From: Haloplasma contractile SSD-17B
Lineage (GTDB): Bacteria > Bacillota_I > Bacilli_A > Haloplasmatales > Haloplasmataceae
Direction of reading: 5' to 3'
NCBI RefSeq assembly: GCF_000215935.2
Contig: NZ_AFNU02000001.1
Location: forward strand, 310,001-374,000
Length of the DNA stretch: 64,000 bases
The translations under genes were made by a program, and so were the position numbers. The notes under the pieces are model-generated. The model did not search any database. It was given only the letters and a program-made list of their open reading frames with translations, and had not been told where the DNA came from. Below, in pieces: positions 1 through 64,000 of the stretch (position 1 is its first letter; each line of letters begins with the position of its first letter).

Positions 1-2045
1 TCTCGATTGCACCAGAATACTATTCTCAAGGAAACGGGAACTTCCGTGATGCAAACCAAAACCGCCGTAACGATGGATTATTTAACCCCGAAGTCGGAAC
101 GTATAATATTAAAACGTTTATGAGTTTAATACAAATGGATGGATATAATCCATTATCAGTTGAAGGAAGTTCATTTAACCTTAAAGCAGGGTCTGATGTA
201 GAAGAATTAGTAAATAAATGTTTTAATTCACATCAAGATGATGTAAAAAATATCTTAAAAAATAACTTTACACCTGGTCGTATCATTAACTATATCTACA
301 ATAATAATGTTGATTTAAAAGTTGATGAAGAAACAATGTTAGAAGAAGTTTTCAGTCAATCTGAGCAAAATATCGAGGCAAGTTTTGGAGAAGGATACTG
401 GATTGACCACTGGACATATAATATGGATTTAGTGGATACATTCTTACGAGTATATCCAGACCGTTTAGAAGAATTACTATTTGAAGATGAAACCTATAAA
501 TACTTCGATAGTCCTGTCTATGTACTACCAAGAAGTGAAAAATACGTATTAAACAAAAGTGGAAATGTTAGACAGTATGGTTCATTACTTCATTATGATG
601 ATGAAAAGCTAAAACACCTAGGAATTGAATCACGAGCAACAAACTGGATACGCACTGAAAATGGTAAAGGTGATATCTATGAAACAAATTTATTCGTCAA
701 GTTATTATCACTAGGGTTAGTTAAATATTCGTCAATTGACCCAGCTGGTATAGGAATTGAAATGGATGGTAATAAACCGGGATGGAACGACGCTATGAAT
801 GGACTACCGGGATTATTCGGTTCTGGTGTCGGTGAGACATTTGAATTAGTTCGCGTTCTTCGCCTTGTAAAAGAAGCATGTGAAACGTTCGAAGGCCAGT
901 CAGTAAATGTGCCTGAGGAATTAGCATTATTACTAGCTGAATTGACTGACCGAGTAAATAAATTCTTTGAAGGTAAAATTAATCAGCATACATATTGGGA
1001 TCAAGTAGCGACTGCTAGAGAAAATTACCGTGAGAGCATTCGTTTTGGAATTACAGGTAAAGAAATTACTATAAATCTTTCTGAGTTAGACCAAGTAATC
1101 AAATCAATGCTTGATAAAATTGAAATTGGTATTGAGAAAGCGAAAGAATTAGGAGATGGTGTTTACCCTACCTATCTAGTTTTTGGAGCTACTGATTTTG
1201 AAGTAGTCAAAGATGAAGCAGGAAACAAAGTAATCAGTCACTATGGTCTACCTAAAGTAGTTGTAAATGAATTTAAAGTACGTGCATTACCACGCTATGC
1301 AGAAGCGCCAGCACGTTCTATGAAAGTAATAAAAGATAAAGAGGCTAATCTTTTATTACATAAAAATGTTCAAGCAACTGAAATCTATGATAAGAAATTA
1401 CTGATGTATAAGACGTCAGAAAGTATTGCAGATGAGTCGAATGAAATTGGTCGTGCAAGAGCCTTTACACCAGGTTGGTTAGAGCGTGAGGCAATATTCT
1501 TGCACATGACATATAAGTACTTATTAGGTCTAGCAAAAGCAGGACTATATGATGAATATATTGAAGCTGTTAAAACAAATGTCGTTCCATTCTTAAAACC
1601 AGAGGTTTATGGAAGAAGTACATTAGAAAATTCTTCATTTGTTGCGAGTTCTGTCAATCCAAACCCTCATGTCCATGGTCAAGGATTCTATGCTAGATTA
1701 ACTGGTTCAACAGCTGAGTTCTTAAGTATGTGGACATTAATGATGTATGGAAATCAACCGTTCAGAATGGTTGACGGTGAGTTAATCGCTGAATTCAATC
1801 CAATCATACCGGGTTCTATGTTTGATGAAGACAATAAAGTATCATTTAAATTCTTAGGACATACAACTGTTACATATGTAAATCCTAAGCGAATCGATAC
1901 ATATAATGAAAGTTTATCTACTCAAAAAATTCAACTAGTCATTGAGGGGGAAACAACGACAGTAGAACAATCATATTTACCTCAGAAATACGCTACAATG
2001 CTTCGTGAAGGAAATGTGGAAGAAGTAACAATTTACTTTGGTTAG
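1..2045 (+). CDS. GH94-like (alpha/alpha)6 glycoside phosphorylase, 3' part (5' truncated)
   Basis: The reading frame is already open at base 3 and runs to TAG at 2045, so the gene begins before the window; the ATG at 120 is internal. About 681 residues are visible. The segment PGWNDAMNGLPGLFGSG resembles the general-acid region of GH94-type phosphorylases (DWND in cellobiose phosphorylase), and a later stretch with NPHVHGQGFYARLTG, followed by FLSMWTLMMYG, fits the end of an (alpha/alpha)6 barrel. Long bacterial beta-glucan phosphorylases (GH94 1,2-beta-oligoglucan phosphorylase, GH149, GH161) are about 1100 residues, which fits a truncated copy here. The expected reaction is phosphorolysis of a beta-glucan oligosaccharide in the cytosol. 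The exact family and substrate cannot be settled by eye. The next gene is a CBM lipoprotein, which fits a glycan context. Confidence 0.6.
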   Translation, partial: SIAPEYYSQGNGNFRDANQNRRNDGLFNPEVGTYNIKTFMSLIQMDGYNPLSVEGSSFNLKAGSDVEELVNKCFNSHQDDVKNILKNNFTPGRIINYIYNNNVDLKVDEETMLEEVFSQSEQNIEASFGEGYWIDHWTYNMDLVDTFLRVYPDRLEELLFEDETYKYFDSPVYVLPRSEKYVLNKSGNVRQYGSLLHYDDEKLKHLGIESRATNWIRTENGKGDIYETNLFVKLLSLGLVKYSSIDPAGIGIEMDGNKPGWNDAMNGLPGLFGSGVGETFELVRVLRLVKEACETFEGQSVNVPEELALLLAELTDRVNKFFEGKINQHTYWDQVATARENYRESIRFGITGKEITINLSELDQVIKSMLDKIEIGIEKAKELGDGVYPTYLVFGATDFEVVKDEAGNKVISHYGLPKVVVNEFKVRALPRYAEAPARSMKVIKDKEANLLLHKNVQATEIYDKKLLMYKTSESIADESNEIGRARAFTPGWLEREAIFLHMTYKYLLGLAKAGLYDEYIEAVKTNVVPFLKPEVYGRSTLENSSFVASSVNPNPHVHGQGFYARLTGSTAEFLSMWTLMMYGNQPFRMVDGELIAEFNPIIPGSMFDEDNKVSFKFLGHTTVTYVNPKRIDTYNESLSTQKIQLVIEGETTTVEQSYLPQKYATMLREGNVEEVTIYFG

Positions 2046-2058
2046 TTAACTAGAGAAG

Positions 2059-2090
2059 GGACCCATGAGTAGATGATCTATTCATGGTCC
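2059..2090 (+). terminator. Hairpin after the phosphorylase gene
   Basis: Imperfect inverted repeat in which GGACCCATGAGTAGAT pairs with ATCTATTCATGGTCC, 14 bases after the stop codon. There is no clear T tract, so it may be a weak terminator or a processing/stability hairpin. Confidence 0.4.
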
Positions 2091-2147
2091 TTGAACCCTA
2101 GTTGATTATAGATTTTAAAGAGGATAAAATATAAGGAGGAAGAAGAT

Positions 2148-4661
2148 ATGAAGAAATTAATGGCTTTACTTGGTGTTTTAACTGTAGTAATGGTATTAGC
2201 TGCTTGTACCGAAGAAACTACTGAAGATACAAGTGCTCCTGAACTTACAGGTATTGAAGATGTAACGTTCTATGTAGGTCAAGAAGAATTCGACATATTA
2301 GATGGTGTTACAGCAACAGACGATATAGATGGGGATATTACTAATAACATCGAGACGATTGGTATTGTGAAATCAGATATTCCGGGATTGTATACTGTTC
2401 GATATAAGATTGAAGATGAAGCTGGAAATCTTACACAAGAATCTCGTATTGTTGAAGTTAAACGAGGAAGCGGAGTTGTAAATGGTAAGTTTACTCATGA
2501 TACAACTGGATGGAGAACACATATTCATAGTGTATATGAAGCATCCGATGGATCTTCTGGTACATTTACTGTAGAAAATGAAGAAGGTAAATTTGTTATT
2601 GATGCTTTAGGTGCTAATAATTGGTCTATCCAACTGTTTCAAGAGAAATTTGAATTTGCTAAAGGTGATTTCTACGAATTATCATTCAAGGTAAAAGCCG
2701 ATGAAGCACGTACAATTGAAGTGGTAGTTGAGGACCCTGAAAATGGATATCATAAATACCTTGATACTCAAGAAGTAACTGTAACAAGTGAATGGCAAAC
2801 ATTTACTTATGATGTTGTAATTGATGTAGATACTGAAACTGGTAAACTTGGATTTCTGTTAGGTGCATCAGGTTCTGATCCTAAGGCTACTACTCTTTAC
2901 TTTGATGATGTAGTATTAAAACCTGTAGAGGCAGAAGACGATACAGAAGCTCCTGAAATTACTTTTGAAGATTTAGTTTTAGAAAAAGATGCTACATTTG
3001 ATCCATTAGCAGGGGTAACAATTACAGATAATCAAGATTTTGATTTAACTGTAGCAGATATCGTAGTAGGTGGAGATACTGTTGATACAGCAACACCAGG
3101 AACGTATACAGTAACTTATAAAGCAACTGATGCATCTGGTAATGAAAGTGCTGAGTTCTCTCGTACGATTACTGTAGAGGCTTTAATATTTGTTGACACT
3201 GGAGCTATTGTTAATGGCGATTTTGAAGCAGCAATTGATACTGATAATCCTGAATGGGGTACTTTTGTTGATACTGAAGCTTGGTCAGGTGCAGCAGCAG
3301 CTGGTACTGGTGCTATTACAAATGGTGAGTATGTGTTTGATATCACGGCTGTTGGTGGTGCTGGATGGGCAGTGCAATTACAACAACAGGGTATTACATT
3401 AGAAAAAGGCCAAACATATAAGTTAGTATTTGATGCAAAAGCAGAAACTGCAAGAACTATTGGAGCTGAATTCGGTTATGATCCAGGTAGTGGATTTGTT
3501 TCATATAGTGGTTTAGGAGAGTTTGCAGTAACAGAAACAATGGATACGTATGAATTCATGTTTACTGTAGCAAATGATACTTATGATAATATCCAGTTGG
3601 CATTTGTACTTGGTAAAATAAACGATGCAGCAGCAGGGGATGTAACAATCGATAATGTTCAATTCCTAGCGTTAGATGAAGAACCTGTTCTAGACAATGG
3701 TAACTTTGAAGCATTAGGATTCATAACTTGGTATGGTAATGCTGACTATGCTGGTTATGCTGATGCTTCATTTGATATAATAAATGAAGAAATGGTTATA
3801 GACGTTAAAGAAGTTGGAAATCAAGGTTGGGGAATTCAATTCAATGCTTCAGACTTGACACTTGAAAATGGTAATACATATAAATTAACATTTGATGTTA
3901 AATCAGAGACACCACGTTACTTCCAAGTAAAAGTAAAAGATGATTCAGTAGATGGTGACTGGCAAGTATTTGACGTGAATACTACTTCCACTTATGCTAC
4001 AGAAGAAGTTATCTTTACATATGCAGGATCTACTACTGATTCTGAAATACATTTAGAATTTGGATACTATGAAGATGAAAATGGTACTGAAACATCTGCA
4101 AACGGTAAAGTATATTTAGATAACATCAAACTAGAAGTGCAAGATGATACAGATAACACTGTATATACCGATACTGCACAAATTACTAACGGTACATTTG
4201 ATCAAGCGGTTGACTGGACTTCTTGGTGGGGAGACCAATATAGTGGAGTTGCTGGTGGTACTGCTACTGTAGAGAACGGGGAATTAGTTCTTGACATTAC
4301 TGCTTTAGGAGATGCCGCTTATGCTGCTCAAGTATTCCAAGAACCATTCACTATTAAAGGATCAAGATCATATGTATTAGAGTTTGATATTAAAGCAGAT
4401 GTAGCACGTTCAATCAATGTGCAACTTGGAGAAGGATTAGATGCGGACCCTTGGTTCAATGCATTTATGGATGCATCTCAAGTTGATGTAACAACTGATT
4501 GGGAAACAATTACAATTACATTTGATATGACTCAAGATACAAATGAAAATGGTAAATTAGTATTTGAAGTAGGGAAAATACTAGCAGAAGATGGAACAGA
4601 ACTTTCTGCTACAGGAAAAATCTATATTGACAACGTAATTATTTACCCAGTATTAGGCTAG
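2148..4661 (+). CDS. Lipoprotein with Ig-like and four CBM4/9-like domains
   Basis: 837 residues, ATG preceded by AAGGAGGA 7 bases upstream. A lipoprotein signal peptide ends in LAAC (Cys about residue 20), followed by an acidic Thr/Glu linker. Two DUF5011/HYR-type Ig-like domains (about 32-106 and 269-345) contain the usual 'PGTYTVTYKATDASGN' pattern. Four jelly-roll modules of the CBM_4_9 type lie at about 110-262, 353-509, 514-668 and 677-837; each begins near 'NG.F' and ends with 'YxDNxxL'. No catalytic domain is visible. It is probably a membrane-tethered surface carbohydrate-binding protein that captures glycans. A terminator-like hairpin follows, so it forms its own unit or the end of the upstream one. 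Confidence 0.8.
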   Translation: MKKLMALLGVLTVVMVLAACTEETTEDTSAPELTGIEDVTFYVGQEEFDILDGVTATDDIDGDITNNIETIGIVKSDIPGLYTVRYKIEDEAGNLTQESRIVEVKRGSGVVNGKFTHDTTGWRTHIHSVYEASDGSSGTFTVENEEGKFVIDALGANNWSIQLFQEKFEFAKGDFYELSFKVKADEARTIEVVVEDPENGYHKYLDTQEVTVTSEWQTFTYDVVIDVDTETGKLGFLLGASGSDPKATTLYFDDVVLKPVEAEDDTEAPEITFEDLVLEKDATFDPLAGVTITDNQDFDLTVADIVVGGDTVDTATPGTYTVTYKATDASGNESAEFSRTITVEALIFVDTGAIVNGDFEAAIDTDNPEWGTFVDTEAWSGAAAAGTGAITNGEYVFDITAVGGAGWAVQLQQQGITLEKGQTYKLVFDAKAETARTIGAEFGYDPGSGFVSYSGLGEFAVTETMDTYEFMFTVANDTYDNIQLAFVLGKINDAAAGDVTIDNVQFLALDEEPVLDNGNFEALGFITWYGNADYAGYADASFDIINEEMVIDVKEVGNQGWGIQFNASDLTLENGNTYKLTFDVKSETPRYFQVKVKDDSVDGDWQVFDVNTTSTYATEEVIFTYAGSTTDSEIHLEFGYYEDENGTETSANGKVYLDNIKLEVQDDTDNTVYTDTAQITNGTFDQAVDWTSWWGDQYSGVAGGTATVENGELVLDITALGDAAYAAQVFQEPFTIKGSRSYVLEFDIKADVARSINVQLGEGLDADPWFNAFMDASQVDVTTDWETITITFDMTQDTNENGKLVFEVGKILAEDGTELSATGKIYIDNVIIYPVLG

Positions 4662-4680
4662 TAATAATAAATACTATTTT

Positions 4681-4717
4681 AGAGGGGATTAGCCCAATTT
4701 GGGTTAATCTCTTTTTT
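4681..4717 (+). terminator. Rho-independent terminator
   Basis: Imperfect stem GATTAGCCC / GGGTTAATC with flanking AGAG/CTCT pairs, then a run of T, just after the CBM lipoprotein stop codon. Confidence 0.75.
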
Positions 4718-4821
4718 AAATAGCATTTGTGACTAATGATAGTATTTTGAATGGATAATAAAATCACAAGAGGATCTGATCTAAAAACTTTAAAAATCTG
4801 ATTGTTATTGACTAATTTCGA

Positions 4822-4848
4822 TTGCACTTTTATGGGGATTTGTATAAT
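4822..4848 (+). promoter_or_regulatory. Putative promoter of murC
   Basis: TTGCAC (4822-4827) and TATAAT (4843-4848) with a 15-base spacer, shorter than usual; ATG follows 34 bases downstream. Confidence 0.4.
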
Positions 4849-4881
4849 ATAAATATGAGAACGAGTATTGGAGGTTTATTC

Positions 4882-6168
4882 ATGAAGAACTATCATTTTA
4901 TTGGTATAAAGGGTGCAGGGATGAGCGCGCTTGCATGCATTTTGCACGATTTAGGGAATAAAGTACAAGGTTCTGATGTTACTGAATATTTCTTTACAGA
5001 AGAAAATTTAAAGAAAAGAGATATTCCAATCTATACCTTTAATGTAAATAAAATAGATTCAACTCATACTGTCATTGTTGGAAATGCATTTAATGACCAT
5101 AAAGAAGTAACGACTGCTAAATGTCTTGGATGCAAGATTTATAGTTACAATGAATTTTTGGGTAACCTATGCAATCAGTTTAATTCAATTGCAGTAACAG
5201 GTTCACACGGTAAGACAACAACTACAAACTTAATAGCTCATATCTTAAGTAATTACCTAGAAATAAATTTTCTAGTTGGCGATGGCGAAGGAAAAGGAAA
5301 TCAAGCAGCAGATACCTTTGTTTTTGAAGCGTGTGAGTATAAACGACACTTTTTACACTATACTCCGAACATTTCTGTCATAACTAACGTTGATTTTGAC
5401 CATCCTGATTATTATAAGGACATAGAGGATGTTCAGTCTGCATTTAAACAATTCGGTAATCAATCTGATTTTTTAATAGCCAATGGAGATGATCCAAGTG
5501 CTATGGAAATTACAAAAGAAGGTAACACACTTTATTTTGGTTTAAAAAATACTAATAATTTATACGCAACTAATATAAACTATGACAGTAACTATACCTT
5601 TTTTGATGCAATTTACAACACAATGTATCTAGAGTCCTTTAAAATACCGCTTCACGGAACGCACTCTGTAATGAATGCGTTAGCAGCGATTTTAGTCGCT
5701 CTACGACAATCCGTGCCAGTATCATCGATTAAGAGTAGTTTACAGACATTTAAAGGAACACAACGACGATTCGAAGAAATACCATGTGGTGATCAATTAA
5801 TTATTAATGACTATGCGCATCACCCGGTTGAAATAAAAGCAACTATAAATGCAATTAGAAGTAAATATCCAAACAAACCGTTAGTTGTATTCTTTCAACC
5901 GCATACTTATACAAGAACGATCACGTTCTTAGATGAATTTGTGAATAGTTTATCGCTTGCTGACCACGTTTATCTGCTAGAAATTTTCGGATCTGCAAGA
6001 GAAAAAACAGGTCAAATTACAATTCAAGACCTTAGTAACCGTATTGAAGGTAGTAGGGTAATTGATAAGACAGAATTAGAAATCTTAAATCAGTATAAGA
6101 ACTCTGTGATTGTATTTATGGGTGCTGGTGATATTGATCAACTCATCAAAACTTATATGCAATCTTGA
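4882..6168 (+). CDS. murC: UDP-N-acetylmuramate-L-alanine ligase
   Basis: Adds L-alanine to UDP-MurNAc, the first amino-acid step of peptidoglycan precursor synthesis in the cytosol. From the ATG at 4882 (GGAGG at 4870-4874) the protein is 428 residues, close to Bacillus MurC; an upstream in-frame codon at 4822 lies inside the promoter and is not used. Motifs: N-terminal GIKGAGMSALA nucleotide-binding loop, the Mur-ligase P-loop VTGSHGKTTTTN, and the C-terminal INDYAHHPVE signature. The following ytxG/ytxH-like, aroA and ccpA genes keep the B. subtilis order, which supports MurC rather than another Mur ligase. Confidence 0.93.
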   Translation: MKNYHFIGIKGAGMSALACILHDLGNKVQGSDVTEYFFTEENLKKRDIPIYTFNVNKIDSTHTVIVGNAFNDHKEVTTAKCLGCKIYSYNEFLGNLCNQFNSIAVTGSHGKTTTTNLIAHILSNYLEINFLVGDGEGKGNQAADTFVFEACEYKRHFLHYTPNISVITNVDFDHPDYYKDIEDVQSAFKQFGNQSDFLIANGDDPSAMEITKEGNTLYFGLKNTNNLYATNINYDSNYTFFDAIYNTMYLESFKIPLHGTHSVMNALAAILVALRQSVPVSSIKSSLQTFKGTQRRFEEIPCGDQLIINDYAHHPVEIKATINAIRSKYPNKPLVVFFQPHTYTRTITFLDEFVNSLSLADHVYLLEIFGSAREKTGQITIQDLSNRIEGSRVIDKTELEILNQYKNSVIVFMGAGDIDQLIKTYMQS

Positions 6169-6186
6169 AAAAATACCCTATTTAGT

Positions 6187-6216
6187 TTGACAAATGGTAT
6201 TAAATAAAGGTAAAAT
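6187..6216 (+). promoter_or_regulatory. Putative sigma-A promoter of the ytxG/H-like gene
   Basis: TTGACA (6187-6192), 18-base spacer, TAAAAT (6211-6216), 36 bases before the ATG. Confidence 0.55.
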
Positions 6217-6251
6217 TATAATATGATACTTTTGGAGTAGGTGACATTTTA

Positions 6252-6989
6252 ATGAATTTTGTGAGTATAATATATAGTATATTAGGAGTCTTCCTAATAG
6301 GAGCAATATCGGTTATTACCTATTATGCAATTGATTTTTTAAAAAACTATAACAAAACAATATCTCAAGCAGATATAACAATAAAATTAGCTGAAAGTTC
6401 ATTTATGGAATTGGATTTACTGATTGATAATTTATCTAGTAAGATGAATTCAATCGAGCATTTTTTCGAGGCAATCGACCAAAGTGGTAAAAGTCTTAAC
6501 GCTGTGAATGGAAAGTTCGAAGATGTATCAAAAATCATCGAACGGTACCCATCAGGTGTTATAGCTGCTTTAGTGGTGTTATTGAAGATAGAAAGGATCG
6601 ATGATTTAGGTAGATTATTTGCTGTAAAAACGATGAAAACAGAATCTGAAGGCAATAAGGAGATGAATAATATGTTAAAAGATTTCGTTAAGGGAGCAGT
6701 TGTAGGAGGACTTGCAGTTGCATTACTAACACCTAAAACAGGAAAAGAAGTTCGCGAGATCGCATTAAAAAAATTAGATGAGTTGTCTGAAAAGGCAAAG
6801 GAAATTGAATTTGATGATGTAAGAGAAGGAATATTTAATAAAATAGAAGAATTAAAAGAGTATGTTAAAACAGGTAATAAAGAAGATATAATAAACAAAG
6901 TATTTGAAGAGATCAAGGATTTATACGAAAAAATCAAACATTATTTAACGGACGTTTCGGAGAGTGCTAAGGAGAAATTAAATTATTAA
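6252..6989 (+). CDS. YtxG (DUF948)-YtxH in-frame fusion
   Basis: 245 residues. The first part has one N-terminal membrane helix (about 4-27) followed by a helical region like DUF948/YtxG. The second part, from about residue 138, starts MNNMLKDFVKGAVVGGLAVA and continues as a YtxH-type protein: a short hydrophobic segment, the LTPKTGKEVR motif, then a charged amphipathic helix. In Bacillus, ytxG and ytxH are separate neighbouring genes between murC and aroA; here they share one frame at the same locus. An internal AAGGAG plus ATG sits exactly at the junction. The role of the family is poorly known; it is a membrane-associated stress/general protein group. The ytxJ gene that follows in Bacillus is absent. 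Confidence 0.75.
   Translation: MNFVSIIYSILGVFLIGAISVITYYAIDFLKNYNKTISQADITIKLAESSFMELDLLIDNLSSKMNSIEHFFEAIDQSGKSLNAVNGKFEDVSKIIERYPSGVIAALVVLLKIERIDDLGRLFAVKTMKTESEGNKEMNNMLKDFVKGAVVGGLAVALLTPKTGKEVREIALKKLDELSEKAKEIEFDDVREGIFNKIEELKEYVKTGNKEDIINKVFEEIKDLYEKIKHYLTDVSESAKEKLNY
6657..6674 (+). promoter_or_regulatory. Internal ribosome binding site and start for a separate YtxH product
   Basis: AAGGAG (6657-6662) followed by in-frame ATG at 6663 and, at better spacing (9 bases), ATG at 6672. Translation from 6672 would give a 105-residue stand-alone YtxH (MLKDFVKGAVVGG...). Confidence 0.5.
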
Positions 6990-7067
6990 TTTATACATCA
7001 ATCAATATGCAGTTGGCGATTACTTTAGTTATTCATTGAGAAATAGTTGAATAAACTTTTTAAAGAA

Positions 7068-7100
7068 AAACAGTAGATATTGATTATTTACTGTTTTTTT
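7068..7100 (+). terminator. Terminator/attenuator before aroA
   Basis: AAACAGTA pairs with TACTGTTT around a 13-base loop, followed by a T run. It lies between the ytxG/H-like gene and aroA and probably ends the former transcript. Confidence 0.65.
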
Positions 7101-7137
7101 CACGTAAAATAAAACAGAGTAAAAATGAGGTAATAAT

Positions 7138-8193
7138 ATGGACAACATAAACGATTTAAGAATAGAAATCGATCGTATCAACAAACAACTATTAACACTT
7201 CTAAATAGACGTGCCGATTTAACATTAAAAATCGGAAAAGAAAAACAAAAACATGGATACACTGTTCATGATCCTATACGCGAGCAACATATACTTGAGA
7301 CACTTATGAAGGAAAATAAAGGTCCATTCAAAAATGAGGATATCACTGGTATCTTTAAGGAGATCTTCCAAGCTTCGAAAAAACTTCAGAAAACAGATCA
7401 GAGTGATGAATTATTAATTTCTAGGAAGAAAAAACAATCTGACACAATTATAAAAATTAAAAACCAGTCTATTGGCGGTTCAGAAAAAGCCTTAATCTTT
7501 GGACCATGTTCAATTGAAAGCTACGAACAGATGGAACAAGTGGCTAAAAAGCTCAACTCATTAGGTATTAAATTTATACGTGGTGGTGCATTTAAACCAC
7601 GAACGTCTCCTTATTCCTTTCAAGGCTTAGGGATAGAAGGTCTCAAAATTATGGGTGAGATCTGTAATAAACACGACTTAATTTCATTTGTAGAGGTAAT
7701 GGACCAAGAACAATTAGACATTGCTTGTGATTATGTTGATATTGTTCAAATTGGTGCTCGTAACATGCAAAATTTCTCACTACTAAAAAAGGTGGGGAAA
7801 ATAAATAAGCCAGTATTTTTAAAGCGTGGACTGTCTGCTACTATTGAAGAGTTCAAAATGTCAGCAGAATATATAATTGCAAATGGAAATCCAAATATCA
7901 TTTTATGTGAGCGTGGAATTAGGACCTACGAACAAGCAACCCGTAACACTTTAGATTTATCAGCAGTACCTATACTAAAAAATGAAACGCATTTACCTGT
8001 AATTGTAGATATTTCTCATTCAGCCGGTCGAAAGGATATTATGGATTCTCTCGCAAGGGCATCGCTTGCTGCGGGGGCTGACGGTATTATGGCAGAAATT
8101 CATCCGAATCCTCTAATCGCGTTGTCGGATGCAGGTCAACAGTTAGATTTTGAAGAATTTATGACGTTATATAAGCACATTCAACATTATTAA
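7138..8193 (+). CDS. aroA: Chorismate mutase-DAHP synthase (bifunctional AroA)
   Basis: 351 residues, ATG with GAGG 8 bases upstream. An N-terminal AroQ-type chorismate mutase domain (about 1-90, LRIEIDRINKQLLTLLNRRA) is joined to a type I-beta 3-deoxy-D-arabino-heptulosonate 7-phosphate synthase (about 105-350: FGPCSIES, RGGAFKPRTSPYSFQGLG, DISHSAGRKD, AEIHPNP). It condenses PEP and erythrose-4-P to start the shikimate pathway; in Bacillus the mutase domain also acts as a chorismate/prephenate feedback sensor. The position before ccpA matches B. subtilis aroA. Confidence 0.95.
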   Translation: MDNINDLRIEIDRINKQLLTLLNRRADLTLKIGKEKQKHGYTVHDPIREQHILETLMKENKGPFKNEDITGIFKEIFQASKKLQKTDQSDELLISRKKKQSDTIIKIKNQSIGGSEKALIFGPCSIESYEQMEQVAKKLNSLGIKFIRGGAFKPRTSPYSFQGLGIEGLKIMGEICNKHDLISFVEVMDQEQLDIACDYVDIVQIGARNMQNFSLLKKVGKINKPVFLKRGLSATIEEFKMSAEYIIANGNPNIILCERGIRTYEQATRNTLDLSAVPILKNETHLPVIVDISHSAGRKDIMDSLARASLAAGADGIMAEIHPNPLIALSDAGQQLDFEEFMTLYKHIQHY

Positions 8194-8225
8194 TGAAAAT
8201 ATTTTCAAAAAATAACACCATAATG

Positions 8226-8254
8226 TTGAAAAAATTTTCATTTTTAGATATAAT
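8226..8254 (+). promoter_or_regulatory. Sigma-A promoter of ccpA
   Basis: TTGAAA (8226-8231), 17-base spacer, TATAAT (8249-8254). A perfect 14-base palindrome TGAAAATATTTTCA lies upstream at 8194-8207, directly after the aroA stop. Confidence 0.65.
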
Positions 8255-8292
8255 TACCATAAATGTTCTATAATATGTAAGAGGTGATCAAG

Positions 8293-9294
8293 GTGTTAAA
8301 GAATCAAAATCCGAAAATAACTATTTACGACGTTGCTAGCGAAGCAGATGTATCACTTGCAACCGTTTCTAGAGTATTAAATTATCCAGAAAAAGTAAAA
8401 CCAGAAACAAGAGAACGTGTCTTAGATGCTATAAATCGATTAGGTTATCGCCCCAATGCTATTGCAAGAGGGTTGGCTAGTAGAAAATCGACGACAGTTG
8501 CTTTGATCGTGCCTGATACATCACGAGCTTCAGTAGCAGAAATGATTAATGGAGTTGCAGATATCGCTAGAAAATATGACTACTCTGTGCTTTTAAAAGT
8601 GACAAACAGTGAAGAGGATACTGAAAGAGAAGTATGGCAAGAAGTTCTTGCCTCGCAAGTGGATGGTATTCTATACTTAAATGATGAAATAACAGATGAA
8701 AATATTAAACAAGTAGAATCAGCAATGGTTCCTGTTGTCCTATGTAATACAAAAGATGATTTAAATCGTGCTCCATCTGTTTCTATTGATTTCGAGGAAT
8801 CTTTCTACCGAGCAACGAAAACATTTGTTGAAAAAGGTAAAAAAGATATTTTATTAGTTTCAACAAGAAGAGCTTATTCAGTTAATGCTATGAAAGAAAG
8901 AGGATTTACAAGAGCTATGGATGAGGCAGGACTTGAACCTAAGATCATCCGTACGTCTGGTCGTATAAGTGTGAATTATGATTACTTTACTGATTATTTA
9001 AATGAAAACAAACCAGAAGCAGCGATTGTTGTCCGTGATTCAATTGCGGTTTCGTTTATCAATGCAGCAAGTAACTTAGGAATAAATGTTCCTGAGGAAC
9101 TAGAGGTGCTTGGGTTCCAAAATACAAAAGCATCAAAAATGTCAAGACCGACACTCTCATCAATTGATAATCCAATCTATGACATTGGGGCAGTATCAAT
9201 GCGTCTGTTAACAAAATTAATGAATGAGGAAGCAATTGATGACACAAATGTTGTATTGCCTCATAACATTGTCTGGAGAAATTCTACGAAATAG
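8293..9294 (+). CDS. ccpA: Catabolite control protein A (LacI family)
   Basis: Global carbon catabolite regulator that binds cre sites together with HPr-Ser-P. The GTG at 8293 is chosen because AAGAGGTGAT lies just upstream; the earlier GTG at 8284 is part of that ribosome site. Product is 333 residues. The N-terminal HTH reads ITIYDVASEADVSLATVSRV followed by the hinge helix YRPNAIARGLASRKS, then a periplasmic-binding-like effector domain. The location after aroA, as in B. subtilis, supports CcpA over other LacI members. Possible cre targets lie in this window near 27445 and 31489. Confidence 0.9.
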   Translation: MLKNQNPKITIYDVASEADVSLATVSRVLNYPEKVKPETRERVLDAINRLGYRPNAIARGLASRKSTTVALIVPDTSRASVAEMINGVADIARKYDYSVLLKVTNSEEDTEREVWQEVLASQVDGILYLNDEITDENIKQVESAMVPVVLCNTKDDLNRAPSVSIDFEESFYRATKTFVEKGKKDILLVSTRRAYSVNAMKERGFTRAMDEAGLEPKIIRTSGRISVNYDYFTDYLNENKPEAAIVVRDSIAVSFINAASNLGINVPEELEVLGFQNTKASKMSRPTLSSIDNPIYDIGAVSMRLLTKLMNEEAIDDTNVVLPHNIVWRNSTK

Positions 9295-9303
9295 TTGTTG
9301 CGT

Positions 9304-9331
9304 TTTTCAGTTTTATATAATAAGATATAAT
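9304..9331 (+). promoter_or_regulatory. Putative promoter of the tyrS T-box transcript
   Basis: TATAAT at 9326-9331 with a poor -35 (TTTTCA, 9304-9309, 16-base spacer), about 50 bases before the T-box structure. Confidence 0.4.
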
Positions 9332-9380
9332 ATAAGCAATACAAATATAAGTTTAAACAACTAAATGATTATATAAAAAA

Positions 9381-9598
9381 GCGATGATTGGCCTTAAGTA
9401 GTTAATAAATAGGTAGATTAAAGAGACTTAGTGGTTGGTGTAAACTAAGACCATTTATTAATGAAATACAACCAGGAGCTATTGCTAATTTAGCAACGGT
9501 TAGATACCGATATCAAAACGAGTGCACATTCATTTTGTGAACTAAGGTGGTACCGCGTAACCATTACGTCCTTAGAATTAATTTTAAGGACTTTTTTT
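9381..9598 (+). promoter_or_regulatory. T-box riboswitch, tyrosine-specific
   Basis: The conserved T-box AAGGTGGTACCGCG is at 9544-9557. It is followed by the terminator GTCCTTA (9568-9574) / TAAGGAC (9585-9591) plus a T run to 9598. The likely specifier codon is UAC (Tyr) at 9467-9469 in the context GAAAUACAACC. It senses uncharged tRNA-Tyr and antiterminates tyrS, which starts 30 bases later. Confidence 0.93.
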
Positions 9599-9627
9599 AT
9601 GCTATAAATTATATAGGAGGATGAATC

Positions 9628-10893
9628 ATGAATAATCAATTATTAACTGATTTAAAATGGAGAGGACTAATTAAGGACTGTACTGATTTAGAAGCGTTAG
9701 ATGAATTGCTCGAGAAGGAACAAATCACGTTATACTGTGGGTTCGACCCAACTGCCAATAGTTTACATGTAGGATCACTTTTACCGATTCTAACATTAAA
9801 ACGATTCCAAGATGCAGGACATAAGCCACTTCCATTAGTAGGTGGTGCGACTGGTCTTATAGGTGATCCTAGTGGGAAGAGTAGTGAGAGACAATTAAAT
9901 ACCTTAGAGACGGTGTTAGGCTACTCAGACTCGATTAAAAATCAATTATCAAAATTCTTAGATTTTAATAAGGGTGATAATGCTGCTGAGTTAGTAAATA
10001 ACTATGATTGGACACATGGATTATCTATTATCGAATTTTTACGTGATATCGGAAAGAATTTTGGAATCAACTATTTATTAGCTAAGGATACGATTGCATC
10101 ACGGCTTGAATCGGGAATTTCTTACACAGAGTTTTCTTATACAATTTTACAAGCAATGGACTTTAAACACCTATATGAAACAAAAAATTGTAAATTACAA
10201 ATAGGTGGGTCTGATCAATGGGGGAATATTACCTCTGGACTTGAACTGATTCGAAAAACGAATGGTCATGAAGCAAAAGCTATTGGATTCACAATGCCAC
10301 TAGTAACAAAGGCAGATGGTACCAAATTTGGTAAGACTGCAGGTGGAGCTGTTTGGTTAGATCCTGTATTAACAACACCATATGAAATGTACCAATTTTT
10401 CTTAAACACTGCTGATGCTGATGTGGTTAAATTCTTGAAGTTCTTTACGTTCTTGTCTAAAGATGACATTGAAGCTCTAGAGACGAGTCTAAATGAAACA
10501 CCACATTTACGTGAAGCACAGAGAGCTCTTGCTAAAGAACTTGTAACGCTTGTACACGGTGAAGAGGCTTATACTAAGGCGATAAAAATAACAGACGCAC
10601 TATTTAAAGGTGATATCGCTGAGTTGAATAGTGAAGAAATTGAAGAAGGATTTAAAGATGTACCGTCACTAGAAGTTAAAGAAGATATGGGATTAATAGA
10701 TCTCCTGGTTGAATTAAATGCTGCATCTTCTAAACGTCAATCGCGTGAGTTTATCAAAAATAACTCGATCTCGATAAACGGTGAAAAGCAGAGCGACCTA
10801 AACTTTGTTGTGTCTAAAACAGGTGCAATAGAGGGGAAATTTACGGTGATCAGACGAGGTAAAAAACGTTATTTCTTAATTAAACATGTATAA
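9628..10893 (+). CDS. tyrS: Tyrosyl-tRNA synthetase
   Basis: 421 residues, ATG behind AGGAGG. Class I synthetase: HIGH-type motif in FDPTANSLHVGSLLPI, tyrosine/tRNA region GGSDQWGN, KMSKS-type loop KFGKTAGGAVW, and a C-terminal S4-like RNA-binding domain (about 355-420, ASSKRQSREFIKNNSISING). It attaches tyrosine to tRNA-Tyr in the cytosol. The T-box upstream with a UAC specifier confirms amino-acid identity. The next gene, rpsD, is convergent, as at the corresponding Bacillus locus. Confidence 0.96.
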   Translation: MNNQLLTDLKWRGLIKDCTDLEALDELLEKEQITLYCGFDPTANSLHVGSLLPILTLKRFQDAGHKPLPLVGGATGLIGDPSGKSSERQLNTLETVLGYSDSIKNQLSKFLDFNKGDNAAELVNNYDWTHGLSIIEFLRDIGKNFGINYLLAKDTIASRLESGISYTEFSYTILQAMDFKHLYETKNCKLQIGGSDQWGNITSGLELIRKTNGHEAKAIGFTMPLVTKADGTKFGKTAGGAVWLDPVLTTPYEMYQFFLNTADADVVKFLKFFTFLSKDDIEALETSLNETPHLREAQRALAKELVTLVHGEEAYTKAIKITDALFKGDIAELNSEEIEEGFKDVPSLEVKEDMGLIDLLVELNAASSKRQSREFIKNNSISINGEKQSDLNFVVSKTGAIEGKFTVIRRGKKRYFLIKHV

Positions 10894-10922
10894 ATCTATT
10901 GTAGTATACTGAAAAGTAAAAT

Positions 10923-10967
10923 AAAAAACGCTTAAGTTTGATTCATCTCACAACGTAAGCGTTTTTT
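10923..10967 (+). terminator. tyrS terminator
   Basis: AAAAAACGCTTA pairs with TAAGCGTTTTTT around a 21-base loop. Confidence 0.75.
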
Positions 10968-10991
10968 GTATTTAGAACAGTATAGATATAA

Positions 10992-11030
10992 AAAAAGTAT
11001 GAGAGCCTGTACAGACTTTCATACTTTTTA
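10992..11030 (-). terminator. rpsD terminator
   Basis: AAAAGTATGAGAG pairs with CTTTCATACTTTT; read on the minus strand the stem is followed by T residues, 17 bases after the rpsD stop codon. Confidence 0.7.
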
Positions 11031-11046
11031 TGTTTAATTTTACAGA

Positions 11047-11649
11047 TTAACGAGAGTAGAACTCTACGATTAAATGTTCTGCAATTTCTGGATGAATTTC
11101 GTCGCGTTCTGGTAATCTTACAAAAGTTCCTTCTAACTTGTTATCATCGAAAGTAACAAACTCAGGACGTGAAACTGTAAGCTCTAAAGCTTCCTTCACA
11201 ATCGCTAAGTCACGTGATTTTTCTCTGATTCCAATTGTTTGTCCAGGTTTTACTCGGTATGATGGAATATCTAGACGCTTACCGTTAACAGTAATGTGTC
11301 CATGTCCAACTAACTGACGTGCTTGACGACGTGTTCTAGCAAGTCCCATGCGGTATACTACGTTATCTAAACGAGTTTCAAGTAAGAACATGAAGTTCTC
11401 ACCGTGCTTACCTTGTAACTTACCTGCGTCATCGAATACACGACGGAATTGACGTTCGTTGATTCCGTATGTAAAACGTAACTTTTGCTTTTCCTTTAAT
11501 TGTAAACCGTATTCAGAATCTTTTCTACGGCGACCTTGTCCATGTTGCCCTGGAGCATATGGACGTCTTTGTAATTCTTTACCAGTTTCTAAGATTGAGA
11601 AACCTAAGCGACGAGATTTTTTCCATGATGGTCCTGTATATCGAGCCAT
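11047..11649 (-). CDS. rpsD: 30S ribosomal protein S4
   Basis: 200 residues, the usual bacterial S4 size. It begins [18 protein letters not shown] and carries the S4 RNA-binding domain ([32 protein letters not shown]). It is a primary 16S rRNA binder in 30S assembly. Start ATG at 11649 is preceded by AAAGGAGG. The N-terminal Cys zinc-ligand form is absent, so this is the C-minus S4 paralogue type. A monocistronic gene with a long structured leader fits autogenous control by S4, as known in B. subtilis. Confidence 0.97.
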
Positions 11650-11822
11650 TAAAAAAACCTCCTTTTAAATTTTTGAGCAATACAAAGGAGTTGTTTATCC
11701 ATTTTGATGTGTAGATTATTTTCAATATCTTCGCTCTAGCAGCCATAGAGTTACGTGATACGCACCTGTATGGTAATAATCTACTGACACCAAACAATAA
11801 ACTGCTGCCTTTTATATGCACT
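11650..11822 (-). promoter_or_regulatory. rpsD 5' leader, probable S4 autoregulatory RNA
   Basis: The leader is about 170 nt between the promoter and the rpsD ATG. It contains a perfect 10-bp long-range stem: GTAGATTATT at 11711-11720 pairs with AATAATCTAC at 11775-11784, enclosing further hairpin-forming sequence. B. subtilis rpsD has an S4-binding leader; equivalence here is inferred from position and structure. Confidence 0.6.
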
Positions 11823-11827
11823 AAATC

Positions 11828-11856
11828 ATTATATATAATAATTCCATTTCTGTCAA
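11828..11856 (-). promoter_or_regulatory. Consensus sigma-A promoter of rpsD
   Basis: On the minus strand TTGACA (11856-11851), exactly 17 bases, TATAAT (11833-11828): a perfect consensus, as expected for a ribosomal protein gene. Confidence 0.85.
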
Positions 11857-11932
11857 GTATCACAAAAAAATAAATAATTTATAAGATGAATTTAATGTTT
11901 GGTTTAATTAAAGACAATTGCTAAATTAAAAA

Positions 11933-11958
11933 CTACTTTTCAAACGTTTGAAAAGTAG
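11933..11958 (-). terminator. Terminator of the msrC-like gene
   Basis: 26-base near-perfect palindrome CTACTTTTCAAA / TTTGAAAAGTAG, followed on the minus strand by T-rich sequence. Confidence 0.65.
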
Positions 11959-11968
11959 CTTTAAACTG

Positions 11969-12457
11969 TTACATTTTAAGTTGACTCATTAGAATTGTCA
12001 CGAATTCTTCTAAGTAGAGTCTGTCTGTAGCACTAAATCGTGATAACTTAGGACTATCTATATCTAAAACTCCAATTAAATTTTGATTTTGATCTAACAT
12101 AGGAATGACAATTTCTGAATTCGTTTGACTGTCGCACGCTATATGGCCTGGGAAACAATGTACGTCGTCCACTATTACCGTTTTTTTAGTTCTTGCTGCA
12201 TATCCACAGACACCCTGCTTAAGAGGGATTCGAATGCATGCAGGAAGCCCTTGAAATGGTCCTAGTACAAGTTGTTCATTTTTATTAAGGTAAAAACCAA
12301 CCCAGTTGATATCCTTTAAAAAGAAATTAAGAAGAGCTGAAGCATTTGATAAATTTGCAATCAAATCGTCTTCGCCTTCGATTAGATGTTTAAATTGCTT
12401 ATTTAATAGCTCATATGCTTTTTTTTCATCACTTGGATATTTTATTGATTGAAACAT
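11969..12457 (-). CDS. msrC: GAF-domain free methionine-(R)-sulfoxide reductase
   Basis: 162 residues consisting of one GAF domain. The family reduces free methionine-R-sulfoxide using cysteines; conserved cysteines are visible in GLPACIRIPLKQGVCGYAA and in VDDVHCFPGHIACDS, and the domain ends LIGVLDIDSP..FSATD. Length and cysteine pattern match the YtsP/fRMsr group. ATG at 12457 follows GGTGGTG. It lies upstream of rpsD on the same strand, near its Bacillus position (ytsP), but it has its own terminator, and the rpsD promoter lies downstream of that. Confidence 0.85.
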   Translation of the reverse strand: MFQSIKYPSDEKKAYELLNKQFKHLIEGEDDLIANLSNASALLNFFLKDINWVGFYLNKNEQLVLGPFQGLPACIRIPLKQGVCGYAARTKKTVIVDDVHCFPGHIACDSQTNSEIVIPMLDQNQNLIGVLDIDSPKLSRFSATDRLYLEEFVTILMSQLKM

Positions 12458-12669
12458 GCCTTACACCACCAAATTATTATTTTTTATTTGTTTAGGTCAT
12501 AGATGCTACCTTTTAATTGTAGGATCGAAACGTAAGTTATACAAAATAGCGTCTATAAAATACATTTAAATTAATTATAACAAATATTTTAAAAAAGAAA
12601 ATGAAAAAGACTATAATATATGATAAAATAAACTATAAAGAAAATGGTATAAAAATAAGAGGTGAAAGT

Positions 12670-14514
12670 ATGTTAGAGGTAATAGACCGTATAATCTATA
12701 ACATAAATAAAATGAATGTGGATGTAATAGTTACAAAGAGTATTGAAGATAAGTTAAATAGTATTTTTGGAAACACGAATAATTTAGCATACTTTATCAT
12801 AGGGATTGGGTTTTTAATCTTTATAGGATTTATTATCTTACTGATTGTACGTAACGGAAAACGTAAAAAGTTTCGTAATAAGTTAGACGAACTAAAGGGT
12901 AGGGTAGCTAAGTTAAGAAATCATGACTTATTTGAAGACGTAAATAAATATGAAAAATTACGTTCTGATAAAAAAGTTGGACTGCTAGTACTAAAGTGGA
13001 AAAAGTCTTTAGAAGAATTAATCAAAGAAATTGATGCTCAAAATAGTATGTTAGATGTATTAGAGGATGCACTATATACAAGAAACTATGATTATTTTGA
13101 GACCCTATATTATGATATTTTGAAGGATGTAGAACAACTTAATGACAAAATAATTGGTTTTACGGATGAACTTAAAGAATATATAGATACTGCTATTGAC
13201 AGTAGAAAATATGTTGATAAGTATTTTGAGAATTTTAACACATGTAAAAAAGAATTTTTAGAGAACAAATCTAACTATAATGGTTCTTGTGACCATATCC
13301 ATCAATTTTTGGAGCAAACGGATGAAAAATTTATGGTGTGTAGGCAATTTATAGAAGATGTTGAATACGAAGAAGCTGATGAGTTAGCGATTGAAATCTC
13401 TAGAGATATCAAGTTTCTAGAAATTATAATAGATTCACTTCCTAAATATTATAAAACAATAAATGAACAAATAATACCTGAGTTTGAAAATTTAGAATCA
13501 ATTACATCTAACTATGATGATGAAGAATTCGCTCTACTCGGTGAGAATTTTAAAGAACAATTTAATGCTTACCGTAAGAAAATTATATCTATTAAATCAA
13601 ATATAGATCAATTAGAAATCAGGGAGATTGATTATGAATTAGAGGACCTGATTTCATTCATAGAAACTGTTAATAATAAGTTTAGGGAAGAAATGAAAAT
13701 TAAAAATGGTATAGGTGAAACGTTGAAAGTGCAAATTGAAGACATCGAGAAATTACACGATAAAGCAAAACACTATTCAGCTATTTTCAACATAGTAAAA
13801 GGTGCTTACAATATAACTGATAACGATATCGCTGAAATTAATGAAATTAATAATGATACAACACATATTCAAGATAAAATAATGAATATAAATGAAGCCT
13901 TTAACGCTAAAACAAAATCATATAATGACATTAATGATCTGTTAGAAGAATCTGAACTTGATTTAGAAAAGATTTCAAGCAAACTGGACTCTAAATTAGT
14001 TATTATTAATGAAATTTTTGATGATGAAAAGAAGGCGGAAGAAAAAATCAAAAAATTAAAAGAAAAAATTGACGGAACTAAAAAGTATGTTAACCATGCT
14101 AATTTATTGAATCGTGATGAACATTTAACAAAAATATCAGATTTAAATAAAGAAATTACGACTTTGTTTAAACTTTTAAGTCGTTTTCCTATTGATATTA
14201 TTAAGTTAAATAAACTTCTTGAAAAAACTAGTGCCAAGCTTGAGAACACTACAAAAGAAATTAATAGCATAACGTATAAGGCCATGTTGTCTGAGTACGC
14301 CTATATCTATGCAAATCGATATTTTAATAATAATGAATCAGATGAGCATAATAAGTACAAAACTGATCTTATTCAGGTAGAAAATGCGTTTAATAATGGT
14401 GATTATCAAAAAGCATTTGATCGCATCATGTCATTACTTTCGAAGGTCAATCCAGAAATGAAAAAAGAAATCATTGAAAAATTCCAAAATAAATTCTCTG
14501 AAATGTTTAATTAA
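12670..14514 (+). CDS. ezrA: EzrA-type septation ring regulator
   Basis: 614 residues from the ATG at 12670 (AGAGGTGAAAG upstream). An in-frame ATG at 12601 is rejected because a likely -10 (TATAAT, 12612-12617) lies inside that extension. One membrane helix at about 38-60 (YFIIGIGFLIFIGFIILLIV) is followed by about 550 residues of charged, mostly alpha-helical sequence, as in the spectrin-like EzrA cytoplasmic domain. EzrA modulates FtsZ ring formation and links to PBP1. Odd points: the protein is longer than the roughly 560-570 residues of Bacillus EzrA, and about 37 residues precede the membrane helix, whereas Bacillus EzrA starts almost directly with it. Sequence identity is low; synteny (between msrC/rpsD and the desulfurase/thiI pair) supports the call. 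Confidence 0.75.
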   Translation: MLEVIDRIIYNINKMNVDVIVTKSIEDKLNSIFGNTNNLAYFIIGIGFLIFIGFIILLIVRNGKRKKFRNKLDELKGRVAKLRNHDLFEDVNKYEKLRSDKKVGLLVLKWKKSLEELIKEIDAQNSMLDVLEDALYTRNYDYFETLYYDILKDVEQLNDKIIGFTDELKEYIDTAIDSRKYVDKYFENFNTCKKEFLENKSNYNGSCDHIHQFLEQTDEKFMVCRQFIEDVEYEEADELAIEISRDIKFLEIIIDSLPKYYKTINEQIIPEFENLESITSNYDDEEFALLGENFKEQFNAYRKKIISIKSNIDQLEIREIDYELEDLISFIETVNNKFREEMKIKNGIGETLKVQIEDIEKLHDKAKHYSAIFNIVKGAYNITDNDIAEINEINNDTTHIQDKIMNINEAFNAKTKSYNDINDLLEESELDLEKISSKLDSKLVIINEIFDDEKKAEEKIKKLKEKIDGTKKYVNHANLLNRDEHLTKISDLNKEITTLFKLLSRFPIDIIKLNKLLEKTSAKLENTTKEINSITYKAMLSEYAYIYANRYFNNNESDEHNKYKTDLIQVENAFNNGDYQKAFDRIMSLLSKVNPEMKKEIIEKFQNKFSEMFN

Positions 14515-14522
14515 AAAATAAG

Positions 14523-14562
14523 GTTAACCCCTAGAGTAATCATTATTCCAGGGGTTAATTTT
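14523..14562 (+). terminator. ezrA terminator
   Basis: GTTAACCCCT pairs with AGGGGTTAAT, followed by T residues. Confidence 0.75.
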
Positions 14563-14667
14563 TGCGTGATTGGTTAAAACTAAATCTAACAAATAATATT
14601 TTTATCTAAAATATTCCTGCCTTTTAAATTACTAATAATTGCATAACATAAAATTGAGGTGAAACAA

Positions 14668-15798
14668 ATGATCTATTTAGATTATACATCTACAACTCCT
14701 CCTAGAGAAGAAGTGTTAGAGACATATAACATTGTATCAAAAAAGTATTGGGGTAATCCGAGTGCACTGCACAACTTTGGAGCAGAGGCAGAACACCTTT
14801 TAAAAAAGTCGCGTTCACAAATATTAGAGGTGTTAAACCTCAAAAATTATGAAGTCGCTCTTACATCGTGTGCTACTGAAGCTAATAATTTAGCCATCAA
14901 AGGTGTTTGCAATCAACATAAATGGCGTGGAAGACATGTGATTACGACTAGTATTGAACATGCTTCTGTATACAGTGTATTTAGAGAATTAGAAGAAAAT
15001 GGATTTGATGTTACGTATTTACCTGTGAATCGTGACGGACGAATATCGGTAGAGGATCTTAAGAAAGCTTTGCGAAAAGATACAATTTTAGTATCGATTA
15101 TGCATGTGAATAATGAGGTAGGTACCATTATGCCAATTGAAGAGATTGGTCAAGTCCTAAAGAACTATCCAAAAATTATTTTCCATGCAGATATAGTTCA
15201 ATCATTAGGTAAGATTAATGTAGACCTCGAAACATATAAAGTTGACTTAGCATCAATGTCAGCTCACAAAATTTATGGCTTAAAAGGAACTGGTGCCTTA
15301 TTTTATCGTAAAGGTCTTGAATTGGCCCCTCAAATAACAGGTGGACCACAGGAAAAAAAACTGCGAGCAGGAACAACCGATACCGCAAGTGCAGTAAGTT
15401 TAGCGAAAGCAATACGTTTGATTATGGAAGAGAGAGACTCAAACTATGATTACGTATTAGGGCTTAATAAAAAGGTGCGCAGCATCTTAGAGTCATGTGA
15501 CGGTGTTGTTATTAATACACCCGAAGAAGCGGCTTCCCCATTTATTTTAAATTTTTCAGTTCAGGGGATAAAACCTGAGACTTTCGTTCATGCTTTGGGT
15601 GAAAGAGGAATCTATGTATCCACTAAATCTGCATGTTCTTCTAAATCATCAAAACCAAGTCGAATTTTAAAGGCTATGGGACTACCTAAAGAGATATCAA
15701 ATTATTCTATTCGAATCAGTTTATCACACTTGACAACAAACCAGCAAATTGATACGTTAGAGAAAGAATTACCACAACTAATACATGCATTAAAATAA
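14668..15798 (+). CDS. Cysteine desulfurase (NifS/IscS-like, ThiI partner)
   Basis: 376 residues; ATG at 14668 with GAGGTG at 14656-14661 (a GTG inside that site is rejected). PLP-dependent class V aminotransferase fold: N-terminal YLDYTSTTPP, phosphate-binding TSCATEANN, PLP lysine in SMSAHKIYGLKG, and a C-terminal loop VSTKSACSSKSS that carries the sulfur-accepting cysteine. It removes sulfur from cysteine and passes it as persulfide. Directly followed by thiI (33-base gap), as in the Bacillus nifZ-thiI pair, so the likely job is sulfur supply for 4-thiouridine in tRNA and thiamine thiazole. Confidence 0.92.
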   Translation: MIYLDYTSTTPPREEVLETYNIVSKKYWGNPSALHNFGAEAEHLLKKSRSQILEVLNLKNYEVALTSCATEANNLAIKGVCNQHKWRGRHVITTSIEHASVYSVFRELEENGFDVTYLPVNRDGRISVEDLKKALRKDTILVSIMHVNNEVGTIMPIEEIGQVLKNYPKIIFHADIVQSLGKINVDLETYKVDLASMSAHKIYGLKGTGALFYRKGLELAPQITGGPQEKKLRAGTTDTASAVSLAKAIRLIMEERDSNYDYVLGLNKKVRSILESCDGVVINTPEEAASPFILNFSVQGIKPETFVHALGERGIYVSTKSACSSKSSKPSRILKAMGLPKEISNYSIRISLSHLTTNQQIDTLEKELPQLIHALK

Positions 15799-15831
15799 AA
15801 GAACGACTAAAAATATTAGAGGAGATTTACT

Positions 15832-17070
15832 ATGATTTATGACAGAATATTAGTACGCTATGGAGAAATGACACTAAAGGGAAAAAATCAAAAACTTTTT
15901 TTAAATCGTGCAATTAGCATTTTAAAACGTAAATGCAAGGATTTACCTAAGCTAGAGTTTTATCAAACAAGAAATCGGTTCTTCATTGTTCTTAATGGGG
16001 AACACCATAATGATGTAATTGAGCGCTTAAATAAGGTGTTTGGACTTTATTCATATAGTTTAGCTGCTAAGTGCGATTCTGATATTAATATAATTAAAGC
16101 ATTAGCACTAGATGTTATGAAAAAAGAAACAAATGAAAATCGCACGTTTAAAGTAGAAACAAAGCGTCCTTATAAGAAGTTTCCGCTTAAATCGATGGAA
16201 ATCTCTCGTGAAGTGGGTGCCCATGTGTTAAGAAATACTGAAAATTACTCAGTGGATGTCCATAATCCAGATATCACATTAAAAATTGAGGTTCGTGGAA
16301 ACAATACATATGTTATGACAAATGATATTATGGGACTAGGAGGTTTTCCTGTAGGAATAGGCGGTAAAGGTCTATTAATGTTATCAGGAGGTATAGACAG
16401 TCCTGTTGCAGGTTATTTAGCGCAAAAAAGAGGGGTTGAAATTGAAGCCATTCACTTTGCTTCTCCTCCTTATACTAGTGAGCGTTCGAAACAAAAAGTC
16501 CTAGATTTGACTGAAAAGTTAGCGGCATATGCACCATATAATAAAATCAAAGTGCATGTTGTGCCGTTTACAAAATTACAAAAGGCTTTATATGATCATG
16601 TTCCTGAACGCTACACAATGACAATTATGAGACGAATGATGTATCGAATTGCTGAACAGGTTGCGCTTAAAAGCGAATCACTTATTATGGTTAACGGAGA
16701 AAGTATAGGACAAGTAGCATCTCAGACATTACATAGTATGTATTCGATTAATCATGTAACAAATATGCCCGTGATTCGTCCTGTCGCTACGATGGACAAA
16801 GTAGAAATAATGAAAATCGCACGAGCAATTGATACATATGAAATTTCGATACGTCCATATGAAGATTGCTGTACTGTATTTGTTCCTGAAAGACCAGAAA
16901 CAAAGCCAGTTGTTCATAAATGCGAAAAATATGAAGCATCGTTCGACTTTAAAACATTAATTGAGGAATGCGTAGAAAATACAGAAATAATTGAAGTGAA
17001 ACACGGAAACAAAATTCATTTAGAACAAAATAATGAATGCGAATTAAATGAAATTGAGAATTTATTCTAA
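15832..17070 (+). CDS. thiI: tRNA 4-thiouridine synthase ThiI
   Basis: 412 residues, ATG after GAGGAG. N-terminal ferredoxin-like and THUMP domains (to about residue 165) bind tRNA; a PP-loop adenylation domain has LLMLSGGIDSPVAGYLAQKR at about 182-201, and a conserved YEDCCTVFVPERP lies near residue 345. The C-terminal rhodanese domain of E. coli ThiI is missing, normal for Firmicutes, where the partner desulfurase delivers sulfur directly. It modifies U8 of tRNA and may feed thiamine synthesis. Co-transcribed with the preceding desulfurase. Confidence 0.95.
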   Translation: MIYDRILVRYGEMTLKGKNQKLFLNRAISILKRKCKDLPKLEFYQTRNRFFIVLNGEHHNDVIERLNKVFGLYSYSLAAKCDSDINIIKALALDVMKKETNENRTFKVETKRPYKKFPLKSMEISREVGAHVLRNTENYSVDVHNPDITLKIEVRGNNTYVMTNDIMGLGGFPVGIGGKGLLMLSGGIDSPVAGYLAQKRGVEIEAIHFASPPYTSERSKQKVLDLTEKLAAYAPYNKIKVHVVPFTKLQKALYDHVPERYTMTIMRRMMYRIAEQVALKSESLIMVNGESIGQVASQTLHSMYSINHVTNMPVIRPVATMDKVEIMKIARAIDTYEISIRPYEDCCTVFVPERPETKPVVHKCEKYEASFDFKTLIEECVENTEIIEVKHGNKIHLEQNNECELNEIENLF

Positions 17071-17137
17071 GAAAAAAAGAGTGTAATGATTTACATATTA
17101 TTACAAAGACTATAGCAGTTATTACCACCCGTTATTC

Positions 17138-17168
17138 CGTATTAAAAAAGGTATTGTCTCACATCCTA
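17138..17168 (+). promoter_or_regulatory. Candidate sigma-G promoter of the ssp gene
   Basis: CGTATT (17138-17143), 18 bases, CATCCTA (17162-17168), against the forespore consensus TGAATA / CATACTA. Transcription would start only a few bases before AGGAGGTGA, so the leader would be very short. Confidence 0.35.
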
Positions 17169-17190
17169 TTAGTGACAGGAGGTGAGAGTA

Positions 17191-17400
17191 ATGGCTAATC
17201 GTAATACAAACAAATTAGTTGTACCTGGTGCTAAACAAGCGATTGACCAAATGAAGTATGAAATCGCTAATGAATTTGGTGTATCATTAGGAGCAGATAC
17301 AACTGCACGACAAAATGGTTCAGTTGGTGGAGAAATTACAAAACGTCTAGTTGCTATGGCTCAACAACAAATGGGTCAAGGTCAAAATCAAGGGCAATAA
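17191..17400 (+). CDS. Alpha/beta-type small acid-soluble spore protein
   Basis: 69 residues. ATG at 17191 is chosen for the strong AGGAGGTGA at 17177-17185 (the GTG at 17182 is inside it). It starts [20 protein letters not shown], has the GPR protease site region [20 protein letters not shown] and [14 protein letters not shown], and ends in a Gln/Gly tail. These proteins coat DNA in the forespore, protect it from UV and are digested by GPR on germination. The position after thiI matches B. subtilis sspA. It is direct evidence that the organism forms, or descends from formers of, endospores. Confidence 0.95.
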
Positions 17401-17469
17401 TTTAGGTAAACGTTGATAGAAGAAATTTTATTAGTTTACCGTACATCAACAAAAGAAGTAATTTTATTA

Positions 17470-17508
17470 AGGGATCACAATTTAATTTAAATTGTGATCT
17501 CTTTTTTT
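17470..17508 (+). terminator. ssp terminator
   Basis: AGGGATCACAATTT pairs with AAATTGTGATCTCT around a short AT loop, then a run of T. Confidence 0.85.
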
Positions 17509-17666
17509 GACTATAAACTTTAATTTTTTAATTCAATAAGTTGTGTTTGGACATATTTAAAACTAGAAGAAACCAATTAAACACCCATTATTTACGCTAT
17601 TTACTATTAGTTTAGAAGCTAAACAACACAACCTTGATAAAAATTTCACAATAAAACGCTAACATT

Positions 17667-17684
17667 TTGTGAAATTATTGACAA
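17667..17684 (+). promoter_or_regulatory. Rex-type operator 1 overlapping the adhE -35
   Basis: TTGTGAAATTATTGACAA resembles the Rex box (TTGTGA-N6-TCACAA) with one mismatch in the right arm. The right arm is also the -35 hexamer, so binding would block RNA polymerase. A further TTTCACAA half site lies at 17644-17651. Confidence 0.65.
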
Positions 17685-17706
17685 ACTCTTCTGGATTTCA
17701 TATAAT
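17678..17706 (+). promoter_or_regulatory. Consensus sigma-A promoter of adhE
   Basis: TTGACA (17678-17683), exactly 17 bases, TATAAT (17701-17706). Confidence 0.85.
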
Positions 17707-17724
17707 AGGCGTGTAAGTTATTAA

Positions 17725-17741
17725 AGTGAAAATATTCACAA
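17725..17741 (+). promoter_or_regulatory. Rex-type operator 2 downstream of the adhE start point
   Basis: AGTGAAAATATTCACAA, with the perfect palindrome GTGAAAATATTCAC at 17726-17739, about +12 to +28 relative to the predicted transcription start. Confidence 0.6.
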
Positions 17742-17771
17742 GTGAGCACATACTATTTAGGAGGGTTACAC

Positions 17772-20369
17772 ATGACAAATGTAAACGTAACAACAGTAGA
17801 AGAGTTACAAGAACAAATTAATGAAATAAGAAAAGCACAACAAGAGTTTGCATCATTTACTCAAGAGCAAGTAGATCAATTATTTTTCAAAGCTGCGATG
17901 GCTATTAATGAAAAACGTATACCACTTGCGAAATTAGCAGTAGATGAGACCGGAATGGGATTATTAGAAGATAAGGTTATTAAAAATCACTATGCTTCAG
18001 AATATATCTATAATAAATATCGTGACACTAAAACATGTGGAACTATAGAAGAGGATTTATCTGCAGGTGTTATGAAACTTGCTGAACCAGTTGGTGTCAT
18101 AGGAGCAATCATCCCTACAACTAATCCAACATCAACAGCTGCATTTAAGGCACTAATGGCAATTAAAACAAGAAATGGTATTATGTTCTCTCCACATCCA
18201 CGTGCTAAAAACTGTACGATCAAAACTGCGCAAATTATTCGAGAAGTAATTGAAAAAGCAGGAGCACCTAAAAATCTAATTTCATGGATTACACAGCCAA
18301 GTTTAGAATTAACAAATGAATTGATGAAAGAATCAGACTTAATTTTAGCAACAGGTGGACCAGGGATGGTGAAAGCCGCTTATTCTTCAGGTACACCAGC
18401 TATTGGAGTAGGAGCAGGAAATTGCCCGGTTATTTTCCATAAAACGACAAAAGTTGAAATGGCAGTTAACTCGTTATTACTTTCAAAAACATTTGATAAT
18501 GGTGTGATTTGTGCTTCTGAGCAATCCATTATTGTAGATCAATCAATCTATACAAGTGTAAAGAAAGAATTATCGAAGCGTGGCGCTTTAATCTTAAATA
18601 AAAAACAAAAAGAATTATTGAGTGAAACGTTAATTATAGATGGTCGCTTAAATCCTAAGGTTGTAGGACAACCAGCATGGAAAATAGCAGAATTAGCAGG
18701 ATTTGAAGTTGCCAAAGATACAAAAGTACTTGTAGGAGAAGTTACTGATCCTACACTAAATGAACCATTTGCTCATGAGAAGTTATCAGTTGTTCTTGCA
18801 ATGTATAAATCAAAATCTCATGATGAAGCAATAGAAAAAGCAGAAATACTAGTTAACCATAGTGGGCTAGGGCACACTGCAGCAATTTATGCTGACGAGT
18901 TGGTAGCGGAAGATGATATTAATCGCTTTGTGTCTCGTATGAGAACTACAACTGTACTAATTAATCAACCAACTGCACATGGAGGTATAGGAGATTTATT
19001 TAACTTTGCATTAGCTCCTTCATTAACACTCGGATGTGGATCAATGGGGAATAACTCTGTTTCAGAAAATGTAGGTCCACAACATCTATTAAACATAAAA
19101 ACCGTTACGAAGAGGAGAGAAAATATGCTTTGGTTTAAACTTCCTAAGAAAACATACTATAAATTTGGATCACTTCCTGTAGCACTACAAGATTTAGATT
19201 ATGAAGGAAAGAAACGTGCATTTATTGTAACCGATCAAGTATTATTTGATTTAGGATATACAAATCATATTACTCAAGAGTTAGAAAAATATGGAATTCA
19301 ATATCAGATTTTTACTGATGTACAACCAGATCCAACATTATCGAATGCAAAAAGTGGAGCTAAGGCTATGGAACAATTTAAGCCTGATACAATTATCGCG
19401 CTAGGTGGAGGTTCAGCAATGGACGCTGCCAAAATTATGTGGGTATTATACGAACATCCTGAGACAAACTTTGAAGATTTAGCAATGCGATTCATGGACA
19501 TTAGAAAACGTGTCTATCGTTTCCCACGTTTAGGTCAGAAAGCTAGTTTAGTTTGTGTTGCTACAAGTGCAGGAACTGGATCAGAAGTTACTCCATTCTC
19601 TGTAATTACTGATGATGAAACAGGAATCAAGTATCCCCTTGCCGACTATGAATTAACTCCTGACATGGCGATTGTAGATCCCGCGCTAATGTTATCAATG
19701 CCTAAATCATTAACGGCAGCATCTGGTATAGATGTCTTAACACATGCTCTTGAATCTTTAGTATCAGTATTAGCGACTGAATATACAATCCCACTTTCAC
19801 TAGAATCTGCAAAATTAGTATTTGATTATTTACCAGAATCATATAATGGTGGACGTGAAGCAATGGTAGCGAAAGAAAAAATGGCAAACGCTTCATGTAT
19901 CGCTGGTATGGCCTTCTCAAATGCATTTTTAGGAATTTGTCACTCAATGGCGCATAAATTAGGAGCAGCATTTAAAATCCCTCATGGTATAGCAAACGCA
20001 ATGCTGATGAATGAAGTAATCCGATTTAATGCAACGGATGCACCATTTAAAATGGGAACATTTGCTCAATATGAAACACCTCAAGCTATAGAACGTTATG
20101 CTAAGTTTGTAAATTACTTGGGACTTGGTGCAGGGAAATCTGATGTAGAAAAAGTTGACATTTTAATTAATGAAATCAATAAATTAAAAGAAGCATTAAA
20201 TATTCCGTTATCAATTAAAGATTGGGGAATTGATGAGGAAGCATTCCTAAATCGTGTTGAAAGTTTAGCTTTAGAGGCGTTTGATGATCAATGTACAAGT
20301 GCCAACCCACGCTATCCATTAATTGAAGATATGAAACAAATCTTTATAAATGCCTACTACGGGAAGTAG
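17772..20369 (+). CDS. adhE: Bifunctional acetaldehyde-CoA/alcohol dehydrogenase
   Basis: 865 residues from the ATG at 17772 (AGGAGGG at 17759-17765); the in-frame GTG at 17742 touches operator 2 and is rejected. The N-terminal aldehyde dehydrogenase domain (about 1-440) carries the thioester cysteine in NGVICASEQS (about 247). The C-terminal iron-dependent alcohol dehydrogenase domain has GGGSAMDAAK and the metal-binding GICHSMAHKLGAAFKIPHG. It reduces acetyl-CoA to ethanol with two NADH and reoxidises NADH during fermentation; AdhE forms spirosomes. Two Rex-like boxes at the promoter suggest induction when the NADH/NAD ratio is high. A terminator follows, so it is monocistronic. Confidence 0.96.
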   Translation: MTNVNVTTVEELQEQINEIRKAQQEFASFTQEQVDQLFFKAAMAINEKRIPLAKLAVDETGMGLLEDKVIKNHYASEYIYNKYRDTKTCGTIEEDLSAGVMKLAEPVGVIGAIIPTTNPTSTAAFKALMAIKTRNGIMFSPHPRAKNCTIKTAQIIREVIEKAGAPKNLISWITQPSLELTNELMKESDLILATGGPGMVKAAYSSGTPAIGVGAGNCPVIFHKTTKVEMAVNSLLLSKTFDNGVICASEQSIIVDQSIYTSVKKELSKRGALILNKKQKELLSETLIIDGRLNPKVVGQPAWKIAELAGFEVAKDTKVLVGEVTDPTLNEPFAHEKLSVVLAMYKSKSHDEAIEKAEILVNHSGLGHTAAIYADELVAEDDINRFVSRMRTTTVLINQPTAHGGIGDLFNFALAPSLTLGCGSMGNNSVSENVGPQHLLNIKTVTKRRENMLWFKLPKKTYYKFGSLPVALQDLDYEGKKRAFIVTDQVLFDLGYTNHITQELEKYGIQYQIFTDVQPDPTLSNAKSGAKAMEQFKPDTIIALGGGSAMDAAKIMWVLYEHPETNFEDLAMRFMDIRKRVYRFPRLGQKASLVCVATSAGTGSEVTPFSVITDDETGIKYPLADYELTPDMAIVDPALMLSMPKSLTAASGIDVLTHALESLVSVLATEYTIPLSLESAKLVFDYLPESYNGGREAMVAKEKMANASCIAGMAFSNAFLGICHSMAHKLGAAFKIPHGIANAMLMNEVIRFNATDAPFKMGTFAQYETPQAIERYAKFVNYLGLGAGKSDVEKVDILINEINKLKEALNIPLSIKDWGIDEEAFLNRVESLALEAFDDQCTSANPRYPLIEDMKQIFINAYYGK

Positions 20370-20390
20370 TCAGGATTTAATAGACAGAGA

Positions 20391-20418
20391 AGGCTGACAG
20401 TTTTGTCAGCCTTTTTTT
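20391..20418 (+). terminator. adhE terminator
   Basis: AGGCTGACA / TGTCAGCCT with a 4-base loop and a T run. Confidence 0.9.
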
Positions 20419-20680
20419 ATGAATGATAGGAGTAGAGAGTACTAATAAATGTATATACAATGAACTTAATCTTAATGTAAAGGACTGTTATCAACTTTCG
20501 GCAGGAACTTCAGCCAGCTTACACTAAATGATTGAGTATTAAAAAATAGTGCTTACTTTATAATGAAACGAATGTTTAGTAAAGTAAATACGTAAAAATG
20601 TTTATGAAAGTTTGATTGAAATATGTAGATATTTGTAGTAAAATAAAGGAAATTAAGATTTTGAGTCGGGGGTAATTTAA

Positions 20681-23600
20681 ATGCAACATAGAAAACACAG
20701 CATATCTAGACAATATATTAAATCTGCCTTAATATTTGCCTTGCTTTTAATCGTTACTATTGTAGTGCAATTCATGTATGGTAGAACTCAAACGAAAATT
20801 AATCAAACATTTTTTAATGATAATGATATAACAGTTGCATTGAATGAATTAGAGAAAATTAATGTTGAACTAGACCGAAACTTCACTTTATACATAGAAA
20901 CAAGTGATCAAAATTATCTTGATCAATACAAAAAACTGCTGAATACTTATAAAGGGAGTAGGGAACGTGACTATGATTTTAATGTGTTTCTGAAGAACAC
21001 ACATACTCCATTCGAGACTATATATGTTAATGAAGTAGCGGATTATCAACATTTTTTTAATGAAAACAATAAATATTTAGGTTTTTTTCCAGTTAAGAAT
21101 CTTGTAGGAAATCAGAATGACTTGATTGAAAAGCAACAGCTTATTCTTTCAAATCATCGGAATGGGAATCAAGAACACTTCGAATATGAGAGTTTATTAA
21201 ATGAATACTATGAACTTAATAGTCAATTTAATCGTAATCTTGTGCAGTCTAAAGGGAACTTAAATGACACTAGTTATGAACTCATTACAACATTTTCGAA
21301 TACGGCGAGAATTACTTATATTTTGACGGGATTATCAATTGTCATTATTGTTTTATATAGTGGTTATATTATATTTAATACTTATTTAAAAGTTTTAAAA
21401 CCACTTAAAGAAGGATGTACCGTAGTTGAAGCCATTAAAAATGGTGACGAAAACTCACGATGGACATACAGACATAATAATGAGATAAAAAATCTTGTCA
21501 ATAGTTTTAATAATTACGTTGATTATTCTCAAGTTAGTTTAAAGTTAGTAAAAGAAGAATTTGTTAAAAACAAACTGAGTACCGATATAGGTGAGATTAA
21601 TTTCATTGAATTTTCTAATGATTTTAGCTATATAACCATTAATTATAGCAGTAAATTCATTGCGGATAACAATATTAATTACCAGATTAAAACATACCTT
21701 GTAGACGACTACATGGAGTTGATTGATCCATCCGACCGTACTCGATTTAGAGACTTATTTGAATCACTAAAAACGAATGATATCAAGGAACAAATAAACG
21801 TTGAATATCGTATAAAGTATCCGAACAGTCAACACAAACATTGGGTTTCATGTCGTATATCGCCAAAACAATCGGATGCTAATAACATACTTGGTATTCA
21901 AATTGATATAACTAAAATAAAAGAAATACAACATGACTTGAAAGAAAGTGAAGAACGATATCGTGTTATTATTGAAAATTCTTCTGACATAATTTCTAGG
22001 ATTAATCATTTAGGTCAATTAGAGTATGTAAGTAATTCATATTGTAATTTGTTTGGAAAGAGTAAGAACGAGTTAATTGGAAAAAAAATATTTGATGTTA
22101 CGGATACAAATACATATGAAGAAACAGATTGGATTAATAAATTGACAAGGCCACCTTACCAATTTACACAAGAAGAATTAGTTAGTACTAATAATGGATA
22201 CAAATATATAGAATGGATCAATAATTCAATTTTAAATAAAAATGGAAAACTTGACTATATCATTTCAATTGGTCGGGACATTACAGAATTTAAACATGTT
22301 CAATTAAAGTTAAAAGATCGAGAAGAACAATATAGAATTATAGTGGAAAATACAAATGACTTAATCATTAAAGTCAATAAGCTAGGAAATATTATGTACG
22401 CTAATAATGCGTATTGTCAATTATTTGATAAAGAATTAGATGGATTAGTGGATCGTTCCATTTATGATTTCCCGGCACATTCATCAAACTGGTTTGAACG
22501 CATTTTTGAAGAACCGTATCAATTTGATGAAACCGTCTTAATAGATACTTCTAACGGAAAAAGATGGATTAGATGGCAAAACAAAGGGATTTTAAATTCT
22601 AATGGTAGCCTCGAATATGTAGTTAGTATCGGCCATGATATAACTGAGTACAAAAAACATCATGAAATGCTAAAACATATTGCGATTCATGACCAGCTTA
22701 CAGGATTATTAAACCGAAGAGGTTTATTTGAAAAACTAGATTCCTTACAAAAAAGTTCTAAATTAGCTCTATTCTTTATCGACATCGATAACTTTAAATC
22801 GATTAATGATTTTTACAGTCATGAATTAGGAGATCAGTTAATAATAAAAATAGCTGAGCGACTGTCTAAGTTAGAAGAAGAAGGATGTATCATTAGTCGT
22901 TTATCCGGTGATGAGTTTGTACTAATCCATCCTAACTATCATTCAGAAGAACAAATTATCACGATAAAAAATGAAATCCAACAGACAATTGCTTCTAAAT
23001 TTGTAGTTAATGAACATGAAATCTATATTACAGCAAGTATTGGTTTATCGTTATATCCTGATGATACAGATGATTTGTATAAATTATTATCCTATGCGGA
23101 CTTAGCGATGTATGAATCGAAAAACACCACAAAAAATAACTGTTTTAGATTCACTAAGGATATTTATACGACGATGAATCAACGCTTTGAATTAATTAAT
23201 GATTTAAAAGTTGCAATTGAAAATCGTGAGTTCAAACTTGTCTATCAACCGATTCTAGATTTAAATAGTAAACATGTAGAATATATTGAGGCACTAGTGA
23301 GATGGGATCATAAAGATAAAGGCCTCATATCACCTGGTCAATTCTTGAAAATCGCAGAAGACATTGGAGTAATGACAGAGATTGATAGTATCGTCATTGA
23401 TAAGTCATTAAGCGAATTTAAAGAACTAAAAGAGTCGATTCAAAATACTAAACGTGTTGTTATAACGATTAATATCTCTCCTATGAAACTGTTGCATAAT
23501 TCATTTATTGCCGAGCTAACCTCTAAAATTAATGAATATAATATCGATTCAAATGAGGTATGTATTGAAATCAATGAAAATACCTTCATGAATAATATAG

Positions 23601-23977
23601 AAGAATGTGCTAAACAGATTTCGGAGTTACGTAAACTAGGAGTCCAGGTTGCATTAGATGATTTTGGACGTGAATATTCATCATTATCGATATTAGATCG
23701 TGTGGAATTTGACATCATAAAACTAGATGGATTATTTGTTCAAAATGTAAAAAATGAGCGAAATAGACGAATCATCAAAATGCTTGTAGATAATTCGGAA
23801 ACGTTTGGAGAAAAAGTAATTGTTGAAGGGATCGAAACTGAAGAGCATGACTTCCAATTAAGACAACTAAGCTGCAAACTAGGACAAGGTTTTTATTATG
23901 CTCGACCGACTACGATTGACCATGTGAGAAAAATCATACTAAATCATGTTCAAATTAAAAATACTCCTAACATTTAA
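20681..23977 (+). CDS. Membrane PAS-GGDEF-EAL cyclic-di-GMP signalling protein
   Basis: 1098 residues. Two membrane helices (about 15-31 and 210-232) frame an extracytoplasmic sensor of roughly 180 residues. After a HAMP-like segment come a divergent PAS-like region (about 290-415) and two clear PAS domains starting near 424 and 547 (EERYRVIIENSSDIISR; EEQYRIIVENTNDLIIK). The GGDEF domain (HDQLTGLLNRRG at about 669, active-site motif SGDEF near 740) and EAL domain (EALVRW near 868, EINENTF, ALDDFG, IIKLDG, VVEGIET) both keep key residues. So synthesis and hydrolysis of c-di-GMP are both possible; net activity cannot be read from sequence. Start ATG follows CGGGGGTAA. The 262 bases upstream show no recognisable c-di-GMP riboswitch. 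Confidence 0.9.
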   Translation: MQHRKHSISRQYIKSALIFALLLIVTIVVQFMYGRTQTKINQTFFNDNDITVALNELEKINVELDRNFTLYIETSDQNYLDQYKKLLNTYKGSRERDYDFNVFLKNTHTPFETIYVNEVADYQHFFNENNKYLGFFPVKNLVGNQNDLIEKQQLILSNHRNGNQEHFEYESLLNEYYELNSQFNRNLVQSKGNLNDTSYELITTFSNTARITYILTGLSIVIIVLYSGYIIFNTYLKVLKPLKEGCTVVEAIKNGDENSRWTYRHNNEIKNLVNSFNNYVDYSQVSLKLVKEEFVKNKLSTDIGEINFIEFSNDFSYITINYSSKFIADNNINYQIKTYLVDDYMELIDPSDRTRFRDLFESLKTNDIKEQINVEYRIKYPNSQHKHWVSCRISPKQSDANNILGIQIDITKIKEIQHDLKESEERYRVIIENSSDIISRINHLGQLEYVSNSYCNLFGKSKNELIGKKIFDVTDTNTYEETDWINKLTRPPYQFTQEELVSTNNGYKYIEWINNSILNKNGKLDYIISIGRDITEFKHVQLKLKDREEQYRIIVENTNDLIIKVNKLGNIMYANNAYCQLFDKELDGLVDRSIYDFPAHSSNWFERIFEEPYQFDETVLIDTSNGKRWIRWQNKGILNSNGSLEYVVSIGHDITEYKKHHEMLKHIAIHDQLTGLLNRRGLFEKLDSLQKSSKLALFFIDIDNFKSINDFYSHELGDQLIIKIAERLSKLEEEGCIISRLSGDEFVLIHPNYHSEEQIITIKNEIQQTIASKFVVNEHEIYITASIGLSLYPDDTDDLYKLLSYADLAMYESKNTTKNNCFRFTKDIYTTMNQRFELINDLKVAIENREFKLVYQPILDLNSKHVEYIEALVRWDHKDKGLISPGQFLKIAEDIGVMTEIDSIVIDKSLSEFKELKESIQNTKRVVITINISPMKLLHNSFIAELTSKINEYNIDSNEVCIEINENTFMNNIEECAKQISELRKLGVQVALDDFGREYSSLSILDRVEFDIIKLDGLFVQNVKNERNRRIIKMLVDNSETFGEKVIVEGIETEEHDFQLRQLSCKLGQGFYYARPTTIDHVRKIILNHVQIKNTPNI

Positions 23978-23994
23978 TTGTTAAGGAGTATTTT
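23957..23994 (+). terminator. Terminator overlapping the GGDEF/EAL stop codon
   Basis: AAAATACTCCTAACA pairs with TGTTAAGGAGTATTTT around TTTAA; the TAA stop at 23975-23977 is in the loop. Confidence 0.75.
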
Positions 23995-24009
23995 CATCAT
24001 TTTAAGATA

Positions 24010-24038
24010 CTGACAATTATTACTACATATGTTATAAT
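24010..24038 (+). promoter_or_regulatory. Sigma-A promoter of the rubrerythrin transcript
   Basis: CTGACA (24010-24015), 17 bases, TATAAT (24033-24038). Confidence 0.65.
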
Positions 24039-24066
24039 ATGTAAGAAATTTATTGGGAGGTGAAGT

Positions 24067-24111
24067 TTGTTGTTAGATCTATTAGTGGATCGACAACAAC
24101 ATACATTATGA
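24067..24111 (+). CDS. Possible 14-codon leader ORF coupled to rubrerythrin
   Basis: A strong GGGAGGTGA (24055-24063) is correctly spaced for the TTG at 24067, not for the rubrerythrin ATG 45 bases downstream. Reading from this TTG gives MLLDLLVDRQQHTL and a TGA (24109-24111) that overlaps the rubrerythrin ATG as ATGA, the classic translational-coupling layout. The alternative is that rubrerythrin starts at GTG 24060, in which case no leader exists. No homologue is claimed. Confidence 0.35.
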   Translation: MLLDLLVDRQQHTL

Positions 24112-24725
24112 ATTCAGAAATCAGAGAGAAATTTGAAAGCTTCAAAGGCGGAAAATCAGTAAAAGGTACTGAGACAGAAAAGAATTTACTAAAAGCATTT
24201 GCAGGAGAATCTCAAGCGCGTAATAGATACCATCTATTTGCTGAACAAGCACGTGCTGATGGTTACGAGCAAATTGCAGCTTTATTTGAGGAGACGGCTC
24301 ATAACGAGAAGTTACATGCTCAAATCTTTTTCTCATTCTTAGAAGGAGAAGCAGTTGAGATTACAGCATCCTATCCAGCAGGTAAAGTAGGATCAACTTA
24401 TGAGAACTTGATTGCAGCTGCTGAAGGTGAGCATGAAGAATTTGTAGAGTTATATCCTGAGTTTGCAGAAGTTGCAAAAAAAGAAGGATTTAACCGTATT
24501 GCAAACCAATTTAGAATGATTGCAAAGATTGAAGAGCAACATGAATTACGATATCGCCAGTTAGCTGAGAATGTAAAAGAAGAACAAGTATTTGCTAAAG
24601 AAGAGGAAACCGTTTGGGTTTGTCGTGAATGTGGACATATTCATACAGGAAAAAAAGTGCCAGGAATGTGTCCTGTTTGCTTACAATCTAAAGCATTCTT
24701 TGAAGTTGAAGCTAAAAATTACTAA
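24108..24725 (+). CDS. Rubrerythrin
   Basis: 205 residues from ATG 24108. A four-helix ferritin-like diiron domain is followed by a rubredoxin-like FeS4 site. The diiron ligands lie in LKAFAGESQARNRYHLF, ETAHNEKLHA, EGEHEEF and KIEEQHELRYR; the FeS4 cysteines are in CRECGHIHTGKK and CPVC. It acts as a cytosolic NAD(P)H-linked peroxidase in anaerobes, detoxifying hydrogen peroxide. The start is ambiguous: an in-frame GTG at 24060 would add 16 residues unlike the family and sits inside the ribosome site, so ATG is preferred. Single gene between a promoter and a terminator; PerR control is common for the family, but no good PerR box was seen. Confidence 0.93.
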   Translation: MNSEIREKFESFKGGKSVKGTETEKNLLKAFAGESQARNRYHLFAEQARADGYEQIAALFEETAHNEKLHAQIFFSFLEGEAVEITASYPAGKVGSTYENLIAAAEGEHEEFVELYPEFAEVAKKEGFNRIANQFRMIAKIEEQHELRYRQLAENVKEEQVFAKEEETVWVCRECGHIHTGKKVPGMCPVCLQSKAFFEVEAKNY

Positions 24726-24743
24726 TACAATACATAATAAATA

Positions 24744-24780
24744 AAAGAAGGTGAGATTAAGTTAATCTCACCTTCTTCTA
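24744..24780. terminator. Bidirectional terminator between rubrerythrin and the MATE gene
   Basis: AGAAGGTGAGATTAA pairs with TTAATCTCACCTTCT; A-rich and T-rich flanks suit both directions. Confidence 0.85.
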
Positions 24781-24788
24781 TTTAAAAA

Positions 24789-26120
24789 TTATTTGACTAA
24801 GGCTTTTTTCTTCCACTTACCTGTTTGCCAGTGAATAATTGCAAGTATACCTCTTATAATTTCATCAAATGCATAAATTGCCCAAACTCCCATTAGACCA
24901 TACCCTAATTGTATAGAGAAATAAGTAAGAGGTATAACGACCCCCCACATGGATATGAAAGCAGTAATCAGTGGAAAGTTGACATCACCTGATCCTTTTA
25001 GCGCAAAGGCATAGATTAGATTTAAAGATCTCCCGAATTCTACAAAGAAGGTTAATAATAATAATGATTTACCTAGTCTTATAATTTCACTGTCATTTGT
25101 AAATAATCCTAGTAGCTGATCGTTAAAGATGTTAAATAACAGTGTCATAGATAATGAAATAAACGCCCCTACAATAAACACCTTATTTGTATGCTTTAAT
25201 GCTCGATCAAATTCTTTCCTACCTACAAAATTCCCAACATAGATCTGATTTGCCTGAGCTAGTGCTAATGAGGCTAAAAAGATGAACATTGTCAACTTTA
25301 ATACGTATATTCGTGTAGTAACTTGAGTTGTACCTAAATAACCGGATACAAACGCTAAAACGACAAACTGCATGACTTGATAGATAATTCCCTCTAGTGC
25401 AGAAGGAGTCCCGACCTTGAATACTTCCTTACTACGTTTAAAGAAGTTTTTCAATATATTTTCATGTGGAGTAATTTTTACAAAATATTTTAATAATATG
25501 ATTGTAATTACTATTTTTAATGTTCTACTGAATGCTGTTGAGTAAGCAACACCAATAGGGCCAAGGATAGGAGCACCAAACCATCCATATATAAACATTG
25601 CATTCCCTATTATATTGATTATATTAACAAAAAGAGATATATATAAGGAAATCTTCGCTTTATTAAATCCGCGAAAAATCGAATTGACAACAGGGTTCAT
25701 TGCAGCAAAAGGCATAAAGATTGAAACAATTAACAGATAATTTTGGGTTGTATTATAAAAATTCGTATCGTTTGAATCAACACTTAAAAACGAAAGAATC
25801 GCCTCATTAAACACTATAAATATTCCTGAAAGTAATATTCCACTTAGAAAACTTATAATTAGTGAAATGATTGCAACGTTCTCTGCATTTTTAATGCGCT
25901 CGGCTCCTATATATTGAGAAATTAGGATTATTGTTCCTGTAGAAATAACTGTAAATAGCATAAATGCTAGACTAATTGCTTGGTCTGCAAGTCCTACAGC
26001 TGCTACTGCATTATCAGAGTACCCCGAGAGCATGATTGTATCAATCGTTCCCATTAACATAAATAATGCAGTTTCAATTAAAATAATTAAAACTAACTTT
26101 GTAAAACTCTTATTCTGCAT
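24789..26120 (-). CDS. MATE family efflux transporter
   Basis: 443 residues from the ATG at 26120, placed behind GGTGAT; the upstream ATG at 26138 would place that site inside the gene. About twelve hydrophobic helices arranged as two homologous halves, with typical MATE segments (ETALFMLMGTIDTIMLSGYS at the N-terminus, GPIGVAYSTAFSR mid-protein). The family exports cationic drugs or metabolites in exchange for sodium or protons. The substrate is unknown. It is monocistronic and convergent with rubrerythrin. Confidence 0.88.
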   Translation of the reverse strand: MQNKSFTKLVLIILIETALFMLMGTIDTIMLSGYSDNAVAAVGLADQAISLAFMLFTVISTGTIILISQYIGAERIKNAENVAIISLIISFLSGILLSGIFIVFNEAILSFLSVDSNDTNFYNTTQNYLLIVSIFMPFAAMNPVVNSIFRGFNKAKISLYISLFVNIINIIGNAMFIYGWFGAPILGPIGVAYSTAFSRTLKIVITIILLKYFVKITPHENILKNFFKRSKEVFKVGTPSALEGIIYQVMQFVVLAFVSGYLGTTQVTTRIYVLKLTMFIFLASLALAQANQIYVGNFVGRKEFDRALKHTNKVFIVGAFISLSMTLLFNIFNDQLLGLFTNDSEIIRLGKSLLLLTFFVEFGRSLNLIYAFALKGSGDVNFPLITAFISMWGVVIPLTYFSIQLGYGLMGVWAIYAFDEIIRGILAIIHWQTGKWKKKALVK

Positions 26121-26195
26121 TTTATCACCACATAACATAAAAGTAAGGAACTAACGTTCCTTCTCGATTGTTTAATTTTTATTACAAACGTTTAT

Positions 26196-26224
26196 ATTTT
26201 ACCTTTAATTATATAAATAAGCAA
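26196..26224 (-). promoter_or_regulatory. Putative promoter of the MATE gene
   Basis: Minus strand TTGCTT (26224-26219), 17 bases, TAAAAT (26201-26196). The 5' leader contains a small hairpin AAGGAAC/GTTCCTT at 26144-26161. Confidence 0.45.
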
Positions 26225-26322
26225 TGCTTTTTAGTATATAATGGGTTACATAACCGTAGAAAAAATTGGTAGTATACGCAATGTTAATCAATCCCATGCA
26301 TACGACTAAACATACACAAATA

Positions 26323-26370
26323 AATAGCCCTACAAGTTAGTTATATGATTAACTGACTTGTAGGGCTATT
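26323..26370 (-). terminator. Terminator of the ROK kinase gene
   Basis: Long stem AATAGCCCTACAAGTTAGTTA / TAACTGACTTGTAGGGCTATT with one mismatch and a 6-base loop, 31 bases after the stop codon. Confidence 0.85.
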
Positions 26371-26400
26371 AATTAATTAATTATTGTATTAACTTTTATT

Positions 26401-27267
26401 TTATAAGGCCTTAACAGCAAGTGCGATTGCACCACATAAACCTGCATCATCTTTTAAACCTGGGTTAATAATATACTCATTAATAGTCTTTAATTCAGTT
26501 GTTTTTATATAGCCATTTAACATCTCAGTTACATTCTTCCGAACTTGTTCCATCATATAGGCTTGTTTTGATACGCCACCACCTATAATAATTTTTTGTG
26601 GGGAAAGAATTAGAATGTAGTTTACCAATGCTTGAGCGATATAGTAAGCCTCAAGATCCCATACTTCTTTCGAATCTGTTAACTCTTGCCCTTTTTTATT
26701 ATAACGTTGTTCGATTGCTGGACCTGCAGCTAATCCCTCTAGGCAATCATTATGAAATGGACAAGTTCCTTTAAATGAATCCTCAGGATGACGTCTAACG
26801 TTAATATGTCCCATCTCGGGGTGTAGCATACCATGAACTAATTTCCCTTCTACTAAAGCACCTGCTCCTATTCCAGTTCCAATTGTTATATATAACACAT
26901 TATCAAGGCCAGCAGCAGCGCCATACATGGATTCTCCTAAGGCAGCACCGTTTACATCTGTATCAAATCCCATCGGTATATTAAAGTGCTTTCTTAATTC
27001 ATCTAGAATAGGGTAGTTTTGCCACTTTAATTTAGGGGTTGAGGTAATACTTCCATATGTTTCTGATTCCTTATTAACATCAATAGGACCAAAACATCCA
27101 AGTCCGATTGCTGCAATGTTCTTGTCTTTAAAAAAATCAATCACTTTTGGCATTGTCTCATCAGGACTCTTTGTCTCAAATTGCACTCGTTCTATAATCG
27201 TTCCCGTTTCGTCTCCAATTCCACAAACAAACTTTGTTCCTCCTGCTTCTATGGCACCAAATAACAT
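26401..27267 (-). CDS. ROK-family sugar kinase (fructokinase/mannokinase type)
   Basis: 288 residues, ATG behind AAAGGAGTG. ATP-binding IEAGGTKFVCGIG, catalytic region DVNGAALGE, glycine loop TIGTGIGAG, and a zinc site built from HGMLHPEMGHI and HPEDSFKGTCPFHNDCLEG. This zinc-loop form is typical of ScrK/GmuE/YdhR fructokinases and mannokinases. It is divergent from nanE and shares its control region, so it could serve as the kinase that makes mannose-6-P, fructose-6-P or ManNAc-6-P; NanK, the ManNAc kinase partner of NanE elsewhere, is also ROK. Substrate is inference. Confidence 0.85.
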   Translation of the reverse strand: MLFGAIEAGGTKFVCGIGDETGTIIERVQFETKSPDETMPKVIDFFKDKNIAAIGLGCFGPIDVNKESETYGSITSTPKLKWQNYPILDELRKHFNIPMGFDTDVNGAALGESMYGAAAGLDNVLYITIGTGIGAGALVEGKLVHGMLHPEMGHINVRRHPEDSFKGTCPFHNDCLEGLAAGPAIEQRYNKKGQELTDSKEVWDLEAYYIAQALVNYILILSPQKIIIGGGVSKQAYMMEQVRKNVTEMLNGYIKTTELKTINEYIINPGLKDDAGLCGAIALAVKAL

Positions 27268-27313
27268 AGTAACACTCCTTTTAGGGTTGACTTTTATATT
27301 TTTATCATGTCCT

Positions 27314-27342
27314 ATTATATAGTTAAAATTTCAAAATTTCAA
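27314..27342 (-). promoter_or_regulatory. Sigma-A promoter of the ROK kinase gene
   Basis: Minus strand TTGAAA (27342-27337), 17 bases, TATAAT (27319-27314). Confidence 0.65.
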
Positions 27343-27410
27343 TTTTATTACCATATAAATGAAAATAAATTTTATTTTTTGAAAAATATAGTCCTTTTAT
27401 TCAAGAAAAC

Positions 27411-27423
27411 GAAATTTATTTTC
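27411..27423 (+). promoter_or_regulatory. GAAA-N5-TTTC palindrome in the ROK/nanE control region
   Basis: GAAATTTATTTTC; a related imperfect copy GAAAATAAATTTT is at 27361-27373. Form resembles operators of RpiR-type sugar-phosphate regulators, from recollection. Confidence 0.4.
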
Positions 27424-27444
27424 ACTATCGCTTTACTTTTATTG

Positions 27445-27458
27445 TGAAAACGGTTAAA
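27445..27458 (+). promoter_or_regulatory. Near-consensus cre site upstream of nanE
   Basis: TGAAAACGGTTAAA against TGWAANCGNTNWCA: one mismatch. It overlaps a candidate -10 (TAAAAT, 27455-27460; -35 TTTACT, 27432-27437, 17-base spacer). Confidence 0.5.
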
Positions 27459-27500
27459 ATGATAAATGAATGAAATGTTTTTTCTTTTTTTTATCAATAA

Positions 27501-27515
27501 CGAAAATTACTTTCG
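27501..27515 (+). promoter_or_regulatory. CGAAA-N5-TTTCG palindrome before nanE
   Basis: CGAAAATTACTTTCG, perfect 5-bp arms, overlapping the start of the nanE ribosome site (CGGAG at 27514-27518). A bound repressor here would block elongation, or the RNA form could hide the ribosome site. Confidence 0.45.
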
Positions 27516-27527
27516 GAGTGTGAAACT

Positions 27528-28202
27528 ATGAAAAAAATATTAAAACAAGGATTAATCGTATCGTGTCAAGCATTAGAACATGAACCATTACATAGTTCTT
27601 ATGTAATGTCAAAGATGGCAACAGCGGCTGTAGAGGGTGGAGCTATTGCTATTCGAGCTAATGGATATGATGATGTTGTTACGATTAAACAAACAGTTAA
27701 TGTACCGGTTATCGGTCTAATCAAAAGAGACTATGAAGATAGTACGATATTTATTACCCCTACAATCAAAGAAGTTAATGAATTAGCAAAAGCAGGATGT
27801 GATGTAATTGCATTAGATGCTACTTTAAGAAAAAGACCAGAAGACGAACAGTTAGATACTATTGTAAATAAGACCAGAGAATTATATCCTGATATTGAAT
27901 TAATGGCGGATATTGCAACATTTGAGGAAGCAATTAATGCAGACCATTTAGGATTTGATTATATATCCACCACACTAAGTGGGTATACAGAAGAAACTAA
28001 GGATATTGAAATACCAAATCTAAATCTTGTTAAACAATTAGATGGTAAAGTTAAAGCGAAAGTTATTGCTGAAGGCGGAATATGGACTTTGGTTCATTTA
28101 AAACAAGCACTTGATTTTAATGCATATGGTGCTGTTATAGGTTCTGCAATCACGAGACCACAACTTATTACCAAACGTTTTAATTCTGTTTTCGAAGATT
28201 AA
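27528..28202 (+). CDS. nanE: N-acetylmannosamine-6-phosphate 2-epimerase
   Basis: 224 residues, a TIM barrel of the NanE family. Catalytic lysine lies in VIGLIKRDY and the acidic residue in VIAEGGI; ITPTIKEV and DVIALDATLRKRP are also typical. It converts ManNAc-6-P to GlcNAc-6-P, usually as part of sialic acid or ManNAc use. No sialic acid lyase (NanA) gene occurs in the window, so the ManNAc here may come from another glycan. It is the first gene of an operon with a GH84 enzyme and a DUF4127 protein (31-base and 1-base gaps). Confidence 0.93.
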   Translation: MKKILKQGLIVSCQALEHEPLHSSYVMSKMATAAVEGGAIAIRANGYDDVVTIKQTVNVPVIGLIKRDYEDSTIFITPTIKEVNELAKAGCDVIALDATLRKRPEDEQLDTIVNKTRELYPDIELMADIATFEEAINADHLGFDYISTTLSGYTEETKDIEIPNLNLVKQLDGKVKAKVIAEGGIWTLVHLKQALDFNAYGAVIGSAITRPQLITKRFNSVFED

Positions 28203-28233
28203 TCTGATAAAAAATAATCAATAGGAGGATTAT

Positions 28234-29892
28234 ATGGTACAACTTCCTTACATAATTAAAGATGTATTTACAAGACAAGAAACTATTAAATTTGAAGAAC
28301 GACAACAGATTAATGTAAACATATTAAATAAGTTCAGTATTTTAGAAGGATTCGAAATGATGATAAATAATGATTATGTCAAGACTAGTAATGAGTCAGT
28401 AGATCTACAAATCATTATTCATTATAAGAAAGACTTAAAAGAGGATGCTTATAATCTTCAGATTACTCCAGATAAAAAAGTCATTATTTCTTCTAAAAAC
28501 AAAAGGGGAATTCGCTATGCGTTTGCGATTCTTTCATTAGTAATTACAAAGGAAAATAATTGTATTAAAATACCAACCATGATTATTGAAGATGAACCAA
28601 GTTTAAAGAAACGTGGAATTATTGAAGGGTTTTATGGCGTTCCGTGGAGTCATAAAGCAAGGTTAGATGTAATTGATACTATGGCAATGAATCGCATGAA
28701 TACATTTATGTATGCGCCAAAAGATGATTCTTATCATAGAGAGAAGTGGAGAGAGTTATATCCTAAGAAGGAACTAAATAAACTCTTGGAATATAAATCA
28801 AAGTGTGATGAGTACGATATCGATTTTTATTATTGTATTAGTCCAGGAAAAGACTTTGATTATACAAAAGATGAAGAGTTTAAAGCTCTATATCACAAAG
28901 TTGATCAAATCATTAAGCATGGGGTTCGACATTTCTCATTATTATTAGATGATATTGATTATAAACTTAAGGGAGAAAGTTTAAAACGATTCAAGCGACC
29001 TGGTATTGCTCATGCTTATATTTCAAATAAATTATATGACTACATAGAGTCACAAATTATTGATTGTGATTACATCATGTGTCCAACAGAATATTTTCAA
29101 AATTGGGATACTGAGTACCGAACTGATTTAAAACAGCAGATGAATCAAGAAATTGAGGTTTTTTGGACAGGGTATAACACAGTAGCTGAAGTTATAACTG
29201 ATCGCGATGGTCACACAGTTAAAGAATCATTTGGTCATGAGTTAGTACTATGGGAAAACTATCCAGTCAATGATTTTTCTAAAGAGCGCCTTTACCTAGG
29301 GCCGTTAGTAAATAGAAGCACTAAATTGTCAGAGACGCATATCGGGATGGTATCAAATCCAATGAATCAATGGTATGCTTCAAAAATTCCCGTTATTACA
29401 ACTGCTCACTATATGTGGAATCCAAAAAGGTATATGGCGAGTATGTCTCTAAAGGAGGCAATTCAACAGGACATTCCTAATGACTGTATTGAAGCGATGA
29501 GTGTTTTTATAGATGCGAATAGTAAAAGTGTTCTAACTACACATACGCAAGAACAATTTGATCATTATGTAAGCGCTAATAATAAAGATGCTATCAACAA
29601 ATTTTATCATTCACTTAAAGGTGCTACTGATTATTTAATTAAGAATTTAGATCAAAATCTACTAGAGGATATAAAACCGTGGTTCGACCGTGTTCAAAAA
29701 GAATATGTACTATGGAATAAAGTATACAATGAAGAAACAATATCTGAGGATGATATCAAGGAAGTATTTGAAATGGAAGTTGAATTAGGTGTTAATGTGT
29801 TATTAAATTCACTGATTAAATGGAATATAGCCGATGATATCGACTTAGAACAATACATAAAAAAAACAAGATTTAATTTCTGGGGTGTTTAA
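28234..29892 (+). CDS. Cytosolic GH84 beta-N-acetylglucosaminidase (O-GlcNAcase-like)
   Basis: 552 residues, ATG behind AGGAGG. An N-terminal alpha/beta domain (about 1-120) of the type preceding GH84 barrels is followed by the barrel: RGIIEGFYGVPWSHKARLD at about 128, YAPKDDSYHREKWR, YYCISPGKDF, and the catalytic Asp pair in LLLDDIDYK near residue 240. GH84 enzymes remove beta-linked GlcNAc by substrate-assisted catalysis. Most studied bacterial members (for example NagJ, BtGH84) are secreted; this one has no signal peptide or membrane helix, so it probably acts on imported oligosaccharides. It also lacks the C-terminal binding modules of secreted forms. Operon with nanE fits GlcNAc release. 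Confidence 0.88.
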   Translation: MVQLPYIIKDVFTRQETIKFEERQQINVNILNKFSILEGFEMMINNDYVKTSNESVDLQIIIHYKKDLKEDAYNLQITPDKKVIISSKNKRGIRYAFAILSLVITKENNCIKIPTMIIEDEPSLKKRGIIEGFYGVPWSHKARLDVIDTMAMNRMNTFMYAPKDDSYHREKWRELYPKKELNKLLEYKSKCDEYDIDFYYCISPGKDFDYTKDEEFKALYHKVDQIIKHGVRHFSLLLDDIDYKLKGESLKRFKRPGIAHAYISNKLYDYIESQIIDCDYIMCPTEYFQNWDTEYRTDLKQQMNQEIEVFWTGYNTVAEVITDRDGHTVKESFGHELVLWENYPVNDFSKERLYLGPLVNRSTKLSETHIGMVSNPMNQWYASKIPVITTAHYMWNPKRYMASMSLKEAIQQDIPNDCIEAMSVFIDANSKSVLTTHTQEQFDHYVSANNKDAINKFYHSLKGATDYLIKNLDQNLLEDIKPWFDRVQKEYVLWNKVYNEETISEDDIKEVFEMEVELGVNVLLNSLIKWNIADDIDLEQYIKKTRFNFWGV

Positions 29893-29893
29893 A

Positions 29894-31423
29894 ATGAAGA
29901 AAAAAATTGTATTTTTACCATTAGATGAACGACCATGTAATTATGAATTCCCATTTAAACTATTTAATAATCAAGAGTTCGAGATTAAAAGACCGAATAA
30001 GAATTTGATGGGTGACAAGAAAATACCGGCAAACTTAAATGCAATAGAAGACTGGATTAAAAAAGAAGTGACTGATTCATATGGACTGGTCATTTCAATT
30101 GATACATTGCTATATGGAGGGATTGTTCCATCTAGATTACACAATTTTTCAAATGATGAGATTTTACAAAAGATGCAACTATTAAGAGAATTGAAGGAAC
30201 TAAACCCTGAACTTAAACTATTTGCGTTCCACTTAATTATGAGATGCCCGACCTATTCAAGTGATGATGAAGAACCAGACTACTATGAGCATTATGGTAA
30301 AGAGATTTTTGAATTAGGTCGTTTAGATCATCGAATTCAATTAGGGTTAGAATCAGATTTAGAACATGCGAACAAAGAGTTAACTAGACTTAAGAATACA
30401 ATTCCTAAAGACGCACTTTGTGATTATACTAGTAGACGAGTAGTTAACCTAGAAGCTAACAAATTAAGTGTTGATCTTCTCAAGGAAGGGATCATTGATT
30501 TTCTAATCGTACCGCAAGATGATTCCTCACCACATGGATTTACTGCAGTCGATCAAGAGAAAATAAGACGGTATATAGCAGAACAGCAATTACAACTAAA
30601 AGCGTTTATGTATCCAGGAGCAGATGAGGTTTCAATGACATTAATGATGAGACTGGTGAATGAGTATCATAACAATAAACCACTAATCTATGTGCGTTAT
30701 TCTAGTACAAAAGCACCAACTATAATTCCATCATATGAAGACCGCATATTAAATGAATCGGTTAAGTATCAAGTGTTAGCTGCAGGAGGTCTAATTGTTG
30801 ACTCAATGAAAGATGCAGACCTTGCTTTAATGGTTAATGCACCGTCCTATAATATGCTTGGATCAAACCAATTTGATGAACGACATGATGGTTATACAGT
30901 TGAACGTAACCTAGTGGAATTTGTAGAAACAATTGACTATATGATTCATTCATTACAGAAACCAGTTGCAATAGGTGATGTTGCGTATGGTAATGGATCG
31001 GACTTAGAGTTAATGCAATTGTTAGATCAAAAAAATATATTAATGAAAGTTGCTTCCTATGCAGGATGGAATACCTCTTCTAATACTTTAGGTACATGCA
31101 TTCCTCAAGGTATGCTTTATCTCTTATATGAGGATACTAAAACTCATTATGACTTCTTAGCACATCGTTATATTGAAGATACCGGGTACTGTGCACACGT
31201 AAGAAAAGATGTGTGTGACAATGACTTAGAAGAGTTAGGATTTAACTATTTCTACGTAAAAGATCAGAAAGGACCTGTTTCTGAGATTGTAAGAAAGAAA
31301 CTAGAAGATTTTATAGCAAAAACACTTCCTTCAGTAGCGAACAATATTCAAATTACAGATTGTTACATGCCGTGGCGAAGAATGTTTGAAGTTGGAATAG
31401 AAGTGGAGTATAACTCCAATTAA
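29894..31423 (+). CDS. DUF4127 family protein, possible glycan-related enzyme
   Basis: 509 residues from the ATG at 29894 (GGGGTG at 29882), one base after the GH84 stop codon, so translationally linked. It begins MKKKIVFLPLDERPCNYEFP, the hallmark start of DUF4127 proteins of about 500 residues. Other conserved-looking segments are SIDTLLYGGIVPSR, DFLIVPQDDSSPHGFTAVDQ, PGADEVSMTLMMRL and DVAYGNGSDLELMQLL. No signal peptide; cytosolic. The function of the family is unknown. The abundance of Asp, His and Arg in conserved loops suggests a metal-dependent enzyme. Its context with nanE and GH84 argues for a step on an amino-sugar substrate. Confidence 0.8.
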   Translation: MKKKIVFLPLDERPCNYEFPFKLFNNQEFEIKRPNKNLMGDKKIPANLNAIEDWIKKEVTDSYGLVISIDTLLYGGIVPSRLHNFSNDEILQKMQLLRELKELNPELKLFAFHLIMRCPTYSSDDEEPDYYEHYGKEIFELGRLDHRIQLGLESDLEHANKELTRLKNTIPKDALCDYTSRRVVNLEANKLSVDLLKEGIIDFLIVPQDDSSPHGFTAVDQEKIRRYIAEQQLQLKAFMYPGADEVSMTLMMRLVNEYHNNKPLIYVRYSSTKAPTIIPSYEDRILNESVKYQVLAAGGLIVDSMKDADLALMVNAPSYNMLGSNQFDERHDGYTVERNLVEFVETIDYMIHSLQKPVAIGDVAYGNGSDLELMQLLDQKNILMKVASYAGWNTSSNTLGTCIPQGMLYLLYEDTKTHYDFLAHRYIEDTGYCAHVRKDVCDNDLEELGFNYFYVKDQKGPVSEIVRKKLEDFIAKTLPSVANNIQITDCYMPWRRMFEVGIEVEYNSN

Positions 31424-31424
31424 C

Positions 31425-31467
31425 GAAGTATTTTTTCATCAACCATTTGTAGATGAAAAAATACTTC
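31425..31467 (+). terminator. Hairpin after the nanE-GH84-DUF4127 operon
   Basis: Perfect 16-bp stem GAAGTATTTTTTCATC / GATGAAAAAATACTTC with an 11-base loop, one base after the stop codon. No T run follows; the T tract lies inside the stem. Confidence 0.6.
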
Positions 31468-31475
31468 AATATCTA

Positions 31476-31504
31476 TTGACAATATGTCTGAAAGCATTTA
31501 CAAT
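31476..31504 (+). promoter_or_regulatory. Promoter of the surface-enzyme operon
   Basis: TTGACA (31476-31481), exactly 17 bases, TACAAT (31499-31504). Confidence 0.75.
31489..31502 (+). promoter_or_regulatory. Near-consensus cre site in the promoter
   Basis: TGAAAGCATTTACA against TGWAANCGNTNWCA: one mismatch (CA for the central CG). It covers the spacer and the start of the -10, so CcpA binding would block initiation. Confidence 0.6.
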
Positions 31505-31537
31505 TATAGATGTAAAGGGTTTTATATTGCAAAATAG

Positions 31538-31552
31538 TGAAAAATATTTTCA
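31538..31552 (+). promoter_or_regulatory. TGAAA-N5-TTTCA palindrome downstream of the promoter
   Basis: TGAAAAATATTTTCA, same GAAA-N5-TTTC form as the two sites before nanE, at about +28 to +42. Confidence 0.45.
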
Positions 31553-31589
31553 AAATATACGGATTTTAGGAAGAGAGGGACTGAGAAAT

Positions 31590-34500
31590 ATGAATTTAAA
31601 TTTAAAACACAGTTTCAAAAAAATGTTTTTATTACTAATTTTTGTAGGTTTGATATCAATCTCAATTCCAACATTAGCAGCAAGTAGCACATTTAATATT
31701 AATGTTGGAGATGATTGTACAAGTGGAGATGCTTGTAGTATAGAACTGAGTAGTTTATTCGATGTGGATCCCGATGTAGAAACATTGTCTTTACCAGCTA
31801 TGTTCACTTCGGATTTTGAGAAGGATCTTGTTAACATCGACGATGCATACGGTGTAACTGTTGTAGTAGAGCGTGGGCACATCGTTGCTGTATATGATGG
31901 AGCAAATGGGAAGTATAACTTCTCACCAGAATGGATGGATGAACGAACAAGTCTAGATCCAGCTGAATATGCTTCTAATATTGAAATTCCTAAACATGGT
32001 TTTGTATTAGTTATCCCGAGTAGCGCTACAGCTACAAGAGATTGGGCACTTAAAAACATGAGAACGCCTGGTACAAAAGTAGATTTAGATGGGTATACAT
32101 TACCAGCTAATGAAGATGCTAATTACCTTAAGCAAATATCGGATGAAAACGGAAATAAATTAGCGATTGATTTTGTTGATGGACAGTCTTCAAAAGATGA
32201 CTTTGTCTACTTATATACAACAGATTTTAACCTAGGATCAACAGCCGATAGTAAAGCTGAAGGTGTTGCTATTGTAATAAATTCAGATGGTATTGTTGAA
32301 TCTGTATATGAAGGACAAGATGCAATTGACGTAAAAGTGCCTGATTATGGATATGTATTGTATACAAATGGTACTTTAGAGCAATCATTAAAAAATATTG
32401 CAATATTAGGAACTACAATTGCATTAGATGGTGTAATGATACCAGAGGTCAAAACAGTTACGAACGGCAATGAGTTAATCAAAATTGATTATATTGACCC
32501 TGTTAAATATACAGAAACAAAAGATAGTAGAGGTTATCCAACTGATATAGCAGTTGACTTTGTTGCAAAGAACGACAATATTGTAATCTATACACCTGAA
32601 TATCATTATAATTCAACAAAACGAGATATAAATTTTGTTGAATATACAGTGGAAATAACAAATGGAATTCATACAGTAACAGATAAATCAACAGATGGCG
32701 ATACTTATATCCCATTAAAAGGTTACGTTCTTAGTATACCGGTTGATCATCCATACGCTGATGTATTAAATGTAGATGATGTTCTAGACCAAGTGGGCTT
32801 AGAAAACATTAAAACATTTAATTACGCGGTTGAGAATAGAGAGAACGGAGCAAGAATTGTTTTAGACCGAGTTAATGGAGTTCGTAATGCACCAATGACT
32901 GTATATTATGATACATCTTGGGGCGAGTATACAGGAACAAATCAATTCGGTACTGAGATGGTCGTTACATTAAATACCGATACTTACGAATTTGAAGTTG
33001 TTGATTTCCGCGAGTTCGGTGAAGGTGGACAAAAGGGAATTATAATACCAGAAAATAGTTTCGTATTATCGACTTTCGGTCACCCTTATCGTGACTTATT
33101 ATTCGAGGGTGTAAGATTTAACTCGGGAGATATAGTTGAATTAGTTGGCCTAGAATTTATTGAATTAGAAAAATCTGTTGAAGCAACATATGATTACTTA
33201 AATCCAACTCCAGAAGAGAATGAAGTAGGAGCGCCATTCCCAGGTGTTCGAGGAGCAGGGCAACTAAATGTCTATACCGATGAATGGGGAGCTGAAACTG
33301 GTGTTAATGAATGGGGATTTGAAGCAGCAGTTGATGCAAATGGTAAAGTTATAGAGGTTGGAGTTAAAGTTTCTAGTATTCCTGAAGGTGGTTTTGTTGT
33401 ATCGGAGCACATTTCAGGTTCAGGGTTTGTAAAAGGTAAAATAAAACTTGGTTCAAGTGTTATTTTAGATGAAGAAAACCAAACAATTACTGTTTCTACA
33501 ACAGCTGATAGTTACATAGAAGGTGTAAAATCAGATGTTGAATATTCAGAAATATTAATACAGAATGTTGAAAATAAACTCTATGATGTAGATATAGATG
33601 GAGCCAAGCAAGACTTATCAGAAGTTAAGTCATATATTGATGATTTAAGTACATTAGCAGATGACGTTAAAACAATTTCTGATGAGAAACAAAGACTAGT
33701 TAAGTTAGTAGAATTTAAGAACAAACTAACTCAAGCAGATGCGTTAATTAATAGCATTTACTATAAAACATTAGAGTCTAATGTGGTTGAAGCTCGTTCG
33801 ATTTGGCATAGACCGACAGAAAAGTCATTAGAAGAAATTCAAGCTACATTTGATGATTTCGAGAAAAATAATATGAACTTAATATTCGTAGAAACAATGT
33901 GGAATGGTTATTCTATGTTCCCGTCTGAGCATGTCGATTTCCATAAAGACTTCACAGATGCTGACTACGGTGAATATGGAAAAGACTATTTGGCTGCATT
34001 CATAGCTGAGGGTCATAAACGAGGGATTGAAGTTCATGCTTGGATGGAAATATTCTTTGTTGGATACGAAGGATTTAAAGAATCAAATATTTTATCTGAT
34101 CATCCAGAATGGATTATACACAACTATGATTTCAATGCTGAAGAAGAAGAATCCGCTTTATATAATGTCCAAAGAAACGAAGGCGGTCCTTATATCTTTA
34201 TAGATCCTGCAAATCCTGAAGTTCATGACTTTTTAATCACTTACTATGAAGAACTAGTATCAGATTATGATGTTGATGGATTCCAAGTTGACTATATACG
34301 ATACCCAGTTTCTCTTAGAGATAATATAACAGGATTTTCAGATTATGCGATTGATAAATTCAAAGAAGAATATGGATACGCAGAAGGTGATAACATCTAT
34401 GAGTTATTAGACCCTAAGACTCCTGGATCCGATCAAGTATACAATGATTGGAATGAATTTAAAGTTAATAATGTAACGAACTTTGTTGAAAAAACTAAAG

Positions 34501-35429
34501 ATGCGATAAAAGAAATAGATTCTGATTTAATTTTATCAACGGCTATCTTTGCAAGTACATCGGATGCTAAGGATCGAAAAGCTCAAGATTGGCCTACATG
34601 GGTTAATAACGGTTGGATTGATGTAACAGCACCAATGGCTTACTATCCAAAAGCAAGTACAGTTGAAGATAAAATTAAAGATATGGTTACTTATGTTGGG
34701 GGAATTACTTATAACTATGCAGGTATTGCACCTACATACATGGGATTATCTCCTGAAAGTAACGCATATCAAATCATTGCAGCAAGAAACGGTGAAGCAT
34801 TAGGTAGTGCAATATTCGCTTCTCAAAATTTATTAGGCTTAGATCAAATATCTTATGTATATACAAATGGTACACATCGTAAAGCAGCAGTATTGCCGCA
34901 TGCAGAGGTTAATGTTGTACTTGAGGCAATGTTTGCCGATATCTTAGATAAAGCAGATCGTATCTATATACCATCAGAAAAAATGACTGAAGTAGATAAA
35001 ACGGCATTAAGCACTGAATTTGATGTTCTGAAACAAATGCCACATGAAACTGCAGAAGATGTTGCAAATTTAATTAATTCAGTCAATGAATTAATTAATA
35101 ATATTGGAGACTATGGTTCAGGGTATGCTGATAACCGTATCGAAGATGACTTAATATATTTAATTGAAGTGCTAGACGTTAAAGTTTCACGCTTAATGAT
35201 TGATAGTGGTGATTGGGATCCTGAGACTGAACGTGTTCGTCCAAATCCACTAGGTGAAGAGGGTACGAATGATGATGATAATGATGATGAAATAATAAAT
35301 GACGATGAAAATACTGATGATCATTTAGAGGAAAACGATTCAAAAGTTTTATTATATGCTTCAATTGCAGCAGCAACTGTTGTAGTTGTAGCAGGAGGAT
35401 TGTTTATAAGATTGAGGGTAAGAGCATAG
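31590..35429 (+). CDS. Membrane-anchored GHL10 (YngK-like) glycosidase with repeat modules
   Basis: 1279 residues from ATG 31590 (GAGAGGGA upstream); an in-frame TTG at 31476 is the -35 box and is rejected. Order: signal peptide (to about 31, ending LAASS), five degenerate beta-rich modules (signatures near 87-145, 225-260, 350-393, 455-505 and 577-605), a helical stretch (about 650-730), and a GHL10/DUF187 TIM barrel (about 734-1100: EARSIWHRPTEKS, VETMWNGYSMFPSE, EVHAWMEIFFVGYEG, DPANPEVHDFL, VDGFQVDYIRYP). An Asp/Asn-rich linker and one C-terminal membrane helix with Arg tail (about 1253-1279) complete it. The module pattern ends in 'IPxxGYVLV' and recurs in the next protein. It is an outward-facing hydrolase on cell-wall or other glycan; substrate unknown. 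Confidence 0.85.
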   Translation: MNLNLKHSFKKMFLLLIFVGLISISIPTLAASSTFNINVGDDCTSGDACSIELSSLFDVDPDVETLSLPAMFTSDFEKDLVNIDDAYGVTVVVERGHIVAVYDGANGKYNFSPEWMDERTSLDPAEYASNIEIPKHGFVLVIPSSATATRDWALKNMRTPGTKVDLDGYTLPANEDANYLKQISDENGNKLAIDFVDGQSSKDDFVYLYTTDFNLGSTADSKAEGVAIVINSDGIVESVYEGQDAIDVKVPDYGYVLYTNGTLEQSLKNIAILGTTIALDGVMIPEVKTVTNGNELIKIDYIDPVKYTETKDSRGYPTDIAVDFVAKNDNIVIYTPEYHYNSTKRDINFVEYTVEITNGIHTVTDKSTDGDTYIPLKGYVLSIPVDHPYADVLNVDDVLDQVGLENIKTFNYAVENRENGARIVLDRVNGVRNAPMTVYYDTSWGEYTGTNQFGTEMVVTLNTDTYEFEVVDFREFGEGGQKGIIIPENSFVLSTFGHPYRDLLFEGVRFNSGDIVELVGLEFIELEKSVEATYDYLNPTPEENEVGAPFPGVRGAGQLNVYTDEWGAETGVNEWGFEAAVDANGKVIEVGVKVSSIPEGGFVVSEHISGSGFVKGKIKLGSSVILDEENQTITVSTTADSYIEGVKSDVEYSEILIQNVENKLYDVDIDGAKQDLSEVKSYIDDLSTLADDVKTISDEKQRLVKLVEFKNKLTQADALINSIYYKTLESNVVEARSIWHRPTEKSLEEIQATFDDFEKNNMNLIFVETMWNGYSMFPSEHVDFHKDFTDADYGEYGKDYLAAFIAEGHKRGIEVHAWMEIFFVGYEGFKESNILSDHPEWIIHNYDFNAEEEESALYNVQRNEGGPYIFIDPANPEVHDFLITYYEELVSDYDVDGFQVDYIRYPVSLRDNITGFSDYAIDKFKEEYGYAEGDNIYELLDPKTPGSDQVYNDWNEFKVNNVTNFVEKTKDAIKEIDSDLILSTAIFASTSDAKDRKAQDWPTWVNNGWIDVTAPMAYYPKASTVEDKIKDMVTYVGGITYNYAGIAPTYMGLSPESNAYQIIAARNGEALGSAIFASQNLLGLDQISYVYTNGTHRKAAVLPHAEVNVVLEAMFADILDKADRIYIPSEKMTEVDKTALSTEFDVLKQMPHETAEDVANLINSVNELINNIGDYGSGYADNRIEDDLIYLIEVLDVKVSRLMIDSGDWDPETERVRPNPLGEEGTNDDDNDDEIINDDENTDDHLEENDSKVLLYASIAAATVVVVAGGLFIRLRVRA

Positions 35430-35485
35430 GCTCTTTCCCCTATCTCATAATATAAAAAAATTTAATAATACGGAGGGAATTCATT

Positions 35486-38020
35486 ATGAAACAAAAGTTA
35501 ATTATTAGTTTATTATTTTTAGCTGTAGTTTTAGTAGGTTGTAACAACACAGAAGTAGATACAACCGATACTAATACAACAGAAGCATCTGAAGAAATAA
35601 CGGATGCTATATTTAAAGGGGTAGAAGATGTTACCATTACTGTAGATTCTACTTTCGATTCTATGAATGGCATTACGGCGGAAGATTATGATGGAACTGA
35701 TTTAACGGATTCTGTAACAATAGAAGGAACTGTTGATACAGCTACTGCTGGTGATTATGACTTAACATACAAAGTTACTGGAGCGAGTAACAATGAAGTA
35801 ACAACTACTCGTACTGTTATCGTTGAGACTAGTACACCGGTTATTACAGTAGTACCTGAAACAATTGAGATTTATGCAGGTGATGATCTAGATTTATTTA
35901 TAGGGGTTACAGTATCTGGATATAACAGTAATATGCAAGCTAGCATTAAAGATAATGGTGGATTTGATAAGAATACACCAGGTACATACACAATTACATA
36001 TGAGGCGACTGATTCAACTGGAAATTCAGCTACAGCTACTCGTAATGTGATTGTTAATGAAGCAATTGTTAATTATGTACTAGAAGTGCAATACGAATAT
36101 GATAGTAACTGGGGTTCTAAAACATTACCAATCAGCGGTGAAAATATAGTAAGAGCAGATGCTGATTATGATTTAGGAGATCCTACTCAAGTTACTTTAG
36201 TTATTAATGAATCAGATTCAGACATTACAGTAACAACTTCAGATATCTATGGTGAGGCAGCAATTATTGATGCACATGGTAAAGTAATTGAAGGTCGTGA
36301 TGGAGCTAATGGTAAATTAGTTAATAAAGATTACCCTTCTCGTACACAAAATGCCGGTCCATTAGACGCAAATGCCTATGGTGTTGATATGGTAGTTCCT
36401 GCAGGTGGATTCGTAATTGTTGCTCCTAATGAAGGTGGAAGTTTTGATGAAGATGGACGTTCATTTATTGTTAAAAATGTAATCTTTGAATATGGTAATG
36501 TTGTTTCGATTTATGCTGATGATGATAGCGAAATTTTAACAAACTATGTAGATCGTGCACCAACATTTAACTATTTTAAACCATTAGAAGTTGTAGAAGG
36601 AACTACTGCTGATCAAGTCGATGTTTTAGAAGGACTTGTAATCACTGATGATAACGGAACATTTGATCCAAGTGATGACATTGATATACCGCTAACTGAT
36701 GCAGTGGTAAGAGCTGATGCAAACTATGATCCGAATACATTAGCTGACTATACATGGAGTATTGCGGTAGTTGATTCAGAAGGAAATACGCGTGCAGTTA
36801 CAAGAACTGTTACAGTTATTCCGTCAACTCCTGATGCACCAACAATTGAAATTAATGGAAACAGAGTTAACTTCAATCCGAATGATTTAAATACAGACTT
36901 ACTAGAACCAACTCCTTGGAATACAGATGGTGTTGTTATTTATGACTCTAACTATACAGGTAATTTATCAGATGTAATCGTTAAATGGAGTGTAGTTACT
37001 GTTGTTGACGGGAATGGTACAATTATTGAAACTCGTGACGCATACGGTAATGAATTCAATGAAACAAATACTGATATTGATAATCCTGGAACTGCAGATG
37101 GATGGGACGCTCAAGATATGCTTGAAGGATTAACAGTCCCAGACGGTGGATATGTTGTAGTTTTCCTTAACGGATCTGATGCAAGACAATTTGGTTTAGA
37201 TAATGCAAGAGTGTATGGAAGAGAAGTAACCTTCTATTATCTATATCCAACAATCGTAGTTAACAATACAATCAGAGAAGTTGACTATGTAAATCCAGAT
37301 GTAATTAATAATGATGGAATCACTGCATTTACATCAGAATATACTGGTGATTTATCATCATTATCACTTGCTTGGAGTATTTTAGCAATATTAGATGAAA
37401 ACGGGGACGTAATTCTTTCAAGAGACTGGTCAAATCAATATGATGCAAACAATCCAAATGGAACCCCTGCAGAAGGATGGTCTGGTGGAGACATGCTAGC
37501 AGGAATCGAAATACCTGAAAATGGTGTATTACTAGTATTCCCTAACGACGGAGCAAACGGACCTGATTCTCCAAGAACTTTCGGTAAAGATCATTTACTT
37601 GGTTATGGAATCGATGCAGAAATTTTCTCACTAAATTACTACTCTTCTGTGACTGCAAGTGGTGAAACAATTAAAGCTGTTGTGAATCCAGCTACACCAG
37701 TAACAGGTGCAATGATTTTCACTTCAGAATATGGAGCAACAATAGACTTCTCATTAGGATGGGGTGTATTAGTTGTAGTAGGTGAAGATGGAAAAGTTGA
37801 TTTAGTACGTGATGCATTAAATGCAAAACAAATTGACGAATTGCACCCAGATGCTACCAATGCTTTAACTGATATTACATGGACATCTGGAGACTATACA
37901 AACGGAGTTGAAATTCCAGCAAATGGATATGTACTTGTATTCAATGGTACAGATGCAAGAGCGTATGGTTCTGGATTAAGAACATATGATTTAGTCGTTG
38001 ACATTAATATCGTAAAATAA
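35486..38020 (+). CDS. Surface lipoprotein with Ig-like domains and four repeat modules
   Basis: 844 residues, ATG behind GGAGGG. Lipobox LVGC (Cys about 19) and an acidic/Thr linker are followed by two DUF5011-like Ig domains (about 42-118 and 120-195). Four modules then follow with a shared pattern 'V(V/I)D.NG.VIE.RD ... IP..GYVVVF': signatures start near 257, 502, 632 and 760 and close near 303, 549, 675 and 809. A further DUF5011-like segment lies near 365-450. No catalytic motif is visible. The same module type occurs in the upstream GHL10 enzyme (both contain DGANGK), so the two probably recognise the same polymer or contact each other. Confidence 0.75.
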   Translation: MKQKLIISLLFLAVVLVGCNNTEVDTTDTNTTEASEEITDAIFKGVEDVTITVDSTFDSMNGITAEDYDGTDLTDSVTIEGTVDTATAGDYDLTYKVTGASNNEVTTTRTVIVETSTPVITVVPETIEIYAGDDLDLFIGVTVSGYNSNMQASIKDNGGFDKNTPGTYTITYEATDSTGNSATATRNVIVNEAIVNYVLEVQYEYDSNWGSKTLPISGENIVRADADYDLGDPTQVTLVINESDSDITVTTSDIYGEAAIIDAHGKVIEGRDGANGKLVNKDYPSRTQNAGPLDANAYGVDMVVPAGGFVIVAPNEGGSFDEDGRSFIVKNVIFEYGNVVSIYADDDSEILTNYVDRAPTFNYFKPLEVVEGTTADQVDVLEGLVITDDNGTFDPSDDIDIPLTDAVVRADANYDPNTLADYTWSIAVVDSEGNTRAVTRTVTVIPSTPDAPTIEINGNRVNFNPNDLNTDLLEPTPWNTDGVVIYDSNYTGNLSDVIVKWSVVTVVDGNGTIIETRDAYGNEFNETNTDIDNPGTADGWDAQDMLEGLTVPDGGYVVVFLNGSDARQFGLDNARVYGREVTFYYLYPTIVVNNTIREVDYVNPDVINNDGITAFTSEYTGDLSSLSLAWSILAILDENGDVILSRDWSNQYDANNPNGTPAEGWSGGDMLAGIEIPENGVLLVFPNDGANGPDSPRTFGKDHLLGYGIDAEIFSLNYYSSVTASGETIKAVVNPATPVTGAMIFTSEYGATIDFSLGWGVLVVVGEDGKVDLVRDALNAKQIDELHPDATNALTDITWTSGDYTNGVEIPANGYVLVFNGTDARAYGSGLRTYDLVVDINIVK

Positions 38021-38044
38021 AAATTTATAGTATAATATAACCTT

Positions 38045-38067
38045 AGGGAGGGAACATCCCCTCCCTT
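38045..38067 (+). terminator. Hairpin between the lipoprotein and NAGPA genes
   Basis: AGGGAGGG / CCCTCCCT around AACATC, followed by TTCATTTT. It may reduce rather than stop read-through. Confidence 0.6.
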
Positions 38068-38104
38068 CATTTTAAATTATAAGTCAAATACTTAGGTGAG
38101 ATTA

Positions 38105-39568
38105 ATGAGAATTTTTAAAATCTTTACTGTATTAGTACTTGTCATTAGTTTTAATCTATTAGGAGTGTCAGCATCTAATGAATTAACATTATCATTGGGT
38201 ACCATCAACAATATAGATGAAATAGAGCAGGATGGACTGACCTATAAATATATTGAATTAGAAGATGACAAAGCATATCAACAAAAAATCTTTTATGCAG
38301 ATTTTGAACCGGGTGAAAACAGTAATTATGAAATGGTTCTTCACCATATATACGATGATAATTATAATTTTACACTGTCTACCCTAAAAGAAATAGCAGA
38401 TGATTATGAAAATCAAACGGGAAAAAAAGTGTTTGCTGCAGTTAATGGAGATTTTTTTTCAATGGGAGCACCTGTTGACTATTACGCAGTAAATTCAGAT
38501 ATATTGAATGTAGGTCGCTACAGTTGGAAAAATAGCTTTGGTTTTAATAATCAGGGTGATACAGCAATTGGAAGACTAAATCAAACAAATGCAAAACTTA
38601 AAATTTACGTGGGCGAAGAAGTAAAAGAATTCTCAGTAGCTCGAATTAATGAAGAACCACAAGATGGTGAAATTGCTATATTCGAACCAAAACGGATTAC
38701 TGAGATGAACTTTACTAATACAGCAAAGTACATAATGAATTTAGACTCAAATCGTTCGACTGATTATTCTTATCCATTACGTGGGACTGCGTATCGGTTA
38801 ACAACTGGTGATATAACAACTGATGAATCACTGTCAATTAAAGCGAATCAGATTGGAATAGCGATTAAAGGAGATAATGAATTGTCTCAGTATTTTTATA
38901 ATCACTATACCTTTGGAACAAGAATTGAAGTAGTCAAAACTCCATCAGGCAACTATGATGGATTGAATTATGTGATTGGTGGTTATTCTGTATTAGCACA
39001 AAATGGCATTGTTTTACCTAATGGAGCGCATGAAGATAACGGTGGTGATTCCTATGCACCGCGAACATCAGTAGGAATAACACGGGACGGCAAATTTTTC
39101 ATAAATGTAATTGATGGAAGACAATCTGGTTATAGTACAGGAATAACAGTAGAACAACAAGGTCAATTAGTTTATGATTTAGGTGCTGATACAGCACTTG
39201 AACTTGATGGTGGTGGCTCATCTACTTTTCTATTGAGACAGGATGATGAGTTACAACTAATGAACCAGCCATCTGATGGTACGATGCGGAACGTAGTAAA
39301 TGCGGTGCTCATTGTAGAAAAAGAAACGATAGATGATGGTAATAGTGACGATTCGCAAGACCAATCAAACGGCGATTCTACAGGTGAAGATACAACTGAC
39401 AATAGCGATGATGAAAATAACAATGATACAACAGATGATGATATTAATAACATAGGTGATAATGAAGAAGGTTCAACTAATACTAAGAATATGGTATATG
39501 TAGGTGTTATACTAGGTGTGTTATTACTTGGTATAACAACAATTAGTATTATTAAAAAAATAAGATAG
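38105..39568 (+). CDS. Phosphodiester glycosidase (NAGPA family), membrane anchored
   Basis: 487 residues from ATG 38105 (AGGTGA at 38094-38099; the GTG at 38096 is within it). Signal peptide to about 24 (GVSAS), NAGPA/PF09992 domain about 85-395 with VFAAVNGDFFSMGAPVDYY, APRTSVGITRDGKFFI and the C-terminal LELDGGGSSTFLL. Then come an Asp/Ser/Thr/Asn-rich linker of about 60 residues and a C-terminal membrane helix with Lys/Arg end. The family is named after the human enzyme that removes GlcNAc from GlcNAc-1-phospho-6-mannose; bacterial members act on phosphodiester-linked glycans such as wall polymers. Anchor design is the same as in the GHL10 enzyme. Confidence 0.88.
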   Translation: MRIFKIFTVLVLVISFNLLGVSASNELTLSLGTINNIDEIEQDGLTYKYIELEDDKAYQQKIFYADFEPGENSNYEMVLHHIYDDNYNFTLSTLKEIADDYENQTGKKVFAAVNGDFFSMGAPVDYYAVNSDILNVGRYSWKNSFGFNNQGDTAIGRLNQTNAKLKIYVGEEVKEFSVARINEEPQDGEIAIFEPKRITEMNFTNTAKYIMNLDSNRSTDYSYPLRGTAYRLTTGDITTDESLSIKANQIGIAIKGDNELSQYFYNHYTFGTRIEVVKTPSGNYDGLNYVIGGYSVLAQNGIVLPNGAHEDNGGDSYAPRTSVGITRDGKFFINVIDGRQSGYSTGITVEQQGQLVYDLGADTALELDGGGSSTFLLRQDDELQLMNQPSDGTMRNVVNAVLIVEKETIDDGNSDDSQDQSNGDSTGEDTTDNSDDENNNDTTDDDINNIGDNEEGSTNTKNMVYVGVILGVLLLGITTISIIKKIR

Positions 39569-39592
39569 GTAAAAACGGAAGGAGTTTTTAAT

Positions 39593-41122
39593 ATGGTAAA
39601 AAAGTTATTCGTTACTTTTAGTGTTTTTATAAGTGTTACACTACTAGCTGCTTGTGGTAGTGGTAATGATTCAACTGTTGGAGAGGATACTTGTCCTGTA
39701 TATGATGTGAGTGAATATTTAAATGTTGACTTAGATAGTAAACCAACAATTGATTTCTTAGGACCGTATGCTGATTATGATCCGGCTAAAGATCCTACAG
39801 CTGATGTAGTAGAAGAGGTCACCGGTTATGAAGTAAATTATAAACGACTACCATCTACAAACGCAGAACAGACCTTAAATACTCAGCTTGGTACTGGGGA
39901 ACAATATCATGCAGTTAAGGTAACTAGAAACCAGTACGAAAATCTAGTAAAACAATGTGCATTACTAGATATATCTGACTACTTAGACCAGTACGGAGAA
40001 AATATTAAAAATGCAATCTCTGAAGAATCTTGGTCAGTAGTTGAATATGGTGATGGAATTTATGGTGTACCTGAGCGTTCATCTTCAGATAATATTAATA
40101 GTACAATTGCATTTAGACAAGATTGGTTAGATGCTCTTGATTTAGAAGTGCCTGAGACTCCTGAAGAGCTAAAAGCAGTACTTCAAGCATTTAAAGATGA
40201 ATATGGACAAAACGATCCATCATTTGCACCATTAACGCTTCAAAAATCAGATATTGTCATTTATGCAATTTCTTCTGCATTTGGTATCTATACTGAATGG
40301 AAAGAAATTGATGGGGAATTATATCATCAAACTGAATTAGAAGCAATGCAAGAATACCTAGACTTTATGATTGAACTCGAGAAAGATGGATTATTAGATG
40401 TTGCAGTTCCTACTAATGATAATGCAAAAGCTGAACAGAAATTTACACAAGGTAGAGCTGGAGCGATCGTTACATATTGGTGGCGTGTACCATCATTAGT
40501 TGATGGATTAGAATCATCTGCAGAGATTGGTGCTGAATTATCCTATGCTGAACCATTAAAAGATGAAGAAGGTAATCGCGGAATCTTACGCTCAACTGGT
40601 GTCAACTATGTGACTGTAATTCCAGTTCATATGGCTGAACAAGCTGCATATGCAATTGATTGGATGGATAAAAAGTTAGTTGAAGAGAATTTCAAGAAGA
40701 TTGTAATTGGTTCTGAAGATGTACATCACATTATAGATCGTGAAGGTAACTATTTACCAGGTAATAAGTTCGATGAAAAAAACAATTCAGATTACTTTAT
40801 AACAGGGTCTTATGAACCGAAATATGATGAATTTTGGTTAGCACGTGTTCATAAGAATGAAGATATGTATAATGCTTGGTATGCTTTGAACGAAAAAGCG
40901 GATGAATACGGCAAGTACGAACCATTAGCATTTGCACCAGCACTCCCTGTTACATCAGATAAAAAACACAGTTTGGCTGTTAAACAGACAGATCAATTTA
41001 TCAATATGATTTTTACTGATAATTCAATTGATTCATATGATAACTTCTTAAATGATTGGAAACAATCAGGTGGAGAAGCAACACACGAAGAAGTTAATGA
41101 TTGGTATGATAATAAGAATTAA
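39593..41122 (+). CDS. ABC importer solute-binding lipoprotein (LplA/YtcQ type)
   Basis: 509 residues, ATG behind GGAAGGAG. Lipobox LLAAC (Cys about 21). Family 1 extracellular binding protein of the large LplA/YtcQ type that serves CUT1 importers for oligosaccharides; IAFRQDWLDALDLEVPETPE and FTQGRAGAIVTYWWR are typical. It would hand oligosaccharides to the two permeases encoded downstream. A stable hairpin separates it from the permease genes, which may give higher expression of the binding protein. Confidence 0.9.
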   Translation: MVKKLFVTFSVFISVTLLAACGSGNDSTVGEDTCPVYDVSEYLNVDLDSKPTIDFLGPYADYDPAKDPTADVVEEVTGYEVNYKRLPSTNAEQTLNTQLGTGEQYHAVKVTRNQYENLVKQCALLDISDYLDQYGENIKNAISEESWSVVEYGDGIYGVPERSSSDNINSTIAFRQDWLDALDLEVPETPEELKAVLQAFKDEYGQNDPSFAPLTLQKSDIVIYAISSAFGIYTEWKEIDGELYHQTELEAMQEYLDFMIELEKDGLLDVAVPTNDNAKAEQKFTQGRAGAIVTYWWRVPSLVDGLESSAEIGAELSYAEPLKDEEGNRGILRSTGVNYVTVIPVHMAEQAAYAIDWMDKKLVEENFKKIVIGSEDVHHIIDREGNYLPGNKFDEKNNSDYFITGSYEPKYDEFWLARVHKNEDMYNAWYALNEKADEYGKYEPLAFAPALPVTSDKKHSLAVKQTDQFINMIFTDNSIDSYDNFLNDWKQSGGEATHEEVNDWYDNKN

Positions 41123-41140
41123 AGAAAATACATAAAAAAA

Positions 41141-41170
41141 ATATAAGGGGAATATTTATTCCCCTTATAT
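41141..41170 (+). terminator. Hairpin between binding protein and permease genes
   Basis: TATAAGGGGAATA / TATTCCCCTTATA with a short TTTAT loop and AT-rich downstream sequence. Probably a partial terminator or 3' stabiliser. Confidence 0.65.
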
Positions 41171-41213
41171 AATTAGTCAATCTATACGGCATTTAGGTAA
41201 GGTAGTGATAAAA

Positions 41214-41822
41214 ATGGATTTTGAAGGATTTAACCGATCTATTGTAATTCGATCATCCTATTTTGTAACGAAAATGTTACTTCTAAATACTATTCTAATA
41301 GTCTTTTCTTTTTTAAGTTTTGGTCTATTACTAATCCCTATTACAGTGGGTATCTTTACGCTGTATAGAAAAATGATTATGAAAGAACCCTATTATTTTT
41401 GGACAGATTTATATCATGGAATAAAAAATAATTTAAAGGTTTCACTTCCACTCTCAGTAGTATTTATGTTTTTAGGTTACTTATTATGGTTTAATATCAA
41501 TAACTTAAATGCATTTACAGGTAATAGTGTTTTTACAGTTATATTTACAGCAATAGTGGCTTATGGAATGTTCTTATTATGGATTTACGGATCCGCTATC
41601 ATATCAAGGTTTGACGTTCGATTATTAAGAACAATTAATTTTTCATTTCTAATAGGAAACGCTCATATATTTAACACAATATGCATGATCCTCTTTTTAT
41701 TCATTTTAATCTATATTTTTAACTACATTAGTATTTTATTAATATTCATAGTAATATCACTTTATCTGTATATAATTAGTTTTATTTTATTTAGAATTTT
41801 AAAACTTTATGAACCAAAGTAA
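41214..41822 (+). CDS. YesL/DUF624 membrane protein
   Basis: 202 residues from ATG 41214 (AAGGTAGTGA upstream). About five hydrophobic helices; N-terminal LLNTILIVFSFLSFGLLLIP, then VGIFTLYRKMIM and a central DLYHGIKNNLK. This matches DUF624 proteins such as B. subtilis YesL, which are often encoded beside CUT1 sugar importers. Their role is unknown; a part in importer assembly has been suggested by context only. The 3' end lies 19 bases before the next start. Confidence 0.75.
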   Translation: MDFEGFNRSIVIRSSYFVTKMLLLNTILIVFSFLSFGLLLIPITVGIFTLYRKMIMKEPYYFWTDLYHGIKNNLKVSLPLSVVFMFLGYLLWFNINNLNAFTGNSVFTVIFTAIVAYGMFLLWIYGSAIISRFDVRLLRTINFSFLIGNAHIFNTICMILFLFILIYIFNYISILLIFIVISLYLYIISFILFRILKLYEPK

Positions 41823-41841
41823 TGTGTTAGGAGGAGAAAGA

Positions 41842-42831
41842 ATGGAACAAATGAATGTAAAGCAAAATGGAGAATATGATAACAATCAATCAAAAAAGGC
41901 AAAACGAAAGACTGGGTTTAGAAAGTACCTTGACTTATATCCATTCTTAATTCCAGCTATGATATTTGCGTTAATATTTGCATATATCCCTATGGCGGGT
42001 ATATCAATAGCATTTAAAGATTATAAATTATTTTATGGTCTTGGAGATCCTATTTTAGCGTTTAAATTAAGTAGATGGGTTGGACTTGAGCATTTTATTA
42101 CTCTTTTTAATTCAGAGAAATTTTTTGAAGTATTAACAAATACGTTGATTATAAGTGTTTATAAAATCGTATTTTTATTCCCGATACCAGTCGTTATTGC
42201 GATTCTTATAACGGAAGCAAAGAACAAATTATTTAACAGAAGTATACAAACAGTTATGTATTTACCACACTTTATCTCATGGGCAGTTGTAGCTGGACTA
42301 TTTATGACATTTTTAGCACCATTTGGTTCTGTTAATAACTTTTTAATAAAAATTGGATTAATGAGTTCTGATAATCCAATTAAATGGTTTCAAGATACAG
42401 GTGTTTTTAGAGGCGTGCTAGTAGCTTCTGCAGGTTGGAAAGAAATTGGATGGAGTGCGATTGTTTATATAGCAGCCATTACAGCCATAAATCCAACGTT
42501 ATATGAAGCAGCTAAAATCGATGGAGCAAGTAAGTTGCAACAAATCTGGCATATAACGATTCCAGGTATTACGTCTACGATGGCAGTGCTATTTGTTATC
42601 CGATTAGGTTATCTTATGGAAGCAGGATTTGAACAAATCATCGTGATGTATAACTCAACAGTTTATGAAGTTGCTGATATTATTGGTACTTATGTCTATC
42701 GTGAAGGTTTAGGTGGCGGTGAATATAGTTTTACGACTGCAGTAGGACTATTTAACTCAGTTGTTGCCCTAGTACTTGTACTATCAGGAAACTATTTAAT
42801 GAGAAAATACTTTGACAAAGGTATTTGGTAA
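41842..42831 (+). CDS. ABC importer permease, LplB type
   Basis: 329 residues from ATG 41842 (AGGAGGAG at 41829-41836); the in-frame ATG at 41809 lies in the previous gene. Six membrane helices; the EAA loop reads EAAKIDGASKLQQIWHITIP, which contacts the ATPase. It starts with a charged cytosolic tail, then DLYPFLIPAMIFALIFAYIP. It is one half of the heterodimeric CUT1 channel together with the next gene. Confidence 0.92.
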   Translation: MEQMNVKQNGEYDNNQSKKAKRKTGFRKYLDLYPFLIPAMIFALIFAYIPMAGISIAFKDYKLFYGLGDPILAFKLSRWVGLEHFITLFNSEKFFEVLTNTLIISVYKIVFLFPIPVVIAILITEAKNKLFNRSIQTVMYLPHFISWAVVAGLFMTFLAPFGSVNNFLIKIGLMSSDNPIKWFQDTGVFRGVLVASAGWKEIGWSAIVYIAAITAINPTLYEAAKIDGASKLQQIWHITIPGITSTMAVLFVIRLGYLMEAGFEQIIVMYNSTVYEVADIIGTYVYREGLGGGEYSFTTAVGLFNSVVALVLVLSGNYLMRKYFDKGIW

Positions 42832-42851
42832 TTTTACAGGAGGTGTCAAGG

Positions 42852-43754
42852 ATGGAACAAACAATTAAACAATCAAACAATAAAATTAAACCGTCATCAA
42901 GAATTTCTAAAGATGAGAAAATATTTTCAATTATAAACTATACTGTATTAATCTTATTTGGGCTTGCGTGCTTATACCCATTTTTAAATGTTATTGCTGT
43001 TTCATTTTCAGAACCAGGAAAAGTTATTAGTGGGCAAGTATCGTTATTCCCAAAAGGATTCAACTTTGTTGGCTATAAATATGTATTTAAAAACGAACAA
43101 TTCTTTCAATCTTTAAAGATATCTATACTTGTTACTACGCTTGGTACACTTATATCAGTGATGGTAATGACGTTAGCCGCTTATCCGCTATCGAAAAAAG
43201 ACTTACCAGGACGAAAAGGAATAATGGTATTTTTCATTATCGTTATGCTTTTTAGTGGAGGAATTATTCCAAACTTCTTATTAGTAAAGGAAATAGGTTT
43301 ATTAAATACTACACCAGCATTAATATTTCCTTCAGTTGTACAGGTGTTTCATCTATTATTACTGAAAAACTATTTTGAAGGCTTACCAAAAGAATTAGAA
43401 GAATCAGCTAAAATCGATGGAGCAAGTAACATGCAAATTCTATTTAGAATCATTGCGCCTATCTCGATACCAGTCATTGCTACTGTGTCGCTATTTACTG
43501 CTGTTATTTATTGGAATAACTACTTTAATGCAATGTTATATACACCTACAAATGAATCTGTCTGGCCATTACCATTCTTTATTTATAACTATTTAAATAG
43601 TCAACCAGATATCTTAAATCAAGAACAGCAATTGTATCGAGAAGTAATTAAAGCCGCTACTGTAATATCGTCTACTATTCCAATTTTACTAGTGTACCCG
43701 TTTATGCAACGTTTCTTCGTCAAAGGAGTAGTAGTTGGATCGGTAAAAGGATAA
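42852..43754 (+). CDS. ABC importer permease, YtcP/LplC type
   Basis: 300 residues from ATG 42852 (AGGAGGTG upstream). Six membrane helices, EAA loop ESAKIDGASNMQILFRIIAP, and the conserved MVMTLAAYPLSKKDLPGRK. It pairs with the preceding permease; together with the binding lipoprotein they form an oligosaccharide importer. No ATP-binding subunit is encoded nearby, so a shared MsmX-type ATPase encoded elsewhere is probably used, as in Bacillus. Confidence 0.92.
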   Translation: MEQTIKQSNNKIKPSSRISKDEKIFSIINYTVLILFGLACLYPFLNVIAVSFSEPGKVISGQVSLFPKGFNFVGYKYVFKNEQFFQSLKISILVTTLGTLISVMVMTLAAYPLSKKDLPGRKGIMVFFIIVMLFSGGIIPNFLLVKEIGLLNTTPALIFPSVVQVFHLLLLKNYFEGLPKELEESAKIDGASNMQILFRIIAPISIPVIATVSLFTAVIYWNNYFNAMLYTPTNESVWPLPFFIYNYLNSQPDILNQEQQLYREVIKAATVISSTIPILLVYPFMQRFFVKGVVVGSVKG

Positions 43755-43803
43755 TTTGGTTATAGACTGTTATAGTCTTAAATTAGAATGTATACAGAAA
43801 TCC

Positions 43804-43822
43804 AGATTTAACTAGTTAATCT
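43804..43822 (+). promoter_or_regulatory. Palindrome upstream of the ROK/GH38 genes
   Basis: AGATTTAACTAGTTAATCT, with the perfect core TTAACTAGTTAA at 43808-43819, next to TACAAT elements at 43822 and 43833. Possible operator in the 109-base gap after the permease genes. Confidence 0.35.
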
Positions 43823-43863
43823 ACAATATAAATACAATAAAGGTTCAAAGAGGTGTATGAAAT

Positions 43864-44763
43864 ATGACCCAAGTCATAGGAATTGATATAGGAGGCACTG
43901 AAATTAAAGGTGCTGTTCTGAGTTTAGACGGAACGATTTTATATGAAAGTAGAGTCAAAACGGATACTCGTTTAGGCAGAGACAGTATCTTAAATGGCTT
44001 AAACCAACTAATAGAAGAATTTCTATTTAGATATGATTCAGTTGTTTCTATTGGAATCGGGTCTGCAGGTCGAATTAATGTAGCAGAGGGAACTGTTGCC
44101 TTTGCTACAGATAATTTACCTGGCTGGAATGGTTTTCATTTAAAAGAATACATTGAAAATCAGTTTAACTTGCCTGTCGCTGTTGAGAATGATGCTAACG
44201 TAGCATTAATAGGTGAAGCTTATAAAGGTGTGGGGAAGCTATACAATGATATAGTGATGCTAACATTAGGTACTGGAGTAGGCGGAGCCAATATAGTTAA
44301 TGGAAAAATTCAAAATGGAAAAGACTATCATGCAGGTGAGTGGGGACATGTTGTCTTATATCCAAACGGTAGAATATGTAACTGTGGGCAGAAAGGATGT
44401 ATTGAACAATACCTATCTGGAACCGCACTTGTTCGCCGTATAAATGAGTTAGGCTATAATATTGGGCATGGAAGTGAAATTTTTAAATTAATTGAACGTG
44501 GAAATAAAGACGTAAGTAACGCTTTAAACGAGTATATAGATGATTTAATAATTGTACTACATAATATTTCTTTAAGCATTAATCCTGAATTAATCATTAT
44601 AGGAGGCGGAGTGGTACATTCTCGTAACTACTGGTGGCCTATTTTAGAAAACAAGCTTAAAGAAAATGACCAGATTAAATGTCTTGTACAACCAGCTAAA
44701 TTAGAAAATACTGCTGGTATAATAGGTGCAGGAAAAATTGCACTAAACGTATTAGAAAAGTAG
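43864..44763 (+). CDS. ROK-family glucokinase/sugar kinase
   Basis: 299 residues, ATG behind AGAGGTG. ATP site VIGIDIGGTEIKGAVLS, catalytic VENDANVALIGEAYKG, LTLGTGVGGA, and the ROK zinc cluster CNCGQKGCIEQYLSG. No N-terminal HTH, so a kinase rather than a NagC/XylR repressor. Likely phosphorylates glucose, mannose or N-acetyl-hexosamine released in the cytosol. It is 15 bases upstream of the GH38 gene; the same ROK-GH38 pairing is known from the Streptococcus pneumoniae N-glycan locus, which suggests mannose use. Confidence 0.88.
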   Translation: MTQVIGIDIGGTEIKGAVLSLDGTILYESRVKTDTRLGRDSILNGLNQLIEEFLFRYDSVVSIGIGSAGRINVAEGTVAFATDNLPGWNGFHLKEYIENQFNLPVAVENDANVALIGEAYKGVGKLYNDIVMLTLGTGVGGANIVNGKIQNGKDYHAGEWGHVVLYPNGRICNCGQKGCIEQYLSGTALVRRINELGYNIGHGSEIFKLIERGNKDVSNALNEYIDDLIIVLHNISLSINPELIIIGGGVVHSRNYWWPILENKLKENDQIKCLVQPAKLENTAGIIGAGKIALNVLEK

Positions 44764-44778
44764 AGGTGAATAATAAAC

Positions 44779-47379
44779 ATGGCGAAAAAAACACTTAATA
44801 TAGTTTTTCAAACACACTGGGATCGAGAATGGTATTATTCATTCGAGTACTATAGACATCGTTTAACACAAGTAATTGATCGTGTGGTAGATGCACTTGA
44901 TCACGATGAAATTGATTATTTTGTATTTGATGGACAGGTTGCAGCACTACAAGACTTCTACGATGTTGCTGATGACCATATTGTAAATAAAGTAAAAGAA
45001 TATGTTAAAAGTGGAAAGATTGTAATCGGACCTTGGTATGTGTTAGCTGATGAATTCCTTGTTACGGGAGAGAGTCTAATTCGAAATCTTGAAATTGGCA
45101 TGGACTTTGCTGATAGGGAAGGTAAAAGTCAACGTTTAGGTTACTTGCCGGATACCTTTGGGCACATTAGCCAAATGCCTCAAATTCTAAAGGGATTCGA
45201 TATTCACGATGCTGTGATTTGGAGAGGAATTGTTCCTAAGACGTCTGAATTAACATGGCAATCACCAGATGGGACAGATGTTTTTACCGTTTTCTTACCA
45301 CAAGGTTATTACCAACCAATTGTAGATCAACCAAAATATGAAGAGTTAATGGATACGTATCTAAAAAATATAGAACCATTTGCAACAACTGATGAATTAC
45401 TATTAACAAATGGTGGCGATCATTTAATGCCAGCTAAAGTTGATATAAGAGAACGTTTGGAAACCTTAGAAAAAAAATATTCAGACTATGAATTCAAAAT
45501 TACAAACTTTAAAACATATATCGATCAACTTAAGAGTAAAGTAAATCATGAAAATCTTCCGATTTACAAGGGAGAGTTAAGAGATAATAGCAATATCCAT
45601 GTTCTACCAAATGTTTTATCGACACGTTCTTATCTAAAAAAAGATAATCAATTAATTGAAGATCAAATTTTAGGTTACACAGAACCCTTGATGGTGTTAA
45701 CTTATAATAAGGATGAACATGAACCTAAAAAATACATGAAAGAAACATGGAAATTATTAATGGAAAATCATCCCCATGACAGTATTTGCGGATGCTCTAT
45801 AGATGAAGTCCATAGAGAAATGGAAACTCGTACGTTAAAACTAAAGCAACGTTTAGATATGCTTGAAAAAGGTTCATTACAGCATAAACAATGGTACGAG
45901 TATACACTTCACGGCGCAGGTGCAAACCAACCTATTTTTGATGATTTAAAGAATTTCTTAGTGTTTAACCCTCATCCATATTCGTATACGGGTGAACTTG
46001 AATTAAACGTATATATTCGTAAGGAATTAGATGAAATTTTAGATGGCTTTATCTTACGTGATCAAGAAGGAAAAGAGTATAAGCCCGTTGTATGTAATGT
46101 TTATCATGACCGTAGTTTTGAATCTCCGACAGATTATTTCCCTGAGTTTAGAGGTGAAATATACTATGATATTGTCATTCGAGTAGAAGATTTCAAGGCT
46201 TTATCTCTAAAAGAGTTTGAAATTGTACCAGGTAATTATGAACATATTAAAATAAAAAAAGATCGCTATCTTGAAAATGAATTTGTTAAGATTGAACTGA
46301 ACGATAATCGATTAAACTTATTTGATAAGGTAGAGAACGTATATTATGATGACATCAATCATTTCTATAGTTCGTTAGATAATGGAGACGAATATAACTA
46401 CTCAAAACCAGTTAATGATGTGATTACAGATGACTATGATATTACTAATCTACGAATTGAAAAGTCATCTTTTGTACAAAAAATGTACTATACAGTGAAT
46501 ATGACGCTTCCAAAGGAATTATCTAGAAACAGAAAAGGTGCAAGCAAGGAACAGGTTAAAAATACCATTGATGTAGAGTTAACATTGTATCAAAATTCCG
46601 ATAAACTACATGTAAAAACAGTGATCAATAACCAAGCACAAGACCATCGTTTAAGAACGACTTTTAATACAGGAACTAAACTAGCTCATAGCTATAGTGA
46701 TAGTGCATTCAGTATTGAAAAACGGGAGATTCGTGACGAAGTATTTGAATGTGATCCTAAATATGGTAATGAAGTACCTGTTGTAGTCGACCCATCATTA
46801 TCAATGGTATACGCAGCAAATAAAGAACAGGGGCTAGTTATTAACCACAGAGGTCTTCAAGAATATCAAATGGTGAATCATGACAATCATTCTGTGATTG
46901 AATTAACCTTAATGCGTAATGTAGGATGGTTATCACGTGATGACTTTAGAAGTCGTGGTGGTGGAGCAGGACCTAGTTTTGAGACACCGGAAGCTCAATG
47001 TATTGGAACATACGAATTTGAGTATACTATTGCACCAGTTAAAAAGGAGTGTTCTGTAGCTGAATACTTGACTGATGCACACGTGTTTCGTAATCCTTTA
47101 AAAGTATATAAAGGAAAACTAAATGATGATCAGGTGCAAAATGTGATTTCAATTGATAACAAAAAAATTCAGTGGTCATCATTAAGAAAAATTGATCAGA
47201 ACGTTTATTTACGTTTATGGAATCCTACTAATGAAGAATTGACATTCAATTTAGATACGAAAATAGACTTTAAACGTTTAATATCGGTTCAATTGAATCA
47301 TAAAGAAATAGAAGTATTAGATGAAAGCAAGATAACAATCAAACCAAATCAAATTATGACTATATGTTTTGAACGCTAA
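44779..47379 (+). CDS. GH38 alpha-mannosidase, cytosolic
   Basis: 866 residues, ATG behind AGAGGTGA. N-terminal GH38 barrel: zinc ligands in FQTHWDREWYYSFE, nucleophile Asp in GYLPDTFGHISQMPQIL, VIWRGIVP, and the helical bundle motif NHPHDSICGCS with a zinc-binding His. Beta-sandwich domains follow (about 380-866). No signal peptide, so it acts on imported manno-oligosaccharides. Bacterial intracellular GH38 enzymes cleave alpha-1,3, alpha-1,2 or alpha-1,6 mannosides. It lies in one operon with ROK and the FAD protein. Confidence 0.94.
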   Translation: MAKKTLNIVFQTHWDREWYYSFEYYRHRLTQVIDRVVDALDHDEIDYFVFDGQVAALQDFYDVADDHIVNKVKEYVKSGKIVIGPWYVLADEFLVTGESLIRNLEIGMDFADREGKSQRLGYLPDTFGHISQMPQILKGFDIHDAVIWRGIVPKTSELTWQSPDGTDVFTVFLPQGYYQPIVDQPKYEELMDTYLKNIEPFATTDELLLTNGGDHLMPAKVDIRERLETLEKKYSDYEFKITNFKTYIDQLKSKVNHENLPIYKGELRDNSNIHVLPNVLSTRSYLKKDNQLIEDQILGYTEPLMVLTYNKDEHEPKKYMKETWKLLMENHPHDSICGCSIDEVHREMETRTLKLKQRLDMLEKGSLQHKQWYEYTLHGAGANQPIFDDLKNFLVFNPHPYSYTGELELNVYIRKELDEILDGFILRDQEGKEYKPVVCNVYHDRSFESPTDYFPEFRGEIYYDIVIRVEDFKALSLKEFEIVPGNYEHIKIKKDRYLENEFVKIELNDNRLNLFDKVENVYYDDINHFYSSLDNGDEYNYSKPVNDVITDDYDITNLRIEKSSFVQKMYYTVNMTLPKELSRNRKGASKEQVKNTIDVELTLYQNSDKLHVKTVINNQAQDHRLRTTFNTGTKLAHSYSDSAFSIEKREIRDEVFECDPKYGNEVPVVVDPSLSMVYAANKEQGLVINHRGLQEYQMVNHDNHSVIELTLMRNVGWLSRDDFRSRGGGAGPSFETPEAQCIGTYEFEYTIAPVKKECSVAEYLTDAHVFRNPLKVYKGKLNDDQVQNVISIDNKKIQWSSLRKIDQNVYLRLWNPTNEELTFNLDTKIDFKRLISVQLNHKEIEVLDESKITIKPNQIMTICFER

Positions 47380-47409
47380 ATAAAGAATCTACATAAATGA
47401 GGTGGAAAG

Positions 47410-48993
47410 ATGAGTGTTAAGCACCATTACGACATTGTAGTAATAGGAGCGAGTATTGGTGGTGTTTTAGCTGCCTACTCTGCTGCTAAAAGTGGTAAAA
47501 AAGTGGTACTAACAGAGGAGACTGACTGGATTGGTGGACAGTTAACAAGCCAAGCAGTTCCTCCTGATGAGCATAAATGGATTGAAGAATTTGGATGTAC
47601 TAGTACATATCGATCCTATCGAAATAAAGTTCGTGATTATTACAGGTCACATCCGTTTATTTCTAATGATTTAAAAGACAAAGACTTATTTTGCCCTGGG
47701 GGCTCTTCAGTAAGTCGTCTATCACACGAACCTAAAGTTGCACTTCATTTCTTAAATGAACTGTTACTTCCTTTTATTAATAATGGATCTCTTACCTTAC
47801 TCTTGAATCATAAAGCGGTTTCTAGTAAAAAAGATAATGAAGTAATTAGTGAGGTAACGATCGAGAACCTTAATACGAAGAGACAATTGACTTTAACCGG
47901 TCTATATTTCTTAGATGGAACAGATGTTGGCGATTTATTACCGATAACAGATACAGATTACGTGACAGGTGCAGAGAGTAAAGACGAAACAAACGAACTC
48001 CATGCTAATGAAACAAGGGATCCTTATGATATGCAACCTGTAACATGGGTAGCAGCGGTTGATTATGTTGAGGGTGAAAATCATGTGATTGAAAAACCTA
48101 TAGAGTATGAATTTTATAAAAAATTGATGCAACCATACGACCAATATCCAATTCTAAGCTGGTACGGCCCTGATTCATCAACAGGAAAGGCTAAACAGTT
48201 CGGAATGTTTCCTAAAGAAAAGGGAGAAAATGGTGAGAACTTATTTTCACTTTGGACGTATAGACGAATTGTGGCTCCACATCATTACACTGAAAACTTT
48301 CAACCAAATGATATTACATTGATTAATTGGCCGCAAAACGATTACTTTTTAGGAAATTTATTTGAAGATGACAATATTGAACATCATCGACATATGGCGA
48401 AGCAACTCACGTTATCATTTGTTTATTGGTTACAAACGGAAGCACCAAGAAAAGATGGTGGTGTTGGATATCCTGGTATCAGATTACGTGGGGATGTCTT
48501 AGGAACGGAAGATGGACTAGCAAAATATCCTTATATAAGAGAATCTAGAAGGATTAAATCATTATTTACTGTAAATGAGAACCATATTAATGCAAATGTT
48601 GTAAAACAGTTACCAACTTTCTATGATACAGTTGGTGTAGGATGTTATCATATTGATTTACATATTACAACAAAGACGAATAAGTTCTTCTATGATCACA
48701 GTTGGCCATTTGAAATTCCTTTAGGATCTATGATTCCAGTTAAAACTAAAAATTTAATACCTGCCTGTAAAAATATTGGAACTACTCATTTAACAAATGG
48801 ATGTTTCCGTCTTCATCCTGTTGAGTGGAATATTGGAGAGGTAGCAGGATATTTAGCAAGTTATGCAATAGACAATAATCTTTCATTAATACAGATACGA
48901 AATAACCATAATCACTTAGAGGCATTTCAAGCGTTATTAGTAGAAAACGGGATTGAGTTACATTGGCCTAAGGATCAAGTGACTCCGATTTAA
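47410..48993 (+). CDS. FAD-dependent oxidoreductase (PF12831 type)
   Basis: 527 residues, ATG behind TGAGGTGG. An N-terminal FAD-binding Rossmann fold (YDIVVIGASIGGVLAAYSAA, then VVLTEETDWIGGQLTSQAVP) matches FAD_oxidored proteins; the glycine motif is the relaxed G-x-S-x-G-G form. The C-terminal LIPACKNIGTTHLTNGCFRLHPVEWNIGEVAGYLA is also typical, with the last acidic and glycine residues near FAD. No signal peptide. Members occur in many bacterial glycan loci but the substrates are mostly unknown; oxidation of a sugar or glycoside is inferred from the GH38/ROK operon. Confidence 0.8.
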   Translation: MSVKHHYDIVVIGASIGGVLAAYSAAKSGKKVVLTEETDWIGGQLTSQAVPPDEHKWIEEFGCTSTYRSYRNKVRDYYRSHPFISNDLKDKDLFCPGGSSVSRLSHEPKVALHFLNELLLPFINNGSLTLLLNHKAVSSKKDNEVISEVTIENLNTKRQLTLTGLYFLDGTDVGDLLPITDTDYVTGAESKDETNELHANETRDPYDMQPVTWVAAVDYVEGENHVIEKPIEYEFYKKLMQPYDQYPILSWYGPDSSTGKAKQFGMFPKEKGENGENLFSLWTYRRIVAPHHYTENFQPNDITLINWPQNDYFLGNLFEDDNIEHHRHMAKQLTLSFVYWLQTEAPRKDGGVGYPGIRLRGDVLGTEDGLAKYPYIRESRRIKSLFTVNENHINANVVKQLPTFYDTVGVGCYHIDLHITTKTNKFFYDHSWPFEIPLGSMIPVKTKNLIPACKNIGTTHLTNGCFRLHPVEWNIGEVAGYLASYAIDNNLSLIQIRNNHNHLEAFQALLVENGIELHWPKDQVTPI

Positions 48994-48995
48994 CA

Positions 48996-49024
48996 TTGAA
49001 AATATTTACATTGTTTGGTAAAAT
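48996..49024 (+). promoter_or_regulatory. Putative promoter of the rpiR-type regulator
   Basis: TTGAAA (48996-49001), 17 bases, TAAAAT (49019-49024), so the regulator has its own start after the FAD gene. Confidence 0.55.
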
Positions 49025-49031
49025 GTAGAAA

Positions 49032-49048
49032 GTTACAAAAAATGTAAC
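49032..49048 (+). promoter_or_regulatory. Inverted repeat at the regulator's start point
   Basis: GTTACA-AAAAA-TGTAAC, perfect 6-bp arms, about at +1 to +18 and 22 bases before the ATG. It suits autoregulation. Confidence 0.5.
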
Positions 49049-49070
49049 ATTATGAAAGGGGGAGGATCCA

Positions 49071-49892
49071 ATGGTCGATAGTATCGAAAGTAGAATTAAT
49101 GCAGTTTCAGATAAATTTACAAAGTCGGATCGCAAACTAATAGAATATTTTAGAGAACACACATTTCAAGATGTTATTTATCAGTCAATCACCGAATTAT
49201 CTGAACTTTGTGGTGTTGGTGAAGCCACAATTCTTCGGTTTTGTCGTAAGTTAGGGTTAAAAGGGTATCAAGAATTTAAACTAGTCTTAGCGCAAGAATT
49301 AGCTAAATCATCTTCAAGTGAAAATGAAGGGTTCGTAGGTCAAATTGCCGACAATATGACAAGAGCTATAGAGGAAACTAAGAATATCATTGATTTAGAT
49401 GAACTCGATAAAGCAGTCGATATAATTGTTAATAGTAATCGCAAATATTTCTTTGGACTTGGTAACTCGGGAATTGTAGCAAGGGAATGTAAATATAGAT
49501 TGTTACGAATTGGATTACATGTTGATGCAATTGTAGAATCTCACTTCCAAGCAATGTCTGCTTCAACATTATCGAGTGAAGATGTAGTTGTTTTAATTAG
49601 TGTCTCGGGAAGTACTAAAGATATAATTAAAGTTGCTAAAATAGCAAAAGAGAATAATGTTAAAGTCATTGTGATTACTAATTATTCAAAGTCTCCAGTG
49701 ACAAAATATGCAGATCTAGTTCTGTATTCAGTGCGAAAAGAGGGACCGTTAGAAGGTGGATCTCTAATTTCTAAAATATCACAGTTATACGTAGTTGATG
49801 TATTATGTACAGGTATTTCATTAGCTATTGATGGCGCTGCAGATATCGCACGTGAGAAGACGGCTCGAGCTGTTGTAGATAAGATTGTATAA
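49071..49892 (+). CDS. MurR/RpiR family transcriptional regulator
   Basis: 273 residues, ATG behind GGGGGAGG. N-terminal HTH_6 domain (about 1-77; SITELSELCGVGEATILRFCRKLGLKGYQEFKL) and a C-terminal SIS domain that binds phosphosugars (about 120-250; SVSGSTKDIIKVAKIAKENN, VITNYSKSPVTKYAD). The family usually senses sugar phosphates such as MurNAc-6-P, GlcNAc-6-P or ManNAc-6-P. Located at the end of the glycan region, it is the best local candidate to bind the GAAA-N5-TTTC sites upstream of nanE and the GHL10 gene. Confidence 0.9.
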   Translation: MVDSIESRINAVSDKFTKSDRKLIEYFREHTFQDVIYQSITELSELCGVGEATILRFCRKLGLKGYQEFKLVLAQELAKSSSSENEGFVGQIADNMTRAIEETKNIIDLDELDKAVDIIVNSNRKYFFGLGNSGIVARECKYRLLRIGLHVDAIVESHFQAMSASTLSSEDVVVLISVSGSTKDIIKVAKIAKENNVKVIVITNYSKSPVTKYADLVLYSVRKEGPLEGGSLISKISQLYVVDVLCTGISLAIDGAADIAREKTARAVVDKIV

Positions 49893-49898
49893 AAAAAC

Positions 49899-49934
49899 GA
49901 TGAATTCTATTTTTTAGAGTTCATCTTTTTTTTT
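49899..49934 (+). terminator. Regulator terminator
   Basis: GATGAATTCT pairs (with G-T pairs) with AGAGTTCATC, followed by nine T. Confidence 0.8.
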
Positions 49935-50236
49935 GAGTAAATATGTTACACGATTGAACCACTAACTAATAACTTTTAAATAAAGGATTCTTTTGCTTAA
50001 GATGAAAAAAAATTACATTACAAGTATAAATTTTGTGGATTTATGAATATAATTTCCAAATTCTGTTGATTCTGATATAAATTCGTAATATTATAGTAGT
50101 ATAAATGCTGCATTAATTGCAGAATAGTTATCTAAGGACTTGATTTTGTCGAAAAAGCAAAAAAGTAGATCGCATAGATAGGTTATAGGTTAAATTAAAA
50201 TTAAGTTAAATATCGCAATGGGATGGGGTGAACGGT
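49935..50236. other. Intergenic region with a promoter and palindrome
   Basis: No gene seen in 300 bases. TTGATT (50066-50071), 17 bases, TATTAT (50089-50094) is a plausible promoter for the following membrane gene. A CTGCA-TTAAT-TGCAG palindrome at 50108-50122 falls just downstream of it, leaving a leader of about 135 nt. Confidence 0.45.
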
Positions 50237-50869
50237 ATGATTGATAAAAATAAAGCACAAAATTTTGTGAATAGAGGATATAGTATTGACAACAAATTGA
50301 TTAACTCATTATTTTTCTCCAATTCTTTTATAGTATTAGTTGTGATACTTTTTCAAATGATGATAAACGCTAAACTTCTTGATAATCTTATACTATATTT
50401 AATATATGCAATTCTAAACATTTATTTAAAATTCTTTAACAATAGTGTTTTGAAAAGAAATATATTTTTGTATGCAGTGTCATATTTTTATTTGTTTTTA
50501 AACATCAACATATTAATCTATAGTACTATAACCTATGATGCTTTAAATGTTTTAAATGTTTTCTTCTTTATAATGGCAATTGCCTGTCAAATTATAGTTC
50601 TAGTAATTTTCGTAATCATATGGTTTAATTTAGCAAAAAATTATAAAAAAACCTATAGGCCTGTTCCATATGTTGCAAGTGGTTTTGGAGTAAGTGCATT
50701 GTTTATATTTAAGAACTTTGTCAATATACCAGAAAAAAATGGCTCATTAATTATTTATTTAATTTCATATTCAGTTATTATGATTATTTTATATCATTTT
50801 AGTAGTACTATTGTAAAACTTTATTTGGTTATGAAGTTTGATATTACCGACTATACGATTAGTTATTGA
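50237..50869 (+). CDS. Unknown polytopic membrane protein
   Basis: 210 residues from ATG 50237 (GGGGTG just upstream; the GTG at 50228 is part of it). About 35 hydrophilic residues are followed by five or six hydrophobic helices, and the sequence ends KFDITDYTISY. It is rich in Ile, Leu, Phe and Asn. I do not recognise a family. It stands alone between terminators, with its own promoter candidate and leader. Longest uninterrupted frame in this stretch with a good ribosome site, so probably real. Confidence 0.6.
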   Translation: MIDKNKAQNFVNRGYSIDNKLINSLFFSNSFIVLVVILFQMMINAKLLDNLILYLIYAILNIYLKFFNNSVLKRNIFLYAVSYFYLFLNINILIYSTITYDALNVLNVFFFIMAIACQIIVLVIFVIIWFNLAKNYKKTYRPVPYVASGFGVSALFIFKNFVNIPEKNGSLIIYLISYSVIMIILYHFSSTIVKLYLVMKFDITDYTISY

Positions 50870-50994
50870 GTAAATACCATTTCTATAAGTTTTTTTATCA
50901 AAATATTATAACACTTTAGAAACAACTTCAATTAATATTTTTCTTTAGAATGTATTGATCAAATAATATATCTTTAATTATTTATTTCAAATAC

Positions 50995-51034
50995 GAAAAG
51001 GGCTACTCATGTTTTGAGATTAGCCCTTTTAAAC
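50995..51034. terminator. Bidirectional terminator
   Basis: AAAAGGGCTA-CTCA / TGAG-AT-TAGCCCTTTT with a short loop; serves the membrane gene and, 128 bases downstream of it, the convergent fetB-like gene. Confidence 0.75.
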
Positions 51035-51161
51035 ATGTTATTCTAATTTTGATTTGAGCATGTTTAGACTTTAAGTACACATATTTAAACCTTTAATTTT
51101 AATATAGTTTAATCAATATAACATCGTGTCATTAACAAGAATTCGTTCTAACTTTGTAGAA

Positions 51162-51932
51162 TTACAAATCCAACACATCATAATCATTGAATGATTTTCG
51201 AATCGTAAATAGGATTGTTAAAATCGCTGTAAAGTATCGTACGATCAGAATTGCGATCATGATTGCGATTTGATAGAGAATAGCAGTCATCGGTGCAGAT
51301 CCACCTAGTATCTGCCCTGTCATCATTCCCGGAAGAGCAACAAGACCAATGGTCTCAATTGAGGCAATCGTAGGATTCACACTCGCTTTTATTGCACTTC
51401 TAAAATAAGGACGTAACGCTTCATATCGACTCGTACTTAGACTAAGTGTTGTAAAATATTTTTTCTGATTATCTTTAATATTCTTGTAGAATCGATCGAT
51501 TGCAATGATATTACCGCTTAATGAATTTCCAATAATCATTCCCGCAATAGGGATTAAATATCTAGCTGTAAAAATGTTTGTAAGATCAATAACTAGATAG
51601 TTAAAGTAAACTAACATAGTTATATTTACTATGAAAATGGCAGAAAATATTGGAAGTAAGTGTTTTTTAATTACTAAAAGAGTTGAATTGATTGTTGTAA
51701 TGGATGCGACTAAAATCATGATGAAAATATAGGCAATGTTGATCAGCCAGTTATTATAGTCAAATAAATATTGTAAAAACAAACCAACTAGAGATAGTTG
51801 AATGAACATTCGAATAATAGCTATAATTGACTTTTTAGAAATTCCTAACTGTAGTTTTAAATTAAAAAATAGGAATAATAAAACAGGTATAAACAAATAT
51901 AGAACTGATAAATAAGTTATGTTTTCATTCAT
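51162..51932 (-). CDS. fetB: FetB/YbbM-like ABC permease (UPF0014)
   Basis: 256 residues with about seven membrane helices. The family signature is present: ALRPYFRSAIKASVNPTIAS then IETIGLVALPGMMTGQILGG. In E. coli, FetB with FetA forms an iron exporter that gives resistance to peroxide stress. It follows the ATPase gene by one base on the minus strand, so the two are translationally linked. Metal specificity here is inferred from family. Confidence 0.88.
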   Translation of the reverse strand: MNENITYLSVLYLFIPVLLFLFFNLKLQLGISKKSIIAIIRMFIQLSLVGLFLQYLFDYNNWLINIAYIFIMILVASITTINSTLLVIKKHLLPIFSAIFIVNITMLVYFNYLVIDLTNIFTARYLIPIAGMIIGNSLSGNIIAIDRFYKNIKDNQKKYFTTLSLSTSRYEALRPYFRSAIKASVNPTIASIETIGLVALPGMMTGQILGGSAPMTAILYQIAIMIAILIVRYFTAILTILFTIRKSFNDYDVLDL

Positions 51933-51933
51933 A

Positions 51934-52545
51934 TTACCACTCCACCACTTTTATTTGATCATGCTCTTTCCATAGTTGATCGTGGGAAATAATAAGCATT
52001 GTTTGATCAAGACTCAGAATATAACTGACGACCTTCTCTTTCATTTTTTTATCTAATCCCGACGTAATCTCATCTAAAAGTAAGATAGGTCTTTTTAAGA
52101 GTAGCGCCGTGACTAGTCCCAACCGTTGCCGTTCACCGCCAGATAGTTCTTCAATCATCTTAGTACGTACATGATTAATATTGAATACGTTAAATAACTT
52201 ATCCATTTCTAATTCATCAAATTTCAAATCTTTGTTAACTTTATAATTCAAAATATTACTTAATAGTTCATTTACTCGTTGATTATAGAGGTCTACATCT
52301 TGACTTACGTAAGCGATCTTGCTTCGTATTTCTTTTAAGGTTTTAGAAGTCATAGTTATGCCATCAACTATGATGTCACCAGAATCCGGTTTGATAAACC
52401 CCAAAACGAGTTTCATTAAGGTTGTTTTACCGCTTCCCGAAGGAGCGTTTAGTAATACCTTCTCATGCCGATTAATAGTGAGGTTGAAGTGCTTAAAAAG
52501 TGTTTGATTATTAAATTCTAATGAAATATTTTTATATTGAATCAA
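51934..52545 (-). CDS. fetA: FetA-like ABC transporter ATP-binding protein
   Basis: 203 residues. Walker A APSGSGKTTLMK, Q-loop AYVSQDVDLYNQ, signature LSGGERQRLGL, Walker B ILLLDEITSGLD and a C-terminal switch histidine in LIISHDQ. TTG start at 52545 with AGAGG 8 bases upstream. Partner of the UPF0014 permease; together a probable iron exporter. The small size is normal for FetA. It does not belong to the sugar importer at 39.6-43.8 kb, which needs a CUT1 ATPase of about 370 residues. Confidence 0.88.
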   Translation of the reverse strand: MIQYKNISLEFNNQTLFKHFNLTINRHEKVLLNAPSGSGKTTLMKLVLGFIKPDSGDIIVDGITMTSKTLKEIRSKIAYVSQDVDLYNQRVNELLSNILNYKVNKDLKFDELEMDKLFNVFNINHVRTKMIEELSGGERQRLGLVTALLLKRPILLLDEITSGLDKKMKEKVVSYILSLDQTMLIISHDQLWKEHDQIKVVEW

Positions 52546-52584
52546 GTATAAAACCTCTTTCTTCTAATAATATATTCATTTACG

Positions 52585-52613
52585 ATAATAGCAAAAAAAT
52601 GAGAAACAAACAA
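52585..52613 (-). promoter_or_regulatory. Putative promoter of fetAB
   Basis: Minus strand TTGTTT (52613-52608), 17 bases, TATTAT (52590-52585). Confidence 0.45.
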
Positions 52614-52638
52614 TTAAAATGTATAGTTGATGCGATAG

Positions 52639-52667
52639 TTGACTATATACTTTGTATCTCCTATACA
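52639..52667 (+). promoter_or_regulatory. Orphan promoter-like sequence between fetA and miaB
   Basis: TTGACT (52639-52644), 17 bases, TATACA (52662-52667), about 260 bases upstream of miaB and without a gene directly behind it. The rest of 52546-52929 holds no supported gene. Confidence 0.3.
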
Positions 52668-52819
52668 AATAAAATTATTGTATGTTGTTTTATTGTTACT
52701 TTGTGTTGTATTATTCTATGAGTATTAGCATCTAAAAAAATAGGTTTATTAATCATTTAAAATTTATTCGATTTTAGAAAACTTTGTCAAAAAAGGTAAA
52801 AAATTATTATATATATCGT

Positions 52820-52848
52820 TTGATTTAGTTTAGTCAACCATGTATAAT
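52820..52848 (+). promoter_or_regulatory. Promoter of the miaB operon
   Basis: TTGATT (52820-52825), 17 bases, TATAAT (52843-52848); a leader of about 75 bases follows. Confidence 0.65.
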
Positions 52849-52929
52849 AGTTATGATATACGTATATAAGCTTATTAACCAGTAATAGTAAGTATATAGA
52901 ATAAAAATGAATAGAAGTAGGTGTTAAAC

Positions 52930-54378
52930 ATGGCAGAAAAAGATTACTCAAAATATTTTAAAAAGCCTAACTTAAAAGAAGCTGCGAAACGTGGTAAAGA
53001 ACGTGTGAAAGTCATTAACTTTGATTTACCTGAAACGATGGAAAAAATCGGTAAGGGTAAGAAGTTTTTAATAGATACATTTGGTTGTCAAATGAATGTT
53101 CATGATACCGAGGTTATGTCAGGAATTCTTCAGAATATGGGATTTAATCATACAAAGAACGAAGAAGAAGCTGATATTATTATCTTAAACACATGTGCTA
53201 TTCGTGAGAATGCTGAGAATAAAGTTTTTGGTAAAATCGGAGCCCTTAAACATTTAAAACGAGAAAATCCTGATCTAATATTAGGTGTATGTGGGTGTAT
53301 GTCTCAGGAAGAAAAAATTGTAAATACCTTACTTGAGAAATACCAACACGTTGATTTAATATTTGGTACCCATAATATTCACCGCCTACCTGAATATTTG
53401 CGTGATGCATACTTAAATAAAGAACGTATTGTAGAAGTGTGGTCACAAGAGGGTGACATTGTTGAACACATGCCAAAACGCCGTGAGGGAAGTGTTAAAG
53501 CATGGGTAAATATTACTTATGGTTGTGATGAATTCTGTACCTACTGTATCGTACCATTTACTCGTGGTAAAGAACGTTCACGATTACCAAAAGATATTAT
53601 CAACGAAGTAAGAGAGTTAGCAGAACTTGGTTACAAAGAAGTAACGTTACTCGGTCAAAATGTTAACTCTTACGGAAAAGACTTTAAAGATGAGAAATAC
53701 GGATTCGGAGACTTATTAAATGACTTAAATAAGGTTGACATTCCGCGTGTTCGATTTACAACGTCTCACCCTAAGGATTTTGATGATAAATCAGTTGCTG
53801 CTTTAGGTAAAGGTGGAAACTTAGTTGAACACATTCATTTGCCAGTTCAATCGGGGAACACAGACGTACTAAAACGAATGAATCGTAAGTATACGAGAGA
53901 AGACTACTTAGAACTAGTTAGAAAGTTAAAAGAAACGATTCCTAATGTTTCGTTAACAACGGATATTATTGTTGGATTCCCTAATGAAACAGACGAGCAG
54001 TTCGAAGATACATTGTCCCTAGTAAAAGAAGTTGGGTATGAAGGAGCCTTTACTTTTATCTACTCACCTCGAGAAGGTACGCCAGCAGCTAAAATGAAAG
54101 ACAATGTTCCGATGGAAGTAAAAAAAGAACGATTACAACGTCTAAATAAATTAGTAAATGAAGGGTACCGTAAAGGTCACGAGCAATATAAAGGACAGGT
54201 TGTAGAAGTGCTTTGTGAAGGAACAAGTAAGAATGACGACTCAATTTTAGCGGGATATACACGTACAAATAAATTGGTGAACTTTACGGGTGACACTGCT
54301 GCAATCGGAAACCTAGTAAAGGTAAAAGTCACAGAAGCGAGAACATGGCATCTTTTAGGTGAACAAGTTTATGAATAA
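52930..54378 (+). CDS. miaB: tRNA-2-methylthio-N6-dimethylallyladenosine synthase
   Basis: 482 residues from ATG 52930 (AGGTG at 52918-52922 rules out the GTG at 52921). The N-terminal UPF0004 domain has [18 protein letters not shown] and its own iron-sulfur cysteines; the radical SAM centre is [20 protein letters not shown], and a C-terminal TRAM domain (about 415-478) binds tRNA. It adds the methylthio group to i6A37 after MiaA has made i6A; miaA lies 6 kb downstream. The 3' end overlaps ymcA by 8 bases. Confidence 0.96.
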
Positions 54379-54715
54379 TCAAGGGATAGAAGAACAACTC
54401 GATCACTTACTAGCACTTATTGATGAAAATGAGGCCGTGAGACGGTTTAGAGAACTTGAAAAGATGTTAAACGAAAATGAAGTCATAAAACAACGCATCG
54501 AACAGTTTAAAGACGTTCAGAAACTTTATACTGTAAAAGAAGCCAAGAAGGAAGAGGAAGCAGAAGCGTTAAAGTCTCTTTATGAAGAAACCAAAGATAA
54601 TCTTCTGAATATTCCTCTGTTTAATGAATATATCAACTTACAAACTGAATTGAATGATCTGTTACAACAGATATCGTTTATCCTCGAACACGAACTTGAA
54701 AAGGATCGTGTGTAA
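54371..54715 (+). CDS. ymcA: YlbF/YmcA family protein
   Basis: 114 residues from ATG 54371, which overlaps the miaB stop; AGGTGAAC precedes it. Almost entirely helical ([22 protein letters not shown]), as in YlbF/YmcA proteins. In B. subtilis YmcA, YlbF and YaaT form a [4Fe-4S] complex that aids RNase Y processing and is needed for sporulation, competence and biofilm. Position between miaB and cotE matches B. subtilis ymcA. The cysteines used for cluster binding in Bacillus are not present in this product. Confidence 0.85.
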
Positions 54716-54718
54716 TAT

Positions 54719-54767
54719 AAAACTGTGTGATTGTCATATACTTATAGGGACAATCACACAGTTTTTT
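54719..54767 (+). terminator. miaB-ymcA terminator
   Basis: AAAACTGTGTGATTGTC pairs with GACAATCACACAGTTTT and is followed by T. Confidence 0.9.
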
Positions 54768-54889
54768 ATTTGCCTTTCTATATTTGTCACTAAATAAATG
54801 AATTTACTATACATTATAAACGAGAGAGTAATTTTAAATCGAGCAAATAATGGACTAATTTAGAATAGAAATTAAATTAGAAAGTATCA

Positions 54890-54918
54890 TTCATATAACG
54901 ATTTGAATAATATACTAT
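54890..54918 (+). promoter_or_regulatory. Candidate sigma-E promoter of cotE
   Basis: TTCATATA (54890-54897), 13 bases, TATACTAT (54911-54918), compared with the mother-cell consensus GTCATATT / CATACAAT. The start point would fall at the ribosome site (GAGGGGG, 54920-54926), which weakens the case. Confidence 0.35.
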
Positions 54919-54935
54919 AGAGGGGGTTTGATGTC

Positions 54936-55484
54936 ATGAACGAAATCCGTGAAATTGTAACGAAAGCAATTGTTGAAAAAGGAAAAAAAACAATACGCTT
55001 TACAGAGAGAATTCGAGCAGACCATGATGTAGAAAGCATCTTAGGTTGTTGGGTTTTAAATAATAAGTTTGAAGCTAGAAAAGTGGACAACACGGTTGAA
55101 TTAAGAGGTGTTTTTGAATTAAATGCCTGGTATGCTTATGATGACAACACAAAAACAGATGTAGCTAAAGAACGTGTTGGTTATCAACAAAATATTCGAA
55201 CTAGACGCAAGGTAGAAAACTACATAGAAGGAAATAATGATGTAGTTGTTAAAATGGTTAGGCAACCTGTATGTACAGATGCCAGAATTGTTGATGGTCT
55301 AATCGAAGTAGAAATCATGTTTGAAGTTATCGCAGAGGTTATTGGAGAAACAAAAATGCGTGTTTCAATATTAAATCAACCAGGACAATGGGATGATGAT
55401 GACGATTACGATTTAGATGATGAAATTGAAGACGAAATTGAAGAAGAAATCAATGAAAAGTTCTTGAGAGATCATATTCTATAA
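54936..55484 (+). CDS. cotE: Spore coat morphogenetic protein CotE
   Basis: 182 residues, ATG behind AGAGGGGG. It begins NEIREIVTKAIVEKGKKTIR, has the conserved ESILGCWVLNNKFEA and VVVKMVRQPVCTDA, and ends in a strongly acidic tail (DDDDDYDLDDEIEDEIEEE). CotE assembles the outer coat on the mother-cell side of the forespore. Its place between ymcA and mutS is the same as in B. subtilis. Expected to be expressed under mother-cell sigma factors and it has its own terminator. Strong evidence for sporulation capacity. Confidence 0.96.
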   Translation: MNEIREIVTKAIVEKGKKTIRFTERIRADHDVESILGCWVLNNKFEARKVDNTVELRGVFELNAWYAYDDNTKTDVAKERVGYQQNIRTRRKVENYIEGNNDVVVKMVRQPVCTDARIVDGLIEVEIMFEVIAEVIGETKMRVSILNQPGQWDDDDDYDLDDEIEDEIEEEINEKFLRDHIL

Positions 55485-55492
55485 TTAAAATG

Positions 55493-55531
55493 AAAAGACT
55501 TTTGACAGTTCTTTGTTAAAAGTCTTTTTTT
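55493..55531 (+). terminator. cotE terminator
   Basis: AAAAGACTTTTGACA pairs with TGTTAAAAGTCTTTT; T run follows. Confidence 0.85.
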
Positions 55532-55648
55532 AATGAGCAGGTTTTAGTACCATCAAGAAAGTTTGTCTTAATCATATGCTAATGGAAAATAGCGGTCCGA
55601 ATGTAAGCTATAAATGTAAAATATTATGATTCAACATAGGTTAAAATG

Positions 55649-55677
55649 TCGAAAAATGCGCTTCAATATGTTATAAT
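55649..55677 (+). promoter_or_regulatory. Putative promoter of mutSL
   Basis: TCGAAA (55649-55654), 17 bases, TATAAT (55672-55677), 31 bases before mutS. Confidence 0.5.
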
Positions 55678-55707
55678 AAAGCGATAAAAAAAACGGAGGC
55701 ATTAACG

Positions 55708-58302
55708 ATGAAATCAATCGATAAATCAAATTATACACCAATGATGAGGCAGTATTTAACAATAAAAGAACAATATAATGATTCACTCTTGTTTTTTAGA
55801 TTAGGAGACTTTTATGAATTGTTTTTTGATGATGCCCATACTGCCTCGGAAACATTAGAAATAGCGTTAACAGGGCGCGAGGCTGGAACAAAAGAGCGCG
55901 TTCCTATGTGTGGAGTACCCTATCATTCGGCTGAGGGTTATATACAAAGACTGATTGATTATGGATTTAAAGTCGCAATATGTGAACAGGTTGAAGATCC
56001 TAAAGAAGCAAAGGGCATCGTAAAACGAGATGTTGTTCGTTTAATAACACCAGGAACCGTAATGGAGAATGGTTTCATTGATGAACGAACTAATAACTTT
56101 ATCACAACGATCACAGAGTTTGAAACAAACTTTGGCGTAGCATATTGTGATTTAACTACGGGTGAACTGTATGTATCTTTACTCGATAAAAATGAGAAGC
56201 GATTATTAGACGAAGTGCTTTCAGTTCAAGGAAAAGAGCTTGTTGTATCAAAATCCTTTGATCATGAATCAATCGATACGCTTAAAAACCATTATGGTTT
56301 GACGGTGTCATATGAGTCAGAGATATCACCCGTTACTGGTTATCATAATTTAACAAGTGACCTAATCGATTCGCGGTTAACTGCAACAATCAATCGTTTA
56401 ATCAATTACTTAGTCAATACACAAAAACGAAACTTAGAACATATACAGAAGGCTAAGATTTATAGTGTTCATGAATATCTAAAGATGGATGTTTACTCGA
56501 AACGCAATCTAGAAATATCAGAAACATTGAGAAGCAAAACAAGAAAAGGATCTCTATTATGGTTAGTTGATCAATCACAAACTGCAATGGGAGGACGACT
56601 GATTAAACAATGGCTAGACCGCCCTTTAATTGATAAACAAGCCATTTCACGTCGTTACGACATTGTACAAGCTTTTATAGATGACTTTATTACAAGGGAA
56701 GAAATAAAAAAGTCCCTTAAGAATGTGTACGACTTAGAGAGATTAGTAGGACGAATTTCATATGGGACGGCTAATGCTAGAGACTTGATGCAACTTAAAT
56801 CATCTCTTTCTGAAATACCATTTATAAAAGAACAACTAAAAACATTAAATAAAGAACAGAAAACGGATGTAAATCTAGACTTTGACACATTTGATCCTTT
56901 ATTTGACTTGCTTGATGAGAGTATTAACGAAGAGGCACCAATTTCATTAAAGGATGGGGGATTAATCAAAGATGGATTCAATGAAGAACTTGACAAGTTA
57001 CGAGATGCCTCAACGAATGGGCGAAAGTGGATTGCAGAATTAGTAGCTAAAGAGAAGGAACGAACTGGTATTAAATCTTTAAAAGTTGGATTTAATAAAG
57101 TATTTGGCTATTATATTGAAATTAGAAAGACAAACATGCACTTATTACCTGAAGATAGTAATTATGAACGTAAGCAAACGCTGACTAATTCTGAGCGTTT
57201 TATTACACCAGAGCTTAAGGAAAAAGAATCAATGATCCTAGGTGCTGATGAAAAGGCCATGAGCCTTGAGTATGAGTTATTTGTTTCCATTAGAGACAAA
57301 GTTAAACAATATATGAATGAATTACAAAAACTTGCTAAGCGAATTGCTGAAATAGATGCGTTAATTTCATTCTCACTTGTTAGTGAAGAGAATCGATTTG
57401 TTCGTCCAAAGTTAACGGATAAGCGTCATGTAGACATTAAAAATGGAAGACACCCTGTTGTCGAAAAAGTAATGAAAGATTCTGTATACGTAGAAAATGA
57501 TGTGACGATGGATGGAAATACTGATTTACTTTTAATTACAGGACCTAATATGTCTGGTAAATCAACTTACATGAGACAAATGGCTCTTACTGTAATACTT
57601 GCTCAAGTAGGTTGCTTTGTACCTGCAGATTCAGCAACACTTCCAATTTTTGATAAAATCTTTACACGGATTGGAGCATCGGATGATTTAATTAGTGGTC
57701 AATCAACATTTATGGTTGAAATGTTAGAAGCTAACAACGCAATATTAAATGCGACAGCTGATAGTTTAATTATATTTGATGAGATTGGTAGAGGAACCGC
57801 AACATACGATGGAATGGCCTTAGCGCAGTCTATAATTGAGTACATTCACGAGAATATAAAGGCCAAAACAATGTTTTCAACTCATTATCATGAATTAACG
57901 AATCTAGAAGAAAGTCTAAAGCGTCTAAAGAATGTTCACGTAAAGGCGAAAGAAGATAATGGCGAGCTAACGTTCTTACATAAAGTAGAATTTGGTCCAA
58001 CTGATAAAAGTTATGGAATTCAGGTTGCTAAGTTAGCTGAGTTACCAGTAACATTAATTAAGCGCTCTGAGGCAATTTTAAAACGATTAGAGTCGAATAA
58101 GGAATCAGTTTTAAAAGAGGATGATTACAACCTATTTAGTCTAGATTTTGGTACTGAAGAAGAAACAGCACTTAGTCCTTTATCACAAGAAGAACAGGAA
58201 GTATTAGAAACATTAGAAAATACAAATATATTTGAACTAACACCAATTGAAGCGATGAATACATTATATAAATTACAAAATAAATTAAAATCGAATAAAT
58301 AA
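55708..58302 (+). CDS. mutS: DNA mismatch repair protein MutS
   Basis: 864 residues, ATG behind ACGGAGG. Mismatch-binding Phe-X-Glu lies in RLGDFYELFFDDA near residue 37; connector, lever and clamp domains follow; the ABC ATPase has LLITGPNMSGKSTYMRQM near 610, FTRIGASDDLISGQSTF and LIIFDEIGRGTATYDG. The C-terminal part ends with the short helical segment used for dimer-tetramer contact. It recognises base mismatches and recruits MutL. Operon with mutL (53-base gap). Confidence 0.97.
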   Translation: MKSIDKSNYTPMMRQYLTIKEQYNDSLLFFRLGDFYELFFDDAHTASETLEIALTGREAGTKERVPMCGVPYHSAEGYIQRLIDYGFKVAICEQVEDPKEAKGIVKRDVVRLITPGTVMENGFIDERTNNFITTITEFETNFGVAYCDLTTGELYVSLLDKNEKRLLDEVLSVQGKELVVSKSFDHESIDTLKNHYGLTVSYESEISPVTGYHNLTSDLIDSRLTATINRLINYLVNTQKRNLEHIQKAKIYSVHEYLKMDVYSKRNLEISETLRSKTRKGSLLWLVDQSQTAMGGRLIKQWLDRPLIDKQAISRRYDIVQAFIDDFITREEIKKSLKNVYDLERLVGRISYGTANARDLMQLKSSLSEIPFIKEQLKTLNKEQKTDVNLDFDTFDPLFDLLDESINEEAPISLKDGGLIKDGFNEELDKLRDASTNGRKWIAELVAKEKERTGIKSLKVGFNKVFGYYIEIRKTNMHLLPEDSNYERKQTLTNSERFITPELKEKESMILGADEKAMSLEYELFVSIRDKVKQYMNELQKLAKRIAEIDALISFSLVSEENRFVRPKLTDKRHVDIKNGRHPVVEKVMKDSVYVENDVTMDGNTDLLLITGPNMSGKSTYMRQMALTVILAQVGCFVPADSATLPIFDKIFTRIGASDDLISGQSTFMVEMLEANNAILNATADSLIIFDEIGRGTATYDGMALAQSIIEYIHENIKAKTMFSTHYHELTNLEESLKRLKNVHVKAKEDNGELTFLHKVEFGPTDKSYGIQVAKLAELPVTLIKRSEAILKRLESNKESVLKEDDYNLFSLDFGTEEETALSPLSQEEQEVLETLENTNIFELTPIEAMNTLYKLQNKLKSNK

Positions 58303-58355
58303 GGGTATTTGAGTAGAAACAAAACATCAAATAGCTTAAGAAGGAAGGTGATGAA

Positions 58356-60239
58356 ATGGCAAAAATTCAAATAATGAAAGAAAGTTTAGCCAATAAAATT
58401 GCAGCTGGTGAAGTAGTTGAACGACCTGCATCGGTTGTAAAAGAATTAATCGAGAACGCTATAGACGCTAATGCAACTAAAATCGATATTCATCTGACGG
58501 AATCCGGATTAAAACAAATTAAAGTTATTGACAATGGGGATGGTATGGACAAAGAAGATTGTATGCTCGCATTCAGTAGACATGCAACGAGTAAACTATT
58601 AGACGAACGTGATTTATTCCGAATTCATACATTAGGATTTAGAGGAGAGGCCCTTCCTTCAATCGCTTCCGTTAGCGATGTTCATATTACAACGTCAAAC
58701 GGTAATGAGGCAGGTACGTATATTAATATTAAAGGTGGGAATATAATCGCTAAAAAACAATCTCACGCGAGAAAAGGGACTGAGATACAAGTTAATAGTT
58801 TGTTTTATAATACACCTGCTAGGTTAAAACACCTTAAGACCATTCATACTGAACTTTCGTATATAACGGATTTTGCAAATAAAATGGCAATGTCACATCC
58901 ATATATAGCATTTAGATTATATAACGATCAACGACTGTTACTTCAAACAAATGGAAACAATAATCTTTTGAATGTACTTGCCGCTATCTATGGGATAAAT
59001 GTAGTAAAAAAGATTCACAAGCTTGAATATAGTGATGAAGTATTATCCTTAAAATTATATATTTCAGAACCTGATATGAATCGTGCATCTAGAAATTATG
59101 TAACTAGTATAATTAATAATAGAGTAATTAAAAATTATGCGATAGTAAAAGCTGTTAATGAAGGTTACCATACCTATCTACCGCAACATCGGTACCCGAT
59201 TGTGGTGCTTGATATGAAAATTGATCCCCTATTAGTTGATGTGAATGTCCATCCGGCTAAACTTGACGTTCGACTTTCGAATGAAGCCCATATTAAATCC
59301 GTCATCACCGATTTAATTAATAAAAAATTAAAAGAATTAATGTACATTCCTAAAATTACAATTCCAAATAAAAAAGCATTAGAAGAAGACAAGGGTTACG
59401 TTCAAGATAAACTATTTCAGCAGTCGGTCACTCATCAACGCGATATAGGAAATCAGGATTCTGATACACAAGATTCTATTAGTGAGCTAAATGCATTTGA
59501 TCAGAAAAATGCTAATTCTTATAGAGAATTAGAAGATAGCACTAAAAATTTTAAGGATTCAATATCTGAACAATCAAATCATAATGATTACTCGGAAAGT
59601 ACATATACTGAAACTGAAGCGGATTCAACACCAAAGGAAACAGTTACAAACAAAAAAAGGTTACCAAATCTTGATTACATAGGACAGTTAGGTGGAACTT
59701 ATCTAATCGCACAAAATGAAGAGGGTCTGTTCTTAATTGATCAACATGCCGCACAGGAACGGATTAATTATGAGTTTTACTTGAGTCAATTATCGAAAAC
59801 AATTAATGAATTCTATGATCTTCTAGTACCGATCACACTCGAATTTACAATGAATGAATCGTTAATAATCGAGGAACGGGCAGATGTTCTAAGAGAAATT
59901 GGGATTAAGTTCGAAAAGTTTGGGATAAAGAGCTTTATTGTGACACGTCTTCCAAATTGGTTTGGGAAAGCGGACGAAAAATATCTATTAGATACGATTT
60001 TCGACCATATCCTTAGAGAAAAGAAGTTAACCTACAAACAACTCTTTGAAGAATTAGCGATTACGTTAAGTTGTAAGCGGTCAATAAAGGCGAATCACTA
60101 TATTAATGAATATGAAGTGAAGAAACTGTTACACGACTTAGAAACATGCGATAACCCATATACTTGTCCACACGGCCGTCCAGTTGTAATCAATATGTCC
60201 TATTCAGATATAGAAAAATTATTTAAACGGATTCAATAG
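58356..60239 (+). CDS. mutL: DNA mismatch repair endonuclease MutL
   Basis: 627 residues, ATG behind AAGGAAGGTGATG. N-terminal GHKL ATPase: KIAAGEVVERPASVVKELIENAIDA, DNGDGM, and LHTLGFRGEALPSIASV-like motif. A low-complexity Ser/Asp/Glu/Thr linker (about 360-430) leads to the C-terminal nuclease domain with DQHAAQERINYE, SCKRSIKA and CPHGRP, the three motifs that mark MutL proteins with latent metal-dependent nicking activity (as in Bacillus, unlike E. coli). Provides strand incision in methyl-independent repair. Confidence 0.97.
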   Translation: MAKIQIMKESLANKIAAGEVVERPASVVKELIENAIDANATKIDIHLTESGLKQIKVIDNGDGMDKEDCMLAFSRHATSKLLDERDLFRIHTLGFRGEALPSIASVSDVHITTSNGNEAGTYINIKGGNIIAKKQSHARKGTEIQVNSLFYNTPARLKHLKTIHTELSYITDFANKMAMSHPYIAFRLYNDQRLLLQTNGNNNLLNVLAAIYGINVVKKIHKLEYSDEVLSLKLYISEPDMNRASRNYVTSIINNRVIKNYAIVKAVNEGYHTYLPQHRYPIVVLDMKIDPLLVDVNVHPAKLDVRLSNEAHIKSVITDLINKKLKELMYIPKITIPNKKALEEDKGYVQDKLFQQSVTHQRDIGNQDSDTQDSISELNAFDQKNANSYRELEDSTKNFKDSISEQSNHNDYSESTYTETEADSTPKETVTNKKRLPNLDYIGQLGGTYLIAQNEEGLFLIDQHAAQERINYEFYLSQLSKTINEFYDLLVPITLEFTMNESLIIEERADVLREIGIKFEKFGIKSFIVTRLPNWFGKADEKYLLDTIFDHILREKKLTYKQLFEELAITLSCKRSIKANHYINEYEVKKLLHDLETCDNPYTCPHGRPVVINMSYSDIEKLFKRIQ

Positions 60240-60356
60240 TAAAGAATAATCAATGTGTTGAAAAGGTGACTTATTTAATACGTTTTAAATTCACGTTTTA
60301 AAAAAGGCAAAGTTAATTATGATCAATCGGATGATTGTAAAATAAAAGGTGATAAT

Positions 60357-61271
60357 ATGGAAAAAGTTTTAGTAATTGTTGGACCTACAGCTGTAGGAAA
60401 AACAAAATTAAGTATTGAACTTGCAAAATCGTTTAATGGAGAAGTCATTAATGGGGACTCCGTTCAGGTTTATCGAGGATTAGATATTGGAAGTGCAAAG
60501 ATCACTAAAGATGAGATGGATGGAGTCAAACATCACTTGTTTGATATTAAGGACCCTGATGAAAGTTTTTCAGTTGCTGACTTTCAGTTGTTAGTACGAG
60601 ATAAAATCTATGAAATTAATAAAAAAGGAAAACTACCGATTATATGTGGAGGAACAGGTTTATATATTCAAGCGGTACTTTTTGATTTCAACTTTAAGGA
60701 TGAAGGTCGTGATGAAAGATTTGAAACTAAATACAAGCATCAATCAAATGAATTATTACACGAACATCTAAAAACATTTGACCCTAAATCTGCAAACATT
60801 ATTCACCCAAACAATCGAAAGCGAGTACTTAGAGCAATTGAAATCTATGAAACAACAGGAAAAACGAAATCAGAAATTAATGAAAAACAGAAACAAGTAC
60901 CTCTTTACGATGCTTATATGATCGGTTTAGAATTACCGCGAGATTTATTATATGAACGAATCAATAGACGTGCGAATATAATGGTTGAAAATGGCCTGAT
61001 TGAGGAAGTAAAAGGTCTGTATGATCAGGGTTTAAATGGCAAACAGTCCGTAACTGCGATTGGATATAAGGAGTTATTTGATTACTTTCACGGTCAAGTA
61101 AGTTTAGAAGAAGCAATAAATAATATTAGAAGAAATACGAGACGCTATGCAAAGAGGCAATTCACATATTTTAAAAATAAAATGGAAATCAACTGGTACC
61201 CCGTGAACTTAGAACACTATAAAGAGACGGTTGATTCTGTAACAAAAGACGTTAAAAATTGGTTAAAATAG
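60357..61271 (+). CDS. miaA: tRNA dimethylallyltransferase
   Basis: 304 residues, ATG behind AAAGGTGAT. P-loop VGPTAVGKTKLSIELAK, NGDSVQVYRGLDIGSAKI, VKHHLFDI, GGTGLYIQAVL, RANIMVENGLIEEVKGLYDQ and TAIGYKEL, ending in RNTRRYAKRQFTYFK. It transfers dimethylallyl from DMAPP to A37 of tRNAs reading UNN codons, giving i6A, the substrate of MiaB. 117 bases after mutL, probably the same operon with a minor own start. Confidence 0.97.
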   Translation: MEKVLVIVGPTAVGKTKLSIELAKSFNGEVINGDSVQVYRGLDIGSAKITKDEMDGVKHHLFDIKDPDESFSVADFQLLVRDKIYEINKKGKLPIICGGTGLYIQAVLFDFNFKDEGRDERFETKYKHQSNELLHEHLKTFDPKSANIIHPNNRKRVLRAIEIYETTGKTKSEINEKQKQVPLYDAYMIGLELPRDLLYERINRRANIMVENGLIEEVKGLYDQGLNGKQSVTAIGYKELFDYFHGQVSLEEAINNIRRNTRRYAKRQFTYFKNKMEINWYPVNLEHYKETVDSVTKDVKNWLK

Positions 61272-61326
61272 ATTCAATTTAATGTAACTTTATTGATAAT
61301 ATGGTACTATTAAAGGGTGAATTACT

Positions 61327-62276
61327 TTGAAAGTAAAACAAATAACAGTTGATTTTAGTTTGTTGATCGTGACGATTGTATTTTTAACAGATTTTTTTCA
61401 CTAAACTTGTTCTAAAATCGGTGCTTCTCCCTAAATGACTTTAGGATATCGCGGGTTATTTGCACGTTTAGCGATGCCTCCCATTGTTTATAAATACATT
61501 GAAAAGGCAACGAAAAAGATATCTTTTTTGTCCTAATACATGGAACATTATTGTTTCTTGCATTCGTATTTCAAATGGTGGGTGCTGAAATTACTGCCAA
61601 GTATGAACTCTTTTTTAACGACACTTAATGACATTTTTGTTCCATTCTTAATAGTGATGTTATTTAAGAACAAACTTAATCTATAGTCATTACTGTCTTC
61701 GATGTAGCAGTAGTGGGAACAGCTCTAAATCTATTAGGTAATCTACTGATTTTCATTAGGAACAAAAAAGTTCGAGGTTATGAATTCGAAGTAAATATTG
61801 AAGAATTAACTATCATTTGCGTTATTTTTTGGCATTATAAGTGATTGTTACTGGTTACTTTGTTAAAAATAAGAAACCTAGAGTTAACCTATATCGAGTT
61901 TATTCCCATATTTCTCTTTGCGTATTTAGTGTATTCTTCGAATACAATTCTATTTTAATTGATTGAATGTCATTCTTTTCAATCTTATATATGAGTTTGT
62001 TTAGAATGGTAAAGGCTTTTTAATACGAGCCTCGGCAATAAATTATTCGAGTTCACAAAAAAGCATTGATTATTTTTTTATTTGAAGGGGTATTTAGCGT
62101 GCTGTTTTCGGTTTTGATTTATAATGAGATTCTTCGTATTAGGGGATAATAGGCGGTTATCTAATTTTATTGCCGTTTTAATTTCGGAAAGATCATCATA
62201 CTTATCTCGACATAAAACCAGAAGATTAGAGCTAAGGGTACATAGAAAAAAAGATTTTTTAAAGGTAGGGAAAGAT
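61327..62276 (+). pseudogene. Decayed EamA/DMT-superfamily transporter
   Basis: This 950-base stretch has no intact gene but carries fragments in all three forward frames that join into one DMT-type permease. It starts at a TTG (61327) behind AAAGGGTGA with VKQITVDFSLLIVTIVFL. Next come GYRGLFARLAM, then IHGTLLFLAFVFQMVGAE, SFLTTLNDIFVPFLIVMLFK, VAVVGTALNLLGNLLIFI, and at the end RASAINYSSSQKS, FEGVFSVLFSVLIYNEILRI and IAVLISERSS. The order and spacing match the EamA pattern (Thr/Ser-rich ends, 'vPl..ll' and 'E.L....G'). At least five frameshifts or stop codons interrupt it. It runs into the acyltransferase gene, which explains an artificial 51-residue N-terminal extension there. Confidence 0.75.
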
Positions 62277-63461
62277 ATGAAAAAAAACAAATCCTCAAAA
62301 CGTAATGATTTTTTATCAAACTCTTTATTAAGGGCGATAAAGAGACCGCTTAAGTACTATATTCATCGTAAGGTAAATCTAGAGATTCTCAAAAACGATG
62401 CAAAACAGGATAAAGGGCCTTTTTTGATTATTGGAAATCACGTCAATAATTACGATCCTTTAGTGGCGTTATCATTAGTGAAACCAGCCGTTAAATTTGT
62501 TGCATCCGAAGTTACATTTCAATCGCGTACTGCTCGATTTTTTATGAACATCATTCATACGATCCCAATTGCAAAACGAAATAATGACATAAGAAGTGTC
62601 AAACGTTTAATAAAGGAAGTAAAGATGGGGAATTCCATAGGAATCTTTCCTGAGGGAGGTCGAACTTGGGATGGTGAAACGGATGAATTAATTCATTCAA
62701 CAGTTAAATTAATTAAAATGCTAAAAGTACCTGTATATGCTATGAAACTTGAGGGTGGATACTTATCACATCCTAGATGGGCAAAAAACATCAGAAAAGG
62801 AACGCAGTTTGTTACAATTAATAAAATGCTTGAAAAAGAGCAAGTCACTACGATGAGTGAAGATGAGTTGTTTACTACAATGCATGATACTTTGTATTTA
62901 AATGAGTATGAATGGCAAAAAGACCGAATGATTCCTTATAAGGGTGATGCTTTAGCTGAAAGTATTGAAATGCTGTTGTATTATTGTCCTAAGTGCCAAT
63001 CCATTGACACGATCAAATCAAAAGGTGATGAATTCTTTTGTACGGAGTGTCATACAAAAGGTCGTATGAATGTGTACGGTTTTATAGAAGGTGATTTTAA
63101 ATATGATAATTGTGTTGATTGGAACAAATGGCAAAAAGGTAAATTAAAGGAACAACTTGAACAAGGCTATCATGTTAATATAAAACTCAGTAATGTTGAA
63201 CTCTTATATCGAAATCGTGATGAAGTGAAGCGAAATATCACATGTGATTTACATTTTACAAATGATCACTTAAGTTTAACAATCAGTGATGAGGAACAAA
63301 TTATTGAATACAAAAACATGAATTCAGTAAGCATTACATTTCGAACTTCGTTTACGATTTATATAGGACATAAATTGTACCAATTAAAAATTGAACCTGA
63401 GAAACATAATATATCTATTGTCTATTTGTTGGACTTAGTTAACTATTTAAGGGGGCACTAA
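62277..63461 (+). CDS. PlsC-type acyltransferase with zinc-ribbon C-terminus
   Basis: 394 residues from ATG 62277 (AAAGGTAGGG upstream). An in-frame start at 62124 would add residues that belong to the decayed transporter, so it is rejected. Acyltransferase block I IGNHVNNYDPL (His-X4-Asp), block III FPEGGRTWDG, VPVYAMKLEGGY. A zinc-ribbon-like insert then occurs at about 284-315 (YYCPKCQS and FFCTECHTKGR) and a beta-rich tail follows. PlsC proteins acylate lysophosphatidic acid or related lipids at the membrane. The zinc-ribbon tail is unusual for PlsC, so the substrate may differ. Confidence 0.85.
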   Translation: MKKNKSSKRNDFLSNSLLRAIKRPLKYYIHRKVNLEILKNDAKQDKGPFLIIGNHVNNYDPLVALSLVKPAVKFVASEVTFQSRTARFFMNIIHTIPIAKRNNDIRSVKRLIKEVKMGNSIGIFPEGGRTWDGETDELIHSTVKLIKMLKVPVYAMKLEGGYLSHPRWAKNIRKGTQFVTINKMLEKEQVTTMSEDELFTTMHDTLYLNEYEWQKDRMIPYKGDALAESIEMLLYYCPKCQSIDTIKSKGDEFFCTECHTKGRMNVYGFIEGDFKYDNCVDWNKWQKGKLKEQLEQGYHVNIKLSNVELLYRNRDEVKRNITCDLHFTNDHLSLTISDEEQIIEYKNMNSVSITFRTSFTIYIGHKLYQLKIEPEKHNISIVYLLDLVNYLRGH

Positions 63462-63462
63462 C

Positions 63463-64000
63463 ATGCATGGAGATTGGCAGTCAGTTCTTATGTTCTGTTA
63501 TATATTTTTCTTTATGTTCATTGCAAAGATGTGTAAAGAAAAATTAGGAATATTTAAATCTATTGTAATTCCGACAGCACTTTTTGCGGGATTTATTGGT
63601 ATGATTTTTGGACCCAACCTATTAGGTAAAGTTTCATTCGATTTATTCGGACAGTCATTTAAGTTGGGACTCAACTACGATCAAGGTTTTTATGAGAATG
63701 TCGTGATTCACACAATGGCAATTGGCTTTATTGCACTTGCATTAACCGATAAAAAGACAAATAAAAGTTCTAAATCAATAGAGAGTGGGATTTTTATTGT
63801 ACTTACTTATTTATTACAAGGTCTAGTCGGGATGTTGATGATCTTTTTAATGGTCAATACATTTTGGCCTGATTTATTCTATGGATTAGGATTAATGTTG
63901 CCATTATCATTTGGACAAGGTCCTGGTTTTTCGGCAACTATTGGTAAAGGATGGATTGAACAGACTGGAATATCATATATTATTTCATACGGATTATCAC
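63463..64000 (+). CDS. GltS-like sodium/glutamate symporter, 5' part (3' truncated)
   Basis: ATG at 63463 behind AGGGGG, one base after the acyltransferase stop codon (TAA 63459-63461); the frame is open to the window end (about 179 codons). About five membrane helices are seen: VLMFCYIFFFMFIAKM, SIVIPTALFAGFIGMIFG, VIHTMAIGFIALAL, FIVLTYLLQGLVGMLMIFLM. The motif SFGQGPGFSATIGK resembles the GltS re-entrant loop (GxGxG type). The family imports glutamate with sodium; substrate not certain. Confidence 0.65.
   Translation, partial: MHGDWQSVLMFCYIFFFMFIAKMCKEKLGIFKSIVIPTALFAGFIGMIFGPNLLGKVSFDLFGQSFKLGLNYDQGFYENVVIHTMAIGFIALALTDKKTNKSSKSIESGIFIVLTYLLQGLVGMLMIFLMVNTFWPDLFYGLGLMLPLSFGQGPGFSATIGKGWIEQTGISYIISYGLS

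Follow-up and report, generated by a model that had tools for sequence, protein, structure and literature searches.

The GHL10 glycosidase and the lipoprotein encoded side by side in Haloplasma contractile SSD-17B share an unnamed domain that occurs in nine copies. It is homologous to the insert of bacterial NAGPA-type proteins and on balance appears to be an accessory glycan- or cell-wall-binding unit serving a locus of three proteins. That the modules are copies of one domain is well supported. Coordinates refer to the window, which is the whole stretch of 64,000 nucleotides that was analyzed.

Modules of the GHL10 protein and the lipoprotein

The GHL10 protein (1279 amino acid residues; 31590..35429, + strand) consists of a signal peptide, five modules (G1-G5), a helical linker, the GHL10 TIM barrel, and a C-terminal membrane helix. 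The lipoprotein that follows (844 residues; 35486..38020, + strand) possesses a signal ending in an LVGC lipobox, Ig-like domains, and four L-type modules (L1-L4); among relatives the number of copies per lipoprotein ranges from 3 to 7. All nine copies claimed in a preliminary description of 31590-38020 are present, and these boundaries are correct. Membership of the modules in Bact_surface_Ig-like or Big_3 was rejected, the Pfam matches shown falling outside them. Another protein with bacterial Ig-like domains, encoded at 2148-4661, has four CBM_4_9 stretches.

The catalytic domain of the GHL10 protein (33834..34676, + strand; PF02638, E 5.6e-34) contains the motif VDYIRYP, with Asp901 at nt 34290. 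A fold search with the large GHL10 model was dominated by TIM barrels, and the structures nearest to the barrel model are Cwp19 (Z 35.4) and the C-terminal domain of PgaB (Z 30.4; PMC5765458). Cwp19 of Clostridioides difficile is an experimentally studied GHL10 peptidoglycan lytic transglycosylase with three CWB2 wall-binding motifs, and its Asp196-Tyr197 pair (PMC6016235) is equated, by motif, with Asp901-Tyr902 here. The two proteins have in common the same barrel (Z 35) and repeated non-catalytic modules, whereas the wall-binding motifs of Cwp19 are CWB2 (PF04122), unlike the module described here.

Two motifs had been proposed to define the repeat. The second, IP..G(Y/F)V.V, when written as [IV]P..[GS][YFV][VL][VIL], has five occurrences in the GHL10 protein and four in the lipoprotein. 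Shuffling each repeat region 2000 times gave on average approximately 0.01 occurrences and never more than 1. The first is looser than written, since the strict form V.D.NG.V.E.RD matches neither protein and the "RD," said to be general, is confined to the lipoprotein copies. The spacing of 35-60 residues between the motifs holds for L1-L4 and G1 but not for G2-G5, where it is less than about 25 residues. The hexapeptide DGANGK is indeed common to both proteins, residing in G1 and L1, and BLASTP alignment of the GHL10 protein with the lipoprotein gave E = 1.5e-5.

The copies fall into two subtypes, a short G-type (G3-G5) and a long-loop L-type comprising the lipoprotein copies, in which the loop of approximately 35-60 residues lies between both conserved motifs. 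An iterated G-type profile, whose seed included G4 and G5, recovered G1-G5 with E values of 2e-6 to 2e-25 and also L4 (E 6e-7); an L-type profile built from lipoproteins and seeded by L1-L4 found these four and, independently, G1 (E 1e-12). Alignment of the L-type profile with the G-type profile gave a probability of 97.6% (P 2.9e-12), against a best value of 3.5% among column-shuffled controls (n=30). A chance repeat is ruled out by the shuffle counts, this alignment, and its shuffled controls.

In the GHL10 protein, all on the + strand, G1 (31788..32183) is an L-type copy resembling the lipoprotein modules by profile and tree, and G2 (32184..32501; G-type profile E 8e-12) branches with G1 among the lipoprotein modules. 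G3 (32502..32879) and G4 (32880..33206) are G-type by profile and tree, and G5 (33240..33521) is the canonical G-type, which scored E 2e-25, and 9e-28 in another search. The lipoprotein copies, likewise on the + strand, are L1 (36071..36556, core 36188-36517), L2 (36863..37297), L3 (37298..37690), and L4 (37691..38017). All four were detected by the L-type profile, L4 by the G-type profile as well; L3 and L4 are represented in an AlphaFold model, and L4 in addition by its fold match.

A tree of 99 modules places the lipoprotein modules, G1, and G2 together on one side of a branch with support of 99/91. G3, G4, and G5 each cluster with their positional counterparts in the GHL10 proteins of Clostridia (100/97, 100/99, and 100/95, respectively). 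Because the tree is built on few columns and has long branches, and G1 also has a profile match, the placement of G2 is less certain than that of G1. The branching of G1 and G2 suggests that modules probably moved between neighboring genes, and the simplest reading is that the GHL10 gene acquired two modules from that of the lipoprotein.

Domain identity

The preliminary description could not assign the module to a named family, and indeed it is covered by no Pfam or NCBIfam model; a Pfam scan of 80 module copies gave chance matches only. In profile searches all nine copies proved related and none was placed in a Pfam or NCBIfam domain. The term "new-looking" is less apt, since the module matches the inserted domain of two solved structures, 5h3k (Slr0280) and 6ozd (BPSS2145), and spans many phyla. 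Structure prediction of L3-L4 with AlphaFold (pLDDT 84) yielded the fold of the NAGPA insert domain, matching 5h3k (386-487) with Z 10.7 over 100 residues (rmsd 2.6) and 6ozd (282-414) with Z 9.8 over 99 residues (rmsd 2.0); this comparison with the PDB covers the L-type pair L3-L4. Beyond these, two DUF192 entries reached Z 5.5-6.0 and all others were below 4. A search of the PDB with the first, small module profiles gave nothing significant, and one with an 80-row profile returned 6ozd 335-387 as the sole significant match (E 1e-4). Homology of the module with the insert of bacterial NAGPA-type proteins is well supported, by fold over approximately 100 residues and, for 6ozd, also by sequence profile. 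The modules differ from the NAGPA/DUF2233-type insert in being mostly tandem repeats outside a NAGPA domain, and the L-type adds its loop of about 35-60 residues. Our literature search found no published functional study of 5h3k or 6ozd.

DUF192 (PF02643) was considered as a family for the module and rejected at the level of the Pfam model, there being no match to its model in the 80 module copies and none in this genome. The DUF192 structures 3m7a, which belongs to that family by profile (E 1.9e-4), and 3pjy may have a similar fold, at Z 5.5-6.0, which is below the level that the tool calls safe. Resemblance of a DUF192 protein to 6ozd (DALI Z 8.8) was independently reported in a 2025 paper (PMC12786226). 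DUF192 would be a more distant fold neighbor, and common descent with the module is only suggested because the profile alignment between them, although it shows the same strand order, is weak (28%).

A probable tenth copy in the NAGPA protein

The gene after that of the lipoprotein (38096..39568, + strand) encodes a NAGPA phosphodiester glycosidase (PF09992 E 8.5e-28, and alignment) with a signal peptide and a C-terminal membrane helix. In bacterial NAGPA proteins the module is internal, with the AVNG part on one side and the DGGGSS part on the other, and the protein here probably carries a tenth, degenerate copy at residues 181-282 (38636..38941, + strand), absent from the preliminary description, as judged by profile-profile alignment. 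With NAGPA members removed beforehand from the module profile, this segment aligned at 62.9% with five orthologues and at 86.8% with eight (P 4.3e-6; next alternative 0.6%). A direct HMM search of the NAGPA protein was not significant (E 26), for which reason the copy is graded only as probable. This copy lies within a NAGPA protein, as do those of locus L149 and others, and G1-G5 and L1-L4 do not.

Gene neighborhood and transcription signals

The order of genes in the window is NanE, GH84, DUF4127, GHL10, lipoprotein, NAGPA, solute-binding protein, permeases, ROK, GH38, oxidoreductase, and an RpiR-type regulator. Five Clostridia MAGs (L080, L081, L083, L085, and L089) display the order GHL10, lipoprotein, and NAGPA-like gene, the last being present whole or as its start, and most have DUF4127 upstream. 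In relatives from the same family, the lipoprotein gene directly precedes that of NAGPA, and the GHL10 genes are located elsewhere in the cluster. The DUF4127 protein is encoded at 29885-31423 and is retained at the same locus in Clostridia; a literature search found no paper naming DUF4127.

Between the DUF4127 and GHL10 genes is an inverted repeat with perfect 15-base arms (31426..31466, + strand; -20.1 kcal/mol, z -7.0), which has no Rfam match and no second exact copy within the window and is a candidate terminator, attenuator, or operator. It is followed by a near-consensus, promoter-like TTGACA-17-TACAAT (31476..31504, + strand), recognized by consensus match only. The TTG start of the open reading frame, at 31476, falls within this site, so that the GHL10 protein likely begins with the ATG at 31590. 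A terminator-like hairpin, found by pattern match only, lies 3′ of the lipoprotein gene (38045..38066, + strand). The promoter-like site and hairpin before the GHL10 gene and the terminator-like hairpin after the lipoprotein gene suggest that these two genes may form a single transcription unit.

Taxonomic distribution and partner enzymes

A genome scan yielded 80 loci in the Bacillota, Actinomycetota, Bacteroidota, Verrucomicrobiota, Candidatus Sumerlaeota, a cyanobacterial MAG, and others. Local models identified GHL10 in 66 of the 90 module-bearing open reading frames and NAGPA in seven (7/90), and Pfam scans added GDSL, GH84, Amidase_2, and GH25 as further hosts. The module displays the repeated fusion to several carbohydrate-active families that is a trait of carbohydrate-binding modules, and the targets of the partner families are cell-wall glycans, aminosugar glycans, or the decorations of either. 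GDSL and GH84 enzymes have single, C-terminal copies. The modules are also C-terminal in an Amidase_2 protein and in GH25 proteins that seem to lack a signal peptide; the C-terminus is the usual location of cell-wall-binding domains.

The apparently signal-less GH25 muramidases, each with two C-terminal modules, are encoded at L145 5038-6255 (by Pfam) and L140 5035-6255 (a close relative), and at L140 a small holin-like open reading frame (4626-4940) lies upstream of the GH25-type gene. A Clostridia protein (L133 3607-7085) has at least five modules alternating with List_Bact_rpt repeats, and no catalytic domain was recognized in it. A surface-type protein with a C-terminal membrane anchor (L180 886-3363), from a genome of the same class, may contain one L-type module (E 2.8e-7). 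A search of viral contigs found no relatives. The only match in a phage record is a Bacteroidales-like NAGPA protein with the module (L169 2497-4033) in MT836039, which is labeled a bacteriophage; the record seems to be misfiled and resembles a Bacteroidales contig.

Proposed function

The observed basis for an explanation consists of homology, gene order, conserved company, and fold match. A role in glycan binding is the best inference for the module, drawn from the associated enzymes by guilt by association. A module binding cell-wall or aminosugar polymers is favored because of the enzyme partners, the C-terminal site in GH25 and amidase proteins, the precedent of Cwp19, and the multi-copy lipoprotein. 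Use of the same module by both proteins would account for the branching of G1 and G2 with the lipoprotein modules, and the earlier proposal that the two are placed on one polymer fits the gene neighborhood and the exchange of modules between genes.

It is unlikely that the modules are simply ligand-free, rigid beads keeping the catalytic domain off the membrane. Tandem arrays next to Ig-like spacers and a helical linker, with a copy number free to vary, would suit such a role, but single copies occur where spacing is unneeded, within NAGPA and C-terminally in enzymes of the GDSL and GH84 types, and the G-type keeps a set of polar residues (R, T.TN, G.E, and SGHG) nearly invariant across phyla. 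These residues are lost in the L-type, which speaks against the favored binding role in that the two subtypes may differ in ligand or have none. Somewhat less probable again is that the modules of the GHL10 protein, lipoprotein, and NAGPA bind one another in one surface complex: the module is in all three neighbors, their gene order is conserved, and G1-G2 share ancestry with the lipoprotein modules, yet the domain is also found in GDSL, GH84, GH25, and amidase enzymes without an adjacent lipoprotein. As an internal domain in NAGPA proteins, flanked by the AVNG and DGGGSS parts, the module may serve catalysis or stability there, but its having originated as a NAGPA lid or substrate-positioning element that works on the attached enzyme's substrate is improbable, given the arrays in a lipoprotein without any recognized catalytic domain and the long helical linker separating the modules from the GHL10 barrel.

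For the favored binding role, we infer the binding, its ligand, and the order of the pathway as follows. Three secreted-looking proteins, which signal sequences predict to be membrane-anchored, carry the module, namely the GHL10 glycosidase (five copies), the lipoprotein (four), and NAGPA (one, probable and degenerate). Acting as a multivalent receptor without enzymatic activity, the lipoprotein would gather an aminosugar-containing polymer at the surface, which the GHL10 and NAGPA enzymes would cut, and the neighboring solute-binding protein, permeases, NanE, GH84, and ROK would import and use the products.

More tentatively, the module may represent a new, cross-phylum family binding aminosugar polymers, and the conserved NanE-DUF4127-GHL10-lipoprotein-NAGPA locus may encode a hitherto undescribed system for uptake, with the multi-module lipoprotein in the role of SusE/SusF. 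The latter are surface glycan-binding lipoproteins of Bacteroidota. The putative analogy lies in a multi-module, non-enzymatic surface lipoprotein beside glycan-degrading enzymes; it is one of architecture, in another lineage, and binding is putative here.

A domain has now been identified where GHL10, NAGPA, GH84, GH25, and amidase proteins from many phyla have an unannotated stretch, and solved structures of it already exist (5h3k and 6ozd). The conserved locus brings together two poorly understood partners, GHL10 and NAGPA, with DUF4127, and its substrate is now testable. If the module binds peptidoglycan or a GlcNAc polymer, this would reveal the substrate of GHL10, NAGPA, and the other attached enzymes.
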